This document shows positions 1-64,000 of a DNA stretch of 64,000 nt, piece by piece (position 1 is the stretch's first letter; each line of letters opens with the position of its first letter). The notes beneath the pieces are model-generated. The model made no database searches, was not told where the DNA came from, and worked only from the letters and a program-made list of their open reading frames with translations. Source of the stretch: Actinopolyspora xinjiangensis (lineage in GTDB: Bacteria > Actinomycetota > Actinomycetes > Mycobacteriales > Pseudonocardiaceae); NCBI RefSeq assembly GCF_900104475.1, contig NZ_FNJR01000008.1, positions 186,001 through 250,000 of the forward strand, written 5' to 3'. Position numbers and translations under genes: made by a program.

Positions 1-374
1 TGATCGACCCCGAGCGCGGTACTGGCGTTGCCCTGCGGGTCGAGATCGATGACCAGCACCCGCAGTCCCTGTACCGCCAGCGCGGTGGCGAGGTTCACCG
101 TGCTGGTCGTCTTGCCCACGCCGCCCTTCTGGTTGGCGACGGTCATGATCCTGCGTTGGTCGGGGCGGGGCAGCCGAGCCACCCCCGCCGGTGAGGTCGT
201 GGTGGACCGCTTGGCCTCCTCCGGCAGGGGAGTCCAGCCGATCCGTTCGGAACCGGCTTCCTCGGCCTGTGCGCCGTCTCCCGCCACAGCAGGGAAGCGC
301 ATCCCACCCACGGAACGACTCCTGGTTTCACGTGAAACATCATCGGTCTGGTTCGATTCCGGGCTCACCGTCAC
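1..374 (-). CDS. parA: ParA/Soj chromosome-partitioning ATPase, N-terminal part (cut by window edge)
   Basis: Reads leftward and runs off the left edge, so only about the first 125 codons are present. The deviant Walker A motif KGGVGKTTS and the following DLDPQGN are clear, which identifies a ParA/Soj ATPase that acts with ParB bound at parS to segregate the origin. The start is one of two in-frame GTG codons (374 or 368). The 374 GTG overlaps the rsmG stop as GTGA, while AAAGGA lies at a better distance from the 368 GTG. The roughly 80-residue extension before the Walker motif is variable and contains a parS site within the coding sequence (324-339). The C-terminal half and the expected parB lie outside the window. 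Confidence 0.93.
324..339. promoter_or_regulatory. parS site 1 (inside parA)
   Basis: GGTTTCACGTGAAACA differs from the canonical ParB site TGTTTCACGTGAAACA only at its first base. It lies in the 5' coding part of parA. Confidence 0.9.
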
Positions 375-1150
375 CGTTCCTTTCTGCTCCGCCGGTTGTC
401 CGGCCGACGTGTCCGCCCCCCGCGAGCTCGCTTCCCGGAGCCGACGGAACGCGAGGTGGACGCCGAACGCCGCACCACGACGACGTTGGCCGGAGTCTCC
501 AGCACATCCGCTCCACAATCACGTACCTCGGCCGAGTCACCACCACGACGAACGATCGCGGCACGATCGCGCTCCAGCTCCTCGACCGCACTGGCTCCTT
601 TCTGCGCGAGCAGCCATCCACCGGGACGTAGCAGCGGTAGACACCATTCGGCGAGCCGCTCCAACGAACTCACCGCCCGAGCCACGACGAAATCCTGATC
701 GTGCAGCCGGGTGCGGACGGCCTTGTCCTCCGCTCGTCCCCGCACCACCGTCACGGACAGTTCCAGATCATCCGTCAGTTCCTCCAGCCACGCGACCCGA
801 CGCGCCATCGGTTCCAGCAGTGTGACGGCCAGATCCGGACGAGCGATCGCGAGCGGTATACCGGGCAGCCCCGCTCCGGAGCCGACATCCACCACCGTGG
901 CCTCTCGTGGCAGCAACTCGTGCAGCACGGCCGAGTTGTAAATGTGGCGCTCCCAGAGCCGGTCTCCCTCCCGAGGACCGATCAAGCCACGTCGCACGCC
1001 ATCCGTCAAGAGGCGTTCCGCGAACTCCCTCACCAGTGACGCCCGATCACCGAAAATCATCCGCTCCGGTGACATCCACTCCGCCCCTTGTGCGGCTTCA
1101 CCCGTATCGTCGTCGGCCGGGAAGGGCCCGACCGGTCTCTCATCATCCAA
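371..1150 (-). CDS. rsmG: 16S rRNA (guanine-N7) methyltransferase RsmG (GidB)
   Basis: 259-residue SAM-dependent methyltransferase that modifies 16S rRNA near the decoding centre; in other bacteria its loss gives low-level streptomycin resistance. The SAM-binding motif [12 protein letters not shown] is at about residues 86-97, and the following region fits RsmG. The C-terminal 30 residues are basic and low in complexity. The start used is a TTG preceded by GAAGAGG; an internal ATG ([10 protein letters not shown], about residue 26) is a possible alternative. The stop overlaps the parA start by four bases, so the two genes are probably translationally coupled, the usual jag-rsmG-parA-parB order. 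Confidence 0.93.
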
Positions 1151-1198
1151 CAGTCCGCCTCTTCGACACCCCGGTTGCGATCCCGTTCATCATAGTGT

Positions 1199-1214
1199 CG
1201 TTTCACGTGAAACA
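1199..1214. promoter_or_regulatory. parS site 2 (upstream of rsmG)
   Basis: CGTTTCACGTGAAACA contains the full 14-base palindromic core TTTCACGTGAAA with flanking C and A. It sits in the gap between jag and rsmG. Confidence 0.88.
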
Positions 1215-1251
1215 CGGCTCGAAGGCGAACACGAACCCAACCGGCCACCAA

Positions 1252-1270
1252 AAATGAATAATATTCATTT
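1252..1270. promoter_or_regulatory. AT-rich perfect palindrome between two parS sites
   Basis: AAATGAATA-A-TATTCATTT, two 9-base arms around a central A. It stands out in a region of about 70% GC and lies upstream of rsmG, so it may be part of the rsmG-parA promoter or an operator. No regulator is assigned. Confidence 0.5.
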
Positions 1271-1351
1271 ACTGTCTCGGCAGTCGCCGCGTGGCACCCC
1301 TCACCCATCGAACCGGAGTGAACAGCGCACCGTGGCTCCCGCCCACAGGGC

Positions 1352-1367
1352 GGTTTCACGTGAAACA
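1352..1367. promoter_or_regulatory. parS site 3 (jag-rsmG gap)
   Basis: GGTTTCACGTGAAACA, identical to site 1. Sites 2 and 3 are about 150 bp apart in the same intergenic gap. Confidence 0.9.
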
Positions 1368-1448
1368 CCCCGCCGGTTCCAGCGCGCGATCCACCCCGGC
1401 GGCGCACCTCTCGACCGAAGCACGACCGAACCTCCCCGGACACAACAC

Positions 1449-1477
1449 TGCCCCTGTGACGCGAGATCACAGGGGCA
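1449..1477 (-). terminator. Hairpin downstream of jag
   Basis: Perfect 11-bp stem TGCCCCTGTGA / TCACAGGGGCA with a 7-base loop, 46 bases beyond the jag stop on its strand. There is no T run, as is common for actinobacterial terminators. It probably ends the rpmH-rnpA-yidD-yidC-jag transcript. Confidence 0.7.
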
Positions 1478-1522
1478 GCATCGCAACGACCGAGCGGAGC
1501 GGAAGAGCTACACGCCGAACAC

Positions 1523-2089
1523 TCACCCGACCCGGTAAACGATCACACGCCTGCTCGGCGGTTCCCCCTCGCCTTCACTGGTGACTCCCGAGACGGTCGC
1601 GACCGCGTCGTGGACCACCTTGCGCTCGAAGGGACTCATCGGGCGCAGCCGCTGGGTCTTGCCGGTACTGGCGACCTTCTCCGCCGTCCGGCGCCCGAGG
1701 TCGCTGAGCTCGTTGCGCCGGTTCGCGCGCCAGCCCGCGATGTCCAGCATCAGCCTGCTGCGCACCCCGGTCTCCTGCTGCACGGCCAGCCGGGTGAGCT
1801 CCTGCACCGCTTCGAGGACCTCGCCCTGCGAACCGACGAGCTTCTCGAGATCCTTGCCACCGTCCACGCTCACCACGGCCCGGCCCGACTCCACATCCAG
1901 ATCGATGTCACCGTCGTAGTCGAGCAGGTCCAACAGCCGTTCCAGGTAGTCACCGGCGATATCGCCTTCACGCACCAGATCGGCTTCGCTCCTGGCCATC
2001 GAGCCGCTGTCCTGATCAGCGGCCTGCTCGGCACCACCCGCTGCCACGGACTGCTCGTCCTGGCCGGCCTCCTGCACGGTATCGGACAC
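1523..2089 (-). CDS. jag: Jag/KhpB-like RNA-binding protein (KH + R3H domains)
   Basis: 188 residues: an acidic Gln/Ala-rich N-terminus, then a KH-type domain (LEKLVGSQGEVLEAVQ) and a C-terminal R3H domain (RLRPMSPFERKVVHDAV, with the conserved R...H spacing). Jag/KhpB proteins bind RNA and influence cell elongation in Gram-positives; the direct targets here are unknown. The chosen GTG has AGGAG eight bases upstream. A longer frame starts at a GTG overlapping the yidC stop (2125) but lacks that ribosome site. Its position just after yidC is the usual one. Confidence 0.9.
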   Translation of the reverse strand: MSDTVQEAGQDEQSVAAGGAEQAADQDSGSMARSEADLVREGDIAGDYLERLLDLLDYDGDIDLDVESGRAVVSVDGGKDLEKLVGSQGEVLEAVQELTRLAVQQETGVRSRLMLDIAGWRANRRNELSDLGRRTAEKVASTGKTQRLRPMSPFERKVVHDAVATVSGVTSEGEGEPPSRRVIVYRVG

Positions 2090-2121
2090 TGCGTGTCTCC
2101 TCTCTGGAGGTGCGTACGGAC

Positions 2122-3072
2122 TCACCGGCGCTCGTCCGGCCCGTCCGCTTCGCTGGAACGGTCTTCCGGTATTCCGGGCGATTCGGCTCGCTCGTCGCCT
2201 TTCGGCCGATCGGGGACGTCCTCCCGCTCGACTGTCGAGGAGTCGACCACCGCGGGCGCCGCTTCACGCGTCTGCTGCCGCTGTGCTTCCTCCAGGTCGA
2301 TGCGTCGAAACACGATACGCTGCTGTCCCAGGGTCCAGAAGTTGTTCGCCAACCAGTACAGCAGGATCGCCAGCGGCAGGAAGGGCCCGGCGATCACCGC
2401 GAACATCGGCAGTATCCACAACATGATCCGGTTCATCATCGCCTGCTGGTTCGGCGACCCCACCGAGGAGTTCCCCTCACCGCGCTGCCGGGCTATCGAG
2501 TGGCGCGTGGTGAAGTGCGTCGCTACCGCCGCGACGAGCATCAGCGGCACCCCGACCAGGAGCATGGAGCTCCGGTCGGTCCCGAACGAGGCCAGCTCCT
2601 CGGCCGGAGCGGTGATCGTACCGGACAGGCTGGCCCCGAACAGATGAGCGTCGAGGAAGGAACGCACCCCCTCCTCGCCGAAGAAGTAGTTGCTCGTCTC
2701 ACCCGGCTGGAAACCGTTGAGCACGCGGAACAGCCCGATGAACACCGGAACCTGCACGAGAACGGGCAGGCAGCCGCCGAGCGGGTTGAACCCCTGCTCG
2801 GACTGCAGCTTGCGCATCTCGGCGGTCAGGCGCTGCGGATCGTCGGAGTACTCCCGCTGCAACCGCTGGATGTGGGGCGCCACTTCCTGCATCTTGCGCA
2901 TGGAGCGCACCTGGTGCACGAAGGGCTTGAACAGCAGCGCCCGCAGCGTGAACACCAGGAAGACCACGGAGAGCGCCCAGGCGTAACCACTGTCCGGTTC
3001 GAGCAGCGCGCCGAAGACGGTGTGCCAGAACAGCAGGATGGCCGAGACCGGGTAGTTGATGAAGTCCAGCAC
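2122..3072 (-). CDS. yidC: YidC/Oxa1-family membrane protein insertase
   Basis: 316 residues. It inserts and folds membrane proteins, alone or with Sec, in the cytoplasmic membrane. Recognisable features are the N-terminal hydrophobic segment (about 8-28), the hydrophilic loop with KMQEVAPHIQRLQREY, and the GCLPVLVQVPVFIGLFRVL helix (about 110-130) typical of Oxa1/YidC, followed by further membrane segments ending in WILPMFAVIAG. The C-terminal 60 residues are charged and cytoplasmic. The start is GTG. It lies 6 bases after yidD in the same operon. Confidence 0.95.
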   Translation of the reverse strand: MLDFINYPVSAILLFWHTVFGALLEPDSGYAWALSVVFLVFTLRALLFKPFVHQVRSMRKMQEVAPHIQRLQREYSDDPQRLTAEMRKLQSEQGFNPLGGCLPVLVQVPVFIGLFRVLNGFQPGETSNYFFGEEGVRSFLDAHLFGASLSGTITAPAEELASFGTDRSSMLLVGVPLMLVAAVATHFTTRHSIARQRGEGNSSVGSPNQQAMMNRIMLWILPMFAVIAGPFLPLAILLYWLANNFWTLGQQRIVFRRIDLEEAQRQQTREAAPAVVDSSTVEREDVPDRPKGDERAESPGIPEDRSSEADGPDERR

Positions 3073-3078
3073 TTGGGG

Positions 3079-3420
3079 CTACTCCTCGCCGGTGGAACGC
3101 TCTGCGGCGCGACGTGCATCACGCTGTTTCGGGGCCTTCCGGGGCGGCACCGGATCGATCCCACCCGGGTGCCAGGGACCACAACGCAACAACCGCCACA
3201 CGGCCAGCCAGCCACCCCTGATCGCCCCGTGGACCCGCAGCGCCTCCACGGCGTAGGCGCTGCAACTCGGATAGAACCGGCAGGTGGGCGGAAGCAGCGG
3301 GGAGATGACCCTGCGGTAGGCGTGAACGGGCAGCGACAGCAGCCAGGCGACCGGCCCCGGGCGGGTCGTGGGAACCGCTGCCGAGTCCTCGGGCGAACCG
3401 GAGTCTTGCTCTGCCATCAC
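3079..3420 (-). CDS. yidD: YidD membrane-protein insertion efficiency factor
   Basis: 113 residues. YidD is a small amphipathic membrane-associated protein that helps YidC-dependent insertion. The diagnostic motif [15 protein letters not shown] followed by [19 protein letters not shown] is intact, including both conserved cysteines and the CGP-HPGG signature. The start GTG overlaps the rnpA stop as GTGA, indicating translational coupling between rnpA and yidD. Confidence 0.95.
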
Positions 3421-3914
3421 GCGGGATCCGTGGGGGAGTGGTCGCCACCACCGGCGAGGTCACCCGGGACCGGCAGACGCAGCTTCCGGGCCGCCTTGTC
3501 GATGTCCCGGCCGAGTTCGGCACTGGTGGCCGCCGCGGCGGGCGGCAACGCTCGTATCACCACCATTGTGCCAGGGGGCAGCGCCGGGAGGCGGTCGCGC
3601 ATCAGGTGTCGCAACTGCCGTGCCACCCGGTGCCGGACCACCGCGTTGCCCACGGCCTTGCTCACGACGAAACCCACCCTGGTCCGCTCCCGCGCATCCA
3701 GGGTGGGCGAGCTGTCGGATTTCCCGCGCGTGTTCTGGTCGTCCGGTTCCGCGACGGCACTGATGGCAGCCGACGACCTCATGGCCGTCCCGGAGGTTTC
3801 CCCCTCGGGAGTCAGTGCGTGTAGCACCAGACGTGGCCTGCCGGCCCGACGTCCACGACGTACGACCCGGGTGAAGTCCTGGCTGCGCCTGAGCCGCGCT
3901 GCCGCTGGAAGCAC
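3417..3914 (-). CDS. rnpA: Ribonuclease P protein component
   Basis: 165 residues, longer than the usual 110-130. This is the protein subunit of RNase P, which matures tRNA 5' ends with the M1 [23 protein letters not shown] at the N-terminus and the central [20 protein letters not shown] (RNP-motif region) are diagnostic. About 30 extra residues with no similarity I recognise lie between them (roughly 35-65, Ser/Glu/Thr-rich). It starts 12 bases after rpmH and overlaps yidD by four bases. Confidence 0.93.
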
Positions 3915-3926
3915 GGCCCGACCCGA

Positions 3927-4070
3927 TCAGACGGTCAGACGCTTACGGCCCCTGCGGCGCCGAGCGGCCACGATGGCACGGCCGGCCCTGGTGTGCATCC
4001 GCTGCCGGAAACCGTGGGTCCTGGCCCGCTTGCGGTTGTTCGGCTGGTAGGTGCGCTTGCCCTTGCTCAC
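3927..4070 (-). CDS. rpmH: 50S ribosomal protein L34
   Basis: 47 residues, starting [20 protein letters not shown] and ending GRKRLTV: the whole-length L34 signature, very Arg/Lys-rich. GTG start. It is the first gene of the leftward rpmH-rnpA-yidD-yidC-jag operon and is divergent from dnaA, the classic origin arrangement. Confidence 0.97.
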
Positions 4071-4651
4071 GGTCGGCTCTCCCGGTTACTACAGGCCAAC
4101 CATGCGCCTTACAAGGCACAAGATGGCCGCTGTGGCTCGGTCAAGTGTCCCCGCACTGGAAAACGGAAGCAGCGGAGGAACGATCCGTCCGCGACAGACG
4201 CACGCGCCGGTGTGCGCGCACGATCCCGTGCGGACGAACCAGGTTGAGTGCCGCGTCGGAGTGCTGACGACACAACCGTCGAACGCCCGCGTTACAGCGG
4301 GAGACCCAACGAGGGTACTTACCGGCGCGGCGGAGCGCGCAGCCGGGGTGCCGCTCAGCCGTGAAGCGAGCCTCGTCTCAGGGTAGCGCGCGGGGTCACC
4401 TCTTCGATCGAGGCCGTCCTCGGGGCGCCGACCGGGTGAATCGGCCGACCGGGTGAATCGAGTGCCCCCGAGAACCACCCCCGTCCGGCTCTGTCGTACC
4501 TTCGGCAGAGCTGTGGACAACTCTGTGGATACTTCGGTTCCGCCTTGGCGTGCACAGGTCATTCGACTCGGAACCGGCCACGCGGAGCGCGAGAACCAAC
4601 CGCCGGGGGTTCCGGGGTCTCACGGCGAACGAGGGGAGGGGGAGCTCAGCG
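4071..4651. promoter_or_regulatory. rpmH-dnaA divergent control region with DnaA boxes
   Basis: 581 bp without a gene. It should hold the leftward rpmH promoter and the rightward dnaA promoter. Two clustered DnaA-box-like 9-mers, TGTGGACAA (4512-4520) and TGTGGATAC (4524-4532), lie 120-140 bp before dnaA, consistent with autoregulation by DnaA. I could not fix a -35/-10 pair with confidence. Confidence 0.7.
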
Positions 4652-6532
4652 GTGTCCGACCACCAAGCCGATCTCGGTAGGGTCTGGGACGAGGTGGTGC
4701 ACGAGCTGTCCTCGGGAACGCTCTCACCCCAGCAGCGCGCGTGGATGCGCGTGACCCGCCCGATCGGGCTCCTGGACGGGACCGCACTGCTCGCGGCCCC
4801 CAGCGACTTCGCGAAAGAGGCCATCGAACGAGCCCTGCGGGATCCTATAACCGACGCGCTGTCGCGCAGGCTCGGCAGGGAGATCTCGCTGGCCGTGAAG
4901 GTGGACACCGCGGTTCCCGCCCCGACCCGGCCGGTCACACCACAACCGGCGGAGGAGGACGGCGAGGAACTCCCCGGCTCGGCCGAACCGGAGCCCGATC
5001 CCGACCCCGCGGAGGAGGACCGGGGGCGATCCGGCCAGGCGGAGCTTCCCTACGAGATCGGGTACGGCGCCCCACAGTCGAACGGGCCGGGCGGCTACAT
5101 CCCCACATCCGAGGCGGAGGGGTGGCACGGCAGGCCGAGCGAGAGCAGGCAGCGCCCCCGCTCCCCCCACGAGACCGAGGACTTCGGCAACACCGCCCAC
5201 ACGGGTTCGGTCGGCGGCGCGCTGCCCGCCGCCCCTCCGGACCAGCACCGCCCGGTGAGCAGCGGTTCGGACTACTCGTGGCAGGGCATGACCCCACTGC
5301 CGTTCGGCCCGCAGTACCGGGCCGGGGAGCAGCACGCCGACGTCGAGAGCGAGTCCGAAACCGAAGAGGACGAGGAAGGGGAGGCCCTGCGGGCGGCCAA
5401 CGAGATCTGGCCGACCTTCGGCGGGGAGAACAAACCGGAGCAGCAGCAGGGGCAGCCCTACACCGCGCCGAAGAACGGTCCACCCACCTCGCAGACCAGG
5501 TTGAACGCCAAGTACACCTTCGACACCTTCGTCATCGGCTCCTCCAACCGGTTCGCGCACGCGGCGGCGGTCGCCGGGGCCGAGGCTCCCGCCCGCGCCT
5601 ACAACCCCTTGTTCATCTGGGGGGAGTCCGGGCTGGGCAAGACCCACCTGCTGCACGCGGTCGGGCACTACACCCAGCGGCTCTTCCCCGGAATGCGGGT
5701 GCGTTACGTCTCCACCGAGGAGTTCACGAACGACTTCATCAACTCGCTGCGCGACGACCGCCAGGTCGCCTTCCAGCGGCGCTACCGGGACGTGGACGTG
5801 CTGCTCGTGGACGACGTGCAGTTCCTCGAGGGCAAGGAGGGGACGCAGGAGGAGTTCTTTCACACGTTCAACACGCTGCACAACTCGAACAAGCAGATCG
5901 TGGTCTCCTCCGATCGCCCGCCGAAGAGCCTGCACACGCTGGAGGACCGGCTGCGGACGCGGTTCGAGTGGGGGCTGATCACCGACATCCAGCCTCCGGA
6001 GCTCGAAACCCGCATCGCGATCCTGCGCAAGAAGGCGGCGCAGGACCGGCTGGCCGCCCCCGCCGAGGTTCTGGAGTTCATCGCGGCACGCATCGAGCGC
6101 AACATCAGGGAGCTGGAGGGGGCGCTGATCAGGGTGACCGCGTTCGCCTCGCTGAACCAGCAGCCGGTGGACGTCCAGCTCGCCGAGATCGTGCTGCGCG
6201 ACCTGATCCCGGACGACGCCCAACCGCCGGAGATCAGCACCCAGACCATCATGTCCATGACCGCCGAGTTCTTCGGAGTCACCGTGGACGATCTGTGCGG
6301 ACCCGGCAAGACCAAGGCGCTGGCCCAGGCGAGGCAGATCGCCATGTACCTGTGCCGGGAGCTCACCGACTCCTCACTGCCCAAGATCGGCCAGAGTTTC
6401 GGCGGCAGGGACCACACGACGGTGATGCACGCCGACAAGAAGATCCGCAAGGCCATGGCAGAGCGGCGCCGGGTCTACGACCACGTGCAGGAGCTCACCG
6501 CGAGGATCAAGCAGCAGGCCTCGTTCCTCTAA
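4652..6532 (+). CDS. dnaA: Chromosomal replication initiator protein DnaA
   Basis: 626 residues from the GTG preceded by GGGGAGGGGGAG; an upstream in-frame ATG (4550) lacks such a site. Domain I (about 1-90) begins [15 protein letters not shown]. Domain II (about 95-290) is a long acidic Pro/Gly/Gln-rich linker, typical of actinobacteria. Domain III has Walker [10 protein letters not shown] (about 326) and Walker [14 protein letters not shown] (about 381). Domain IV ends with the DNA-binding signature [14 protein letters not shown]. It binds the DnaA boxes in the following intergenic region and opens oriC. Confidence 0.97.
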
Positions 6533-6899
6533 CCGTTCGCCCTCTTGCCGTGGGTGGTTTCGTGGCGGAACCTCTCGCGGAATCCCACCGCGGGTGCCGG
6601 AGACATCGGGGCGACCTACGGGACGTCTCCGGCAGTCCTCGCGAGAACCGCACGCGAGAACCCGCGGCGGTGCCGCTTGCGGAGGTGGTCGGGGTTCGGC
6701 CCGCGGGCATGGCCGGAGCTCGGCACTCGTCGGCGCCGCGGGCACGGCGGTTCCACGAGAAATCGACATCCACCTCGGCCGACGGGACCTCACGTACCGG
6801 AGCCCCACTCGGAGGCTCAACCTCTCTCCACCGTGCCGAGCGGCTCGACCTCCCCGACCCCTCATTCCGAACAATCGGACAAAGCTGATCAAACGGATC

Positions 6900-7440
6900 C
6901 GCACACAACCTTGATCACGTTTCGTGAGCGGGGTGCACAAAGATCACACAAATGTGAATTTCCACATCCGACCACGAACGAAAGTCACCTGAAAGTGGGG
7001 TTGTACACAGCTTCGAGCCTCCCCAAGGATGAGCTGGGGCAGCGGCCAACTCGCCCACAGGCTGTACACAACACCTCGGGACTTGCCCACAGCCGCTCCC
7101 CAGGTTACCCACAGGACATCCACAGATTTATCCACAACCTGATCGAGCGATCACAAGGTATCCACAAGGACTGGGGACAACCAGCGAAAATCTTGGGGAT
7201 CGTCTGTGGATCAACACCTCCCCAACTGTGGACAACTCGCCTTGTGGACAAATCGATCCACAGTGAAGCTTTTTCATCCCCAAGTTGCCCACAGGATGAT
7301 CCACAGCAGAAGAGGGGCACTCAGCAGCGAAAATCCGGGTTGTCCCCAACATCCACAGCCCCTACTACGGCTTCTCTTATTGGTTTTTCTCTAGATAAGG
7401 GAAGGAAGAGAAGGAGCGCGCCGAACGAAGATCAACTTTT
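6900..7440. other. oriC: dnaA-dnaN intergenic origin with many DnaA boxes
   Basis: The 1.15-kb gap between dnaA and dnaN (6533-7685) contains no gene. Its 3' half is packed with DnaA-box 9-mers in both orientations: TTGTACACA 7001, CTGTACACA 7062, TTGCCCACA 7083, TTACCCACA 7105, TTATCCACA (perfect) 7128, GTATCCACA 7158, TGTGGATCA 7205, TGTGGACAA 7227 and 7243, TTGCCCACA 7285, TGATCCACA 7297. An unusually AT-rich stretch (about 7370-7400, with runs of T and CTAGATAAG) borders the cluster on the dnaN side and is a candidate unwinding element. The first 350 bp of the gap shows nothing I recognise. Confidence 0.9.
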
Positions 7441-7685
7441 CGGCGAGTGCCGATCCGTCGGGCCGACGAACCCAGGACCCACGTCATGGGCGCACAGCGC
7501 ACGCTCTACCGTGGGAGACCCATCGGGCTCGAGAGCCGACGCGGGATGGCCGCGCTGGGTGGGGGTTCTCAGCACGATTCGCCGTACCCGCTTCGGTTCG
7601 CGGTGCACACAGCACACATCCGCATCCCGTTCGACCTGGCTCTCCACGGCGGAAGCACCGTGGAACCGGAACCGAAAGGACACTC

Positions 7686-8807
7686 ATGAAGATCCGTCTG
7701 GAACGTGACGGTCTCGCCGATGCTGTTGCCTGGGTCGCTCGTAGCCTGCCCTCGCGACCCCCGGTGCCGGTGCTGGGCGGGATGCTGTTGGACGCCGAGG
7801 ACGGCAAGCTGACCGTCTCCGGCTTCGACTACGAGGTCTCGGCGCAGGTGGGGGTGGACGCCGAGGTCGAAACCGGTGGCAGGACGCTGGTCTCCGGCAG
7901 GTTGCTCGCCGACATCACCAAGGCGCTGCCACAGCGGCCGGTCGAGATCACCGTCGACGGTTCCCGGGTGAGCATCACCTGCGGCAGCTCCCGGTTCAGC
8001 CTGCCCACGATGCCTGTCGAGGACTATCCCCAGCTGCCCCGGATGCCCGAGCTCGCCGGATCCGTGCAGGGGGACGCGTTCAGCGCGGCGGTGGCCCAGG
8101 TGGCCGTCGCCGCGGGCAAGGACGAGACGTTGCCCATGCTCACCGGGGTGCGGATCGAGATCAACAACGACCAGCTCACCCTGGTGGCCACCGATCGGTT
8201 CCGGCTCGCCATGCGTGAGCTCACCTGGCAACCCGCGGAGTCGGTCGAGGACACCGAGGTCCTGGTCCCGGCCCGGACCCTGGCCGAGTCTGCCAAGACG
8301 TTGGGCGGAGCCGGGACCACCGTGGAACTCTCGCTGGCCTCCTCCGACGGGCTGCTCGGCCTCTCCGGCACCACGCGCCGGAGCACGACGAGGCTGCTCG
8401 ACGCCGAGTTCCCGCCCTACCGCAAGCTGTTGCCCGACGAGTACTCCACCTCCGCCGTGGTCGACGTCGGTACCCTCACCGACGCCATCAAGCGCGTCTC
8501 CCTGGTCGCCGAGCGCGGCACCCAGGTGCGCCTGGAGTTCTCCGAGAACGCGCTGCGGCTGACGGCGGGCGGCGACGACGAGGGCAGTGCCGAGGAGGAA
8601 CTGCCGGTCGAGTTCGAGGGCGAACCGCTCACGATCGCGTTCAACCCCAGCTACCTGCAGGACGGGCTGTCCGCGTTGAAGGCGGACCGGGCCCGCATGC
8701 TGTTCACGACTTCCAGCCGCCCTGCCGTGATCAAGCCGGCCGGTGAGGACGGCGAGGTGCTTCCCGGTTATCTGTACCTGCTCATGCCGGTTCGGATGCC
8801 GGGCTGA
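7686..8807 (+). CDS. dnaN: DNA polymerase III sliding clamp (beta subunit)
   Basis: 373 residues, full length for a bacterial beta clamp, which dimerises into a ring and tethers DNA polymerase III. It starts [32 protein letters not shown] and ends [10 protein letters not shown], both characteristic; the terminal LMPVR contributes to the client-binding groove. The ATG has AAAGGA ten bases upstream. It lies immediately downstream of oriC. Confidence 0.97.
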
Positions 8808-8927
8808 AAAGCGCAGGGCGTTCGCGCGACCCAACGCGGTGGGACGTCGGCTGCGACGGCGTTGCTGTCATCCCGAGCGGTGGGGACACCACCGGTCGGG
8901 GGTAGCGGAGTGCGAAAGGGAGTTTCG

Positions 8928-9815
8928 GTGCAACTGGGTCTGGTCGGTCTCGGCAAGATGGGCTACAACATGCGCCAACGGCTGCGCGCCGACGGCCACG
9001 AGGTCGTGGGATACGACCGTGACCAGCAGGTCGCCGACGTGTCCTCGATCTCCGCCATGGTGGCCGAACTCACCGCGCCGCGCACCGTGTGGGTCATGGT
9101 TCCCCACGGTGAACCCACCGCCAGCACGATCCGGGAACTCGCCGGGCTGTTGGAAGCGGGCGATCTCGTGATCGAGGGGGGCAACTCGCGCTACACCGAC
9201 GACCGGGAGAACGCGGAGTTGCTGGCCGGGTCGGGGATCTCCTACGTCGACGTCGGGGTCTCCGGCGGGGTGTGGGGTGCCGAGAACGGCTACGGCCTGA
9301 TGGCGGGCGGTGAGGCCGCCGACGTGGAGCGGGCCATGCCGATCTTCGACACGCTGCGCCCCGCCGGTGAGCGTTCCAAGGGATTCGTGCACGCGGGCCC
9401 GGTCGGCGCGGGCCACTACGCCAAGATGGTGCACAACGGCATCGAGTACGGCCTGATGCAGGCCTACGCCGAGGGATTCGAGCTGCTCGCCGCATCCGAG
9501 CTGGTCACCGACGTTCCCGGTACGATCAGGGCCTGGAGCCACGGCACCGTGGTGCGCTCCTGGCTGCTGGACCTGCTGGTCCGCGCCATGGAACAGGACC
9601 CCGGCCTGGAGCAGCTGGAGGGCTACGTCACCGATTCCGGCGAGGGGCGCTGGACCGTCGAGGAGTCCATCAACAACGCCGTGCCCACCCCGGCGATCAC
9701 GGCAGCGCTGTTCGCCCGGTTCGCCTCCAGGCAGGACGACTCTCCCGCCATGAAGGCGGTGGCCGCGCTGCGCAACCAGTTCGGCGGACACGCGGTGCGC
9801 TCCAGCGACGAGTGA
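8928..9815 (+). CDS. gnd: 6-phosphogluconate dehydrogenase, NAD+-type short form
   Basis: 295 residues. It oxidatively decarboxylates 6-phosphogluconate to ribulose 5-phosphate. The Rossmann motif GLVGLGKMG is at the N-terminus, the substrate segment [18 protein letters not shown] in the middle, and the catalytic lysine is in [16 protein letters not shown]. The length matches the short GndA/YqeC-like class rather than the 470-residue enzyme. The GTG start follows GAAAGGGAG; an upstream ATG at 8862 would add 22 residues unlike the family. Insertion of this gene between dnaN and recF is common in actinobacteria. Confidence 0.93.
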
Positions 9816-9891
9816 GTCGTCCGGGTGGCACGCCCGGAGGGGCGCGCCACCCGACCGACCGGTTCCTGTCTCCTCCCACCCTAGGACCGTC

Positions 9892-11067
9892 GTGTACGTA
9901 CGCCACCTGCAACTCACCGATTTCCGGTCCTGGCAGCACGTGGATCTTCCGCTGGAAGCCGGGCCGACGGCGCTGGTCGGTGCCAACGGTCAGGGCAAGA
10001 CGAACCTCGTGGAGGCCCTGGGTTACGTGGCGACCCTCGGCTCGCACCGGGTGGCCGGCGACGCCCCCCTGATCAGGCACGGCGCCCAGCGCGCGGTGGT
10101 ACGTGCCGCCGTGGTCAACGAGGACAGGGAGCTGTTGGTCGAACTGGAGATCGCTCCGGGACGGGCCAATCGGGCGCGCGTCAATCGCGGCTCCGCCACC
10201 AGGCCCCGGGATGTCCTCGGCATCCTGCGCACCGTGCTGTTCGCGCCGGAGGATCTGGCGCTGGTGCGGGGTGATCCGGGGCAGCGGCGGGACTTCCTGG
10301 ACGAGCTGCTGGTGGCGCGGGCCCCGCGCTACGCGGGGGTGCGCTCCGACTACGAGAAGGTGCTCAAGCAGCGCAGCGCGTTGCTGAAGTCGGCGGGCGC
10401 GGCGAAGAGGAGTGATTCCGCCGACCTGCGCACTCTGGAGGTCTGGGACGGCCATCTCGCCAAGTACGGGGCCGAGCTGCTGGCGGGCAGGCTGGACCTG
10501 GTCGCCGATCTGGTTCCGCACGTCACCCGCCGCTACGCCGAGGTCGCCGCGGGCGACACCTCCGAGGTGGACGGGCCGGCGGGCCGCGTGGCCGAACTGG
10601 AGTACCGGGGCAGTGTGACGGGGCTCCCGGAAGACTACGGCAGGCCGGGCGGGCAGCGAGCCGATCCCGTCACGATCGAGTCCACCCTGCTGTCACGGTT
10701 GGCCGAGATCAGGCAGCAGGAGCTGGAGCGCGGTGTCTCGCTGGTCGGTCCCCACCGCGACGACCTGGAGCTGGTGCTGGGGCAGGCCCCGGCCAAGGGC
10801 TACGCCAGTCACGGCGAGTCCTGGTCGTTCGCGCTCGCGTTGCGCCTGGCCTCGTATCACTTACTGTCCGAGGATGGTGCCGAACCCGTGCTGATCCTGG
10901 ACGACGTTTTCGCGGAACTGGACGCGCGGCGCCGTGCCCGGTTGGCCCGCTCGGTCGCGGGGGCGGAACAGGTGCTGGTCACCGCCGCCGTCGCCGAGGA
11001 CGTGCCCGCCGAGCTGTCGGGGGCCCGGTTCGACGTGCGCGAGGGGGAGGTGCGGCGTGCCGGATGA
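9892..11067 (+). CDS. recF: DNA replication and repair protein RecF
   Basis: 391 residues. An SMC-like ATPase that helps load RecA at gaps. It starts [14 protein letters not shown], with Walker [10 protein letters not shown] at about 30-38, the ABC signature region [13 protein letters not shown] (about 280) and Walker [13 protein letters not shown] (about 332-343), in the expected order and spacing. GTG start, 76 bases after gnd. The stop lies inside the start region of the next gene, so the two are coupled. Confidence 0.96.
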
Positions 11068-11812
11068 GTTCGGACGACAGCCCCGTCCCCGGTCCGGGGG
11101 ATGGCAGGACGAGTCGTTCCTCTCCTCCCGGCGGGGCCGGCGGCCGCGGGGAGAGCACCCCGGAGGGGGTGCCGGAGCCGAGAGGGGAGAGACCTCCTCG
11201 GTTGGGGAGCGACCTGTGGACGCTGTGGACAACTCGTGGGGCGGGGCGCCCCGGGGTGACACCACATCTGCTGATGCCCGGGAGGTGACCCCCGAATCGG
11301 TTGGGGTGGCCGGTGAGCACTCGCGGGGTTCGGACCTGGCTCGCGCGGCGTTGCGGGCCGCCCGGGAGAAGTCCGGGGGACGCCCCCGGGAACGGAACCG
11401 GCGCCAACCTGGACGTGCCCGGCGCGGCCGGGGCTGGTCCGGGCCGGACGCCGACGACCGCGATCCGCAGGAGTTCGGGCGGCTGGTCCACCGGATGGTG
11501 CACGCCAGGGGGTGGTCGGACCGGCTGACCGGCGGCCAGGTGTTCGGGCGTTGGGGCGAACTCGTCGGTGAGGAGATCGCCGCGCACAGCGAACCGGTGG
11601 AGTTGGCCGAGGGGGTGCTCACGCTGCGTGCGGAGTCCACCGCGTGGGCTACCGAGCTGCGGCTGTTGCAGCGGCAGCTCTTGCGACGGATCTCGGACGG
11701 TCTCGGGGAGCGGGTGGTGCGGCGCATCAAGGTCCTCGGCCCGGCCGCCCCCAGTTGGCGCCACGGACCCCGGCACATTTCGGGAAGAGGGCCGCGCGAC
11801 ACCTACGGGTGA
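11057..11812 (+). CDS. DciA-like DUF721 protein
   Basis: About 251 residues. The first 130 are disordered (Gly, Arg, Glu, Ser). The C-terminal 110 carry the DUF721 domain, with [32 protein letters not shown] and a helical end ([18 protein letters not shown]). DUF721 proteins include DciA, which loads the replicative helicase in bacteria lacking DnaC, and in actinobacteria this gene stands between recF and gyrB. GTG at 11057 is chosen for GGGGGAGG just upstream and an 11-base overlap with recF. Helicase-loading function is inferred from family and position. Confidence 0.85.
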
Positions 11813-14161
<2,349 letters not shown>

Positions 14162-14270
14162 CCGGCGTCCCCGCCGAACCCACGACCCCGCGTGATCGCC
14201 CGCCGCGCCGGACCCGTGACCCGGCCACCGGGCGAACCGCGACCGCCAGAACAGCGAAGAGAAGGACGGT

Positions 14271-17200
14271 ATGACCGAGACCTTGCCCCCGGAGGGCGGC
14301 CGAGTCGAGCCGGTCGATCTCCAGCAGGAGATGCAGAACTCCTACATCGACTACGCCATGAGTGTCATCGTGGCGCGGGCGCTGCCCGATGTGCGCGACG
14401 GGCTCAAACCGGTGCACCGCAGGGTGCTGTACTCCATGTACGACTCCGGACACCGCCCCGACCGCTCCTACGTGAAGTGCTCGCGCGTGGTCGGTGACGT
14501 GATGGGTAACTACCACCCCCACGGCGACTCCGCGATCTACGACACCCTGGTGCGGCTGGCCCAGCCGTGGTCCATGCGCAACGTGCTCATCGACGGCCAG
14601 GGCAACTTCGGCTCGCCCGGCAACGATCCGGCCGCCGCGATGCGTTACTGCGTCACCGGTGATGCCCGGGTGAAGCTGGCCGACGGTTCATCGGTGCGTA
14701 TAGGCGACATCGTGCCGGACGCACGGCCGAACAGCGACAACGACATCGATCTCAAGGTTCTCGGGCGCTCCGGCGATCCGGTTCGTGCCGAGAAGCTCTT
14801 CCACTCGGGCGAGCACCCGACGCTCCGGTTGCGGACCAAGGGTGGCTACGAGCTGACCGGGACGCACAACCACCCGGTGCTGTGCCTGACGAAGGTGCTC
14901 GGCGTGCCGACCCTGCTGTGGAAACTGCTGGAGGAGATCGGCCCCGGCGACCACGTCGTCATGCAGCGGAGTGAGCCCTCGCCGACCGAGCCGCTGTCCG
15001 GGGAACGGGAACGGGCACTGCTGGCGGGGGCCTTCGTCAGCGAGGGGTTCGTCTCACCGGGCCGTGCCGGTTTCAACAATCTGGACGAGGACTTCTTCCG
15101 CTACGTCGTCGAGTTGTACGACGCGGTGGTCGGCGGGCCGAGATACGTCTCCTCCCGGAAGATCGCTTCCGGCAACACGCTCCACGAGCTCGACGTCCAG
15201 GACATGTCGAGGTTCCGGGAGAGTGCCCTCGCGGACCTCGTCGGGCAGCGAAGCGCGGACAAGACGGTTCCCGAGTTCGTGTGGCAGGCGGGCACCGAGG
15301 CCAAGCGGGCCTTTCTCGTCGGGCTGTTCACCGGGGACGGTTCCTGCTCGGCGCTGCCCCGCGATTCGGTGCAGGTCTCCTACTCCACCTACAGCCGTCG
15401 GCTGGCTGGGGAGGTCCAACAGCTGCTGCTCGAGCTCGGGGTCGTCTCCAGGATCTCCGAGTACGCCGGGGGCGAATACAAGGTCGTCGTCACCAATCGC
15501 CGTGATGCTCGGCTGTTCGCCTCCCGCGTCGGGTTCCACGACGCCAAGCAGCGGAAGCTGACCGGCATCCTCGAAGGCATCCCCGCACGCAGCACGGCCC
15601 TGAGCCACGACCACGTTCCGTTCGTGGCTGACTACGTCAGGGAGCACGGCGCCGAGCGCTGGACCGAGCGCGACTGGCTGCGGCGGCACAACGTCGACCG
15701 CGTCGAGCGCTGGGAACAGGACCGTGGCGAGATCACGAGCCGGATCACGAATCCCGAGGTCCTCGACGTGGTCGAACCCCTCGCGGACGGCAGGTTCTAC
15801 TACGCCGAGGTCGAATCGGTCACCGAAGCCGGGACACAGCCGGTCTACAGCCTCCGCGTGGACAGTGACGACCACTCCTTCGTCACCAACGGGTTCGTCA
15901 GCCACAACACCGAGTCCCGGCTGGCGCCGCTGGCGATGAGCATGCTGGCCGAGATCGACGAGGACACCGTCGAGTTCTCGGACAACTACGACGGCCGGAC
16001 CCAGGAGCCGGACGTCCTGCCGTCGCGTATCCCGAACCTGCTGGTGAACGGCGGTGGCGGTATCGCGGTGGGGATGGCGACCAACATCCCGCCGCACAAC
16101 CTGCGCGAGGTCGCCGACGGCGTGGTCTGGGCGCTGGATAACCCCGAGGCCACCGACGACGAACTGCTCGAAGCGCTGATCGAGCGCATCAAGGGGCCGG
16201 ATTTCCCGACCCACGCCCTGATCATGGGCACCAACGCGATCGCCGAGGCCTACCGCACGGGCCGCGGTTCGATCCGGATGCGCGCGGTGGTCGACGTGGA
16301 GGAGGACGCGAAGGGGCGCACCTCGCTGGTGGTCACCGAGTTGCCCTACCAGGTCAACCCGGACAACCTGATCGAGAACATCGCCACGATGCACCGCGAG
16401 GGCAAGATCTCGGGCATCAGCGACATCGCCGACGAGTCCAACAGCCGCCGCGGCATGCGCATCGTGATCACGCTCAAGCGGGACGCGATCCCGAAGGTCG
16501 TGCTCAACAATCTCTACAAGCAGACCCAGCTGCAGACCACATTCGGCGTCAACATGCTGGCGCTGGTCGATGGCGTGCCTCGCACCCTGCGGCTGGATCA
16601 GGTGGTCCGCTACTACGTGCGGCACCAGATCGACGTGATCGTGCGGCGCACCAAGTACCGGCTCCGCAGGGCCGAGCAGCGTGCCCACATCCTGCGCGGA
16701 CTGACGCTGGCGCTGGACCAGCTGGACGCGGTCGTCAACCTCATCCGCAGCTCGCCGACCGTGGACGACGCCCGTAGCGGGCTGATCGAACTGCTGGGGA
16801 TCGACGAGGCCCAGGCCACGGCGATCCTGGACATGCAGCTGCGCAAGCTGGCCGCGCTGGAACGGCAGAAGCTGCTCGACGAGCTGGCCGAGATCGAGGC
16901 GCAGATCGCCGATCTCAACGACATCCTGGCCAAGCCGGAGCGGCAGCGCCGGATCGTGCGCGACGAGCTGATGGAGATCGTTAACAAGCACGGCGAGGAG
17001 CGGCGCACCCGGATCGTCCCGTACGAGGGCGAGGTCTCGATGGAGGACCTCATCGCGGACGAGGACGTGGTGGTCACCATCACCCGGACCGGCTACGCCA
17101 AGCGGACCAGGACCGACCTCTACCGGGCCCAGAAGCGCGGTGGCAAGGGCGTGCAGGGCGCGGCGCTGAAGCAGGACGACATCGTCTCGCACTTCTTCGT

Positions 17201-18026
17201 GTGCTCCACGCACGACTGGATACTGTTCTTCACGAACAAGGGGCGGGTCTACCGGGCCAAGGCCTACGAGCTGCCCGAGGCCAACCGCACCGCACGTGGT
17301 CAGCACGTGGCGAACCTGCTCGCCTTCCAGCCGGACGAGCACATCGCCCAGGTGATGCAGATCAAGGACTACACCGTGGCGCCCTACCTGGTGCTGGCCA
17401 CCAAGAAGGGGTTGGTCAAGAAGTCCAAGCTGACCGACTTCGACTCCAACCGCTCGGGTGGTCTGATCGGCGTCAACCTCAAGGACGGCGACGAGCTGGT
17501 CGGCGCGGTGCTGTGTTCGCCGGAGGACGACCTGCTGCTGGTGTCGGCCGAGGGGCAGTCCATCCGCTTCAACGCCAGCGACGAGGTGCTGCGCCCGATG
17601 GGGCGTGCCACCTCCGGGGTGCTGGGGATGCGGTTCAACTCCGGTGACGAGCTGCTGGCGATGGGCGTGGTCCGCGAGGACCGTTACGTGCTGGTCGCGA
17701 CCCAGGGTGGTTACGCCAAGCGCACTCCCATCGACGAGTACCCCGTGCAGGGGCGCGGCGGCAAGGGCGTGTTGACCATTCAGCACGACCGGAAACGTGG
17801 CAGGCTTGTGGCAGCGCTCATCGCCGAACTCGAGGATGAGCTCTACGCGATCACCTCCACGGGCGGGGTCATTCGCACCACCGCCAAGGAGGTGCGCAAG
17901 GCCGGCAGGCAGACGAAGGGGGTGCGCCTGATGGACCTGGGTGAGGGGAACTCGCTGGTGGCCATCGCGCGCAACGCGGACGAAGCCGCCGATCCGGACG
18001 CAGCCGGGCCGGAGCAACGGAAGTAG
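14271..18026 (+). CDS. gyrA: DNA gyrase subunit A precursor with intein
   Basis: 1251 residues as encoded; removal of a 420-residue intein leaves an 831-residue GyrA. The N-extein has the usual [20 protein letters not shown], and the catalytic tyrosine (Tyr126, in AAAMRY) is the last residue before the intein. The C-extein resumes with [17 protein letters not shown]. The C-terminal domain has beta-pinwheel repeats and a GyrA-box variant, QKRGGKG. GyrA breaks and rejoins DNA, so the enzyme should be inactive until splicing restores the Tyr-Thr junction. Confidence 0.97.
14649..15908 (+). mobile_element. GyrA intein with LAGLIDADG homing endonuclease
   Basis: Residues 127-546 of the precursor (420 residues). 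The splice junctions are clear: first residue Cys ([10 protein letters not shown]), block B GTHNHPVL, block G NGFVSHN ending in Asn, then Thr as first C-extein residue. Between the splicing blocks are two dodecapeptide motifs, [10 protein letters not shown] (precursor residue 250) and [10 protein letters not shown] (348), each with an acidic residue in the catalytic position. The insertion point, directly after the catalytic Tyr, is the one used by mycobacterial GyrA inteins. The splicing blocks resemble those, but most mycobacterial alleles known to me are mini-inteins of about 200 residues. Confidence 0.96.
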
Positions 18027-18076
18027 GCGCGGGGCACCCCGCGTGCAGGCAGCCGACGATCAGTGAAGGATCGCTC

Positions 18077-18925
18077 GTGACATCTTCGGACAAGCCGCAG
18101 GAACCGGAGTCTCGTTCAACCGGCGAGCAGGAAACGACCTCGACCACTACGAAGACGGAGGCGACCGCCACCTCGGTTTCCGAGGGGATGTCCACGGACG
18201 CTGCCGACAGCGGTGGGAGTGCGCGCGGTTCGGCCGGTGGTGCGCAGGAGTCCCGAGGGGAGGACGACGGTTCCACCCCTCCCTGGCAGCGGGTTAGCGG
18301 TGCCGTGGGCACCTCCACCGCTTCGTCGGGCGCTTCGGCCACCTCGGAGGGCCCGGACGGACGTGGCGGGGGGACCGCCGAACCGGAAGCGGGGTACGAG
18401 GAGGAGGAAACCCACCGGATTCCCCACCCGGCCGGTTCGGAGTCCCGGTCCGCCGGGGACGGCTCCAGCGCGGAGTCGCCCCGCTCCGGGCTCCCGCTGG
18501 GGGGCGGTGTCGGTGCTCGTGGCGGTGCGGCTGGCCAGGGTTCGCCGCGCCGGCCGAGTCGCGGCCCCAGGCGGGCGAGCCTGCAGATCCGGCGGGTGGA
18601 CCCGTGGTCGGTGCTCAAGCTGGCCCTCATGCTCAGCGTCACGTTGTTCTTCGTCTGGATGATCGCCGTGGCGGTGCTGTACGGCGTGCTCGGCGGCATG
18701 GGGGTCTGGGAGCAGCTCAACGGGACGTTCAGCGAGCTGACCCAGCCCGAGAACTCGCTGACCGAGCCGCTGATCAGCCCGATGCGGGTGTTCGGCGTGG
18801 CCTCGCTCATCGGCGCGGTCAACATCGTGCTGTTCACCGCCCTGGCCACGGTCGCCGGGTTCATCTACAACGTGGCGGCGGACTTCGTCGGCGGGGTCGA
18901 GGTGACCCTTTCCGAGCGGGAGTGA
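18077..18925 (+). CDS. DUF3566 membrane protein
   Basis: 282 residues. The first 165 are disordered (Ser/Gly/Glu/Thr). Then comes RRASLQIRRVDPWSVLKLALMLSV, leading into a membrane helix (about 178-203), and a second helix at about 237-268. The last 110 residues match DUF3566, a small actinobacterial family found after gyrA with no biochemically assigned role. GTG start 50 bases downstream of gyrA, probably co-transcribed. The hydrophilic N-terminus should be cytoplasmic. Confidence 0.88.
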   Translation: MTSSDKPQEPESRSTGEQETTSTTTKTEATATSVSEGMSTDAADSGGSARGSAGGAQESRGEDDGSTPPWQRVSGAVGTSTASSGASATSEGPDGRGGGTAEPEAGYEEEETHRIPHPAGSESRSAGDGSSAESPRSGLPLGGGVGARGGAAGQGSPRRPSRGPRRASLQIRRVDPWSVLKLALMLSVTLFFVWMIAVAVLYGVLGGMGVWEQLNGTFSELTQPENSLTEPLISPMRVFGVASLIGAVNIVLFTALATVAGFIYNVAADFVGGVEVTLSERE

Positions 18926-18934
18926 CCACCGGAT

Positions 18935-18965
18935 CCCGGAGCCCCGAACGACCTGGGGTTCCGGG
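18935..18965 (+). terminator. Hairpin after the gyrBA-DUF3566 operon
   Basis: 11-bp stem CCCGGAGCCCC / GGGGTTCCGGG (one G-T pair), 9-base loop, just after the DUF3566 stop. No T tract. Confidence 0.65.
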
Positions 18966-19014
18966 ACTCCGTCCCGGCTTCGGGCGTCGCCCGGGACGGT
19001 GAGGGGGACCCCCT

Positions 19015-19044
19015 TTGGAAGACGATCGCGTGGGTGTGTAGTAT
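19015..19044 (+). promoter_or_regulatory. tRNA-Ile promoter
   Basis: TTGGAA (19015-19020) and TAGTAT (19039-19044), 18 bases apart and ending 15 bases before the tRNA 5' end. Confidence 0.6.
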
Positions 19045-19059
19045 CTATAACCGCACGCA

Positions 19060-19133
19060 GGGCCTATAGCTCAGTTGGTTAGAGCGCTTTGCTGATAACG
19101 AAGAGGTCGGAGGTTCAAGTCCTCCTAGGCCCA
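19060..19133 (+). tRNA. tRNA-Ile (GAT)
   Basis: 74 nt. The acceptor arm GGGCCTA/TAGGCCC is complete, with discriminator A. The D-arm is GCTC...GAGC, the anticodon loop CTGATAA (anticodon GAT) and the T-arm GGAGG-TTCAAGT-CCTCC. No CCA is encoded. Confidence 0.97.
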
Positions 19134-19199
19134 CGTGGCACGTGCCGCCGCTGCGGTTCTCGCGGCGGCGGCATAAGTTCGTAGTAGGAGGCGTCCGAA

Positions 19200-19316
19200 G
19201 TGAAGAAGCTGCTCATTCTCGCTGCTGTTGCCGGTGCCGTCCTCTTTGTCGTGCGTCGTAAGACTGCGGCCAAGGCGGAGGCCGACCTGTGGCGTGAAGC
19301 TACCGCGGAGGCCTGA
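19200..19316 (+). CDS. DLW-39 family micro-protein
   Basis: 38 residues starting at GTG, with GTAGGAGG eight bases upstream. It has a hydrophobic N-terminal helix (KKLLILAAVAGAVLFVV), a basic turn, and an EADLWREAT tail carrying the DLW motif that names this actinobacterial family of about 39-residue proteins. It lies between tRNA-Ile and tRNA-Ala, its usual place. A single-pass membrane protein is expected; I know of no assigned function. Confidence 0.88.
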   Translation: MKKLLILAAVAGAVLFVVRRKTAAKAEADLWREATAEA

Positions 19317-19413
19317 GCAACCGCGGTTCGGCCGTACTTCGGGCAGCCCCGCGAGGAGCCACCGATCGGGCGACGTTGTCCGCGGGCCGCAGGGCAGTGC
19401 TTCGGCGCTGCGA

Positions 19414-19489
19414 GGGGACGTAGCTCAATCGGCAGAGCACCGCTTTTGCAAGGCGGGGGTTAGGGGTTCGATTCCCCTCGTCTCCACCA
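19414..19489 (+). tRNA. tRNA-Ala (TGC)
   Basis: 73 nt plus an encoded CCA (19487-19489). Acceptor GGGGACG/CGTCTCC with one G-T pair, D-arm GCTC...GAGC, anticodon arm CCGCT-TTTGCAA-GGCGG (anticodon TGC), and a normal T-arm AGGGG-TTCGATT-CCCCT. Confidence 0.97.
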
Positions 19490-19492
19490 ACG

Positions 19493-19523
19493 AAGGACCA
19501 GGTCATGTGGCCTGGTCCTTTTT
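19493..19523 (+). terminator. Rho-independent terminator after tRNA-Ala
   Basis: Stem AAGGACCAGG / CCTGGTCCTT with loop TCATGTGG and T5. A classical intrinsic terminator. The following 250 bp (19524-19775) hold nothing I recognise. Confidence 0.92.
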
Positions 19524-19775
19524 ACGCTCCCGGTCTCGGGGCGTATTCGGGGCACATTCCGCCGAGCCGGGGCGCTCCGCCGCTCCGGCGGATGTTCGGC
19601 GAGCTCAGCGCGACCGGGAACCGGGGAGCGGCACGGTCGGCCGCTGATCTCGGCCGCGGACTCGACGACGGCGACTCTCCCGGGAGGCCGGATCGCCCCC
19701 TCCGGGGGCCGCCGACGCACGACCGGGGGGATCCGTTCCACCAGCCGGGGCCGCTGCAACGTCGCTAGCACGTGT

Positions 19776-19967
19776 GTGGCCGGGTGGGTGAGCCTTTGAA
19801 AATCCTTCGCGCTCGTTCGTCTCGCTCGGTAGGCTCCCGCCGTCGTTCTCGTCGCGGGAGCCCGAACGGCCACGCGTGGCCGTTGTCCTGGTTCCCTCGT
19901 TGAAAGCAGGTCTCGTCAATGGCGTGTCGTATCGGTGAGCTCGTGCTCGACTGCCGCGATCCCGAGG
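19776..19967 (+). repeat. Left direct repeat of accessory segment (83 + 57 bp, with 52-bp insert)
   Basis: Bases 19776-19858 are identical to 23737-23819, and 19911-19967 are identical to 23820-23876. The two blocks are contiguous in the right copy and separated here by 52 bp (19859-19910). That insert contains the perfect 20-base palindrome AACGGCCACGCGTGGCCGTT (19865-19884). The right copy leads into an intact VOC-family gene; this copy contains only its first 16 codons. The pair brackets 3.8 kb of accessory genes. Confidence 0.9.
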
Positions 19968-20014
19968 GCAATGCTCCACGTGTGACATCACAAGTCGGCC
20001 GGGGCGTGACCTGA
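19919..20014 (+). pseudogene. 5' remnant of the VOC-family gene
   Basis: The first 16 codons (MACRIGELVLDCRDPE) are identical to the VOC gene at 23828. The frame then reads GN, diverges, and stops after 31 codons. The junction GATCCCGAGGGCAA also occurs inside the intact gene at 24164-24177, so this copy may derive from deletion between two GATCCCGAGG sequences. It is not expected to encode a functional enzyme. Confidence 0.75.
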
Positions 20015-20064
20015 GGAAACGGGAACCGGCTGGAAAAAGACCACCCGTTCGGTCCAGCGGTTGG

Positions 20065-21183
20065 CTAGGCGGGTAGCAGGTTCTCCACTGTGCCGATGCG
20101 GAGGTCTAGCCGGGTCGAGTTCACTCCCCGGGCGGCCTTGCGGGCGCGGTCGATCGTCGTCCGCGCGGCGTCGAACACCCCGGCCCGGGCGTACGACTCG
20201 GCAAGCCATGTTTGGTAGAGGGCCACTTCTCGGGCGTGCTCGGGGGAGTAGGCCGCGATGGCACCGGACAGCAGTGGCTCAGCGGTGAGTGGGTCGCCCA
20301 ACTCGATCAGACAGCGTCCCGCCATCACGTCGATTTCCTTGCGGTTCAGCCAGTAGACCCACTCCGGTTCTTCGACGCTGGTGGACCGCTGCTCGTAGGC
20401 GTCGTCCACTGCGTCCAGCGCCCGCTGAGTGGCCTCGCGTTGCCGAGCGCGTGCGTTGGCCCAGGCCACCCGTTCCAGTAGCAGCGCCCGGACAACGGGG
20501 GTGGTGTGGCTCGCGGTGCCCTTGACGGCCGAGCGGGCCAGGAGTGCCGCGTCCGCTGGGTTGCCGACGTTGGCAATCTGATAGCTCAGACTGGAGAGGA
20601 GTTGTCCGGCTAGTCCGGGATCGCCCGCGTCGCTGGCGGCCGACACCCCGGAGAGGTAGACGCGCTGCGCCTCGGTGTAGTGTCCGGCGTCGCTGGCGAC
20701 CCACCCGGCGAGTTGGGCCAGTTCGCCCACCACGGTCAGCAGCCGTCGGCCGGTCCGCTCGGTGTAGCTCGCTTCGTTGACGACGTTCTGAGCGCTCGTG
20801 AGTTCCTTACGTACCAACGGAAAGAGGTCTCGGCCGCCGATCACGTCGTCCAAGTGGCGCAGTTCGATCACACGGCCTTCCAGCTTGGCCGCCAGCGTCG
20901 CTCCGACTCGCCGCCCGGCGGCCGAGTGGGCCTCGGCCGGGGTGTCGGCCACCAGCCATTCGTGAGCGACCCGGAGCGGGTCGTCCGGTGGACCGTACAG
21001 TGTGTCCAGGGAGACATTCAGCGCGTGGGCGTATGCGGTGACGTGTTCGGGCTTGATCGCCCGTCTCCCGGTCTCCAGCAAGCCGAGAAGCGGCTTGCTG
21101 TAGTGCGTGCGGGCTGCCATCGCGGACAGGCTCACTCCGGTGGCCTCGCGGGCCGCCCGCAGGTTCGCGCCGAGATCAGTCAC
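20065..21183 (-). CDS. XRE-family regulator with TPR-like C-terminal domain
   Basis: 372 residues. The N-terminal helix-turn-helix (about 1-62; NLRAAREATGVSLSAMAART...KPLLGLLETGRR) is of the Cro/C1 type. The remaining 300 residues are alpha-helical with TPR-like repeats rich in Ala, Leu and Glu. Regulators of this build often stand beside actinobacterial secondary-metabolite or RiPP genes. Here it is divergent from a small-gene/PIMT operon and probably controls it from the shared region 21184-21346. GTG start. It lies inside the repeat-bounded segment. Confidence 0.85.
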   Translation of the reverse strand: MTDLGANLRAAREATGVSLSAMAARTHYSKPLLGLLETGRRAIKPEHVTAYAHALNVSLDTLYGPPDDPLRVAHEWLVADTPAEAHSAAGRRVGATLAAKLEGRVIELRHLDDVIGGRDLFPLVRKELTSAQNVVNEASYTERTGRRLLTVVGELAQLAGWVASDAGHYTEAQRVYLSGVSAASDAGDPGLAGQLLSSLSYQIANVGNPADAALLARSAVKGTASHTTPVVRALLLERVAWANARARQREATQRALDAVDDAYEQRSTSVEEPEWVYWLNRKEIDVMAGRCLIELGDPLTAEPLLSGAIAAYSPEHAREVALYQTWLAESYARAGVFDAARTTIDRARKAARGVNSTRLDLRIGTVENLLPA

Positions 21184-21346
21184 TACCGCTCACCACCTGT
21201 AGACGCCGGTAGACGCCAAACCCATTCACATCACCCCACTGTGATGACGAGGCTACAGGGCGGGGTCGCCCCGGTCGTTGATCGACTTCCCCGGATTCCC
21301 CAGACCCCGGCCGGGGCGGCCTGAACAGACGAAAGGGGTGAACCGG
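21184..21346. promoter_or_regulatory. Divergent operator/promoter region of the XRE regulator
   Basis: Contains a tandem TAGACGCC repeat (two copies with a two-base spacer, about 21200-21217) and an inverted TCACA (21226-21230) / TGTGA (21240-21244). Either could bind the XRE protein; no -35/-10 pair is certain. Confidence 0.45.
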
Positions 21347-21607
21347 ATGTCGTTCACGACGGCGTTGACGGTGATGGCGTGCTGTGTCGCCGGTTCGGCG
21401 ATGGTGAGCGGGATCGCCCTGGTCGCTGCCGAGTGGCGGGAGCGACGTGAGCGGGCCGCCCGGATCGCGGCGGAGCCACGGGACGCGGGTGGGTCGGATG
21501 ACTGGCGCGGAAGGCGGCCGAGCGTGCGTTGTTCCGAGGCTGACGAGTTGCTGGCCGAGCTTCGCCCCCGGGGGGCTGTTCGTGTTCGGTCCGAAGGACG
21601 CGCCTGA
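21347..21607 (+). CDS. Small single-pass membrane protein, unknown
   Basis: 86 residues from ATG, with GAAAGG upstream. One N-terminal hydrophobic helix (about 5-29, TALTVMACCVAGSAMVSGIALVA) is followed by a strongly basic juxtamembrane stretch (EWRERRERAARIAAE) and a soluble tail. It is the first gene of the rightward operon opposite the XRE regulator. The next gene overlaps it by about 110 bases in another frame. I do not recognise the family; a membrane anchor or export helper for the downstream peptide is only a guess. Confidence 0.6.
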   Translation: MSFTTALTVMACCVAGSAMVSGIALVAAEWRERRERAARIAAEPRDAGGSDDWRGRRPSVRCSEADELLAELRPRGAVRVRSEGRA

Positions 21608-21956
21608 GGTAGTGGCGCACGTGTTCCAGTGGGACACCCGCGCGGATGTGGTGATCCTGCGCGGCGAGCGCGACGTGAGCGCCTACCGGGTGCCGACCTT
21701 CCCGGATACGGACGTGTTCGTCCCGGAGTTGGTCTCGTGGCACTACCACGCCTCGGCGGCGTGGACGTTGCGGGCGGTGCTCACGATCGACCCGCCGGGA
21801 CATCCGGACGCCCCGACAGCGGTACTGCGGTCGGTTCCCGGCTGCGGGATTCCGATGGAGAGACGGCGGCCGGTCAGTATCCGGCCGACTGCGCTCGCCG
21901 GGACCGTTGGTCCGGGCGAGCGAGCACGGTTCCGCGCGAGTGGCGCGGGTTTCTAG
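21498..21956 (+). CDS. Conserved-looking hypothetical protein of the peptide cluster
   Basis: 152 residues if the ATG at 21498 is used. That start overlaps the previous gene by 110 bases, so the true start may be a later GTG near 21580 (FVFGPKDAPEVV). The conserved-looking core contains WDTRADVVILRGERDVSAYRVP, then a VPELVSWHYHASAAWTLRAVL segment (broken here for length: VPELVSW, HYHASAAW, TLRAVL). I recall similar small proteins beside XRE regulators in Pseudonocardiales but know no function. It ends 29 bases before the Asp/Lys-rich peptide gene. Confidence 0.6.
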   Translation: MTGAEGGRACVVPRLTSCWPSFAPGGLFVFGPKDAPEVVAHVFQWDTRADVVILRGERDVSAYRVPTFPDTDVFVPELVSWHYHASAAWTLRAVLTIDPPGHPDAPTAVLRSVPGCGIPMERRRPVSIRPTALAGTVGPGERARFRASGAGF

Positions 21957-21985
21957 GGTGAGTGAGATCGAAGGAGGTCACGACA

Positions 21986-22084
21986 GTGGGCAAGGACAAG
22001 AACGATCACTCGGTGGAGGACGACAAGCAGACCGGCAAGACCGGCAAGGACTTGGACCCGGACAAGTTCGAGGACGACAAGTGA
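21986..22084 (+). CDS. 32-residue Asp/Lys-rich peptide; candidate imiditide-type RiPP precursor
   Basis: GTG start with a perfect AAGGAGGT eight bases upstream, the strongest ribosome site in this segment. The peptide has 10 Asp, 8 Lys and no Cys; it begins MGKDKNDHSVEDDKQTG and ends DLDPDKFEDDK. Its stop overlaps the methyltransferase start as GTGA. Imiditides are RiPPs in which a PIMT-like enzyme methylates a precursor Asp that then cyclises to aspartimide. A short, charged, Asp-rich peptide coupled to a PIMT homologue fits that pattern. The class assignment is inference; absence of Cys argues against a lanthipeptide. Confidence 0.65.
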   Translation: MGKDKNDHSVEDDKQTGKTGKDLDPDKFEDDK

Positions 22085-23241
22085 CCGTCGCTGCCAGTGA
22101 TGACGGCGTTCGCGCGCTGATCGAGGAATTGCACTCGGCCGGGGATCTCCCGGCCGAGTGCCGTTCAGCGCTGGAGGCGGTACCGCGCGAGTGGTTCATC
22201 CCGGCTCGGATGTGGGTGCAGGAGACCGAGGACGAGCCGTATCAGCCGGTGGACCGGGCCGAGGAACCTGCTCGGTGGGCTCGGGCGGTGTACTCGAATC
22301 GCGTCATCGTGACGCAGTTCGATGACGGGGCGACCGAGTGGCCGGAGGTCGGCGACCGGCCGACGTGTTCGGCGTCGATGCCGTCGGTGGTGGTTGGCAT
22401 GTTGGCCGAGCTGGACGCGCGGCCGGGGCATGTGGTGTTCGAGGTGGGCACGGGTACCGGGTGGAGCGCTGCTCTGCTCGCTCATATCGTTGGTGCGCAG
22501 GGGAAAGTCACCACGGTGGAGATTGACCCGGTGTTGGCGGCGGACGCGCGGAAGCGGCTGGAGGTGGCCGGTTTCACCGAGGTGGACGTCCGGCTGGCCG
22601 ATGGCGTGGCCGATGTTCTGCCGGACATGGTGGATCACGTGATCGCCACGGCGGGTGTCCATATGGGGCAGTTGCCGTATCCGTGGGTGGCTCACACTCG
22701 GCCGGGCGGGCTGATCCTCGCGCCGATGCGGGCCGATCTGGCGTCCGGTCCGCTGGTGCGGTTCGTCGTCGGCGACGACGGTACCGCGAGCGGGTGCGCC
22801 GCGGCCATGCAGGTCGGGTTCATGGAGCTACGCTCGCACCGGGTTGCCTCTGATCCTGTTGGGGGACAACGGTTTGACGATCCGGCGGCTGAGATCACCT
22901 ATACCGATCTCGCGCCGTGGGTGCCGTTGCTGGCCGATGATCATCGCTGGCCGATCGCGGTCGCGGTGCCGTCCTGCCGGATCAACGTGTGGGAGCGCAC
23001 CGAGGACCGGCCCGGGGTGGCGTGGCTGCGTGATCCGCTGTCCGGGTCGTGGGCTACCGTCGTCCCGGAGAGCAAGGGCCGGTACGTGGTCCGCCAGTTC
23101 GGGCCGCGCCGGTTGTGGGATGCCGCTGAGGCGGCCTACCGGTGGTGGCAGGAGCGCGGTGAACCGCCGTTGTCGGCGTGGGAGTGGACCATCACCCCGG
23201 ACCGGCAGAGCGTCACCCTGCCGCCTGATTCCGGCCGCTGA
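22081..23241 (+). CDS. PIMT-like protein L-(iso)aspartyl O-methyltransferase, RiPP type
   Basis: 386 residues, against about 210 for housekeeping PIMT. The pre-motif TCSASMPSVVVGMLAELD and SAM motif I VFEVGTGTGWSAALLA (around residue 120-135) are of the isoaspartyl methyltransferase family. VEIDPVLAADARKRLEVAG follows, then a substrate-facing region with VIATAGVHMGQLPYPWV. About 160 extra C-terminal residues form an additional domain. NCBI uses the name 'methyltransferase, FxLD system' for a related group, but the upstream peptide here has no FxLD motif. It is translationally coupled to that peptide gene, which is its likely substrate. Confidence 0.85.
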   Translation: MTVAASDDGVRALIEELHSAGDLPAECRSALEAVPREWFIPARMWVQETEDEPYQPVDRAEEPARWARAVYSNRVIVTQFDDGATEWPEVGDRPTCSASMPSVVVGMLAELDARPGHVVFEVGTGTGWSAALLAHIVGAQGKVTTVEIDPVLAADARKRLEVAGFTEVDVRLADGVADVLPDMVDHVIATAGVHMGQLPYPWVAHTRPGGLILAPMRADLASGPLVRFVVGDDGTASGCAAAMQVGFMELRSHRVASDPVGGQRFDDPAAEITYTDLAPWVPLLADDHRWPIAVAVPSCRINVWERTEDRPGVAWLRDPLSGSWATVVPESKGRYVVRQFGPRRLWDAAEAAYRWWQERGEPPLSAWEWTITPDRQSVTLPPDSGR

Positions 23242-23545
23242 GAACGGCCTGCGCGCCCCGGTTCCGCTCAGGGCGGATTCTCCAGGGCGCGTCGCGTTGG
23301 GCGGTGCCGTGTTTCCGGCGCAGGGCCGCGCGAAGCCGTTGTGTCGCGTGTTCGTCCTCGGCTTCGGTCGGGTCGTCGCCCACGGGTAGCCACTCCTCGG
23401 CAACCGGGTGGCCGTCCACGGCGCGGATGATCAGCATCCCGGGGCAGGTGAGCAGTTCGCCGCCGAGGTTCACGGCACGGACGCTCAGGGTGAGGCACAC
23501 CGCGCGGAGGCCGGGCGCGGGCAGGAAGTGAAGCCCTTCGGACAT
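23213..23545 (-). CDS. Hypothetical protein, 110 residues
   Basis: Convergent with the methyltransferase, overlapping its 3' end by 29 bases. ATG preceded by AGGTGA. The first 50 residues look like a beta-rich fold (LRAVCLTLSVRAVNLGGELLTC, read as LRAVCLTLSV-RAVNLGGELL); the rest is charged and Arg-rich, and the end may be extended by read-through into antisense sequence. I do not recognise it. Confidence 0.5.
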   Translation of the reverse strand: MSEGLHFLPAPGLRAVCLTLSVRAVNLGGELLTCPGMLIIRAVDGHPVAEEWLPVGDDPTEAEDEHATQRLRAALRRKHGTAQRDAPWRIRPERNRGAQAVLSGRNQAAG

Positions 23546-23623
23546 GGGCTCACCTGGTCGCTCCGGGATTCTGGTTAGGTCCCCCGCAGGTCGCGGCAGC
23601 GGGCAGCGCCGTTACCAGCCCTG

Positions 23624-23644
23624 GTGTTGAAACGGTTTCAACAC
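23624..23644. promoter_or_regulatory. Perfect 21-base palindrome
   Basis: Arms GTGTTGAAAC and GTTTCAACAC around a central G. It overlaps the stop codon of the truncated gene beside it and lies about 80 bp upstream of the 110-residue gene. It is either an operator or a terminator stem. Confidence 0.55.
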
Positions 23645-23736
23645 TCCTGGTCGTCGGCGGGGTCGTCCAGCAGGTCCCGCAGCTTGCCGTCCAACCGGGC
23701 GGCCTCGGCGGACCACCATGCGGCCTCGGCCTCGGC
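23638..23736 (-). pseudogene. C-terminal fragment of an unknown gene, cut at the repeat
   Basis: Minus-strand frame of about 33 codons, ...AEAEAAWWSAEAARLDGKL... ending LLDDPADDQEC and TGA. Its upstream end meets the right direct repeat at 23737, beyond which the sequence is the VOC upstream region. It looks like a gene truncated by the rearrangement that formed the segment. Family unknown. Confidence 0.5.
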
Positions 23737-23876
23737 GTGGCCGGGTGGGTGAGCCTTTGAAAATCCTTCGCGCTCGTTCGTCTCGCTCGGTAGGCTCCCG
23801 CCGTCGTTCTCGTCGCGGGTCTCGTCAATGGCGTGTCGTATCGGTGAGCTCGTGCTCGACTGCCGCGATCCCGAGG
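23737..23876 (+). repeat. Right direct repeat of accessory segment
   Basis: 140 contiguous bases matching the left copy (19776-19858 and 19911-19967) exactly. It covers the upstream region and first 16 codons of the VOC gene, with flanking sequences different on both sides. Confidence 0.9.
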
Positions 23877-24217
23877 TGCTGGCGCGGTTCTGGTGCGAGG
23901 TCCTGGACTTCGTGGAGCTCGGTCGCGAATACGCCGGGGAGGACTACGCCATCGAGATCGGGCCGCGCGAGGGGTTCGGCGGGCCGCAGGCGACGATCGT
24001 CCTCAGAAGCGGGGACGAGTCGAGGCGGGGGAAATCCCGGCTGCACCTCGATCTCAACCCCACCGACCGCGATCCGGACGCCGAGCTCGAACGCCTCCTG
24101 GAGCTCGGGGCGCGTCCGGCCGACATCGGCCAGACGGGCGAGGAACCGTGGAACGTCCTCACCGATCCCGAGGGCAACGAGTTCTGCCTGCTCAAGGCCC
24201 GCCTCGATCCCCTCTGA
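23828..24217 (+). CDS. VOC (glyoxalase/bleomycin-resistance fold) family protein
   Basis: 129 residues. A single VOC domain: MACRIGELVLDCRDPEVLARFW, central HLDLNPTDRDPDAELERLLELG, and the closing motif VLTDPEGNEFCLLKAR. The pattern of an early Asp/His position, a central His and a late Glu is typical of metal-dependent VOC enzymes, but the substrate cannot be told. The start ATG lies inside the direct repeat. Its 5' end is duplicated 3.9 kb upstream, so this is probably the locus into which the accessory segment inserted. Confidence 0.85.
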   Translation: MACRIGELVLDCRDPEVLARFWCEVLDFVELGREYAGEDYAIEIGPREGFGGPQATIVLRSGDESRRGKSRLHLDLNPTDRDPDAELERLLELGARPADIGQTGEEPWNVLTDPEGNEFCLLKARLDPL

Positions 24218-24379
24218 CGCCTCCGCGTCCCCGGTCGGCCGGTAGGGACGCCGGTCCTGGCGGGCCTAGCCCGGTTGGACGCGCATCACCCGAGGGACGG
24301 CGCGTGGCCCCCGTGCGGGAGTAGCTTGAACGTCGTATTCGGCCGACGGGTTCCGAGCGGGAAAGCGGGGGTGTCCTCC

Positions 24380-25009
24380 ATGCGGACTGCGACGAGACTG
24401 GAACGTTCACGGCGGCACTGGGACCGGCACGCCCGAAGCTACGACCGGCAGATGGGGCGCATCGAGCGCCGGTTCTTCGGCGACACCAGGCGGTGGCTCT
24501 GCCGGTGCGCCGAGGGCGACGTGCTGGAGGTGGCCATCGGCACCGGGCTCAACCTCGACCACTATCCGGCCGGAATCCGGCTGACCGGGGTCGATCTCAG
24601 CCGGGGGATGCTCGACCAGGCGCGGCGCCGCGCCGATGACTCGGGGCGTGCGGTGGATCTCAGTGTCGGTGACGCGCAGCGGTTGGCCTTTCCGGACGCC
24701 TCGTTCGACACGGTCGTGTGTACCTTCTCGCTGTGCGCGGTCCCCGACGTCGGTGCCGCGTTCTCCGAGCTGGACCGGGTGCTCAAACCGGGAGGGCTGC
24801 TGCTGTTGGCCGACCACGTGGTCAGCACATCCCGGCCGGTGCGGGTGGCGCAGCGACTGCTGGAGCTGGTCACGGTCCCGCTCGCCGGGGAGCACTTCCG
24901 GCGTCGTCCGGTCGAACTGGTCCGTGCGGCCGGGTTCGAGCTTCAGCGGCACGAGCGGTTCAAGCTCGGCCTGGTGGAGCGCGTGGTAGCCCGGAAACCC
25001 GCGCGATGA
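24380..25009 (+). CDS. Class I SAM-dependent methyltransferase
   Basis: 209 residues from ATG 24380; an in-frame GTG nine bases earlier is equally possible. Motif I LEVAIGTGLN (about 49-58), motif II region GVDLSRGMLDQARRRA, post-motif FDTVVCTFSLCAVPD and LKPGGLLLLADHV are canonical of the UbiE/phospholipid methyltransferase-like class. HWDRHARSYDRQM at the N-terminus also fits. The substrate is unknown. It is separated by about 100 bp from the MerR-peroxiredoxin gene. Confidence 0.85.
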   Translation: MRTATRLERSRRHWDRHARSYDRQMGRIERRFFGDTRRWLCRCAEGDVLEVAIGTGLNLDHYPAGIRLTGVDLSRGMLDQARRRADDSGRAVDLSVGDAQRLAFPDASFDTVVCTFSLCAVPDVGAAFSELDRVLKPGGLLLLADHVVSTSRPVRVAQRLLELVTVPLAGEHFRRRPVELVRAAGFELQRHERFKLGLVERVVARKPAR

Positions 25010-25115
25010 CGCACAGCGGTCAGCCCGCCGGGTGCCTCGGTCGCCGGGGAGGCTCAGCTTGGCTTGACTCTGCCCCGCGGGGAGAGGTTTAGCGTTCTTC
25101 CGGGGTGATGACGGC

Positions 25116-26081
25116 ATGCGGATCAGCGAGCTGGCCCGCCGGGCGGGCGTGACGACGAAAGCGGTGCGCTACTACGAGTCACTGGGACTGCTCGCTCCCG
25201 GGCGGCTGGCCAACGGCTACCGGGACTACGGCGAGCACGAGCTGCGACTGACCCGGGAGGTCAGGGCCCTGGGAGCTCTCGGGATCCCGGCGAGACGTAC
25301 CCGTCCTTTCCTGGACTGCCTGGCGGTGGGTCATCGGCACGCCGACGACTGCCCCGCTTCGCTCGCCGCCTACCGGGACGCGATCGACGATCTCACGCGG
25401 CGCATCGAAGGGCTCGCCGCCCGGAGGGAGGCGCTGACGACGCGGCTGGAGGAGGCCGCCCATCGCGGCGGCCACGTTACGCCGGAAGTTCCGGAGGAGG
25501 GAACGATGACCGAGTTCCCGGAACCTCCGGCCGGCCTGCCGGTTCCCGAGGACGACGGCGCGGCGGACCGGCTGCCCGGGGCGGTGATGCCGCGCCTGGA
25601 GCTGCGCGGTACCGGGGGCAGGACCACCCGCCTCGACGCGCTCGGGTCCGGCAGGACGGTGATCTACGTCTACCCGCTCACCGGTCGTCCCGGTCTCGAC
25701 CTGCCCGAGGGGTGGGATTCGATTCCCGGAGCCCACGGCTGCACCTCCGAGGCGTGTGACTTCCGTGACCACCACCGGGATCTGCTCGCGGCGGGCGCGG
25801 TCGGCGTCTTCGGTCTGTCGAGCCAGGAAACGGACTACCAGCGTGAGCTCGTGGAGCGGCTCCGCCTGCCGTTCCCGGTGCTGTCCGACCCCACGTGGAG
25901 TCTGGCGCGAGCGCTCGGGCTTCCCACATTCGAGGCAGGCGGGCTGACGCTGTACCGGCGGCTGACCCTGGTCGTTCGCGGCGGTGTCGTCGAGCACGTC
26001 TTCTATCCGGTGTTCCCGCCGGAAGAGCACGCGGAACAGGTGCTGGCATGGCTGCGGGACAACCCCGTGCCGGCTTCGTGA
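25116..26081 (+). CDS. MerR-type regulator fused to a peroxiredoxin (AhpC/TSA) domain
   Basis: 321 residues in one uninterrupted frame. Residues 1-70 are a MerR helix-turn-helix (MRISELARRAGVTTKAVRYYESLGLL), then a helical dimerisation segment to about 125. From about 145 there is a BCP/AhpC-like thioredoxin fold with GCTSEACDFRDH, a C-x4-C pair at Cys209 and Cys214, and FPVLSDPTWSLARALGLP. A second ATG at 25506, in frame and at the domain boundary, has GGAGGAGG five to six bases upstream, so a free peroxiredoxin may also be made. The build suggests a peroxide-responsive regulator; this is inference. Confidence 0.85.
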   Translation: MRISELARRAGVTTKAVRYYESLGLLAPGRLANGYRDYGEHELRLTREVRALGALGIPARRTRPFLDCLAVGHRHADDCPASLAAYRDAIDDLTRRIEGLAARREALTTRLEEAAHRGGHVTPEVPEEGTMTEFPEPPAGLPVPEDDGAADRLPGAVMPRLELRGTGGRTTRLDALGSGRTVIYVYPLTGRPGLDLPEGWDSIPGAHGCTSEACDFRDHHRDLLAAGAVGVFGLSSQETDYQRELVERLRLPFPVLSDPTWSLARALGLPTFEAGGLTLYRRLTLVVRGGVVEHVFYPVFPPEEHAEQVLAWLRDNPVPAS

Positions 26082-26130
26082 CCGGACCCCGGCCCCGTCG
26101 TTCCGTGGCGCCGTGCCCCGCCGAGCTCGG

Positions 26131-26397
26131 TCACGTCGGTTGGGCGTGCCGCCCGCCCGTCCGCTGTTCCGGGGCTTCCGGGCCGTTCCCCTGGGCCGAC
26201 TCGTCCGCGAGTGCCGTGACTTCCCCCTGGGAGTCCTCGCTGTCGCGGTGCCTGCCGCTGAGGGCGGAATCCACCAGCAGGTCCGCGAACTCGGGTGGTT
26301 CGGACACGGCGATCTCGGAGCCGAGCGGCGCGGAGAGTTCGCGGGCCAGCTCGGCGAAGATCGGGTTCATCGTCTCGTTCGTGAGGTTGTCGGACAT
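26131..26397 (-). CDS. Small acidic hypothetical protein
   Basis: 88 residues from ATG, with AGGAGAGG seven bases upstream and strong third-position GC. It is acidic and helical at the start (MSDNLTNETMNPIFAELARE), with a Gln/Glu/Gly-rich tail. No family recognised. It is convergent with the MerR-peroxiredoxin gene. Confidence 0.65.
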   Translation of the reverse strand: MSDNLTNETMNPIFAELARELSAPLGSEIAVSEPPEFADLLVDSALSGRHRDSEDSQGEVTALADESAQGNGPEAPEQRTGGRHAQPT

Positions 26398-26785
26398 CGT
26401 TTCCTCTCCTACTCTCCAACCGGTTCGTTCGGCGTTCGGTTTCTGCCGTGGTGGGTCGTGGTGGGGGCCCGAACTTCCCCGGTTCGGGCCCCGTACACCG
26501 GCCCGGCCCCTCCCCCGTGCGCACCGGTGACCGGGCCGGTGCTTCCGGACGCTCGCCCCCGGTGCCGGGGCTCCCCCGTTGTCGTCCGTCGCCCGTGGGA
26601 CGCACGGGCCGCCGTGCCATGACGCGATTAGACCGGTCCGATTTCGATCCGCTACACGCTCGTTATGGGGTTCGGAGCTTCCCGCGCGGCCTCGCCCGGG
26701 AGTCTTCGGAAGGCACCGCGTGGTCGGAAGACGCCGGGAGGCGCCACTGGTCCCGTGCCACTGGGCCGGGGTGTGCCGGAGTCGC
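26398..26785. other. Intergenic, nothing recognised
   Basis: 388 bp between two minus-strand genes. It should contain the promoter of the 88-residue gene; no hairpin, repeat or small coding frame convinced me. Confidence 0.4.
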
Positions 26786-27313
26786 TCACCGGCCCCCTGC
26801 CGCTGCGCGCTCGTGTTCGACGGTTCGCTTCACCGCGTGGACGGTGTGGCGCATCCCACCTTCCAGTCGTGCCCTGCGGCGGGCCAGGAACAGGCTCGCC
26901 TGCCGTTCGGAGAGTTCGTCCAGCTGAACCCGCAGCCCGTGGCGAAGTTCGCTCATCACGTACCGCTGCGTCAGCAGGCAGCCGTTCTCCTCAGGGGTGA
27001 TCTCGAACGACCAGACCGAGGTGTCGGCCGCGTCCACACTGCTGTGCACCTTCCACGAGAAGAGCCCGGGACGTTCGGCCTCGACGATTTCGCACTCGGT
27101 CGTCCAGTCGTTTCGCTCGCCCCTGTTGTGCCCCAGGAAGCGGGAGCCGGGTCGGCCGGGGGTGCCGGTGAGCCATTCCCCGCCGGTGTTCTCGGGGCTC
27201 CACTCGCCCATGCGGGTGATGTCGCTGACGGTGTCGTAGACGGTGTGGGGATCGGCGTGGACGTGCACGGCGGCGTGCAGCTCGAAGCGCGTGTCGATCT
27301 CGGGCTCGACCAT
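26786..27313 (-). CDS. SRPBCC-family protein, copy 1
   Basis: 175 residues from the ATG giving MVEPEIDTRFELHAAVHVHA. This START/polyketide cyclase-like fold shows VHADPHTVYDTVSDITRMGEWS, then TGTPGRPGSRFLGHN and a WKVHSS...WSFEITPEE stretch. SRPBCC proteins bind hydrophobic ligands in a deep cavity; the ligand here is unknown. A paralogue follows upstream on the same strand and shares an identical 153-bp block covering residues of the first third. Confidence 0.82.
   Translation of the reverse strand: MVEPEIDTRFELHAAVHVHADPHTVYDTVSDITRMGEWSPENTGGEWLTGTPGRPGSRFLGHNRGERNDWTTECEIVEAERPGLFSWKVHSSVDAADTSVWSFEITPEENGCLLTQRYVMSELRHGLRVQLDELSERQASLFLARRRARLEGGMRHTVHAVKRTVEHERAAAGGR
27136..27288. repeat. 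153-bp block identical to 27852-28004
   Basis: Lies in the 5' third of SRPBCC copy 1. Identical base for base to the matching part of copy 2, whereas the genes diverge strongly on either side. Confidence 0.9.
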
Positions 27314-27519
27314 GCGTACACTCTGCCAACCGACCCCGACAATTCGCCCCGGATTTTCCGGGCTTCGCCCCGGGAGACAGCACCGGCCCGCGAGGTGACG
27401 TGTGGCTCCCGCCACGCGCCGTCGGTACCACTTCCGTGCGAGGTCGTGCCGGGGCGGCTCCCACCGGGGCTCGGCCCGGAACGTCCGGCGCCGTCGTCGG
27501 CGGCCGGAAGAGGGCTGGT

Positions 27520-28029
27520 TCAGGAGTTCTCCAGGGTTTCCTTGATCCCCCGCACGGTGCGGTGCAGCGCGTCCCGCAGCTGTTCCCGCCGCTGCCGCAT
27601 CAGCTCGGCCGCCTCCTCGTCGGGCAGCCGTTCCAGGGCCTGCCGGAACCCCGTCGGCAGCGTGTTCAACCGGTAGCGCTGCACCAGTTCGGTCCCGCCG
27701 TCCTCACCGGGGCTCATCTCGAACGACCAGACCGAGGCGGTCACGTCCGGCGCGCCGGTCAGCACCGCCCAGGAGAAACGACTCCCCGGCTCGGCCTCGA
27801 CGATTTCGCACTCGGTGGTCCAGGTGAGTTCCTCCATGCGGTTGTGGCCGTGGAAGCGGGAGCCGGGTCGGCCGGGGGTGCCGGTGAGCCATTCCCCGCC
27901 GGTGTTCTCGGGGCTCCACTCGCCCATGCGGGTGATGTCGCTGACGGTGTCGTAGACGGTGTGGGGATCGGCGTGGACGTGCACGGCGGCGTGCAGCTCG
28001 AAGCCGGTGTGCGTGTCGGATTCGGTCAT
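27520..28029 (-). CDS. SRPBCC-family protein, copy 2
   Basis: 169 residues from the ATG giving MTESDTHTGFELHAAVHVHA. Same fold and same first-third sequence as copy 1, but the C-terminal half differs (WAVLTGAPDVTASVWSFE, RYRLNTLPTGFRQALERLPD). The end carries the charged RQRREQLRDALHRTVRG helix. The two genes are separated by 206 bp, a tandem duplication with later divergence or gene conversion. Confidence 0.82.
   Translation of the reverse strand: MTESDTHTGFELHAAVHVHADPHTVYDTVSDITRMGEWSPENTGGEWLTGTPGRPGSRFHGHNRMEELTWTTECEIVEAEPGSRFSWAVLTGAPDVTASVWSFEMSPGEDGGTELVQRYRLNTLPTGFRQALERLPDEEAAELMRQRREQLRDALHRTVRGIKETLENS
27852..28004. repeat. 153-bp block identical to 27136-27288
   Basis: Second copy, in the 5' third of SRPBCC copy 2. 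Confidence 0.9.
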
Positions 28030-28139
28030 GGGCACACAGCCTGCCAACACGACCGTTCCGGGAGAACGGCGGGAGCCGTCCGCGGGCCGCCCGCGGGGTC
28101 CGGGGCCCCGCCGGGCCCCGCGGGCGGCCGTACGGTTCG

Positions 28140-28700
28140 TCAGTGGTTCTGCGACCCCTGGTGCGGCTGCTTGTCGGAGACCTGTCCGTTCTCGGTCGAG
28201 GTGGGGCTGTGGTCCTGCGGCTCGCTCCCGGAGAACTGGCCGTCGTCGAGCGGCAGCTCCTCGGGACGGCGTGAGAGGGCGGCTGCCGCCGCCGCGGCCA
28301 GTCCGGTGAGGACCAACAGCGCCCAAGGCCACTTGCGTCGCTTGGGCTTGCCGGGATCGATCCGCCCCGCCAGCTCCTTGCGGGCGGCCTCCGCGCTCTT
28401 GGCGAGCTGCTTGCGCTGCTTGGCGGTCCGCTTGTCCCACGCCTTGCGGGCCTTCTTGCCGCGCTTGGCGAGTTCCTTGCGGGACATGCCGGTGGCACGC
28501 TGGGCGATGCGCTCCTGCAGGTCGTCCGTGGAGATGCCGCGCGCCGCGAGCTCCTGCTCCGCCAGCGCGGCGGCCTGCCTGGACACCTTCGACCCCACGG
28601 TGCGGGCCTTGACCGCGCCGTGCCGGGCGCCCTTCACTCCGGTGCCGACGGCCCTGCCCACGTTCTCTCCCGCGCGGGACATCGCTTTGACCTCGTCCAT
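28140..28700 (-). CDS. Lys/Ala-rich single-pass membrane protein, unknown
   Basis: 186 residues; the ATG has AGGAGG eight bases upstream. The N-terminal 110 residues are helical and very basic (SRKELAKRGKKARKAWDKR, KQRKQLAKSAEAARKEL). One membrane helix follows at about 124-143 (WPWALLVLTGLAAAAAAAL), then an acidic/polar tail. The basic region should be cytoplasmic. No family recognised. Confidence 0.7.
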   Translation of the reverse strand: MDEVKAMSRAGENVGRAVGTGVKGARHGAVKARTVGSKVSRQAAALAEQELAARGISTDDLQERIAQRATGMSRKELAKRGKKARKAWDKRTAKQRKQLAKSAEAARKELAGRIDPGKPKRRKWPWALLVLTGLAAAAAAALSRRPEELPLDDGQFSGSEPQDHSPTSTENGQVSDKQPHQGSQNH

Positions 28701-28909
28701 GCTGTTGCCTCCTAATCGTGGGCCCTGCCGGACCTCTCGTCCGGTTGGCACCGCTGATCGTCCGGCTCTCGCGGGGATACCGCCGCGATCAGCGGGCGGT
28801 GGTCCCGGTACCCGCGTCGCGTCCTCCGGGTACCGCGCACTCCTCGACGATCAAACCCCATACTGCACCCTGTGCCCGTTCGTACGCTCGTCGATGGGAG
28901 AATGAGACG

Positions 28910-29470
28910 GTGGCAGAAAACGGATCGCTTGTGGGGACGAACGTGACCGCGACCCTGCACACCACGCAGGGCAACATCCGGGTCGAGCTGTTCCCGAACC
29001 AGGCTCCCAAGACCGTGTCCAACTTCGTCGGGCTCGCAGAGGGGACGGCGAACTACACGGAGCCCAACGCGCGGGGTGAACGGTCCGGTCCGTTCTACGA
29101 CGGCGTGATCTTTCACCGGGTCATCGACGGATTCATGATCCAGACCGGGGATCCGACCGGCACCGGCCGGGGTGGTCCGGGGTACTCGTTCCCCGACGAG
29201 TTCCACCCCGAGCTGCAGTTCAACCGGCCGTACCTGTTGGCGATGGCCAACGCGGGGCCGAACACCAACGGTTCGCAGTTCTTCATCTCGGTGGCTCCGA
29301 CCACGTGGCTGAACTACAAGCACACGATCTTCGGTGAGGTCGCCGACCAGGAGTCGCGTAACGTGGTGGACGAGATCGCCCACACCGCCACGGGGCAGGG
29401 CGATCGTCCTGTCAACGACATCGTCATCGAGAAGGTGACCATCGAGCGTGGCGAGACCGCCGAAGCCTGA
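28910..29470 (+). CDS. ppiA: Cyclophilin-type peptidyl-prolyl cis-trans isomerase
   Basis: 186 residues. Catalyses cis-trans isomerisation of X-Pro bonds. Cyclophilin landmarks are intact: FHRVIDGFMIQTGDPTGTG (catalytic Arg), NGSQFFISV and LNYKHTIFGEV. There is no signal peptide, so it is cytoplasmic. The GTG start with GGGAG upstream fits the family; longer frames start in low-complexity sequence. It is followed 57 bases later by a rhomboid gene, as in other actinobacteria near the origin. Confidence 0.94.
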   Translation: MAENGSLVGTNVTATLHTTQGNIRVELFPNQAPKTVSNFVGLAEGTANYTEPNARGERSGPFYDGVIFHRVIDGFMIQTGDPTGTGRGGPGYSFPDEFHPELQFNRPYLLAMANAGPNTNGSQFFISVAPTTWLNYKHTIFGEVADQESRNVVDEIAHTATGQGDRPVNDIVIEKVTIERGETAEA

Positions 29471-29527
29471 GCCGCGACGACGCGGTCGGTCCCGGCCGCG
29501 CGGCTCGTACGTGGAGCGGGGATCGAG

Positions 29528-30454
29528 GTGAACGTTCCGCCCGAACAGGCCGGTGCACCAGGGCAGCCGCAGGGCATGCCGACGTGCCCGCGCCACCCGG
29601 ATCGGCCCACCGGCCTGAGCTGTACGCGTTGTGGCCGCCCGGCTTGCCCCGAGTGTCTGCGGGACGCCTCGGTGGGGCAGCACTGCGTGGACTGCGTCAA
29701 GCAGGCGCAGCGCGATGTTCGCCGACCGGTGACCGTGGCCGGTGCCCGGCTGGGCAACAAGCCCGTGCTCGTTCCGGCGCTGATCGCGGTGAACGTGCTG
29801 CTCTACGTGCTGACCGTCGTGCAGGCCGGTTCGGTGTCGCGCAACTACGACGCCCCGCTGTTCCGGATGTGGTCGCTGATACCTCCCCAGGTGGCGGCGG
29901 GGGAGTGGTGGCGCGTGTTCACCTCCGCCTTCCTGCACTTCGGCCTGGTCCACATCCTGATCAACATGATCGCGCTGTGGGTCGTCGGCCGCGAGATGGA
30001 GCTGCTGCTCGGCAGGGTCCGCTTCGCCGCCGTCTACCTGCTCTCGCTGTTGGGCGGGAGCATGCTCGTGTTCCTGTTCAACCCGACGTTGAGCCAGGCG
30101 GCGGGTGCCTCCACCGCGCTGTACGGCCTGTTCGGCGGGGTGGCCGTGGCCGCTTGGCGGCTGAAGCTGAACATGCGCCCCATCCTGCTCGTGATCGGGA
30201 TCAACGTGGTGCTCACGCTGAGCATCCCCGGGATCTCGCTGTTCGGGCATCTCGGTGGACTGGTGCTCGGTGCGCTGTCCACCGCCGCGCTGCTCTACGC
30301 GCCCGCGGCGCACCGGAACCGCTGGCAGGCCGGTGCGCTGGTGGGGTTGTTCCTGGTGATCGTGGCCGTGCTGCTCACCCGTGACGCCATGATCGGGGAC
30401 ATCATGTGCGGTACCACCCCCGAGGGGCAGCGGATCTGCTTCCCGACCGGTTGA
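29528..30454 (+). CDS. Rhomboid-family intramembrane serine protease with N-terminal zinc finger
   Basis: 308 residues. The first 60 form a cysteine/histidine-rich B-box-like motif (CPRHPDRPTGLSCTRCGRP, ACPECLRDASVGQHCVDC). Then come about seven membrane helices. The catalytic serine is Ser195 in GASTALYG and the histidine is His241 in GHLGG; HFGLVHILINMIALW is also typical. It is predicted to cleave membrane proteins within the bilayer; the substrate is unknown. The zinc finger plus rhomboid layout is standard in actinobacteria. Confidence 0.93.
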   Translation: MNVPPEQAGAPGQPQGMPTCPRHPDRPTGLSCTRCGRPACPECLRDASVGQHCVDCVKQAQRDVRRPVTVAGARLGNKPVLVPALIAVNVLLYVLTVVQAGSVSRNYDAPLFRMWSLIPPQVAAGEWWRVFTSAFLHFGLVHILINMIALWVVGREMELLLGRVRFAAVYLLSLLGGSMLVFLFNPTLSQAAGASTALYGLFGGVAVAAWRLKLNMRPILLVIGINVVLTLSIPGISLFGHLGGLVLGALSTAALLYAPAAHRNRWQAGALVGLFLVIVAVLLTRDAMIGDIMCGTTPEGQRICFPTG

Positions 30455-30571
30455 GCGCCGGCGGCGGAGCAGAAGCGCTCCGGAGTCTCCCTCGCCTTCG
30501 GACGTGCCCGTGGGGCTGTTGCGTGGCTCGGTGGAGGGCTTCCGGCAGCACCACGTGGTTTCCGTCAACGC

Positions 30572-31024
30572 TCAGCGGGCTCGTAGTGCTTCCAGGCGCT
30601 CGGCGACTTCCTGGGGCTCCGCGCCGAGGTCGAACCTGCCCAACAGGAGCAGCCCGCCCGCCAGGTCCCGCTCGGGGACCTCGATCTCCAGCACCGGCAC
30701 GGTGCGGCCGAACCGGTGGCTGGTGGTGACTCGCCAGGACACCAGCTCCCACCGCCAGTGGTGCCTTCCGCCGAGGGTGCGCACCGCGATCCCCTCCGGA
30801 TCGGCGCGCAGCCTCGGGCGCAGGTAGCTCAGCGCTCCCGCCGCCGTCACGGCCACCAGCAGGGCCGCGCCCGAGAAGGCGCGGTCGACGCTGCCCTCGG
30901 TGAGCGGCACGACGGGTACCAGGCCCGTCGCCACCACCCAGCAGAGCACGAGCAGCCCCACGGGGGTGGACCAGGCGTGAGCCTGTTCCGGGGCGGGTTC
31001 GCCCGAGTCGTCATCGCAGGTCAA
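30572..31024 (-). CDS. PH-domain (bPH6-like) membrane protein
   Basis: 150 residues. Two N-terminal membrane helices (about 21-42 and 50-65), then a bacterial PH-like domain (LRPRLRADPEGIAVRTLGG, WELVSWRVTTSHRFGR, VPVLEIEVPE). The start is uncertain: the longest frame opens with a TTG that has no clear ribosome site. It is placed between rhomboid and crgA as in related genomes. Two DnaA boxes lie directly upstream (31042-31063). Confidence 0.8.
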   Translation of the reverse strand: MTCDDDSGEPAPEQAHAWSTPVGLLVLCWVVATGLVPVVPLTEGSVDRAFSGAALLVAVTAAGALSYLRPRLRADPEGIAVRTLGGRHHWRWELVSWRVTTSHRFGRTVPVLEIEVPERDLAGGLLLLGRFDLGAEPQEVAERLEALRAR

Positions 31025-31041
31025 TGGGCATCCGAATGAAG

Positions 31042-31063
31042 TTGTCCACAGGAGTTGTCCACA
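31042..31063. promoter_or_regulatory. Pair of perfect DnaA boxes outside oriC
   Basis: TTGTCCACA twice in the same orientation (31042-31050 and 31055-31063), four bases apart, in the 87-bp gap between the PH-domain gene and crgA. Confidence 0.75.
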
Positions 31064-31111
31064 TGGGGATGACTTACATTCGTGTTATTCGCCGTTCGAC
31101 CCGGGCGTCCG

Positions 31112-31378
31112 TCACCGCCATTTCATGGTCATCAGCAACCCGATGATCATGAATCCGAAGCCGACGGCGAAGTTCCACGGCCCGAGATCGGCCATGAACG
31201 GGATCTTGGGACCCGCCAGGTAGTTGACCACCAGCCACAGCAGCCCCAGCAGCATCATGCCGAGCATCACGCCGACATAGATCGGGTGCGACGGTCCGGC
31301 CGACTTCGCCTTCACCGGTGTACGGCGATCGACTGGCGGGGGGGATGAGGTCTTCTTGCGGACCTTTGACTTGGGCAT
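31112..31378 (-). CDS. crgA: Cell division protein CrgA
   Basis: 88 residues, the usual length. MPKSKVRKK at the start, two membrane helices (about 33-53 and 66-85), and the conserved GPWNFAVGFGFMIIGLL and terminal MKWR. CrgA coordinates FtsZ-ring and cell-wall machinery in actinobacteria and interacts with penicillin-binding proteins. The internal ATG is chosen because the family begins MPKSK; the frame is open much further upstream only by high GC. Confidence 0.94.
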   Translation of the reverse strand: MPKSKVRKKTSSPPPVDRRTPVKAKSAGPSHPIYVGVMLGMMLLGLLWLVVNYLAGPKIPFMADLGPWNFAVGFGFMIIGLLMTMKWR

Positions 31379-31639
31379 GGTGTCCTCGCCAGGTGGTTCG
31401 GCCGCCCCGACCGCGCCGCTCGCTCGGTGGGACGGACCTTCCTCGACACGTTTCACACGTCGCGCAGCGAGGTGTTCCGCACGTCCGCGGCGGCCCGACG
31501 GCACCGCCGTGCCACCCACCGACGAACGAACCGCCCCACGGCGACCCGTTTCCACCCACACGTTAACGCAATGTCCCGATTTTCCGAACAACCCGTATGC
31601 TGCTGTCGATATCCCTCGATCGAGTTCGAGGAGGGCGTC

Positions 31640-32467
31640 ATGGTGAGTGTAGACACGTCGCCGCAGGCCCCACCGCCGCGTGGGCGGTCCGGGCGCTGGC
31701 GCCCGCTGCTGCGCGGACTCGGTGAGGCCCTCATCACCCTGGGGCTGGTCGTCCTGCTCTTCGTGTTCTACGAGGTCCAGGTGACCAGTTGGTTCTCGGC
31801 GCGCCAACAGGCCGATGCCACCGAGCGGCTGCGGGGGCAGTGGCGGGAGGTCTCCCCGGACGAGCAGGCACCGCCCCCCGTGCCGGGGCGCGGGTTCGCC
31901 CGGCTCCACATCCCGAGCCTCGGCCCGGACTTCCCGTTCACCGTGCTGGAGGGAACGGACCAGGACACGCTGGCTGCGGGGCCCGGGCACTACGGCGGGA
32001 CGGCCCTGCCCGGGCAGCGGGGGAACTTCGCCCTGGCGGGGCACCGCTCGGGACGCATGGCCCCGTTCGGCGACCTCGACCGGCTCGGCTCCTGCGACGC
32101 GGTGGTCGTCGAAACGGCCACCGACTGGTACGTCTACCGCGTGCTCCCGCTGCGGGGCGAGGCGGCCGACTGGGACCCGGAAACGGCCCCGGAGCGCTGC
32201 GCCGGAGTCGCCCCGATCGGTGGCCCCTACCGCGACGTCTTCGGCAGGACGATAGTCGAGCCCGAACGTCGCGAGGTCATCGATCCCGTGCCGGGGGTGC
32301 CGCGCGGCACCGTTCCCGAGCAGTGGCGCAGCAGGCTGATCACGCTGACCACCTGCCATCCGCGCTTCTCGGCCGAGAAGCGGATGATCGTGCACGGGGT
32401 GCTGACCAAGCGCTATCCGAAGGTGGCCGAGCGACCGGACCTCCGGCCACCCGAGTTGGGCGGTTGA
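31640..32467 (+). CDS. srtE: Class E sortase
   Basis: 275 residues with one N-terminal membrane helix (about 31-50, ALITLGLVVLLFVFYEVQV), so anchored with its catalytic domain outside. Catalytic His135 (LAGHRSG), Cys239 (TLTTCHP) and the following Arg (CHPRFS) are present. Class E sortases of high-GC actinobacteria attach LAxTG-type proteins to peptidoglycan. ATG with GAGGAGGG upstream. A 51-residue membrane protein follows. Confidence 0.93.
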   Translation: MVSVDTSPQAPPPRGRSGRWRPLLRGLGEALITLGLVVLLFVFYEVQVTSWFSARQQADATERLRGQWREVSPDEQAPPPVPGRGFARLHIPSLGPDFPFTVLEGTDQDTLAAGPGHYGGTALPGQRGNFALAGHRSGRMAPFGDLDRLGSCDAVVVETATDWYVYRVLPLRGEAADWDPETAPERCAGVAPIGGPYRDVFGRTIVEPERREVIDPVPGVPRGTVPEQWRSRLITLTTCHPRFSAEKRMIVHGVLTKRYPKVAERPDLRPPELGG

Positions 32468-32496
32468 GAACCGAGGGACGAGAGCGGGGGCGCGGC

Positions 32497-32652
32497 ATGT
32501 ACGCGTGGATCTGGCGGCACCTACCCGGGCCGGTGGCGGTGAAGGCGGTCACCGCCCTGGTGCTGGTGGCGGTGGTGGTGGCGCTGCTGCTGTTCGTGAT
32601 CTTCCCGGCCGTCGAGCCGATGCTGCCGTTCGACGACCCCACCCTGGAATGA
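32497..32652 (+). CDS. 51-residue membrane micro-protein downstream of sortase
   Basis: MYAWIWRHLPGPVAVKAVTA, then one membrane helix (VLVAVVVALLLFVIFPAV) and a short acidic end (PFDDPTLE). ATG 29 bases after srtE, so probably in one transcript. Proteins of this look accompany sortase E genes near actinobacterial origins; no function is known to me. The 298 bp after it hold nothing recognised. Confidence 0.8.
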   Translation: MYAWIWRHLPGPVAVKAVTALVLVAVVVALLLFVIFPAVEPMLPFDDPTLE

Positions 32653-32950
32653 ACCCTCGCGGGAATCAGTGGCCCCGCCACCCGTTCCGTCCCGCGTTCC
32701 CGGTGCCGAATTCACTCCCGTACCACTCCCGAACCGCTGTCGATTTCTCGCGAAATCGCCACTTTCGGGACCGCTGCCGAAACGGGACCATGCGGGTCGC
32801 AGCGCGGTTATCCCCGGTGCGTGAGTCGGATGCATCGCGAGGCCGGGCCGCTCGCCGCGTAGGTCGCTACTCACCAGCCGGCCCAACGCCGCGAGGCGCG
32901 GACTCATGTGCCGGTTACCGGCCACGTGGGCAAGCCCTGTCGCGAACACC

Positions 32951-33625
32951 CTAAGTGAGGTCGGCGAACCGCTCGACGTCCCTGGACCGGCCGGACACGA
33001 TCAGGATGTCGCCGTGGTGCAGCACGGTTTCCTGGGTGGCGTAGGTGAACCCCTCGCCGGGGCGCTTGATGCCCACCACGGTCACACCGTACTTGCTGCG
33101 CACCTTGGTCTCGCTCAGTGGCCGCTCCACCGCCGCGGCGGGAGCTCGGGTCTTGACGATCGCGTAGTCGTCCTCGAACTGGATGTAGTCCAGCATCCGG
33201 CCGGTCACCAGGTGCGCCACGCGCTCGCCCATGTCGTGCTCGGGCAGCACCACCCGGTGCGCGCCGACGCGTTCGAGGATGCGCCCGTGCTGCCTGCTCA
33301 CCGCCTTGGCCCAGATGTGGGGGATCTCGAAGTCGACGAGCAGGGAGGTGGTCAGGATGCTGGCCTCCAGGTCGTCGCCGATCGCCACCACGGCGCGCCG
33401 GAAGTCGGGTACGTCGAGCTGCCGCAGTACCTCGGGATCGGTGGTGTCGGCCACCGCCGCGTGGGTCACCGCGTCCGAGAACTGCTGGACCAGGTGTGGC
33501 CGGTTGTCCAGCGCCAGCACCTCGGAGCCGCGTTCGACGAGCTCCACCGCGAGTGAACCGCCGAAGCGGCCCAGTCCGATCACCACTACGCGGGACGGGC
33601 GTGAGCTGTGGGTCTGCCTAGCCAA
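32951..33625 (-). CDS. trkA: TrkA-type K+ channel regulatory subunit (RCK_N + RCK_C)
   Basis: 224 residues from a TTG overlapping the trkH stop, with GAGGAGAG upstream; an earlier in-frame start would lie inside trkH. The NAD(H)/nucleotide-binding Rossmann motif VVVIGLGRFGGSLA opens the RCK_N domain, and an RCK_C domain follows from about 140. It gates the TrkH/Ktr potassium transporter encoded just upstream, binding nucleotide at the membrane. Confidence 0.92.
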   Translation of the reverse strand: MARQTHSSRPSRVVVIGLGRFGGSLAVELVERGSEVLALDNRPHLVQQFSDAVTHAAVADTTDPEVLRQLDVPDFRRAVVAIGDDLEASILTTSLLVDFEIPHIWAKAVSRQHGRILERVGAHRVVLPEHDMGERVAHLVTGRMLDYIQFEDDYAIVKTRAPAAAVERPLSETKVRSKYGVTVVGIKRPGEGFTYATQETVLHHGDILIVSGRSRDVERFADLT

Positions 33626-35021
33626 CGATCGGTCTCTCCTCGGGCAAGTCGTAACGGCGGCCACGCTCCCGCAGCGCCAGAGCGGAGGCCATGGTGATCG
33701 GGCCCAGCCTGCCGGTGAACATCAGCACCACCAGCACCAGCTCACCCAGACGCGGTAGCTGCTCGGTGATGCCGGTGGAGAGGCCGACGGTGCCGAAGGC
33801 CGAGATCGACTCGAACAGGGCCGCGTCCAGTTTGAAGGGGGTGAGCACGAGCAGCAGCAGCGTCGCGGTGAACACCATGCCCACGCCCACCAGCACCACG
33901 GTCAGCGCCTGGCGCTGTACCCCCACCGGCAGTTTGCGTCCCAGCACGTGCACCTGCGACTCGCCGCGCACTTCGGCGAGTATCACGAACGCCAGCAGCG
34001 CGAAGGTGGTGACCTTGATACCGCCCGCCGTGCCCGCGCTGCCGCCACCCACGAACATGAGCACGTCGTTTACCAGCATCGTGGTCGGGTCGATCCCACC
34101 GATGTCCACGGTGGTGAAGCCCGCGGTGCGCGGGGTCACGCCGTGGAACAGCCCGACCAGCAGTTTGCCCCCGGTGCCCAGCGGCCCCAGTGTGTCCGGG
34201 TTGTTCCACTCGAAGGCGCCGAACGCCAGCACGCCGACCAGCAGCAGGGTGGTGTAGGTGCCCACCGTCACCCGCGCGTGCAGCGACCAGTGCCGCCGCT
34301 TTCCGCGCAGTCTGCGGCCGATCTCGAACAGCACCGGGAAGCCCACGCCGCCCACGATGACGGCCAGCACCACGGGCAGGCACACCAGCGGATCGGTGGC
34401 GTAGCGCTGCAGGCTGTCGGGGTAGAGCGCGAACCCGGCGTTGTTGAACGCCGACACGGCGTGGAACACCCCGAAGTAGGCGCCGTGCCCCCAGGACTGC
34501 CCGTAGCCGAGCACGAACCGGAGGGTCAGGGCCAGGGCTGTGAGTGCCTCGATCACGAGACTCAGCGCGATCACGCCCGCGATCACCGATCGGACGGCAC
34601 CCAGGTCGATGCTCTTCGTCTCGGCCTGGGCCCTGCGCCGCATCCGCAGCCCCAGCCTGCGCACCACCAGCATGCCCAGCAGCGAGGCCAGGGTCATGAT
34701 GCCGAGACCGCCCACCTGGATGAGGCCGAGGATGACCACCTCGCCGAAGGTGGACCAGTGCCCGGCGGTGTCCACCACCACCAGGCCGGTCACGCACACC
34801 GCCGAGGTGGAGGTGAACAGCGCGGTCACCCAGTTCGTGGCGGTGCCGTGCTGCGCCGAGACCGGCAGCATCAGCAGCACGGTCCCCACGAGCACGGTCA
34901 ACGCGAACCCGACCACCACCATCCTGGCGGGGTGGTTGGCACGCGTGAACCGGCGCAGCAGCCCCGCCGAGTGCCGCACCACGGCGCTCGGTACTCGGCT
35001 CGGTCTCGTACTGCTCGTCAC
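33618..35021 (-). CDS. trkH: TrkH/KtrB-family potassium transporter
   Basis: 467 residues, eight to ten membrane helices. The four selectivity-filter P-loops are recognisable, for example FTSTSAVCVTGLVVVD, SAFNNAGFALYPD and TPRTAGFTTVDI. It mediates K+ uptake together with the adjacent TrkA subunit, with which it overlaps by eight bases. GTG start. Confidence 0.93.
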   Translation of the reverse strand: MTSSTRPSRVPSAVVRHSAGLLRRFTRANHPARMVVVGFALTVLVGTVLLMLPVSAQHGTATNWVTALFTSTSAVCVTGLVVVDTAGHWSTFGEVVILGLIQVGGLGIMTLASLLGMLVVRRLGLRMRRRAQAETKSIDLGAVRSVIAGVIALSLVIEALTALALTLRFVLGYGQSWGHGAYFGVFHAVSAFNNAGFALYPDSLQRYATDPLVCLPVVLAVIVGGVGFPVLFEIGRRLRGKRRHWSLHARVTVGTYTTLLLVGVLAFGAFEWNNPDTLGPLGTGGKLLVGLFHGVTPRTAGFTTVDIGGIDPTTMLVNDVLMFVGGGSAGTAGGIKVTTFALLAFVILAEVRGESQVHVLGRKLPVGVQRQALTVVLVGVGMVFTATLLLLVLTPFKLDAALFESISAFGTVGLSTGITEQLPRLGELVLVVLMFTGRLGPITMASALALRERGRRYDLPEERPIVG

Positions 35022-35242
35022 GGCGCCACCACCGCTCTCGGCGCGGACGACGGGCTGGGTGTGTCCACGAGACGCGCACGCTATCGCATCGTCGCCGCAC
35101 TGTACGCGCGCCCCGCCGGGTATTCGCAGTACAGCGGCGAGATTCGCGAGGTTCGAGCGGTTCGGGTGATTCGGGTGACACGTTCCGGCAGGACCGCTCG
35201 CGGGGCTCGTCGAGCGGGGACCGGGCGAAGTAGGCTGACCGC

Positions 35243-35884
35243 GTGCGGGTTCTGGTGGTCGACAACTACGACAGCTTCGTCTACAACCTCGTGCAGTACC
35301 TCGCCCAGCTCGGGGTGGAGTGCGTGGTTCGCCGCAACGACGTCGTGACCGACGAGGACGTCCGGTGGGCTGACGGCGTGCTGCTCAGCCCGGGTCCGGG
35401 CAAACCGGCGGAGGCCGGCTGTTCCCTGGACCTCGTCTCGGACTGCGCGCGCGGGGCGAAGCCGTTGCTGGGGGTGTGCCTGGGGCACCAGGCGCTGGGG
35501 GCGGCCCTGGGCGGCGTCGTCGAGCGGGCACCGGAGTTGCTGCACGGCAAGACCAGCGAGATCGAGCACCGGGGCGTCGGTGTGTTCGACGGACTGCCCC
35601 GGCCGCTCGTCGCGACGCGCTACCACTCGCTGACCCTGCGGCCGGACAGCGTCCCTCCGGAGCTCGACGTCACCGCGCGCACGGCGGAGGGGGTGGTGAT
35701 GGGCATGCGTCACCGCGAGCTCCCGCTGGAGGGCGTGCAGTTCCATCCCGAGTCGGTGCTGACCGAGGGCGGTCACCGGATGCTGGCCAACTGGATGGAT
35801 CTCGCCGGATACGCCCCGGACTGGGGTCTCGTCGAGGAGCTGGAACGCGGCATGCGCGAGGTCGCCGCGAACGCGCTGCGCTGA
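35243..35884 (+). CDS. pabA: Aminodeoxychorismate/anthranilate synthase glutamine amidotransferase
   Basis: 213 residues, class I glutamine amidotransferase. The nucleophile Cys79 is in GVCLGHQ, and His and Glu are in VQFHPES (about 167-173). VDNYDSFVYNLVQYL at the start and LLSPGPGKP are typical of TrpG/PabA. It supplies ammonia for p-aminobenzoate (folate) or anthranilate (Trp) synthesis. No partner subunit is nearby, as usual for this actinobacterial locus, so the symbol is not certain. Confidence 0.9.
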   Translation: MRVLVVDNYDSFVYNLVQYLAQLGVECVVRRNDVVTDEDVRWADGVLLSPGPGKPAEAGCSLDLVSDCARGAKPLLGVCLGHQALGAALGGVVERAPELLHGKTSEIEHRGVGVFDGLPRPLVATRYHSLTLRPDSVPPELDVTARTAEGVVMGMRHRELPLEGVQFHPESVLTEGGHRMLANWMDLAGYAPDWGLVEELERGMREVAANALR

Positions 35885-36130
35885 CTCGGAGGCGCCGTAC
35901 CGATCCAGGCTGCAGAGCGCGCCGCCGGATTCGCCCTTCACCGGCGGCGTGCCCCGCGGACGGGCTTGCGGGGCCGGCGCCGGGTATCGCCACATGGCCC
36001 CGGCAGAGCACGTGGAGAGCACGTGGCGCCGGGAGAGTCCGCCCCGGTGAACCGCCTCACGAGTCGTGCGCGGTCGCCGGAGCGAGTCGCCCTCCCGGCG
36101 CTTCCGGGGCGGGCGGGGCGGGCCGGATGA

Positions 36131-38122
36131 TCAGAATCCGTCGAAGGGGTTGTCGCCTATGTCCTCGTCAGGTTGAGAACTTGGTTCCCCGGAGGGGGTG
36201 GTATCGCTCTCTTCGACACCGATGTGCAGCGTCACCTTGCCGTCACGGTCCAGTTCCGACTTCGCCGAGGGCGAGGTGGACACCACCGTGCCCTCCTTGC
36301 TCGACTCCGACACCGCCTTCTTCCGGGTGGTGATGTCGCCCTTGAAGCCCGCGTCGCGCAGTTCGGACTTGGCCTCGGACTTGTCGAGCCCGAGCACACT
36401 GGGCATCTTCATGCGCGATCCGTCCGAGACCGACAGCGTGATCTCCGATCCCTCGCGCACGTTCGACCCCCCGGAGGGGTCCTGGCCCACCACGGTTCCC
36501 TCGGGTTCGGTCGAGGGGACCTCCTCAGTCGAGACCTGGAAACCCACCGAGGTCAGGTTCTGCTTCGCCCCCTCGGCCCGAAGACCGGTCACGTCGGGTA
36601 CCGACTGCTTCGGGACGGCCTTGCCTATCACGACGTTGATCACCTTGTCCTTCGACACCACGCCGGTGGCGCTCTGACGGATGATCTTTCCGACGTCGTT
36701 CGGATCGCTGACTTCCTCGCGCTGCCGGGAACCGATCTCCAGTTCCTTCTCCCGCAGCGCGGTGCTTGCCTCCTGGATCGTCATCCCCACGAGGTCGGGG
36801 ACCTCCACCGAGCCGGGGCCGGTGCCTTTGTGGAGGACGATCGCCTCGTCGGGCGGGTACTTCCCCGGACCGGGGTTCTGATAGGTGATCCTGCCCTCTT
36901 GGCTGGAATCGGACTCCTTGTTGATGATCTTGTATTCCGTGAACCCGGCCTCGTCCAGCTTCTTTCTGGCCTTCTCGACCTTCATGCCGGTGAGCTTCTC
37001 CAGCTGGATCCGCTCCGGTTGCTCACTCCCACCGCCGTTGAACATCACCGCCGCCAACCCGGCCAGCACGGCGAACACCGCCACGCAGGCCGCGGTGACC
37101 AGTCCGATCGTCCACCGTTTGCGCCGTCTGCGCTCGTGATCCTCGTCGTCGCCGTCGTAGTCCGGCGGCACGGCGGCGGCCACGCGGGGCTCGTGGTCGG
37201 TGTTCACCCGGGTGGTCTCGGTCTCGCCCGCGGCCAGCTCGGTGCGCTCCTCCTCGGACATCACCAGCGGGGCCTTGGGGCGCTGGCCGGAAAGTACCCG
37301 AACGAGGTCGGTGCGCATCTCGGCGGCCGACTCGTAGCGGTTCTCGGGGTTCTTGCTCAGTGCCTTGAGGATCACCGCGTCCAGCTCGGCCGGTACCTGC
37401 CGATTGGTGTCGGAGGGCTTGCTCGGCTGTTCCCTGACGTGCTGGTAGGCCACGGCCACCGGCGAGTCGCCGGTGAACGGTGGCTCACCGCACAACAGCT
37501 CGTAGAGCACGCAGCCCGACGCGTAGACGTCGCTGCGCGCGTCCACCGTCTCCCCCCTGGCCTGTTCCGGGGAGAGGTACTGCGCCGTACCGATGACCGC
37601 CGCGGTCTGCGTGACGGCAGCCTGGCCGTCCGCGACCGCGCGCGCGATGCCGAAGTCCATCACCTTCACCGCACCGGAGTCGGTGATCATGATGTTGGCC
37701 GGTTTCACGTCGCGGTGCACGATGCCGTGCCGGTGGCTGAAGTCCAACGCGGCGGAGGCGTCGGCCATGACCTCCATCGCCCGGCGCGGTGCCAGTGGTC
37801 CCTCGGTCTTGACGATGTCGCGCAGCGTGCGGCCGTTGACGTACTCCATGACGATGTACGGCAGCGGCCCGTTCTCCGAGTCGGTCTCACCGGTGTCGTA
37901 GACGGCGACGATCGCCGGGTGGTTCAGCGCCGCCGCGTTCTGCGCCTCCCTGCGGAACCGCAACTGGAAAGTGGGGTCCCTCGCGAGGTCCGCACGCAGC
38001 ACCTTCACTGCGACGTCCCGGCCGAGCCGGACGTCACGGCCACGGTGCACCTCGGACATGCCCCCGTAACCGAGGGCGTCCTCGATCTCGTAGCGGTTGG
38101 AGAGAAGTCGCGGTGAGCTCAT
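36131..38122 (-). CDS. pknB: Ser/Thr protein kinase PknB with four PASTA domains
   Basis: 663 residues. Cytoplasmic kinase domain (about 1-270) with catalytic lysine in [27 protein letters not shown] and [11 protein letters not shown] juxtamembrane linker is followed by one membrane helix (about 336-358) and four extracellular PASTA repeats (about 365-640) that sense muropeptides or lipid II. It controls growth and septation. The ATG overlaps the pknA stop (ATGA); nine extra residues are possible upstream. Last gene of the operon. Confidence 0.96.
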
Positions 38123-39864
38123 CGCTGCGTCGTCCCGATCTGTGTCCACGAGCGTCCCATCAAGTCCTCCCGGAGCTCAGCCACGGCGGTTGCCGACCGG
38201 CTCCGGGCGCGGTGCGCGGTTCCCCCGACTTCGTGCTTGCCGGCCTCCCGGGGTCCGTCCGGACCGGGCAGGATCGCTTCGGCGCCTTCGATTCGCGGCG
38301 ACAGCCCACGCTGTCGCGGTGTGTCGGTTCCCGGTGAACCGATCGCCGACTCCGCTACCGGGTGCGGAACCGATGAGAGCCGTCCCTCAGGATGCCGCAC
38401 CGAATCGTCGTTGAACGCCCCCGGAGAGGCGAAATCGGCCAATCTCACACGACCGCTGGTGTCCGGTCGGGCACTTCTCGTGAATTCCCGGGGGGTCGCT
38501 GTCGCCGGAGCGTACGTCTCCGAGGGGGCCGCGAGGTCGTACATCCGGAGCAGCGCGAAACCACTGGCGATCAGTATCAGCACCACGACGACGCCGAGCA
38601 CCACCCACAGCGCGATCCAGCGCCCGGTGACGCGTCGCGCCGCGGGGTGGCCCGGCGTGTTGGTCCCGCCGCCGACAGTGCCGGGGGGTGGTGCTGACTG
38701 CGGCGGGATGACACCGGGCGGCACGGTGTTGCCCCGCTGGTGCGCGCCCGAGGCCAACGGGACACCGGTGGGGGGACCGGGCGGTTGGGCACCGGAGTAT
38801 GTCGCTGGTGCGGCGTGTTGCTGCCCCGCGAGAGGATGCTGGTTCCCGGTCGGGGGCTGCTGCGGGGGCGGTGACTGCGGCTGCGGCGGGACGGGGGGCT
38901 GCTGTCCCGTGTGGTGCGCTCCCGGAGCCGGATGCTGTCCCCGCACCGGAGCGTGGGTGACGGTGTGGGACGGGGCGCCCGGTGGTGGCTGCTGGGGCAC
39001 CGCCAGCGCCACCGGGGTCGGCAGAGGTCTGCCCGCCCGCACGCTGGCCACCGCGTTCGCGAACTCCCCGCCGTCGGAGTAGCGCCTGCGCGGATCCTTC
39101 ACCAGCGTCGCCTCGATCAGTGCCCGCGCTCCCGGCGGAACGTCCGGCGGCAGCGGCTGGGCCATGTCGCGGATGTGCATCATGGCGACGGTCACCGCGT
39201 TGTCGGAGAGGAAGGGGCGGTGGCCACGCAGGCACTCGTACCCGACCACCGCCAGCGAGTAGACGTCGCTGGCGGGGATGGCCTCGCCCCCCAGCGCCTG
39301 CTCGGGCGAGATGTAGTGCGCGGTTCCCATCACCATCCCCGAACGGGTCACCGGTGCCGCGTCGGCCGCCTTGGCGATGCCGAAGTCGGTCAGCTTGACG
39401 GTGCCGTTCGGCGTGACCAGGATGTTGCCCGGTTTGACGTCGCGGTGCACCAGGCCGCGCTCGTGGGCGGCGTGCAGCGCGTTGCCCGCCTGTTCGAGCA
39501 TCTCCAGGGTGTGCTCGGCGGTGATGCGCCCCTCCCTGGCGAGGATGGCGGCGAGGGGTTCACCCTCGACGTGCTCCATCACCAGGTAGGCGGTGTCCTC
39601 CGGCCCGTCCGGGACGGCGGCCGTCTCGCCGTAGTCGTGCACCGCGGCGATTCCGGGGTGGTTCAACGAGGCCGTGGTGCGTGCCTCGGTGCGGAAGCGG
39701 TGCAGGAACTCGGCGTCGCCGCACAGCTCGGGCTTGAGGATCTTGACCGCGACCGTGCGGTCCAGGCGCACGTCCACGGCCTGCCACACCTCGCCCATGC
39801 CACCGACGGCTATGCGGGTGGCGAGCCGGTAGCGCTCGGCGAGCGTTTGGCCGGAGTTGGGCAC
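38119..39864 (-). CDS. pknA: Ser/Thr protein kinase PknA
   Basis: 581 residues. Kinase domain (about 10-275) with [30 protein letters not shown] and [15 protein letters not shown] Pro/Gln/His-rich linker (about 290-410) precedes a membrane helix (about 415-437) and a 140-residue extracellular tail without PASTA repeats. It works with PknB on cell-shape and division targets such as FhaA/FhaB and PstP of this cluster. GTG start three bases after pbpA. Confidence 0.95.
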
Positions 39865-39867
39865 CCG

Positions 39868-41331
39868 TCAGCCACCCCCCTGAAGCCCGGCGCGGATCAC
39901 GGCCCGCGCCACCGGTGCGGCGATCTTACTGCCGGTCGCGCTGGCACCCACGTTGCCGCCGTCCTCCACGACGGCGGCGACCGCGATCTGGGGGTCCTCG
40001 GCGGGTGCGAACGCCACGTACCAGCCGTGCGGATTCTTGCCCTCGCCGTGCTCGGCGGTGCCGGTCTTGGAGGCGATCTGCACACCGCTGATCTTGCCCT
40101 CGTCACCGGCGTACTGCTCGGCCTTGACCATCATGTCCCTGATGGTGTGCGCGATCTCGGGCGAGACCGCCCTGCCCAGCTCCTCGGAGTCGGTGCTGTC
40201 GAGCACCGACATGTCGGGGGCCAGGGTCTTGTCCACCAGGTGCGGCTTCATCACCTCGCCGTCGTTGGCGATCGCGGCGGCCACCATGGCGTTCTGCATC
40301 GGGGTCATGCGGACGTTGAACTGCCCGATTCCGCTCTGGTAGAGCTGCGCCTGGTTCTCGATGTCGCCCACCGAGGAGGGCGTCACGCGCATCGGGACGT
40401 CGAGTTCCTGCCCGAATCCGAAGCTCCGCGCGGTTTCCCGCAGCTTCTTCTCGCCGACGTCACCGGCGATCTCCGCGAAAGCGGTGTTGCAGGAACGCGC
40501 CATCGCCTCCCACAGCGGAGCCGTGGGCAGCGTCCCGCACGTGGAACCGCCGTAGTTCGGCAGCTGGGTGTCCACCTTCGGCAGCTTGATGGAGGACTTC
40601 GCGGTCACTTCGCTGTCGTAGTCGTACTCGCCGCTCTCCAGCGCCGCGGCGGCGGTGATCAGCTTGAACGTGGAGCCCGGCGGGTACAGCGTCGAGGTGG
40701 CCCGGTTGACCAGGGGGTCGTCGGGCGCTTCGCGGAGCTCGTTCCACGCCTGCTGCTGTTCGTCCGAGGAGAGCACGGCCAACCGGTTGGGGTCGTAGGA
40801 CGGCGAGTTGGCCATCGCCAGGATCGAACCGTCCTGCGGGTTCAGCGCGACCACGGAACCGCGCACGCCGCTGCCCGCGAGCTGGTCGTAGGCGGCCTGC
40901 TGCATCGCCGGGTTCAGGGTCAGCTCCACGTTGCCGCCCTGCTTTTCCTGCCCGGTGAGCATGCTCTGCAGGCGATTCAGCGCCAACGAGTCCGAGGTGC
41001 CGCTGAGCACCTCGTTCTCGGCGTTCTCGACCCCGCCGGTCCCGTAGACGAACGAGAAGTAACCGGTGGCCGGTGCGAATGCCGGGCCGTCGGCGTACTC
41101 GCGCTTGTACTTGAACCGTTCGTTGCCGGTGGGCTCGGAGCTGGCCAGCAGCTTGCCGTCGGCGATGATCTGGCCGCGCGGGGTGGAGTACTGCTGGTAC
41201 AGCGTCCGGCTGTTGCCGGAGTGGTTGCGCAACGCATCGGCCCTGATGACCTGCACATACGTCGCGTTGGCCAGCAGCAGCACGATCATCGCCATCATGG
41301 CTACGGCCACTCGTCGTAGTGGCTTGTTCAT
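39868..41331 (-). CDS. pbpA: Penicillin-binding protein 2-type transpeptidase PbpA
   Basis: 487 residues. N-terminal membrane anchor (about 8-27), a dimerisation domain, then the transpeptidase with active-site STFK (Ser near 219), SCN and KTGTAEHG (near 422). It cross-links peptidoglycan, paired with the RodA glycosyltransferase encoded just before it. The ATG overlaps the rodA stop as ATGA. Confidence 0.96.
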   Translation of the reverse strand: MNKPLRRVAVAMMAMIVLLLANATYVQVIRADALRNHSGNSRTLYQQYSTPRGQIIADGKLLASSEPTGNERFKYKREYADGPAFAPATGYFSFVYGTGGVENAENEVLSGTSDSLALNRLQSMLTGQEKQGGNVELTLNPAMQQAAYDQLAGSGVRGSVVALNPQDGSILAMANSPSYDPNRLAVLSSDEQQQAWNELREAPDDPLVNRATSTLYPPGSTFKLITAAAALESGEYDYDSEVTAKSSIKLPKVDTQLPNYGGSTCGTLPTAPLWEAMARSCNTAFAEIAGDVGEKKLRETARSFGFGQELDVPMRVTPSSVGDIENQAQLYQSGIGQFNVRMTPMQNAMVAAAIANDGEVMKPHLVDKTLAPDMSVLDSTDSEELGRAVSPEIAHTIRDMMVKAEQYAGDEGKISGVQIASKTGTAEHGEGKNPHGWYVAFAPAEDPQIAVAAVVEDGGNVGASATGSKIAAPVARAVIRAGLQGGG

Positions 41332-42791
41332 CGTGGACGCTCCACCAGCTCGGTATGTGCTTCGGCGATCGGGGGTTGTCGCGGTTGCGGTTTGCTCGGT
41401 TGCTGCGGTCGTCTGGAGGCGTCCGATATTCGCAGCAGCAGCCCCACCAGCACGTAGTTGCCCACCAGTGAGGAGCCGCCCGCGGCGAGGAACGGCGTTG
41501 TCAGCCCCGTCAGCGGGATCAGGCCGGTCACACCGCCCGCGACGACGAAGACCTGCAGTGACATCGCGAAGGCCAACCCGCCGGCGAGCAGTTTGCCGAA
41601 GGAGTCACGCACGGCCAGCGCCGCACGCAGGCCCCGTGCGGTCAGCAGCAGGTACACCAGCAGCAGCGCCGCGAGGCCGAGCAACCCCAGTTCCTCGGCC
41701 GCCGCGGCGAGGATGAAGTCGTTCTCGGCGTAGGGCACGATCGACGGACGTCCGCCGCCGAGGCCGGAACCGCCGATGCCGCCGGTGGCCATGCCGAACA
41801 GCCCCTTGCGCAGCTGGTAACCGGCGTCGCTGGTCATCGGGTTCAACCACGCGTCGACACGTTGCTGCACGTGGCCGAACAGCGAGTAGGCCGCCAGACA
41901 GCCCGCCGCGAACAGCGAGAGGCCGATCGCGATCCACACGGCGCGTTCGGTGGCGATGTAGATCATCACCAGCACGATGCCGAAGAACAGCAACGAGGTG
42001 CCCAGGTCGCGCTCCAGCACCACGATCCCGATCGAGGCGGCCCACGCGACCAGTACGGGAGCCAGATCCCGTGCGCGGGGGAAATCGATGCCGAGGAACC
42101 GGCGCCCCGCCGTGGTGAACAGTTCCCGCTTCGAGACGAGGAAGGAGGCGAAGAAGACCAGCAGCAGGATCTTGGCCAGCTCGGCGGGCTGGAACGACAG
42201 CGGCCCGAGCTTGATCCACAGTTTGGCGCCGTTGATGTTCGGGGCGATCACGCTGGGCAGCACGGCGGGCAGTGCCAGCGCCACGAGGCCCACCAGGCCG
42301 CAGGTGTAGCTGTACTTGGCCAGGGTGCGGTGGTCCTTGACCAGCAGCAGCACCAGCGTCAGCAGCACCAGACCGAGCGCGGTGTAGAGCACCTGCGAGG
42401 GGGCGGCGGGGCTGAAGGCGTCGCCGCTGCGTTCGGCCTCGGCCGCGTTGCCGATGTCTATCCGATGGATCAGCACCAGCCCGAGTCCGTTCAGAACCGC
42501 GACCAGCGGCAGGATCAGCGGGTCGGCGTAGGGGGCCCAGCGCCGTACGGCGAGGTGCGCCAGTCCGAACAACGCGAGGAACGCGAGCCCGTAGTAGAGG
42601 ATCTGGTTCGTGGGCTGGGACTCCAGGTTGAGGTTCACGAGCGTCAGCGCGCAGGTCACGACCACGGCGGCGAAACCGAGCAGCACCAGTTCGGTGCCGC
42701 GTCGGGTCGGAGTGGTCGGTGTCGCGGCGCCTCCCGTCGTGCCCGTGCCCGGGGCCTCGCGGTTCTCCGGGTTGGTCGAGGTGGCTGCCAT
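41328..42791 (-). CDS. rodA: RodA/FtsW SEDS peptidoglycan glycosyltransferase
   Basis: 487 residues, about ten to twelve membrane helices. SEDS signatures: PNINGAKLWIKLGPLSFQPAE (shown here as NGAKLWIKLGPLSFQPAE), ERDLGTSLLFFGI and GGSSLVGNYVLVGLLLRISD. It polymerises lipid II. The ATG shares one base with the pstP stop (TGATG); a TTG one codon earlier is also in frame. An N-terminal Thr/Pro-rich tail of 30 residues is cytoplasmic. Confidence 0.94.
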   Translation of the reverse strand: MAATSTNPENREAPGTGTTGGAATPTTPTRRGTELVLLGFAAVVVTCALTLVNLNLESQPTNQILYYGLAFLALFGLAHLAVRRWAPYADPLILPLVAVLNGLGLVLIHRIDIGNAAEAERSGDAFSPAAPSQVLYTALGLVLLTLVLLLVKDHRTLAKYSYTCGLVGLVALALPAVLPSVIAPNINGAKLWIKLGPLSFQPAELAKILLLVFFASFLVSKRELFTTAGRRFLGIDFPRARDLAPVLVAWAASIGIVVLERDLGTSLLFFGIVLVMIYIATERAVWIAIGLSLFAAGCLAAYSLFGHVQQRVDAWLNPMTSDAGYQLRKGLFGMATGGIGGSGLGGGRPSIVPYAENDFILAAAAEELGLLGLAALLLVYLLLTARGLRAALAVRDSFGKLLAGGLAFAMSLQVFVVAGGVTGLIPLTGLTTPFLAAGGSSLVGNYVLVGLLLRISDASRRPQQPSKPQPRQPPIAEAHTELVERPR

Positions 42792-44296
42792 CAACTCACC
42801 GTCCGGCAGTCGACACCCGGTGTTCGCTCGGGGGAGGTCAGCGGTGTGCCCTCGTTCGAGGACTCGGAGGGCTGTTCGCTCTGGTTCGCGGCCGGCTGCT
42901 CGGTGGCGGAGCCGGGGGCGTCGGGAGCCGACTCACCGTTGTCGGGGGGCTGTTGGCCCTCGCCGTTCCGCTCGTCGGAGTTCTGGTTCCCGGAGCCGTT
43001 GTCGCCGGAGCCGCCCTCGTTCGCGGCCTGGTCGTCCCCGGACTTCCCCCCGCCGTCGCCGCAGATGGGCAGCAGTCCGCTCAGACGCAACCGGTGGATC
43101 GTCTCACGGGCCTCGTCCAGGTTCTTGACCTGCGTTATTCCGTCGCGAACGTTGGCTCGCTGGGCCTCCTTGAGGTCACTCACCCCGATCGGTTCGCACC
43201 CCTCGGCCGCGCTGGGAGGGCAGGACAGCTCCAACTGCCGGTGCATGCTCACACCCAGCACGCTGCCCTGCACTCCCTGGAAGATCGCGACCTTGTCGGA
43301 GTCGTTCACCCCGATGTAGTACTGGTTGTACAGCCACCAACGTCCCGCGAAGACGAGTCCGGCCATCACCGCGAGCACGCCGAAGCTGAGGAGCACGCCC
43401 CGTAACCAGCGCCTGCGGCGCGGTGGGTCCGGTGGTGGGGTGGTGTGCTCCTGCTGTCTCGGTGGGGGTTGCGTGCGGGTGGCCGCTGACGCGCGGGCCG
43501 CGGCCGAATCGGGCTGCGGACGGGTCTCCTGGTCGTCGAACCCGGCCGCTCCGGCGACTATCGGCGCGTCGTCGCCGAATTCCACGTCGACGACGTCGGC
43601 GACGATCACGGTCACGTTGTCCGGGCCGCCGCCCTTGAGCGCGAGTTCGATCAGCCGGTCGGCGGACTGCTGGGGATCGCTCGTCCCGAGCGCCTCGGCT
43701 ATCGTCTCCTCGCTGACCACACTGGACAGGCCGTCGGAGCACAGCAGGTAGCGATCGCCCGCCCTGGCCTCCCGTACCGCGAGGCTGGGTTCCACCTCGT
43801 GGCCGGTCAGCGCGCGCAGCAGCAGGGAGCGCTGCGGGTGGCTGGCGGCCTCCTCCTCGGTGATCCTGCCCTCGTCGATCAACGACTGCACGAAGGTGTC
43901 GTCGTGCGTGATCTGGGAGAGCTCACCGTTGCGCACCTGGTACGCCCGGGAGTCACCGATGTGGATCAGACCGAGTTTGCTCCCCGCGAACAGCATGGCC
44001 GTCAGCGTGGTGCCCATGCCGTCCAGATCCGGATCGCTGGCGACCAGTTCCGAGATCGCGTTGTTGCCGGACAGCATCGCGTCGTGCAGGTGGCCGAGCA
44101 GGTCGTCACCGGGTTCGTCGTCGTCCAGCGCGGACAACGCCGCTATGACGACCTTGCTTGCCACCTCGCCGGCGGCATGGCCTCCCATGCCGTCCGCGAG
44201 AGCGAGAAGTCGTGGGCCGGCGTAGACCGAGTCCTGGTTGTTGGAACGGACCAGGCCACGGTCACTGCGGGCCGCGTAGTGGAGGACGAGGGTCAT
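42791..44296 (-). CDS. pstP: PP2C-type Ser/Thr phosphatase PstP
   Basis: 501 residues. PP2C domain (about 1-240) with the metal-binding RSNNQDSVYAG, ALADGMGGHAAGE and CSDGLSSVVS motifs. One membrane helix (about 300-325) leads to a 175-residue extracellular region rich in Asn, Gly and Glu. It reverses phosphorylation by PknA/PknB. The ATG overlaps the fhaB stop as ATGA. Confidence 0.96.
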   Translation of the reverse strand: MTLVLHYAARSDRGLVRSNNQDSVYAGPRLLALADGMGGHAAGEVASKVVIAALSALDDDEPGDDLLGHLHDAMLSGNNAISELVASDPDLDGMGTTLTAMLFAGSKLGLIHIGDSRAYQVRNGELSQITHDDTFVQSLIDEGRITEEEAASHPQRSLLLRALTGHEVEPSLAVREARAGDRYLLCSDGLSSVVSEETIAEALGTSDPQQSADRLIELALKGGGPDNVTVIVADVVDVEFGDDAPIVAGAAGFDDQETRPQPDSAAARASAATRTQPPPRQQEHTTPPPDPPRRRRWLRGVLLSFGVLAVMAGLVFAGRWWLYNQYYIGVNDSDKVAIFQGVQGSVLGVSMHRQLELSCPPSAAEGCEPIGVSDLKEAQRANVRDGITQVKNLDEARETIHRLRLSGLLPICGDGGGKSGDDQAANEGGSGDNGSGNQNSDERNGEGQQPPDNGESAPDAPGSATEQPAANQSEQPSESSNEGTPLTSPERTPGVDCRTVS

Positions 44297-44757
44297 GAGC
44301 GCAGCTCGATCACCGTTTTGCCGATTTTGATCGGAGCTCCGAGCGGGACCTTGGTCGGTCCCGTAACCTTCGCCCGATCCAGGTATGTGCCGTTGGTGGA
44401 GCCCAAGTCTTCCACGTACCAGTCCTGGCCTCGCAGCGACAGCTTCGCGTGTCGCGTCGAAGCATAGTCGTCGTCCAGGACGAGTGTGGAATCATCGGCG
44501 CGACCGATCATTATGGGACGCCCCTCCAGTGTTATTCGGGTTCCCGACAGCGCCCCTTCGGTGACCACGAGCTGCCGTGGCGACTTCGCCTTCGGGCGTG
44601 ACTGCTTGCGGGAGGCCTTGCCCGCTCCTGGAACCGACATGCGCAGTCCGGAAGCGGACTGCAGGTCGGAGCGCACCACACGCAGCGCTACGAGTACGAA
44701 CAACCAGAGCAGGGCGAGAAACCCTGCTCTGGTCAGCTGAATCACCAGCTCGGACAC
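44293..44757 (-). CDS. fhaB: FHA-domain protein FhaB (FipA)
   Basis: 154 residues. An N-terminal membrane helix (about 12-28), a basic linker, and a C-terminal FHA domain (about 85-145) with GRADDSTLVLDDDYASTRHA and [13 protein letters not shown] domains bind phosphothreonine on the kinases. In mycobacteria it links PknA/B signalling to the divisome. GTG start; it overlaps pstP by four bases. Confidence 0.94.
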   Translation of the reverse strand: MSELVIQLTRAGFLALLWLFVLVALRVVRSDLQSASGLRMSVPGAGKASRKQSRPKAKSPRQLVVTEGALSGTRITLEGRPIMIGRADDSTLVLDDDYASTRHAKLSLRGQDWYVEDLGSTNGTYLDRAKVTGPTKVPLGAPIKIGKTVIELRS

Positions 44758-44809
44758 TTGTCGGGGACGCTCCTAGTTCGCTGGTCGGCTCGTGTCGGCA
44801 GGGCCGTGA

Positions 44810-46084
44810 TCAGCCCTGTGCCCGGAACACCAGGGACGAGTGGCCGACGCGGATGACGTCTCCGTCGGCCAGCTGCCAGGTCTGCACCGGTGTGCCGTTG
44901 ACCGTGGTCCCGTTCGTCGAGCCCAGGTCGGCGAGCATCGCGGCCTGGCCGTCCCACTGGATCTCGATGTGCTTGCGCGAGACCCCGGTGTCGGGCAGCC
45001 GGAACTGGCCCTCCTGGCCCCGGCCGATCACGTTGCTGCCGTGCTGCAGCGTGTAGGAGCGGTTGGAGCCGTCGTCGAGCTGGAGGGTCGCCGTCAGTTG
45101 CCGGGGAGCCGCGTCCGGCGGGTAGCCGGCCGGAGCTCCCGGTGGCGGGGGATAGCCGGGCTGGCCGTATCCCGGGGGTTGCTGACCGTAGGCCTGGTCG
45201 TAGCCCGGGGGCTGGCCGTAGCCCTGGTCGGGGAAGCCACCGGACTGCGGGTACGCGCCACCGCCGGGCTGGCCGTAGCCGGGGGGCTGTGCGTAGGCCT
45301 GCTCGTAACCGGGGGGCTGGCCGTAGCCGGGGGGTTGTTGGCCGTAGCCCTGGTCGGGGAAGCCGCCCGATTGGGGGTAGGCGCCGCCGGGTTGGCCGTA
45401 GGCCTGGTCGTAACCGGGGGGCTGGCCGTAGGCCGGAGGCGGCGGGGGATAGCCGGGCTGGCCGTAGCCCTGGTCGGGGAAGCCACCGGACTGCGGGTAC
45501 GCGCCACCGCCGGGCTGGCCGTAACCCTGGTCGTAACCGGGCTGACCGTAACCGTAGTTCGGATCCTGCCCGTACTGGCCCTGGTCGTAGCCGTACTGCC
45601 CCTGCTGGCCGTACGGATCCCCCTGGGGATATTGGCCTGGTGGCTGGCTCATGGGTCGGTCTCCTGCGGTACGAGGTGTTGCCGGCCGTCGGCTTACGTC
45701 GGGGTCGACGGACGAGCTGATTCGAAACTGTCCCGTGTGCAGCGTCTCAGAGCGCTCCAGGGAGACTACGACGTCACCATATGTGTCCCACCGCTGCTCG
45801 GTGAGATGCTCCTGAACGCAGTCGGCGAGAAGGTCGGTGACCCGATTCTCGTCCTCCATGAGTCGGTCGTAATCGGTGGGGCTCAGCTGCACGACGTAGT
45901 GGTTGCACGCCAGCAACCTGCCGCCCGCCAGCTCGCGGACCTGCAACTCGGCTTCCCGTTGCAGTGACTGCGCGACCTCCTGGGGAACGACCTTGCCGCC
46001 GAACACCCGCGCGAAGCTGTTGCCGACTATGCCTTCGAGCCTGCGCTCGAAGCGCTGCACGAGGCCCACGGCAATCCCCTCCAT
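44810..46084 (-). CDS. fhaA: FHA-domain protein FhaA with DUF3662
   Basis: 424 residues. N-terminal DUF3662 (about 1-125; [22 protein letters not shown]). A long middle region (about 145-320) is built of imperfect [15 protein letters not shown]-like and [18 protein letters not shown]-like repeats. A C-terminal FHA domain (about 340-424) has [19 protein letters not shown] and [12 protein letters not shown]. FhaA binds phosphorylated partners of PknA/B, including the MviN-type lipid II flippase in mycobacteria. First gene of the cluster, transcribed away from tRNA-Leu. Confidence 0.95.
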
Positions 46085-46336
46085 ACTCTCGACTCCTGCT
46101 TACCATCGTATCTGGCGCGACGAGCCGTTACAGCTACTAGTTCCACCGCGGGGCGGGGCCCGGGGGAGTCCGGGGAAACGGTTGTGCTAGCCTGACTTCA
46201 CCGGATGCGGAACATGATCCGAGAACCGATTGTACCGATCCGTTACGAGCGGTGCGGCGATTCGGAGCATGACCCCCCATCGAGGGGACGGAATCCGGAT
46301 GTTGTACGGTGAGGACACAACAGAAGAAAAGCCCAC

Positions 46337-46420
46337 GGGCGGGTGGCGGAATAGGTAGACGCGCACGGTTCAGGTCCGTGTGTCCGAAAGGACGTGGGGG
46401 TTCAACTCCCCCCTCGCCCA
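46337..46420 (+). tRNA. tRNA-Leu (CAG)
   Basis: 84 nt. Acceptor GGGCGGG/CTCGCCC (one G-T pair) and discriminator A. The anticodon loop TTCAGGT gives CAG. A long variable arm (TGTCCGAAAGGACG) marks a class II tRNA, and the T-arm is GGGGG-TTCAACT-CCCCC. No CCA is encoded. Its last five bases begin the direct repeat that bounds the downstream island. Confidence 0.96.
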
Positions 46421-46582
46421 CCGAGGGGCCGACGGCACAATGGGTGTCGGGTGACCGGCACGATGGTTCGTCGAGCTCGGACGTGTTGATCGGGGAGAGC
46501 TTCGCTGGAGGCGGGGTTCTCCCCGATTTTTTGTGTGTTCTGGTCTTGTAGGGGTTCGTCGGCTCGTTGCCCGTTGTGCTCG
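46416..46582 (+). repeat. Left direct repeat at the 3' end of tRNA-Leu (attL-like)
   Basis: Starts with the tRNA end GCCCA and is about 90% identical over about 165 bp to 55327-55492; both copies start sharply at GCCCACCGAGGGGCCGACG. Contains the terminator at 46489-46532. Confidence 0.85.
46489..46532 (+). terminator. Terminator after tRNA-Leu
   Basis: Stem ATCGGGGAGA / TCTCCCCGAT with a 19-base loop and T5 following. Confidence 0.85.
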
Positions 46583-46699
46583 CTCGGCGGGGCCTCTCGC
46601 GGGCTTTCGCTTATGTGTGCCGGTCCGGCTTTTCGCGCCGTGGTGGAGTGTTTCGAGTGTCACTCCGTGGTGGGGTTCTCGGCCTGTTTCCGGCTGGTG

Positions 46700-47675
<976 letters not shown>

Positions 47676-48269
47676 GGTGTCATGCTGTTGCTTTCGGCGG
47701 GGCGAGCCACGACTTGGTCAGCGAGAAGCATCGCGTGCCCCCGTGCTGGGGCTTCGTCGGCGAGGAAGTCGTGCTGCCGGGTATGCGTGATCGCGAAGAC
47801 ATGACTGTCGTGAAGGTGAGGAAAGATCCAGCGTGAACTCCCCTGAACAGCGGATTGAGTTGTACCGGATCTCACGGTCTTGGTGATGATGGGGTCGACG
47901 ATCTCACGAGTTTTTCTGTCACTGGCAGAACCATGGTCGCCCGATCTCCGGAGTGTTGTGGCGGGGTGTGTGACTTTCCTGATCACCATTCCGAGCCGCA
48001 CGTGTTCGAAGAATGCTCCGATCGGGTGGTAGGTGCGGGAACGATGTTTTCCTGAGGTCTGTGTGAACGGGTGCGCCGAGGTAGCAGCGGGCTGGGGCGG
48101 TTCGTCGTTCCTCGCGCTGGTCAGCATTGACCATCGTCATTGCTCCAAACAGAACATCGTTCGGCAGACACATGGACGAACATGGTCAATAACGTTGACA
48201 CAACTCATCCGTGGAAGCATCCTTATATTCGCTTACCGAGATATGTATATGTGTCCACGGGGAGCTTCG
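47676..48269. other. Island leader region, nothing firmly recognised
   Basis: 594 bp, visibly less GC-rich than the chromosome towards its right end. A minus-strand open frame (47672-48127) lacks a ribosome site or recognisable domain and may be further transposase debris. A TTGACA hexamer at 48195-48200 has no well-spaced -10. The promoter of the radical SAM operon should lie in the last 150 bp. Confidence 0.4.
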
Positions 48270-49691
48270 ATGCAGGTTGTTTTACTCTCGACGTACGAGA
48301 TTGGTCGTCAACCATTCGGGTTAGCCTCCCCGGCGGCGTGGTTGCGGCGTGCCGGTCATTCGGTGCACTGTGTGGACCTTTCGACGCAGAAACTTGAGGG
48401 GAACACGGTTCGTGAGGCGGACCTTATCGCTTGCTACGCACCGATGCACACCGCCACGAGGTTGGCGAACACGGTGATCCAGAAGCTTGTCTCCCTCAAT
48501 CCCGAAGCGCACCTGTGCTTCTACGGCTTGTACGCGCCGATGAACGAGGACTACCTGCGATCGCTCGGTGTACAAACCATTCTGGGGGGTGAATTCGAGC
48601 AGGGATTGTGTGACCTCGTGGAGCGTCTGGCTCGTGATGATGCCGCTGGGCGCGATCCGACATCACAGATCGAACCCCGTGTGTCGCTGGAACGGCAAGA
48701 ATTCGTCACGCCCGACCGGGGTGTCCTGCCCGCCCTGGACCACTACGCGCATTTCATCGACAGTGCTGGTCAAGCACGCACTGTCGGTTACACCGAGGCT
48801 ACGCGTGGTTGTAAGCACACCTGTCGGCATTGTCCCATCGTCCCTGTGTACGGTGGTCGTTTCCGGGTGGTTCAGCAACAGGTCGTGCTCGACGACATCG
48901 ACAATCTGGTCCGAACAGGGGCCGAACACATCACGTTCGGCGATCCTGATTTCCTCAACGCTCCCGGACACGCGCGCAAGCTCGTCGAAGCTTTGCATTC
49001 CCGCCATCCGGACATCACCTACGATGTGACGATCAAAGTGGAGCACCTGGTCAAGCACGCGCAATTGTTGCCCACGTTGGCCGAGACCAACTGTGCCCTG
49101 GTCACCTGTGCTGTGGAATCGTTCGACGAACACGCCCTGGAGGTACTCGACAAGCAGCACTCCCCGCAGGATTTCGAATACGCGCTGGAACAACTTCGTG
49201 CTGCTGGTATCGCACTGAATCCCACGTTCGTGGCTTTTATGCCGTATGTGTCCCTGGAGGGTTATCTCGACTTTCTCCGCACACTGCACCGACTTGATTT
49301 GGTCGGCAACGTGGCTCCTGTCCAGTATGCGATTCGCCTGTTGATCCCCCGGGGTTCGCTTCTGCTGGACCGGCCGGAGACGCAAGCGGTCATCGGCGAG
49401 TTCGACGAGGAGGCGTTGTGCTACCCGTGGACCCATCCCGACCCGCGTATGGACCAATTGCACACCGACGTGTCCGACTATGTTGAACGGGTTCAGAACT
49501 CCGAAGTGAGTCGTGCGGAGATTTTCCGGAACGTGCTGACGCTGGCGCACCGGGCGGCCGGCCTTCCGGCCCCCTCGGCAGCGGAGTTTCCCACCGACGA
49601 GCCGGATCTGGCTCCTCACGTGGACGAGCCGTGGTACTGCTGCGCCGAGCCCACGACCAATCAACTGTTGCAGCTGGAGGTCGGTGTCTGA
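48270..49691 (+). CDS. CCAEP-tail radical SAM protein with N-terminal cobalamin-binding-like domain
   Basis: 473 residues from the ATG with GGGGAG seven bases upstream. The N-terminal 120 residues resemble a B12-binding Rossmann fold (MQVVLLSTYEIGRQPFGLAS). The radical SAM CxxxCxxC cluster is Cys181, Cys185 and Cys188 in RGCKHTCRHC, followed by a TIM-barrel-like core. The C-terminus carries Cys457-Cys458 in CCAEP. I recall an NCBI family called CUAEP/CCAEP-tail radical SAM (seleno)protein, in which the first or second Cys may be selenocysteine. The reaction is unknown. First gene of a four-gene operon, overlapping the next by one base. Confidence 0.88.
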   Translation: MQVVLLSTYEIGRQPFGLASPAAWLRRAGHSVHCVDLSTQKLEGNTVREADLIACYAPMHTATRLANTVIQKLVSLNPEAHLCFYGLYAPMNEDYLRSLGVQTILGGEFEQGLCDLVERLARDDAAGRDPTSQIEPRVSLERQEFVTPDRGVLPALDHYAHFIDSAGQARTVGYTEATRGCKHTCRHCPIVPVYGGRFRVVQQQVVLDDIDNLVRTGAEHITFGDPDFLNAPGHARKLVEALHSRHPDITYDVTIKVEHLVKHAQLLPTLAETNCALVTCAVESFDEHALEVLDKQHSPQDFEYALEQLRAAGIALNPTFVAFMPYVSLEGYLDFLRTLHRLDLVGNVAPVQYAIRLLIPRGSLLLDRPETQAVIGEFDEEALCYPWTHPDPRMDQLHTDVSDYVERVQNSEVSRAEIFRNVLTLAHRAAGLPAPSAAEFPTDEPDLAPHVDEPWYCCAEPTTNQLLQLEVGV

Positions 49692-50938
49692 TGACCGGAA
49701 CAGTGCCGGATGGGATGCGTGAGGCGATCACCGAGAACGGAACACCGGCTTACCTGTACGACTTGGCGGAGCTGCGTCGTCGTGTTCGTGTCCTTCGCAC
49801 GCGGTTGCCCGGTCGCATCGGGCTGTACTATTCCCTCAAAGCCAACCCCGCCGTGGACGTGTGCGCGGTACTGGCCAGCGAAGGAATCGGCGCGGAAGTT
49901 TCCTCGGCGGGAGAATGGGCCGCGGCGCGAGCGGCGGGATTTCGGGACGAGGCCATACTGGCGACCGGTCCATATCACGAGCCCGCCGTGCTCGACGCGG
50001 CCGGAGAGTCGAAGTTTCCGCTCTCGTGCGATTCACCCGGAGAACTGCGGCGCGCGGCCGACGCGACCCGCTCGGCGCCTCTGCTGGCTCGGCTGCGGCC
50101 GACCTTTTCCTCGACCGCTGTGGTTTGCACCGACGAGACCTCTCGATTCGGCATGGACCTGCAGGAACTCACCCACACCATCGAACACGACCCGGAGCTG
50201 GCCAGCCGGATACAGGGTTTCCACGTCTTCGCCGGTTCCCAGGTCTGTGACACCGACGAGGTACTGCGTCAGCTCCGGGAGAGCTTCACCCTGTGCGCCC
50301 AGACGGCCGAACGCACCGGGATCACACCGGCTGTCCTCGACCTCGGTGGTGGCTTTGGTGTGCCCTACGGGCCGGAGGACCCCCAGCTCGATCTCGACGT
50401 GATCGCCGACGAACTCGCCACGCTGGGCGATCGCGCCGCACCGACACACATCGTGATCGAACTGGGCCGCTACATCGTCGCACCCATCGGGTGGTACGCG
50501 GTGACCGTGGTCGGTCATCAGCACCGAGCAGGACGCACAGCACTGATCGTGGACGGAGGTGTGCACCACCGCGCCGACATATGCGGTGTGGACCTCGCTC
50601 GTCGTGGACCGTCTCCCCTCGTCGTCGAGAACGGCACCGACAACCCCCACGGTCTTCCGACTGCTGGACCCGTCGACATCCTCGGATGCCTGTGCCTTCC
50701 CGAGGACGTACTCGCCGAGAACGTCCGGCTCTCGGGCACCGCGCGCGGCACTGTCGTGGCCTTTCCTCAAGCTGGCGCCTACGGGCTCTCCGCGGCTCCC
50801 CAGCGGTTTCTCAGTCACGCCCCACCCGTACAAATCGCTCTCGAGCACGGAAACCACTCGCTGCTGCGTTCCCAGCCCGACGTACCAATCTCCCCTCGGC
50901 AGTCCAGCACGCTCCACGCTCCGCTGACCTCGTCATAG
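49691..50938 (+). CDS. Type III-fold PLP-dependent decarboxylase-like enzyme
   Basis: 415 residues, ornithine/diaminopimelate decarboxylase family. The PLP lysine is Lys50 in YYSLKANP; HVFAGSQVCDTDE, LDLGGGFGVPYG (phosphate-binding Gly loop) and IELGRYIVAPIGWYAV follow in normal order. The C-terminal sheet includes DILGCLCLPEDVLAEN, with the Cys that completes the neighbouring active site in this fold. The substrate is unclear, and the context (radical SAM, permease, DsrE, mer genes) argues against housekeeping lysine synthesis. The ATG overlaps the radical SAM stop (TGATG). Confidence 0.88.
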   Translation: MTGTVPDGMREAITENGTPAYLYDLAELRRRVRVLRTRLPGRIGLYYSLKANPAVDVCAVLASEGIGAEVSSAGEWAAARAAGFRDEAILATGPYHEPAVLDAAGESKFPLSCDSPGELRRAADATRSAPLLARLRPTFSSTAVVCTDETSRFGMDLQELTHTIEHDPELASRIQGFHVFAGSQVCDTDEVLRQLRESFTLCAQTAERTGITPAVLDLGGGFGVPYGPEDPQLDLDVIADELATLGDRAAPTHIVIELGRYIVAPIGWYAVTVVGHQHRAGRTALIVDGGVHHRADICGVDLARRGPSPLVVENGTDNPHGLPTAGPVDILGCLCLPEDVLAENVRLSGTARGTVVAFPQAGAYGLSAAPQRFLSHAPPVQIALEHGNHSLLRSQPDVPISPRQSSTLHAPLTSS

Positions 50939-50948
50939 TGGACGACCC

Positions 50949-51983
50949 ATGGCAACCTGGAACGAGACCCTGTGGTTGTTCAGCGTCCTGTTCGTCGAAC
51001 TGATCGCGCTTTTCCTCGTGGTCACCTTCGTCATGGAGCTGATCCAGCGTCGCTGGTTGCACCCCAGCCGTATTCAACGCTGGCTCGGTGGCCAACGCAT
51101 CACGATCGGCATTGTCAAAGGTGTCGTTCTGGGGGCGGTCACACCGTTCTGCTCGGCCATCGGAGTTCCCTTTCTGCTGAGCTTGCTGCGTGTCGGCGTC
51201 CCCTTCCACACCGCCCTGGCCTTTCTGATTTCCTCCCCACTGGTCGATGCCTTCATTCTCGGCCTGATCGGCGTGCTGTTCGGATGGGAAATCGTACTCG
51301 GTTACACGATCATCGTGGTGACGGTCTGTGCGCTCGCGGCATGGTTGTTGTCGTCACTGGGGATGGAACGGTATGTCAAACCCGGCCTGTCCCAAAGCCG
51401 CGACGCCCTGCCGAACACACTCCCGGCCACTTCCACGGGGCCATCATCACCGCCCAGTGAACGGGACCGAGCCGAGCCACCACCTCCGTGCTCGCCCCCG
51501 GCCGCTGCCGCGTGTTCCGTGGAGGAAGCCGAACACGGCGAACAGGGCGACTGGTACGGATGGCCGCACGAGACCCGAGCTGCCTGGAACACGGCACTGT
51601 CCAGTCTGCGTGACGTGTTCTGGCGCATGCTGATCGGCATCGGCCTCGGGGCGATCATCTACGGTCTTGTGCCCCAACAGGCGATGACCGGGGTGATGCA
51701 GCACCTGCCCACCGCGTTGGCCGTGCCGCTGGCCGCGGTGGCGGGAATACCGCTGTACATGCGTGAAGAAGCCGCATTGCCCATCGGCTACGCGCTGATC
51801 CAGTCAGGGGTCGGCGTCGGATTGGTGTTCGCCATGGTGATCGGTGCAGCAGGAGCCTCGCTGCCCGAACTGTCCATGCTCTCCAGCGTATTTCGCCGCC
51901 CACTGCTGCTCGCATTCGTGGGGTCGGTCTTCGCCGTCGCGATGGTCGGCGGCTGGCTGATCCCCCTGTTCGTGCCCTCGTGA
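50949..51983 (+). CDS. ArsP/DUF318-like permease, probable (organo)metal efflux
   Basis: 344 residues, about eight to ten membrane helices in two halves separated by a hydrophilic Pro/Ser/Glu-rich loop (about 145-205). The motif TPFCSAIGVPFLLSLLRVG with FLISSPLVDAFILG matches the permease family that includes ArsP, an exporter of trivalent organoarsenicals. The Cys in TPFCSAIG aligns with cysteines used by that family. It starts 10 bases after the decarboxylase, so is co-transcribed. I recall an NCBI name 'efflux transporter SaoE' for members in similar operons. Confidence 0.82.
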   Translation: MATWNETLWLFSVLFVELIALFLVVTFVMELIQRRWLHPSRIQRWLGGQRITIGIVKGVVLGAVTPFCSAIGVPFLLSLLRVGVPFHTALAFLISSPLVDAFILGLIGVLFGWEIVLGYTIIVVTVCALAAWLLSSLGMERYVKPGLSQSRDALPNTLPATSTGPSSPPSERDRAEPPPPCSPPAAAACSVEEAEHGEQGDWYGWPHETRAAWNTALSSLRDVFWRMLIGIGLGAIIYGLVPQQAMTGVMQHLPTALAVPLAAVAGIPLYMREEAALPIGYALIQSGVGVGLVFAMVIGAAGASLPELSMLSSVFRRPLLLAFVGSVFAVAMVGGWLIPLFVPS

Positions 51984-52043
51984 CCGGACACGTCACAGAC
52001 ACACGAGGGCGCTCCGGAAAAAGAACCCAGGAAAGGGTGCTCC

Positions 52044-52409
52044 ATGAAGGTTGCGTACGTGTTCAGCACATCGGGACACACAGCAAGCTACAAACTGGGC
52101 AAAATGATTCTGCCCCAGCTGGAAGACCGACGGCACGGCGTGGAGGTCGTCGGCATGATGTTTTTCGATGACAACAACTTCGTACTCAAACATGCCGACC
52201 CGATCGGCGAACGGCTCGCCACGGTGGCCCGGGACCAGAACATACTGCTGATGATGTGCGACCAGTGCGCTTTGGAACGCGGCCTGGCAGATGGACAGCC
52301 CGGCTCGTGCACACCGCTCGGAACGGTCGACGGTGTCAAGGTCGGTTGCTTCCCCGACCTGTACAGCGCTCTCGCCGACAACGTTCCCGACCAGGTCATC
52401 ACGCTCTGA
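52044..52409 (+). CDS. DsrE-like small protein with CxxC
   Basis: 121 residues; MKVAYVFSTSGHTASYKLGKMIL opens a DsrE/DsrF-like alpha/beta fold. Cysteines are Cys72 and Cys75 (MMCDQCALERG), Cys89 and Cys102. DsrE/TusD proteins relay sulfur as persulfide; here thiol or metal relay is equally possible. ATG with GAAAGG upstream, 60 bases after the permease and last in the operon. I recall 'DsrE-related protein SaoD' used for relatives. Confidence 0.8.
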   Translation: MKVAYVFSTSGHTASYKLGKMILPQLEDRRHGVEVVGMMFFDDNNFVLKHADPIGERLATVARDQNILLMMCDQCALERGLADGQPGSCTPLGTVDGVKVGCFPDLYSALADNVPDQVITL

Positions 52410-52543
52410 CGTATTTTCCGGACACGAGCATACTGACGTGTCCACATAGCGGTGTCCGCGAAGCGGTGAACCACGGGGCCGTGGTTCACCGTCGCGCCGT
52501 GGTGGTGACGGCTCATCGCCGCTACCGCAGGGCTCGCGCGTGG

Positions 52544-53191
52544 TCAGCACTGGTGTTCGGGGTGTTCGTCGGTCGGGGGGTGGTGTGCGAGCTGGCGGGC
52601 GAGCGTGTGGGCCTCGGGCACGGGCAGCACCGTGCTCGCGGGGTGTTCGGCCAGCTTGCCCGAGGCGTCCTCGGGGCTGGCGAAGAAGTGCACGTGCTCG
52701 CAGAAGGCGGCCCGCACCGAGGTGCAGTGTTCGGGAGTGACCAGCGACAGCACGGCTGTGGTCGGCTCCAGGTGGGTGATTTCGTCGGGGGTCACGATCA
52801 GCCGTACCGGTGTGGCGGTGGCGGGGCAGCGGGATTCGACCCGGGCGGTGCGACCGAGCATGCTGGGAAAGATCAGGGTGTCCAGGGCACACCAGGTATA
52901 CAACTCGCTCTCGTCGACGGTGAACCGGTGCCCCGTGGCACGCAGGGTGAGACCGCAGCCGATGATCCGCCCGGCCGCGTCGTATTCGGTGTCGGACAGT
53001 GTGGCCATCGCCCGACGAACCTCGGCGTCGGTGCGAGCTGCGGCCGTGGCCAGCTGCGTGACGGTGATCGGTTCACCACGTGACAGCAGCCGCAGCAGCG
53101 GGGGCCAGAGCCAGGCCAGCTCCGGGTGGGTCAGCGACGGGCGCAGTGAGGCACGAATGCGGCGTGTCAGTGCCGTGAGCTCGCTGTTCAT
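52544..53191 (-). CDS. merB: Organomercurial lyase MerB
   Basis: 215 residues. The protonolysis triad is present: Cys101 and Asp104 in YTWCALDTLIFP and Cys164 in AFCEHVHFF, matching Cys96, Asp99 and Cys159 of the well-studied enzyme. The N-terminal winged-helix-like region (LRLLSRGEPITVTQLA) is typical. MerB cleaves the carbon-mercury bond, giving Hg(II) for MerA. It follows merA by 36 bases on the minus strand and converges with the DsrE gene. Confidence 0.93.
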   Translation of the reverse strand: MNSELTALTRRIRASLRPSLTHPELAWLWPPLLRLLSRGEPITVTQLATAAARTDAEVRRAMATLSDTEYDAAGRIIGCGLTLRATGHRFTVDESELYTWCALDTLIFPSMLGRTARVESRCPATATPVRLIVTPDEITHLEPTTAVLSLVTPEHCTSVRAAFCEHVHFFASPEDASGKLAEHPASTVLPVPEAHTLARQLAHHPPTDEHPEHQC

Positions 53192-53227
53192 CGTGTGTGG
53201 TCCTTCCCGAAGGCGCCGGAGACGGGT

Positions 53228-54646
53228 TCAGGCGGCGCAGCAGGAGAGTTGTGTGATGTCGCGGGTGAAGGTCTGCGCGGCGAGTTTGAGGGCTTCGGCC
53301 ATGGTCAGGTAGGGCTGCCAGAGTTCGGCCATGTCGTGGACGGTCATGTGATTGGCCAGGGCGTAGACGGCGGTGGCGATGACGTCGCCGGCCCCGTCGG
53401 CCAGCACGTGCGCGCCCAACAGACGCCCCGTCCCTCGGTCGGCGACGAGTTTGACCAGCCCGCGGGGGTCGCGGTTGACGCGTGCGCGGGGTACGTGTTT
53501 AAGCGGGAGCACGCGGGTTTCGCAGTCGTGGCCGGTCTGCTGGGCTTGGGTTTCGGTGAGCCCGGCCGCGGCGATGCTCGGGCCGGTGAAGGTCACCCGC
53601 GGCAGGTGGTGGTAATTCACCGTGCGTCCGGCGTGGCCGAAGGCGTTGTCGACCACGATCGCGCCGTGGGCACCGGCGACGTAGACGAACCGCGGATGGC
53701 CGGTGACATCCCCGGCGGCCCAGATCCGTGGGTGGGTGGTGCGCAGCTCGTCGTCGACGAGCACGTTCCCCTGGCCATCCAGCCGCACCCCGAGCTGTTC
53801 CAGTCCGAGTCCGTCGGTGGCCGTGCGTCGTCCGGTGGCCACCAGCAGTCGCTCGGCACGTAGCTCGCGGGTGCTTCCGTCGTCGCTTTCGACCGTGGCG
53901 ACCACGTGGTCGTGGCTGTCCTGATGGACGGCTATCACCCGGGAGTGGGAGTGGGTGGTGATGCCCTCGTCGGTGAAGATCCGTGCCAGTTCCTCGGAGA
54001 TCTCGGGTTCCTCGGCCGAGGCCAGCTGTGAGCGGGTCACCACGGTGACCTCGGTGCCCAGCCGGGCGAACAGCTGGGCCTGTTCCAGACCGACGTAGCC
54101 ACCACCGAGGACCAGCATCGAGGACGGCAGCGCGTCGAGTTCCATCGCGCTGGTCGAGGTCAGGTAGTCGATTGCCTCGATCCCCTCGATGGGTGGGGTC
54201 CACGGGTACGAGCCGGTCGCCACGAGGTAGTGCTCGGCGGTGATCCGCCGGGAACCGCCGTCGTGGAGCTCGACGTGCAGCGCGGGCCCGTCGTCGAAGG
54301 AGGCCACCCCGCCGATGAGCTCCCAGCCGTACTCAGCGGCCAAGCCCGTGTACTTCTCGGCCCGCAAGTCGGTGACCAGCTCGTCCTTGCCTGCGATGAG
54401 CTCGCCGAAGGCGACCTGCTCGGCACTGGCCCGCACCCCGGGCAAGTGCGCGGCCGACAGGGCGACGTGGCGCGCCTCGGCCGCGGCCAGCAACGCCTTC
54501 GACGGCACCACGCAGCCGGTGTTGACGCACGTGCCGCCGACGGTGCCGCGTTCGACCATCACCACCGAGCGGTTCTGCCGTCTGGCGGCTATGGCCGCGG
54601 CGAAGGCCGCGCCCCCGGAACCGATGATCGCCAGATCGACAGTCAT
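53228..54646 (-). CDS. merA: Mercuric reductase MerA (without HMA domain)
   Basis: 472 residues. FAD/NAD(P) disulfide oxidoreductase with IIGSGGAAFAAAIAA and the redox pair Cys40-Cys45 in GGTCVNTGCVVPSK, the exact MerA form. A second Rossmann motif LGGGYVGLEQAQLF and the WAAGDVTGHPRFVYVA FAD site follow. The C-terminus ends SCCAA, carrying the vicinal Cys pair (469-470) that binds Hg(II) in the partner's active site. The usual N-terminal heavy-metal domain is missing. It reduces Hg(II) to Hg(0). ATG chosen at the family N-terminus. Confidence 0.95.
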   Translation of the reverse strand: MTVDLAIIGSGGAAFAAAIAARRQNRSVVMVERGTVGGTCVNTGCVVPSKALLAAAEARHVALSAAHLPGVRASAEQVAFGELIAGKDELVTDLRAEKYTGLAAEYGWELIGGVASFDDGPALHVELHDGGSRRITAEHYLVATGSYPWTPPIEGIEAIDYLTSTSAMELDALPSSMLVLGGGYVGLEQAQLFARLGTEVTVVTRSQLASAEEPEISEELARIFTDEGITTHSHSRVIAVHQDSHDHVVATVESDDGSTRELRAERLLVATGRRTATDGLGLEQLGVRLDGQGNVLVDDELRTTHPRIWAAGDVTGHPRFVYVAGAHGAIVVDNAFGHAGRTVNYHHLPRVTFTGPSIAAAGLTETQAQQTGHDCETRVLPLKHVPRARVNRDPRGLVKLVADRGTGRLLGAHVLADGAGDVIATAVYALANHMTVHDMAELWQPYLTMAEALKLAAQTFTRDITQLSCCAA

Positions 54647-54715
54647 GCTCGCTCTTTCCTCTCCGGTGGGACCGGCCCACCCGCGGTCGTGTCCGCCTAC
54701 GCGGAAGCCATCCTC

Positions 54716-54755
54716 ATTATATCCGCATAGGAGAATATGTGATTCGCGGTACAAT
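54716..54755. promoter_or_regulatory. Divergent mer operator/promoters
   Basis: AT-rich 40 bp between merA and the ArsR-type gene. A leftward TATAAT (54721-54716) serves merA, a rightward TACAAT (54750-54755) lies eight bases before the regulator's ATG, and the interrupted repeat CGCATA-N6-TATGTG (54724-54741) lies between them as the likely operator. Confidence 0.7.
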
Positions 54756-54763
54756 GCTGACCT

Positions 54764-55135
54764 ATGACTCGCTCCGTCGATCCCGCCACGCTGCTGCCCG
54801 CTGATGACGAGCGGCTCGGCGTGATGGCCAAGTTCTTTCGCGCCCTGGGCGAGCCGGCCCGGTTGCGGCTGCTGGAGTTCCTGCTCGACGGCGAGCACTC
54901 GGTCAGCGACTGCGTGGAACACGTGGGGCTCTCCCAGGGGCGGGTCTCGACCCACTTGGCTTGCCTGGCCGACTGTGGCTACGTCACCGCCCGCCGCGAG
55001 GGCCGCCGGACCTACTACCGTGCCACCGACCCTCGTGTGGCCGAACTGGTCACCCTGGCTCACACACTGACCACCGAAAACCACGCCGCCCTGGCCACCT
55101 GCGAAAAGATCGACAGCTTCGAAAGCGACAACTAG
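54764..55135 (+). CDS. merR: ArsR-family mercury-responsive repressor (MerR of actinobacterial type)
   Basis: 123 residues. ArsR/SmtB winged helix with LGEPARLRLLEFLLDGEHSV, the recognition helix LSQGRVSTHLACLADCGYV, and the beta wing RREGRRTYYRATDP. Cysteines are Cys50, Cys67, Cys71 and Cys113. In Streptomyces mer operons the regulator belongs to this family rather than to MerR, and position opposite merA supports the role. The ATG lies eight bases after a TACAAT -10 with no Shine-Dalgarno, so the mRNA may be leaderless. Confidence 0.88.
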   Translation: MTRSVDPATLLPADDERLGVMAKFFRALGEPARLRLLEFLLDGEHSVSDCVEHVGLSQGRVSTHLACLADCGYVTARREGRRTYYRATDPRVAELVTLAHTLTTENHAALATCEKIDSFESDN

Positions 55136-55326
55136 ATCCCCGCGGGGCCCAACTCGGCCAACCGCCGTACAAACCCCCGTGCCGAGAGAACTTCACCCGT
55201 TCGAAGCGGTGAAACGCCCTTGAGTTCCCAAGCGACAACACCGGAACCACGGGAAACGATCTCCACTAGCGTGGGAAACCCGTTCCGACTAGCTGCGGCC
55301 TCACTGGTCAGCGGATTTCGTCGGTG

Positions 55327-55492
55327 GCCCACCGAGGGGCCGACGACACGATGGGTGTCGGGTGACCGGCACGATGGTTCGTCGAGCTCGGACGTGATGA
55401 TCGGGGAGAGCTTCGCTGAATGCGGGCTCTCCCCGATTTTTGTGGGTCCTGGTCTTGTAGGGATTCGTCGGTTCGTTGCCAGCTGTGCTCGA
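55327..55492 (+). repeat. Right direct repeat of the tRNA-Leu island (attR-like), with terminator
   Basis: About 90% identical to 46416-46582, from GCCCACCGAGGGG through a terminator hairpin (55400-55441: ATCGGGGAGA / TCTCCCCGAT, T4) to TGTGCTCG. There is no tRNA in front of this copy. Confidence 0.85.
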
Positions 55493-55811
55493 TCTACGTC
55501 GCAGGGCCGAAGTCGTGAGTGGAACGGACGTCTGGTTGGCGGGGGCTCTCTGTCCGCGTGGAGCTGAACCTTCCGTGGTCCGCTGCCTGGTCGAGGAGCA
55601 CAGCGACAGCGGCGGTCGGTGACGTGCGGGAACCGGGAACCCCGAGTTCGCGCCGTTGGTGGGGCGTTCGCTCGTCCCGTGTGCGGTGTGATGCGCGCGT
55701 ACAGGCGGGTTACCTGCTCCCCGGCAAGGGCATCGGAAAGACTCTCCCCGACGTGCCCCGGGGAACGCGGACGCTCCTCTCACGCTCCCCGGGGCCTCGG
55801 CCGGACCGGGC
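55493..55811. other. Intergenic, nothing recognised
   Basis: 319 bp between the right island repeat and the cysteine-rich gene. No convincing frame, RNA or repeat. Confidence 0.4.
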
Positions 55812-56156
55812 TCAGGCCGGGACGGCGGCCATCGCCCGGCACTGCTCCGCACACCGGCGGCAGGAGGCCGCGCACTCGCGGCAGTAGTCCATGTCGTACT
55901 TGTCGCACTCGGCGGCGCAGGCCTCGCAGAGCTCGGCGCAGATCCGGCACATCCGGCTCGCCCACGCCGAGCCCCGCGACAGCAGGGTCACGCAGCTCGC
56001 GCAGACCGTCGCGCAGTCCAGGCACAGCCGGGCGCACTCGGCCATGTCCGCGTTGGTGACGCAGCAGTTGTAGTTGCAGGTCTCGCAGGCCTGCTGGCAC
56101 TCCGCGCACGCGTCCAGGCAGGCCCGGTTGCGCTGCTGCACCATGGTCGTGGCCAT
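55812..56156 (-). CDS. Four-helix-bundle copper-storage-like protein (DUF326/Csp)
   Basis: 114 residues, of which 22 are Cys, arranged every three to four residues along four predicted helices (RACLDACAECQQACETC, AECARLCLDCATVCASC, RMCRICAELCEACAAEC, YCRECAASCRRCAEQC). This matches the Csp/DUF326 cytosolic copper-storage fold, in which inward-facing thiolates bind many Cu(I) ions. No signal peptide is evident. ATG with GAGGAGG upstream. It lies just outside the mercury island beside a disulfide oxidoreductase. Confidence 0.88.
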   Translation of the reverse strand: MATTMVQQRNRACLDACAECQQACETCNYNCCVTNADMAECARLCLDCATVCASCVTLLSRGSAWASRMCRICAELCEACAAECDKYDMDYCRECAASCRRCAEQCRAMAAVPA

Positions 56157-56305
56157 GATCCCCACCTCCTCGTCAGGTGCTCGTTCGCGGAACGCGCGGG
56201 TCGAGTCGGCCTCGTCGGCGGCCCGCGCACCCGAGGGGTACCCAGCTGCGGCCCCGTCACCACGGAGGGCGCGGACGAGTCGTCGGCGCTTCATCCGGCC
56301 CCGGA

Positions 56306-57682
56306 TCAGTCGAGGAGCTCGTCGAGGGCGACTTCGATGGCGCGGTGGAAGGTGGGGTAGGCGAAGATCATCCGGCGTAGCTGGGCGAGGTGCACCTGGT
56401 TGTGGACGGCGACGGTGAACGCGCCGAGGATCTCGCCGCCCAGCGGTGCGACCACGGTGGCGCCGAGCAGGATGTCGCGTTCGGTGTCGGCCACCAGTTT
56501 GATCAGCCCCTCGTTGCCGGCCTTGTGGATCCAGCCCCGGGCGGAGGAGGGAATTTCGGTGACCGCCGTGCGCACCGGGAAGCCCTGTCGACGGGCCCGG
56601 GCCTCGGTGAGCCCGACGGAGGCCGCCTCGGGATCGGTGAACGCCACGGCCGGCATGGCCCGGTAGTCCGCCGTCAGCTCGCCCCTGCCGAGTATGTCCT
56701 CGGCGGCGATGCGCGCCTGGTACACCGAGGTGTGGGTGAAGGCGCCGTGACCGGTGACGTCGCCGACGGCCCACACCCCCTCGGCGGCGCGCATCCGCCC
56801 GTCCACCTCGATGGTGTTCGCGGACTCGTCGAGCCCGAGCGAGCTCACCCCCAGCGCGGCGAGGTCCGTGTGGCGCCCCGTGGCGACGAGCAGCTGTTCG
56901 GCGGAGGGGCTCTGCCCGGAGTCGAGTTCCACGGTGAACCGGCCGTCCTCGTGCCGCACGCGCCGCGCGGAGGTGTCGGTGTGCACGGTGATCCCCTCGG
57001 CGGTGAACACCTCGGTGATGGTCTCGGAGGCTTCGGGCTCGCCGCCCGGCAGCACTCGCGGCGCGGCCTCGACCACGGTGGTGTCCACCCCGAAGCGCGC
57101 GAACACCTGGGCGAACTCCGCCCCCACGGGGCCGGCGCCGAGCACCACCACCGACTCGGGCAGCGTGCGGGCCCGCACCGCCTCCCGGTTGGTCCAGAAC
57201 GGGGTGTCCCGGAGCCCCTCGACCGGCGGGACGGCGGGGTCGGTGCCGGGGTTGAGCACGATCGCCCGGCGGGGGCGGAAGACCCGCTCCCCCTCCGCCG
57301 TGTCGACGGTGACCTCACCGGGACCGGTCAGTCGGCCGAACCCCCGCACGAACCGCCCTCCGGTGTCCTCGAACCGCCGCACGGCGACCCGGTCGTCCCA
57401 GTCGGTGGTGGCCTCGTCGCGGATGCGGTCGGCGACCGGGGTCCAGTCCGGTCGCACCGAGGCCGTCCCGGCCAGCAGCGGAACCCGCCCGGCCTCGGCG
57501 AGCGCACCGGCCCCGCGGACCATCATCTTGGTGGGGACGCAGGCGAAGTACGGGCATTCGCCCCCGACCAGGCGATTGTCCACCCCGACCACGCTCAACC
57601 CCGCCGTGGCCAGCCGTCCGGCGACGTCCTCGCCGCCCGGCCCCATGCCGACCACCACGGCATCGACCTCGTCCTCCGCCAT
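56306..57682 (-). CDS. FAD/NAD(P)-dependent disulfide oxidoreductase (MerA/Lpd-like)
   Basis: 458 residues. VVVGMGPGGEDVAGRLATAG for FAD, the redox pair Cys43-Cys48 in GGECPYFACVPTK, a second Rossmann VVLGAGPVGAEFAQVFARFG (given as two parts, VVLGAGPVGAE and FAQVFARFG), and WAVGDVTGHGAFTH. The CPYFAC spacing is C-x4-C, but the intervening residues differ from Lpd and true MerA, and there is no C-terminal CC. The end FAYPTFHRAIEVALDELL keeps a dimer-interface helix. Substrate unknown; a metal- or thiol-reductase is possible. Confidence 0.82.
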   Translation of the reverse strand: MAEDEVDAVVVGMGPGGEDVAGRLATAGLSVVGVDNRLVGGECPYFACVPTKMMVRGAGALAEAGRVPLLAGTASVRPDWTPVADRIRDEATTDWDDRVAVRRFEDTGGRFVRGFGRLTGPGEVTVDTAEGERVFRPRRAIVLNPGTDPAVPPVEGLRDTPFWTNREAVRARTLPESVVVLGAGPVGAEFAQVFARFGVDTTVVEAAPRVLPGGEPEASETITEVFTAEGITVHTDTSARRVRHEDGRFTVELDSGQSPSAEQLLVATGRHTDLAALGVSSLGLDESANTIEVDGRMRAAEGVWAVGDVTGHGAFTHTSVYQARIAAEDILGRGELTADYRAMPAVAFTDPEAASVGLTEARARRQGFPVRTAVTEIPSSARGWIHKAGNEGLIKLVADTERDILLGATVVAPLGGEILGAFTVAVHNQVHLAQLRRMIFAYPTFHRAIEVALDELLD

Positions 57683-58094
57683 CTCCGCCCCCTCGGTTCG
57701 GGAATCCTCTCCCGGTCAGCCCAGCACCCGGACGGCGAGTGCGCACGGCGGGACGCCGGTGCACGAGAGCCGAAGATCGCGGTACGGCTCGGGGCGCGGG
57801 TCATCGGCGGTCACTCGTGGCGCCACTGCCTGGGGCCGGAGGGAACCGGCATGTCGAGCCGCGCGGCGGCACTGGGGGCGAAACGGTGGGGCGATGGAGA
57901 ACTCGACTGACCGACGCATCCCCCGCGTGGCCGGACGACGGGCGGCCGCGCCGGGGCCGCCGCCCGGAACGGGGTTCCCCCTGGTTCTCCGGGAAGGATC
58001 GGGGACGTTCCCGGATGGGACCCGGTACCGGGGGCGTGACCCTCACCGGTGCGTACTCCGTACACGAGAACCGCGTAGTGAGGGGGCGGGACCG
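57683..58094. other. Divergent intergenic region, nothing recognised
   Basis: 412 bp containing the promoters of the oxidoreductase (left) and the membrane protein (right). No repeat or RNA recognised. Confidence 0.4.
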
Positions 58095-58817
58095 ATGTCG
58101 GAGCCGTTGGAGTCGGAAGTCCGGGTGCGTCGGTTCCGGACGGGGGCGGCCGGGATCATCGTTCTGCTGGGGACCGCTCTGACGGTCGTCAGCCAGTTCC
58201 TGCAGCGGCGGGGGGACATCCCGCGTGGTGATCCGATCGGGGTCTTCGACCACGTCCTCGGGACGCCGTGGCTCGCCGCGGCGCTCCTCGGAATCCTCGG
58301 GGCGCTGTGCTGGGGCGTGGCTTTCCCGACCGCCGGGCGTGCCCTGCGGGATCCGGTGAGCAGGGCTCTCGCGCGGATGGCCGATCCCCTGTTGGTGGTC
58401 GCGGTCGCCCTGTTCGCGGTCAACCACGCGCACGACGGTTTCGGCGGCGGGATGCTCGCACGCCGGTGGGCCTCCGGTGAGCTCGAAGCCGGTGCGGCGG
58501 TGGGGGACTTCCGCGTCGTGGAGGTCCTCGTCGGGGGCACCTCCGTGCTGTCCCAGGCCCTCCTGGGGCTGGCGCTGGGCGGCTACGCCCTGGCGATGCT
58601 GCGTAGCCGCGAGTACCCGCGCGCGCTGTCCTGGTTGGGCATTGTCGCCGCCGCCGGGTGGTTCCTGCTCGGTTCGGCGCTTTTCCTGCGGCTTCCCTGG
58701 GCTTCCTTCGAGCTGCTCCTGCCGTTGGCGGGGCTGGCGACGGTGTGGACGCTGGGTGTGGGGATCGTCCTCCTGCGGTCGAGCGCCTCGGAGGGGAGGG
58801 TCGGAGCCGGCCGGTAG
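58095..58817 (+). CDS. Multi-pass membrane protein, unknown
   Basis: 240 residues with about six membrane helices (roughly 17-37, 60-80, 96-112, 135-162, 172-192 and 200-222). The loop after helix 3 holds NHAHDGFGGGMLARRW. ATG with GGGGGCGGG upstream. No family recognised with confidence; the layout resembles small DUF998/DUF4386-type proteins, which have no assigned role. Confidence 0.7.
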   Translation: MSEPLESEVRVRRFRTGAAGIIVLLGTALTVVSQFLQRRGDIPRGDPIGVFDHVLGTPWLAAALLGILGALCWGVAFPTAGRALRDPVSRALARMADPLLVVAVALFAVNHAHDGFGGGMLARRWASGELEAGAAVGDFRVVEVLVGGTSVLSQALLGLALGGYALAMLRSREYPRALSWLGIVAAAGWFLLGSALFLRLPWASFELLLPLAGLATVWTLGVGIVLLRSSASEGRVGAGR

Positions 58818-59016
58818 GGCATCGCCGCCCCGCCATCGGCCCGTGGTCGGCGGACCTCCGTCGATCCCGCCGGCCCTGTCGGTCCCGGGCCCGAACCGGG
58901 GCTGCACCGGCCACGCCGCGCCTGTGCTGTGCTCCCGGCGGCGCGCGCGGGAGGAGCCCGCCGACGGTCGGAGCGGACTCCGCCGCTGCCGCGCGGTGCG
59001 GTTCTTCCGACCGCGC

Positions 59017-60039
59017 TCACGTCTCGCCGGTGGTGCTCTCCGCCCTGGGAGGGAAGAGGCCTTCCAGCATGTCGGAGATGGTGACCACCCCGATGGTTCG
59101 TCCGGAGTCGCGCACGAGCGCCAGCTGGGTGCTGGTCCGGCGCATTCGGGACAGCGCGTCGAGGACGCTGGTGCCCGGATCCAGCTCGGAGCACTCGCGC
59201 ACGAGCGTGTCGACGGGCTGCCCGGCGTCGGCGGTGAGGGTGTCACGGACGTGCACCAGCCCTTCAGGGGAGGCCGGGTCGCCCACGATGATCCGTAGGT
59301 GCCCGGATCGCCGGCTGGCGGCCCGCACATCGGCGACGGTTGCGGTGCGCGGCACGGAGGCGATCGGTTCCTCACCGGTCAGTTCGCCGACGCGCAACCG
59401 GGTCAGCTCCAGCGCCCCGGCCAGCTGGTCGGAGGACCAGGCGTCGAGGTCACCGCTCTCGGCGGAGTGCCGCACGAGCTGGCGCAGCTCGTCGGGGTTC
59501 TGCTCGATCGCGACCTCGTCGACGGGTCTCACCCCGAACGCCTCGACGAGCTTGTTCGCGGAGTTGTTGAGCAGGGTCAGTACCGGGCGGAACAGCCACA
59601 TGAAACCCCGCATGGGGAAGGCGAGCAGCACGGCCGAGCGTTCGGGGTGGGCGATCGCCCACGACTTGGGCGCCATCTCGCCCACCACCAGGTGCAGGAA
59701 GGTCACCACCAGCAGCGCTAGGGCGAACGCCACCGTGCCGCCGAGCCAGTGGGGCAGCCCGAGCGCGGTGAACAGGGGTTCCAGCGCGTGTTCCACGGCG
59801 GGTTCGGTGATCGCGCCCAGTGCCAGGGTGCAGGCGGTGATGCCGAGTTGGCAGCCCGCGAGCAGCACCGAGACCTCCGAGGCGTTGCGCACCGCCGCCC
59901 TGGCGGCGCGGCTGGTGGTGGCGTGTTCCTCCAGGCGGGTCCGCCGCGCGCCGATGGTGGCGAACTCGATCGAGACGAACAGCGCGCTGGCCGCGATGAT
60001 CGCGACGGTGGTCAGCGTGGCCGTCCAGGGGCCGTGCAT
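59017..60039 (-). CDS. CNNM (DUF21)/CBS-domain transport protein, downstream copy
   Basis: 340 residues. DUF21 membrane domain with four helices (about 1-190; ASALFVSIEFATIGARRTRL, SVLLAGCQLGITACTLALG, HLVVGEMAPKSWAIAHPE), then a degenerate CBS pair (SVPRTATVADVRAA...VLDALSRMRRTSTQLALV). It lacks the C-terminal CorC_HlyC domain. The family exports Mg2+/Co2+ or affects haemolysin-like functions. The ATG overlaps the upstream gene's stop by one base (TGATG), so the two proteins probably form a pair. Confidence 0.87.
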   Translation of the reverse strand: MHGPWTATLTTVAIIAASALFVSIEFATIGARRTRLEEHATTSRAARAAVRNASEVSVLLAGCQLGITACTLALGAITEPAVEHALEPLFTALGLPHWLGGTVAFALALLVVTFLHLVVGEMAPKSWAIAHPERSAVLLAFPMRGFMWLFRPVLTLLNNSANKLVEAFGVRPVDEVAIEQNPDELRQLVRHSAESGDLDAWSSDQLAGALELTRLRVGELTGEEPIASVPRTATVADVRAASRRSGHLRIIVGDPASPEGLVHVRDTLTADAGQPVDTLVRECSELDPGTSVLDALSRMRRTSTQLALVRDSGRTIGVVTISDMLEGLFPPRAESTTGET

Positions 60040-61472
60040 CAGGACTCCTCTCGGCCGGACTCGGGATCGGTCCACCGGTCGTCGGTCTCGGACGAGTGGT
60101 CTCCCGGAGGTTCCTCGGTCAGCTCCAGCACCAGCTCGGAGGGGACGTGCTGGTCCACCTCGACGACGGTGGCGCGCAGCGTGCGGACCGGTGGGTGCGC
60201 CTCGTGGGCCAGTTCCACCGGGTCGCCCGGCAGCCTGATGTCGATCGTCGTGTCCTCGGTGGGCAGCGCTCCGTGGTGGGCGATGACGAGGCCCGAGACG
60301 GTCTCGTAGTCCCCTCGGGGGAGGGTGTGGACGAGTTCACGCTCCACCTCGTCGAGCGGGGCGTCGCCCCGGACCCGCCATCGCTCGTCGGCGTCGTCGG
60401 CCGCGAGCAGGTGGGGCCGCTCCTCGGCGTCGTGTTCGTCGGTGAGCTCGCCGACCAGTTCCTCGGCCAGGTCCTCGACGGTGACGATGCCCGCGAAGCC
60501 GCCGTACTCGTCGACCACGCAGGCCATCCGCTCGCGGGAGCGCGCCATCGCGGTGACCGCGTCGGGCAGCGACATCAGGGTGGGGAGGATGGTGGCCGAC
60601 CGGGTCATCCCGGTGACGGGGCGCCGGTCGGTCCTCGGGTCCGCCTCCATCGCTTCCAGCACGTCGACCAGATGCACGACTCCCTCGATACCGCCGTCCT
60701 CGTTGAGCACCGGGTAGCGGGAGTGCCCGCTGCTCATGGTCCGGCGCACCTCGTCGAGGGTGGCGTCGTCGGCGAGCACGTCCGTCTGGGAGCGCGGCAC
60801 GAGGGCGTGCTCGACGTCCCGCTCCGGGAAGTCCAGCACCCGGTCCAGCAGTAGGGAGAGCTCGGCGGGAAGCTCACCGGCCTGTCGGGAGGCCGCCACG
60901 ATCCGCTGCAGGTCCCTCGGGTTGGCCGCGTGCTCCACGTCGTGCACCGGTTCGATCCGCAGCAGCCGCAGCAGCCCCGCCGAGGAGCGGTCGAAGAACC
61001 GGATCAGCCAGCCGGCCAGCCGCATGTAGAGCACAGTGGAGGCCGACAGCCACCGGGCGAGTCGGTGGGGCCGGGCGATGGCGAGGTTCTTGGGCAGCAG
61101 CTCGCCGAACAGCATCTGGACGAAGGTCGAGACCACCAGCACTCCCACGGTGCCGATCGCGATGCCCATCCCAGGGGCGACGCCCGCCCCGCCGAGGAGC
61201 TCGCCCACGGCGCTGCCGACCAGCGGTTCGGCGACGTACCCGACCAGCAGGCCCGTCACGGTGATCCCCAGCTGGGCGCCGGACAGCATGAACGAGGTCC
61301 GGCGGGTGATCCCCAGCATCCGTCCGGCGACCCGGTCGCCCTGTTCGGCCTGGGCCGCCAGCCGCGAGCGGTCGACGGTCATGAACGCGAACTCCTGGGC
61401 GACGAAGTACCCGTTGGCCGCGATGATCGCCGCGATCAGCAGCAGACCACCGAGCAGGGACAGTGCGGTCAT
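60039..61472 (-). CDS. CNNM (DUF21)/CBS/CorC_HlyC transport protein, upstream copy
   Basis: 477 residues. DUF21 domain (MTALSLLGGLLLIAAIIAANGYFVAQEFAFM, cited as AAIIAANGYFVAQEFAFM; SGAQLGITVTGLLVGY; GELLPKNLAIARP), a CBS pair (about 215-340, SRYPVLNEDGGIEGVVHLVD and MACVVDEYGGFAGIVTVEDL), and a C-terminal transporter-associated CorC_HlyC domain (about 360-450). Cation transport or its regulation is likely. A longer upstream frame is unsupported. Confidence 0.9.
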   Translation of the reverse strand: MTALSLLGGLLLIAAIIAANGYFVAQEFAFMTVDRSRLAAQAEQGDRVAGRMLGITRRTSFMLSGAQLGITVTGLLVGYVAEPLVGSAVGELLGGAGVAPGMGIAIGTVGVLVVSTFVQMLFGELLPKNLAIARPHRLARWLSASTVLYMRLAGWLIRFFDRSSAGLLRLLRIEPVHDVEHAANPRDLQRIVAASRQAGELPAELSLLLDRVLDFPERDVEHALVPRSQTDVLADDATLDEVRRTMSSGHSRYPVLNEDGGIEGVVHLVDVLEAMEADPRTDRRPVTGMTRSATILPTLMSLPDAVTAMARSRERMACVVDEYGGFAGIVTVEDLAEELVGELTDEHDAEERPHLLAADDADERWRVRGDAPLDEVERELVHTLPRGDYETVSGLVIAHHGALPTEDTTIDIRLPGDPVELAHEAHPPVRTLRATVVEVDQHVPSELVLELTEEPPGDHSSETDDRWTDPESGREES

Positions 61473-61859
61473 CACTCGACCATTGTGCCGAATGTCCGAT
61501 TCCGGGGGTGGTGAGCCGGTGCTCCGGCGGGGCGGGCGTGTTCCTCGAAGTACCGTGCGGACGAGCACCGGCCGAGGCGCTCGGGAGAGCTCCGCATCCG
61601 GTCCACATCGGACCGCGTCGGGTATGGCGGTGGTTCTTTCCTCCCGGTGCGCTCCGCACGCAGCGTGAGAGGGATGCCCCGAGCCCCGCTGCCGGAACAC
61701 CGGGTCGGTCCCGGGTGGACTCTCCGCCGTGTCCTTCGTCACGCCGCGCTTCGGGGGTGACGTGTTCCCGTCCTGGGCGGGAACCGGGAGGCTGGGAGGC
61801 GACCGGAGCACGAAGCCCGCGAAGGCCGGTGCCGCTCACCGGCGGGAAGGTGGAAGACG
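61473..61859. other. Divergent intergenic region, nothing recognised
   Basis: 387 bp with the promoters of the CNNM pair and the MFS gene. No specific element seen. Confidence 0.4.
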
Positions 61860-63053
61860 GTGCGAACACGTGCGGTGTGGCTGCTGGTGGCGATCGCGGC
61901 GCTGGCGCTGAACCTGCGTCCACCGTTCACGGCCGCCGGGGCGCTGTTGCCGGACATCGCCGCCGATCTGCGACTCTCGCCCGGTGTGGCCGGGCTGCTG
62001 CCGACCCTGCCCGTGATCTGCCTGGGTGTCTTCGCGCTCACGGCCACCTCGATCCGTCGCCGATGGGGAGACGAGGGGGTGGTCGCCGTCTGCCTGCCGC
62101 TGCTGGTGGTGGGCAGCCTGCTGCGCTCCGGCCCCAACACGGCGACGTTGTTCGGCGGCACGATCGCGGTCGGCGCCGCCGTGGGAATCGCCAACGTCAC
62201 GCTCCCCGCGCTGATCAAGCGGGAGTTCCCGGGGAACGTGACCCTGGTCACCTCGGTCTACACGGTGTTCCTCACGCTCGGCAGCAGTCTCGCCGCCGCG
62301 CTCGCGGTCCCGCTGATGAGCGCGGCGGGCGGCTCCTGGCGGACGCCGCTGATCGCGCTGGCCGCGGTGGCGCTGCTGACCGGGCTCGTCTGGCTGCCGC
62401 TGCTGCGGCGCGCGGCACGTGCGGCCGTGCCGGGCTCCGGTGGCCCGGCCGCGCGGCTGCTGCGCAGCCCACTCGCGTGGCAGGTCACCGCGTTCATGGG
62501 ACTGCAGTCGCTGCTGGCCTACGTGGTGTTCGGTTGGCTGCCCACCATCGCCCAGGACAGGGGGATGGCCGCCACCGAGGCCGGGCTGGTGCTGTCGGTG
62601 TCCACACTGGTGCAGGCTCTCGGCGCGATGACGCTGCCGCTGCTCGCGGGCAGGCGTTCGGACCAGCGGGTGTTGGGTGTCTCGCTGCTGGGGGTGTCGG
62701 CGCTGGGGCTGCTGGGGGTGTTCCTCGCCCCACTGTCCTGGATGTGGGGCGCGGCCGTGGTGCTCGGGTTCGGGATGGGCGCGCTGTTCGGGCTCGCGCT
62801 GAGCGTGATCGGGATGCGCGCCGCCGATGCCGCCGTGGCCTCCCGGCTTTCGGCGATGGCCCAGGCGGTCGGCTACCTGCTCGCCGCGACGGGACCGTTG
62901 CTCGTCGGGCTGCTGCACCAGCTCAGTGGCGGTTGGGCGCTGTCGATGTGGCTGCTGCTGGCGGTGTGCCTGTGCGGCGCGCTCGCCGCGCTGGGAGCGG
63001 GCAGGCCGCTGCGGGTCGGGGTGGAGGAACCGGTGCGTCCCTCGGCCGGTTGA
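61860..63053 (+). CDS. MFS transporter, CynX/NimT family
   Basis: 397 residues, twelve membrane helices. LNLRPPFTAAGALLPDIAADL is the hallmark of the CynX/NimT (cyanate/2-nitroimidazole) group; FPGNVTLVTSVYTVFLTLGSSL and SRLSAMAQAVGYLLAATGPLL also fit. The substrate cannot be inferred. GTG start. It is followed by an IclR-type regulator in the same orientation. Confidence 0.87.
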   Translation: MRTRAVWLLVAIAALALNLRPPFTAAGALLPDIAADLRLSPGVAGLLPTLPVICLGVFALTATSIRRRWGDEGVVAVCLPLLVVGSLLRSGPNTATLFGGTIAVGAAVGIANVTLPALIKREFPGNVTLVTSVYTVFLTLGSSLAAALAVPLMSAAGGSWRTPLIALAAVALLTGLVWLPLLRRAARAAVPGSGGPAARLLRSPLAWQVTAFMGLQSLLAYVVFGWLPTIAQDRGMAATEAGLVLSVSTLVQALGAMTLPLLAGRRSDQRVLGVSLLGVSALGLLGVFLAPLSWMWGAAVVLGFGMGALFGLALSVIGMRAADAAVASRLSAMAQAVGYLLAATGPLLVGLLHQLSGGWALSMWLLLAVCLCGALAALGAGRPLRVGVEEPVRPSAG

Positions 63054-63187
63054 CCACGGACTCCGGTGTGTGTGTCGGTTCACCTTCCCAGTACCTTGCC
63101 GGGTGAGCCCCGTCGGTGGCCGGTTCCCGCGGGAGGGCGACCGGACAGCGGCGGGTGTTCGGGAAGCGGCGACGTCGGGAGAGGTCG

Positions 63188-63967
63188 ATGGCGGGCAACA
63201 GCAGGCAGTCCGGCCGTTCGGTGACCGAACGTGCGCTGAGCGTGCTCACCGCCTTCGGGCCCGATGCCCACCGACTCTCGCTGACCGAGATCGCGCGGCG
63301 CGCCGAGATCCCGCTGGCCACCGCCCACCGGCTGGTGGGCGAGCTGGAGAACTGGGGCGCGCTGCAGCGCGAGTCCGACGGGCGCTACGCGATCGGGTTG
63401 CGGCTGTGGGAGCTCGGACTGCTGGCGCCGGTGCACACCTGCCTGCGTGGTGTGGCGATGCCCCACATGCAACAGCTGCACGAGCGGACCGGCGCCAACG
63501 TGCAGCTGGCGGTGCGTGACGGGTTGCAGGCCGTCTACGTCGAGAAGCTCACCGGCAGGCGTTCCACCCCGATCATCTCCCGCAGCGGCGGCAGGCTGCC
63601 GCTGCACACCACCGGGGTGGGCAAGGTGCTGCTGGCGCACGCCTCCCGCGAGGTGGTCCAGGAGTACTGCGCGCACCACCTGTCCCGCCACACCCCTTAC
63701 ACGATCGTCGAGCCGGGGAGGTTGGTGCGCGAGCTCGGCGGCATCCGGCGGCGCGGTTTCGCCTGGACCACCGAGGAGATGACGCTGGGTTCCTGCTCGG
63801 TGGCCGTGCCGGTGTGCTCCGGCGGAGAGGTGGTGGCCGCCCTCGGGCTGGTGGTCGACAGCGCGCGCGCCGAGGTGGCCAAGCTCGTCCGCCCGCTCTC
63901 CCGCGCGGCGGAGTCGGTCGGCGACCGGCTGGTGGAGACGACGCGGACGACGGCCGAGGTGGAGTGA
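63188..63967 (+). CDS. IclR-family transcriptional regulator
   Basis: 259 residues. Winged helix-turn-helix (about 10-75; SVTERALSVLTAFG, LSLTEIARRAEIPLATAHRL) and an IclR effector domain (about 85-250) with TGANVQLAVRDGLQAVYVEK, LPLHTTGVGKVLLAH and GSCSVAVPV. ATG with GGGAGAGG upstream. It probably regulates nearby catabolic or transport genes; the MFS gene before it is one candidate. Confidence 0.92.
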   Translation: MAGNSRQSGRSVTERALSVLTAFGPDAHRLSLTEIARRAEIPLATAHRLVGELENWGALQRESDGRYAIGLRLWELGLLAPVHTCLRGVAMPHMQQLHERTGANVQLAVRDGLQAVYVEKLTGRRSTPIISRSGGRLPLHTTGVGKVLLAHASREVVQEYCAHHLSRHTPYTIVEPGRLVRELGGIRRRGFAWTTEEMTLGSCSVAVPVCSGGEVVAALGLVVDSARAEVAKLVRPLSRAAESVGDRLVETTRTTAEVE

Positions 63968-64000
63968 GCGCGGGGCGGCGTCGTCCCGGTGTTCCGTAGC

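Follow-up and report, generated by a model that had tools for sequence, protein, structure and literature searches.

A candidate metal(loid) aminopropylation-and-export operon next to merBA in Actinopolyspora xinjiangensis

Why a radical SAM protein, a PLP-dependent decarboxylase, an ArsP-type permease and a small thiol protein should be encoded in close succession beside merB and merA was the question raised by this locus, which lies in a window of 64,000 nucleotides of Actinopolyspora xinjiangensis. The first-pass annotation had proposed a single module for making or breaking a metal- or metalloid-carbon bond, followed by thiol relay and export of the product. That idea survived in sharper form, with bond making favoured over breaking because the closest characterised relative of the radical SAM protein is ArsL, and we read the four genes as a metal(loid) aminopropylation-and-export operon, our confidence being evenly divided for and against. 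The gene order, homologies, conservation and an operator-like site were seen directly, and from these we infer all chemical steps. The features concerned are as follows.

48038..55330, no strand: 7.3-kb block (operon, merBA and arsR) in common with a sister species
48225..48244, plus strand: putative mer ArsR operator, ending 25 bp before the radical SAM start and matching the mer-promoter motif
48270..49691, plus strand: CCAEP-tail radical SAM protein, ArsL-related, with a conserved Cys map
49691..50938, plus strand: type III (alanine-racemase-fold) PLP decarboxylase, BtrK-like
50949..51983, plus strand: ArsP_1-family permease with the motif TPFCSAIG at residue 65
52044..52409, plus strand: small thiol protein of the SaoD/DsrE family, with CDQC
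52544..53191, minus strand: merB, organomercurial lyase, convergent neighbour
53228..54646, minus strand: merA, mercury(II) reductase, convergent neighbour (TIGR02053, 568.4 bits)
54719..54738, minus strand: candidate ArsR operator between merA and arsR
54764..55135, plus strand: ArsR/SmtB-family regulator, actinobacterial mer type (NF033788, 88.3 bits)

The open reading frame coordinates bore out the four plus-strand genes at 48270-52409 with the spacings first reported: the radical SAM stop and PLP start codons have 1 base in common, and gaps of 10 and 60 bases separate the PLP gene from the permease and the permease from the DsrE gene. The three motifs named then are also present (WYCCAEP tail, permease TPFCSAIG and DsrE CDQC). 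The operon had further been said to run into merB and merA, which was wrong: both lie on the minus strand, convergent with it, and continuation through merBA is ruled out by strand.

The radical SAM protein passed the rSAM_CUAEP model (NF040546; 621.9 bits, cut-off 500), its tail fitting C(C/U)AEP, and carries the cluster motif C181/C185/C188 (CX3CX2C) and the tail pair C457-C458. Its second NCBIfam family was ArsL (NF040542; 291 bits, under the curated cut-off of 450), and the next family reached 55.6 bits; reciprocally, the two ArsL-family proteins scanned placed CUAEP second (366 and 336 bits). The alignment with ArsL spans 414 columns, nearly the whole length, and no other family is comparable. 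Taking the columns that have no gap in ArsL and at least 95% conservation across CUAEP rows having a residue there (at least 20 of 26), 48 of 81 were identical in 4/4 ArsL rows, among them the cysteines of the cluster motif and the paired tail Cys. By sequence similarity, then, the nearest characterised relative of the protein is ArsL; a PDB sequence search returned a single weak radical SAM match (E 0.0015). In the available text of PMC8552651, ArsL in E. coli converts As(III) to hydroxyarsinothricin, ACP transfer being the predicted route; for later work, the available text of a review states ACP transfer by ArsL, and both sources describe ArsL as using SAM itself. For the window's protein we infer ArsL-type chemistry, in which ACP would pass from SAM to a metal(loid). 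The likeness to the arsQML arsinothricin cluster (PMC8552651) extends beyond the homologous enzyme with its CX3CX2C motif and C-terminal Cys pair to a small operon with an export permease and a metal-responsive regulator nearby. A further likeness is the presence of ATP-grasp genes in the vicinity of ArsL-family genes, seen in three of the four plasmid regions read.

The studied operon differs from arsQML in having no ArsM, an ArsP-type permease in place of ArsQ, an extra decarboxylase and a mer rather than an ars neighbourhood. The ArsL tail RCCLKC is not matched either: the Cys pair is kept in the CCAEP tail and the third Cys is replaced by Pro461. With the score below the ArsL cut-off and this third tail Cys lacking, the substrate and even the transferred group may differ. 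An alternative that we consider unlikely builds on this, the enzyme catalysing a different metal reaction (transfer of 5'-deoxyadenosyl or methyl, or metal-carbon cleavage) and the decarboxylase serving another substrate. The subthreshold ArsL score fits it, as do P58-M59-H60-T61, which stand against PLFD in four ArsL rows, and the radical SAM adenosylation of arsenic known from oxo-arsenosugar synthesis (available text of the review); against it, the similarity to ArsL is nearly full-length with nothing comparable in other families, and merB already provides the block with a lyase. The B12 domain suggested by the first-pass annotation scored under the Pfam gathering threshold (20.3 versus 32.1 bits), and B12-dependent methylation was rejected on that ground.

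The decarboxylase had been singled out as the most puzzling part. It carries decarboxylase domains (PF02784/PF00278), and by PDB bit scores it is nearer BtrK (2j66/7ru7, 179 bits) than diaminopimelate-type (96), lysine/ornithine-type (80) or ODC (7odc, 53) enzymes, MccE being likened by description alone; that BtrK is the best solved relative may reflect which structures have been solved. BtrK is the L-glutamyl-carrier decarboxylase of butirosin synthesis, with a glutamyl thioester as substrate, and the studied operon differs from that setting in having no acyl-carrier gene. Both proteins carry GxLCxPED, GGGFGVPY, VDGGxHHxA and GAYGLSxxP, and the Schiff-base lysine is expected in SLKAN (residues 48-52). 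The best NCBIfam model was TIGR03099 (exosortase A-associated; 241.6 bits, under the cut-off of 478.45), and the diaminopimelate decarboxylase model TIGR01048 was missed (156.4 versus 297.9 bits). Housekeeping lysine synthesis was rejected, as the genome's lysA sits elsewhere (468.3 bits). A published clade, in the text available, groups BtrK with MccE, and diaminopimelate decarboxylases also belong to it. In microcin C synthesis, as described in the available text of PMC7857480 and PMC10491745, MccE decarboxylates an ACP-modified intermediate, turning the ACP group into aminopropyl. MccD and MccE thus resemble the proposed pair in combining transfer of SAM-derived ACP with an alanine-racemase-fold PLP decarboxylase, and differ in that MccD is of the SAM-dependent methyltransferase type, not a radical SAM enzyme, and the acceptor is a phosphate. 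The ArsL relationship and the BtrK/MccE precedent together led us to propose such a role for the puzzling decarboxylase.

ArsP permeases export organoarsenicals. The window's permease passed ArsP_1 (PF03773; 130.4 bits, gathering score 32.3) and fell below SaoE (NF040736; 57.6 versus 325 bits) and SO_0444 (NF033936; 83.8 versus 300). The DsrE protein passed the SaoD/DsrE family model (NF040913; 198.9 versus 152 bits) and fell below SaoD proper (NF040732; 117.2 versus 169); a PDB sequence search with it gave no match. MerB is an ordinary MerB (NF033555, 261.5 bits, cut-off 200; SaoL, 22.9 versus 140). Of the Sao-type names given earlier, those for the radical SAM (CUAEP) and DsrE (NF040913) proteins therefore stand, and SaoE for the permease and SaoL for MerB fall with the cut-offs. 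The SAO (Sec-assisted organometallic) system is, in the available text of PMC13188914, an operon with six selenoprotein genes; against its NCBIfam names SaoD (DsrE-related), SaoE (efflux transporter) and SaoL (MerB-like lyase), the block likewise has a sister-model DsrE, a permease and MerB. Assignment to the SAO system was rejected: the block scores fall under the SaoD, SaoE and SaoL cut-offs, and no selenoprotein gene was found among the seven block proteins scanned.

In the favoured scheme, the radical SAM enzyme would move the ACP group of SAM onto a thiol-bound metal(loid), the BtrK/MccE-like enzyme would strip the carboxylate to leave a 3-aminopropyl-metal(loid), and the ArsP-type permease would export this product, outward being the presumed direction of transport; DsrE may pass metal or product on via its thiols. 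Hg(II) and As(III) are the likeliest substrates, mercury having a slight edge. The scheme would link family names (CUAEP/CCAEP radical SAM, SaoD/DsrE) in a single testable reaction sequence, in which the decarboxylase has a role with precedent, and under it aminopropyl organometal(loid)s would be expected among natural products.

For comparison, stretches of 3.9-20 kb, some ending at contig ends, were fetched around 26 other CUAEP loci, which lie in genomes from the phylum and in two Proteobacteria MAGs. The window's PLP enzyme and permease had no match there at E 1e-3, leaving a single island, found in two species, as the basis for the pathway; the radical SAM and DsrE genes were adjacent at 3/26 loci, with DsrE homologues 72-79% identical. 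Leaving the window's genome aside, an L-amino-acid-ligase-like gene was present in 22 of 23 CUAEP genomes in the phylum sample. It lay within 200 bp of the radical SAM gene in 18/27 loci. No such ligase was found here, where a decarboxylase lies beside the radical SAM gene instead. The CUAEP loci with ligase and NifU-like genes thus have the radical SAM family, and at 3/26 the adjoining DsrE, in common with the operon, and differ in that the ligase replaces the decarboxylase and the tail often has Sec (15 of 24 readable tails, the window's excluded). The ligase, expected to be another enzyme acting on an amino acid, also occurred without CUAEP in 10/372 genomes, with a NifU-like neighbour in 9/9 loci examined; it is therefore not dedicated to the CUAEP product, and its candidacy as a dedicated partner is weakened. 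The ligase version of the scheme predicts peptides with a metal(loid) amino acid in other bacteria, many with a selenocysteine enzyme. These neighbours fit an ACP amino acid better than the reversed order, in which the PLP enzyme makes decarboxy-SAM and the radical SAM enzyme puts aminopropyl directly on the metal(loid); ArsL, described in the available text as using SAM itself, also speaks against that order, which we think improbable.

The co-conservation expected for one module was mixed. Of the nine further species in the genus, the sister alone was found to have the four genes together, with intact frames (2/10 species counting this one). The shared block (93.75% over 7317 columns) was the one region that blastn aligned between the window and a 20-kb stretch of the sister, whose flanks were unmatched. 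A scan of genome contigs with one protein as query found only 2 loci, no relatives were confirmed in viral contigs or phages, and no plasmid had more of the block than merA at the megablast level. This restricted distribution (two of ten species, none of 26 CUAEP loci) would suit a mobile island that brought the PLP enzyme and permease together by chance, with no pathway. We regard that as quite improbable given the 1-base overlap and 10-base gap, a fitting role for each protein, and the fact that all four genes have intact frames and evolve under purifying selection in both species (dN/dS, as ratios of computed dN and dS, of 0.10, 0.29, 0.21 and 0.13).

Between the two species, dS was 0.07-0.09 for the operon versus 0.26-0.58 for the mer genes, and GC3 was 0.71-0.78 versus 0.85-0.88, which points to separate histories. 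Both differences would fit an arsenic-only reading, in which the same chemistry yields a 3-aminopropyl-arsenical and the mercury genes lie nearby as a by-product of island assembly. Organoarsenical export by ArsP also favours it, as does the action of ArsL on arsenic (available text of PMC8552651). No arsenic-specific gene was found among the seven block genes, however, the operator-like site is of the mer type, and the tail has two Cys against three in ArsL; we hold the arsenic-only reading to be unlikely, if somewhat less so than other metal chemistry.

Two operator-like sites bear on mercury. The merA-arsR site was the top site of the window with a hand-picked matrix (18.4) and with de novo motifs of widths 16-20, which were derived from seven mer promoters of other actinobacteria with the window unused. 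Among all positions of the 64-kb window, the site at 48225, identical in the sister species, took first place with the de novo motif of width 22 and second place with those of widths 16, 18 and 20. Its hand-picked score of 12.98, reached by 6/1000 region shuffles, lies under all 12 training sites (17.9-32.0), one of which scored 11.9 when held out. As the 12 sites had been chosen by eye after an operon-site search of mer promoters, this matrix is not fully independent, and the de novo search in the seven promoters alone, which upheld the site, was made for that reason. A site at 47781, outside the conserved block, scored slightly higher in the hand-picked scan (13.13) and was absent from the top eight de novo sites; the tile control missed it, since a tile border runs through it. 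Compared directly, the two promoters gave a weak result (best 20-mer match 15/20, reached by 2/60 shuffles), and the two sites match at 14/20 (reached by 21/60). A pattern built from the two sites themselves was set aside, since its two exact matches are circular and carry no weight.

With the two best sites of the window for the de novo motif before merA and before the operon, mercury becomes a serious candidate beside arsenic. The sites suggest that the operon and merA share a regulator, and the operon is probably derepressed by way of merA's mercury-responsive ArsR repressor, with predicted binding at 48225. Of the earlier link between MerB/MerA and the operon, the shared regulator is thus what is suggested, gene order giving no support to their being downstream steps. 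Taken further, the operon might build a C-Hg bond: the radical SAM enzyme, fed by its MerA-like Cys-Cys tail, would put ACP on Hg(II), decarboxylation would give aminopropyl-mercury, and this would leave the cell through the permease, all under the mer repressor and beside a MerB that could cleave such bonds. We offer this tentatively and think it doubtful. HgcAB methylation is a known organomercury route in biology; if true, the C-Hg reading would add a second, and if the element is mercury the operon bears on where natural organomercury comes from. An ArsR homologue was present at merA in all seven plasmid regions fetched (among 21 records listed), adjacent in six and one gene off in one.

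The first-pass annotation had described four tightly spaced genes (a 1-base overlap, then gaps of 10 and 60 bases), and this operon was borne out with the same spacings. Its claim that the operon runs into merB and merA needs correction: these genes lie downstream but on the - strand, convergent with the operon, and an ArsR-family gene is divergent from merA.

48270-52409, + strand: genes for a radical SAM protein, a type III PLP decarboxylase, an ArsP_1 permease and an SaoD/DsrE-family protein (the operon)
46337-46422: tRNA-Leu (CAG), beside the block in the window

The block formed by operon, merBA and arsR (48038-55330) recurs in a second species of the genus (93.75% identity, 7317 columns), where the flanks are unmatched and no tRNA was found in the 20-kb stretch. 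Because the block lies beside tRNA-Leu and between two ~167-bp stretches that are 91.6% identical (46416-46582 and 55327-55491), it looks like an acquired island in the window. A transposase-like frame, recognized by eye, follows tRNA-Leu (46337-47296), and together with the duplicated stretch beyond the block (55327-55491) the arrangement is as at an insertion hot spot. GC content was 0.60 to 0.66 in the four operon genes versus 0.687 in the window, and GC3 was 0.71 to 0.78 in the operon genes versus 0.85 to 0.88 in merB, merA and arsR. Between the two species, dS was 0.067 to 0.093 for the operon and 0.26 to 0.58 for merB, merA and arsR, with dN/dS values of 0.10 (radical SAM), 0.29 (PLP decarboxylase), 0.21 (permease) and 0.13 (DsrE); these values indicate purifying selection on the operon genes and a history only partly shared between operon and mer genes. 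Just beyond the conserved block lies a second FAD/NAD reductase (56309-57682, - strand; 295.8 bits to MerA, cut-off 454), adjoined by a small cysteine-rich frame (55812-56123, - strand) without a family match.

NCBIfam already has family names for these proteins, and the SAO system is listed in a 2026 review (PMC13188914). In the literature searched, which excludes most subscription journals, the term CUAEP was not found (a description elsewhere is possible), CCAEP, RCCLKC, NF040546 and SaoD gave, among the matches listed, only SAOD in other senses, and no paper was found combining three of CUAEP, CCAEP, selenoprotein and radical SAM. The radical SAM protein of the window scored 621.9 bits with the CUAEP/CCAEP-tail family (NF040546, here CUAEP; cut-off 500), 291 bits with the arsinothricin synthesis family ArsL (NF040542) and 55.6 bits with the next family, and two ArsL-family proteins scanned scored 696 and 653 bits with their own family and 366 and 336 bits with CUAEP. 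Its family was found in 2 of the 10 genomes searched within the genus, one being that of the window, in 1 of 394 genomes of the class sample (the window's own) and, at E <= 1e-60, in 24 of 396 phylum-sample genomes, 20 of them above the cut-off. By BLASTP, 129 of 414 columns were identical to an Alicyclobacillus ArsL-family protein. When 26 CUAEP rows (27 loci less 2 cut by contig ends, plus Thermomicrobium) were aligned with 4 ArsL rows, 48 of 81 conserved gap-free columns were identical in all four ArsL rows, including C181, C185, C188 and both tail cysteines, C457-C458; at the position of a third cysteine in the ArsL tail, CUAEP carries proline. The ArsL rows formed one side of a fully supported branch (midpoint root drawn), with the Thermomicrobium row beside them (support 91/78, placement not firm). 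Tails at the 27 CUAEP loci (L027-L053) were Cys-Sec with in-frame TGA in 15, Cys-Cys in 10 (including the window) and cut off in 2. On a Thermomicrobium roseum plasmid (NC_011961.1; L059:7330-7390), where a PLP aminotransferase and an MFS transporter adjoin the radical SAM gene, the annotated CUAEP protein ends at WFC; since the DNA continues TGA-gcg-gag-ccg (Sec-Ala-Glu-Pro), a Sec codon was probably taken for a stop.

The relatedness to ArsL, like the ArsP family name of the permease, favors arsenic as the element handled. In Escherichia coli, ArsL is reported to convert arsenite to hydroxyarsinothricin, with transfer of the 3-amino-3-carboxypropyl (ACP) group from SAM as the authors' prediction (PMC8552651), and a 2025 review, citing later work, gives ACP radical transfer by ArsL (PMC12159101). 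The expected product of an ArsL-like enzyme would be a glutamate-like amino acid, and a BtrK/MccE-like decarboxylase is therefore what to look for. The best NCBIfam model for the PLP decarboxylase was TIGR03099 (exosortase A-associated; 241.6 bits, under its cut-off of 478), whereas the best PDB sequences were two BtrK entries (179 bits; next, 96), with which it shares the motifs SLKAN, GGGFGVPY, VDGGxHHxA, GxLCxPED and GAYGLSxxP. BtrK decarboxylates glutamate attached to its carrier protein, BtrI, MccE turns 3-amino-3-carboxypropyl into aminopropyl in microcin C, and a published tree unites both with diaminopimelate and D-ornithine decarboxylases in one clade (PMC7857480); for microcin C, the reversed order via decarboxy-SAM is also possible (PMC10491745). 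For the window's decarboxylase, relatives at E <= 1e-45 were found in 19 of 346 phylum-sample genomes, the window's own included (the other 18 at 33 to 37% identity). The gene is not the genome's lysA, which lies at another place (468 bits). In the mechanism we propose, the tail Cys pair of the radical SAM protein would bind a metal(loid), to which the ACP group would then be transferred; the adduct would be decarboxylated and exported, with DsrE acting as a thiol relay. Such a route could serve detoxification or production of a toxic compound.

Mercury as the element handled is favored by the tail with its two thiols, by the co-residence of merBA and operon in both species, and by an operator-like site upstream of the operon. 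The window's MerA likewise ends in a Cys pair (SCCAA), and the C-terminal Cys pair of MerA has a role in Hg delivery. The cysteines of HL(A/S)CLxDCGY and one close to the C terminus were conserved in 9 of 9 ArsR rows, and resemble the CmtR thiol site. ArsR proteins of the group to which the window's belongs were encoded at merA in all seven plasmid regions fetched (21 records listed), adjacent in six and one gene away in one, and in Streptomyces lividans mer is repressed by ArsR in the absence of Hg (PMC3466566). With a matrix built from 12 sites chosen by eye in 7 mer promoters, the merA-arsR site scored highest in the window (18.4), and 48225-48244, 25 bp upstream of the radical SAM start, scored 12.98; one other window site (47781) scored 13.1, one site in 400 kb of other loci reached 12.98, as did 6 of 1,000 shuffles of the operon upstream region. 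Because the operon site had helped to find some hand-picked sites, motifs were also derived de novo from just the seven promoters. For widths of 16, 18 and 20, the merA-arsR and operon sites were the window's two best distinct positions, scoring 20.5 and 18.1 at width 18 against 11.5 for the next position; the operon site ranked first at width 22, making 48225-48244 a candidate ArsR operator of the operon.

The window's decarboxylase and permease had no match at the other 26 CUAEP loci, several of which are short stretches or end at the radical SAM gene. Of 396 genomes, 18 had DsrE (NF040913), and 9 of these also had CUAEP, against 1.1 expected (Fisher, 8e-8); the DsrE gene adjoins the radical SAM gene in the window and in three other loci (L037, L039, L040). 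At 18 of the 27 CUAEP loci, a same-strand ATP-grasp gene stood no more than 200 bp away; at 2 one stood within 5 kb, and at 7 (including the window) the stretch had none. Both proteins scanned had an L-amino-acid-ligase C-terminal domain above the gathering score. This ligase lay elsewhere in the genome in 4 of 5 searched genomes without an adjacent copy. At E <= 1e-60 it was found in 22 of 24 CUAEP genomes versus 10 of 372 others (Fisher, 2e-26, which ignores kinship), the two CUAEP genomes without a match at that threshold being G021 and the window's (best match there, 29% identity). A NifU-like match stood beside the ligase at all nine loci examined of the ten without CUAEP, so the ligase has an existence of its own beyond CUAEP; the conserved pair lies at L103, L104, L113, L118, L121 and L124-L127. 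ATP-grasp genes, weakly similar to the CUAEP ligases, also lay near ArsL-family genes in three of four plasmid regions read. These ArsL-family (RCCLKC) plasmid clusters, from Priestia, Alicyclobacillus and Pantoea (L060, L061, L063), carry GTP-binding protein genes as well (a CobW domain in the one product scanned), and perhaps make peptide derivatives of arsinothricin.
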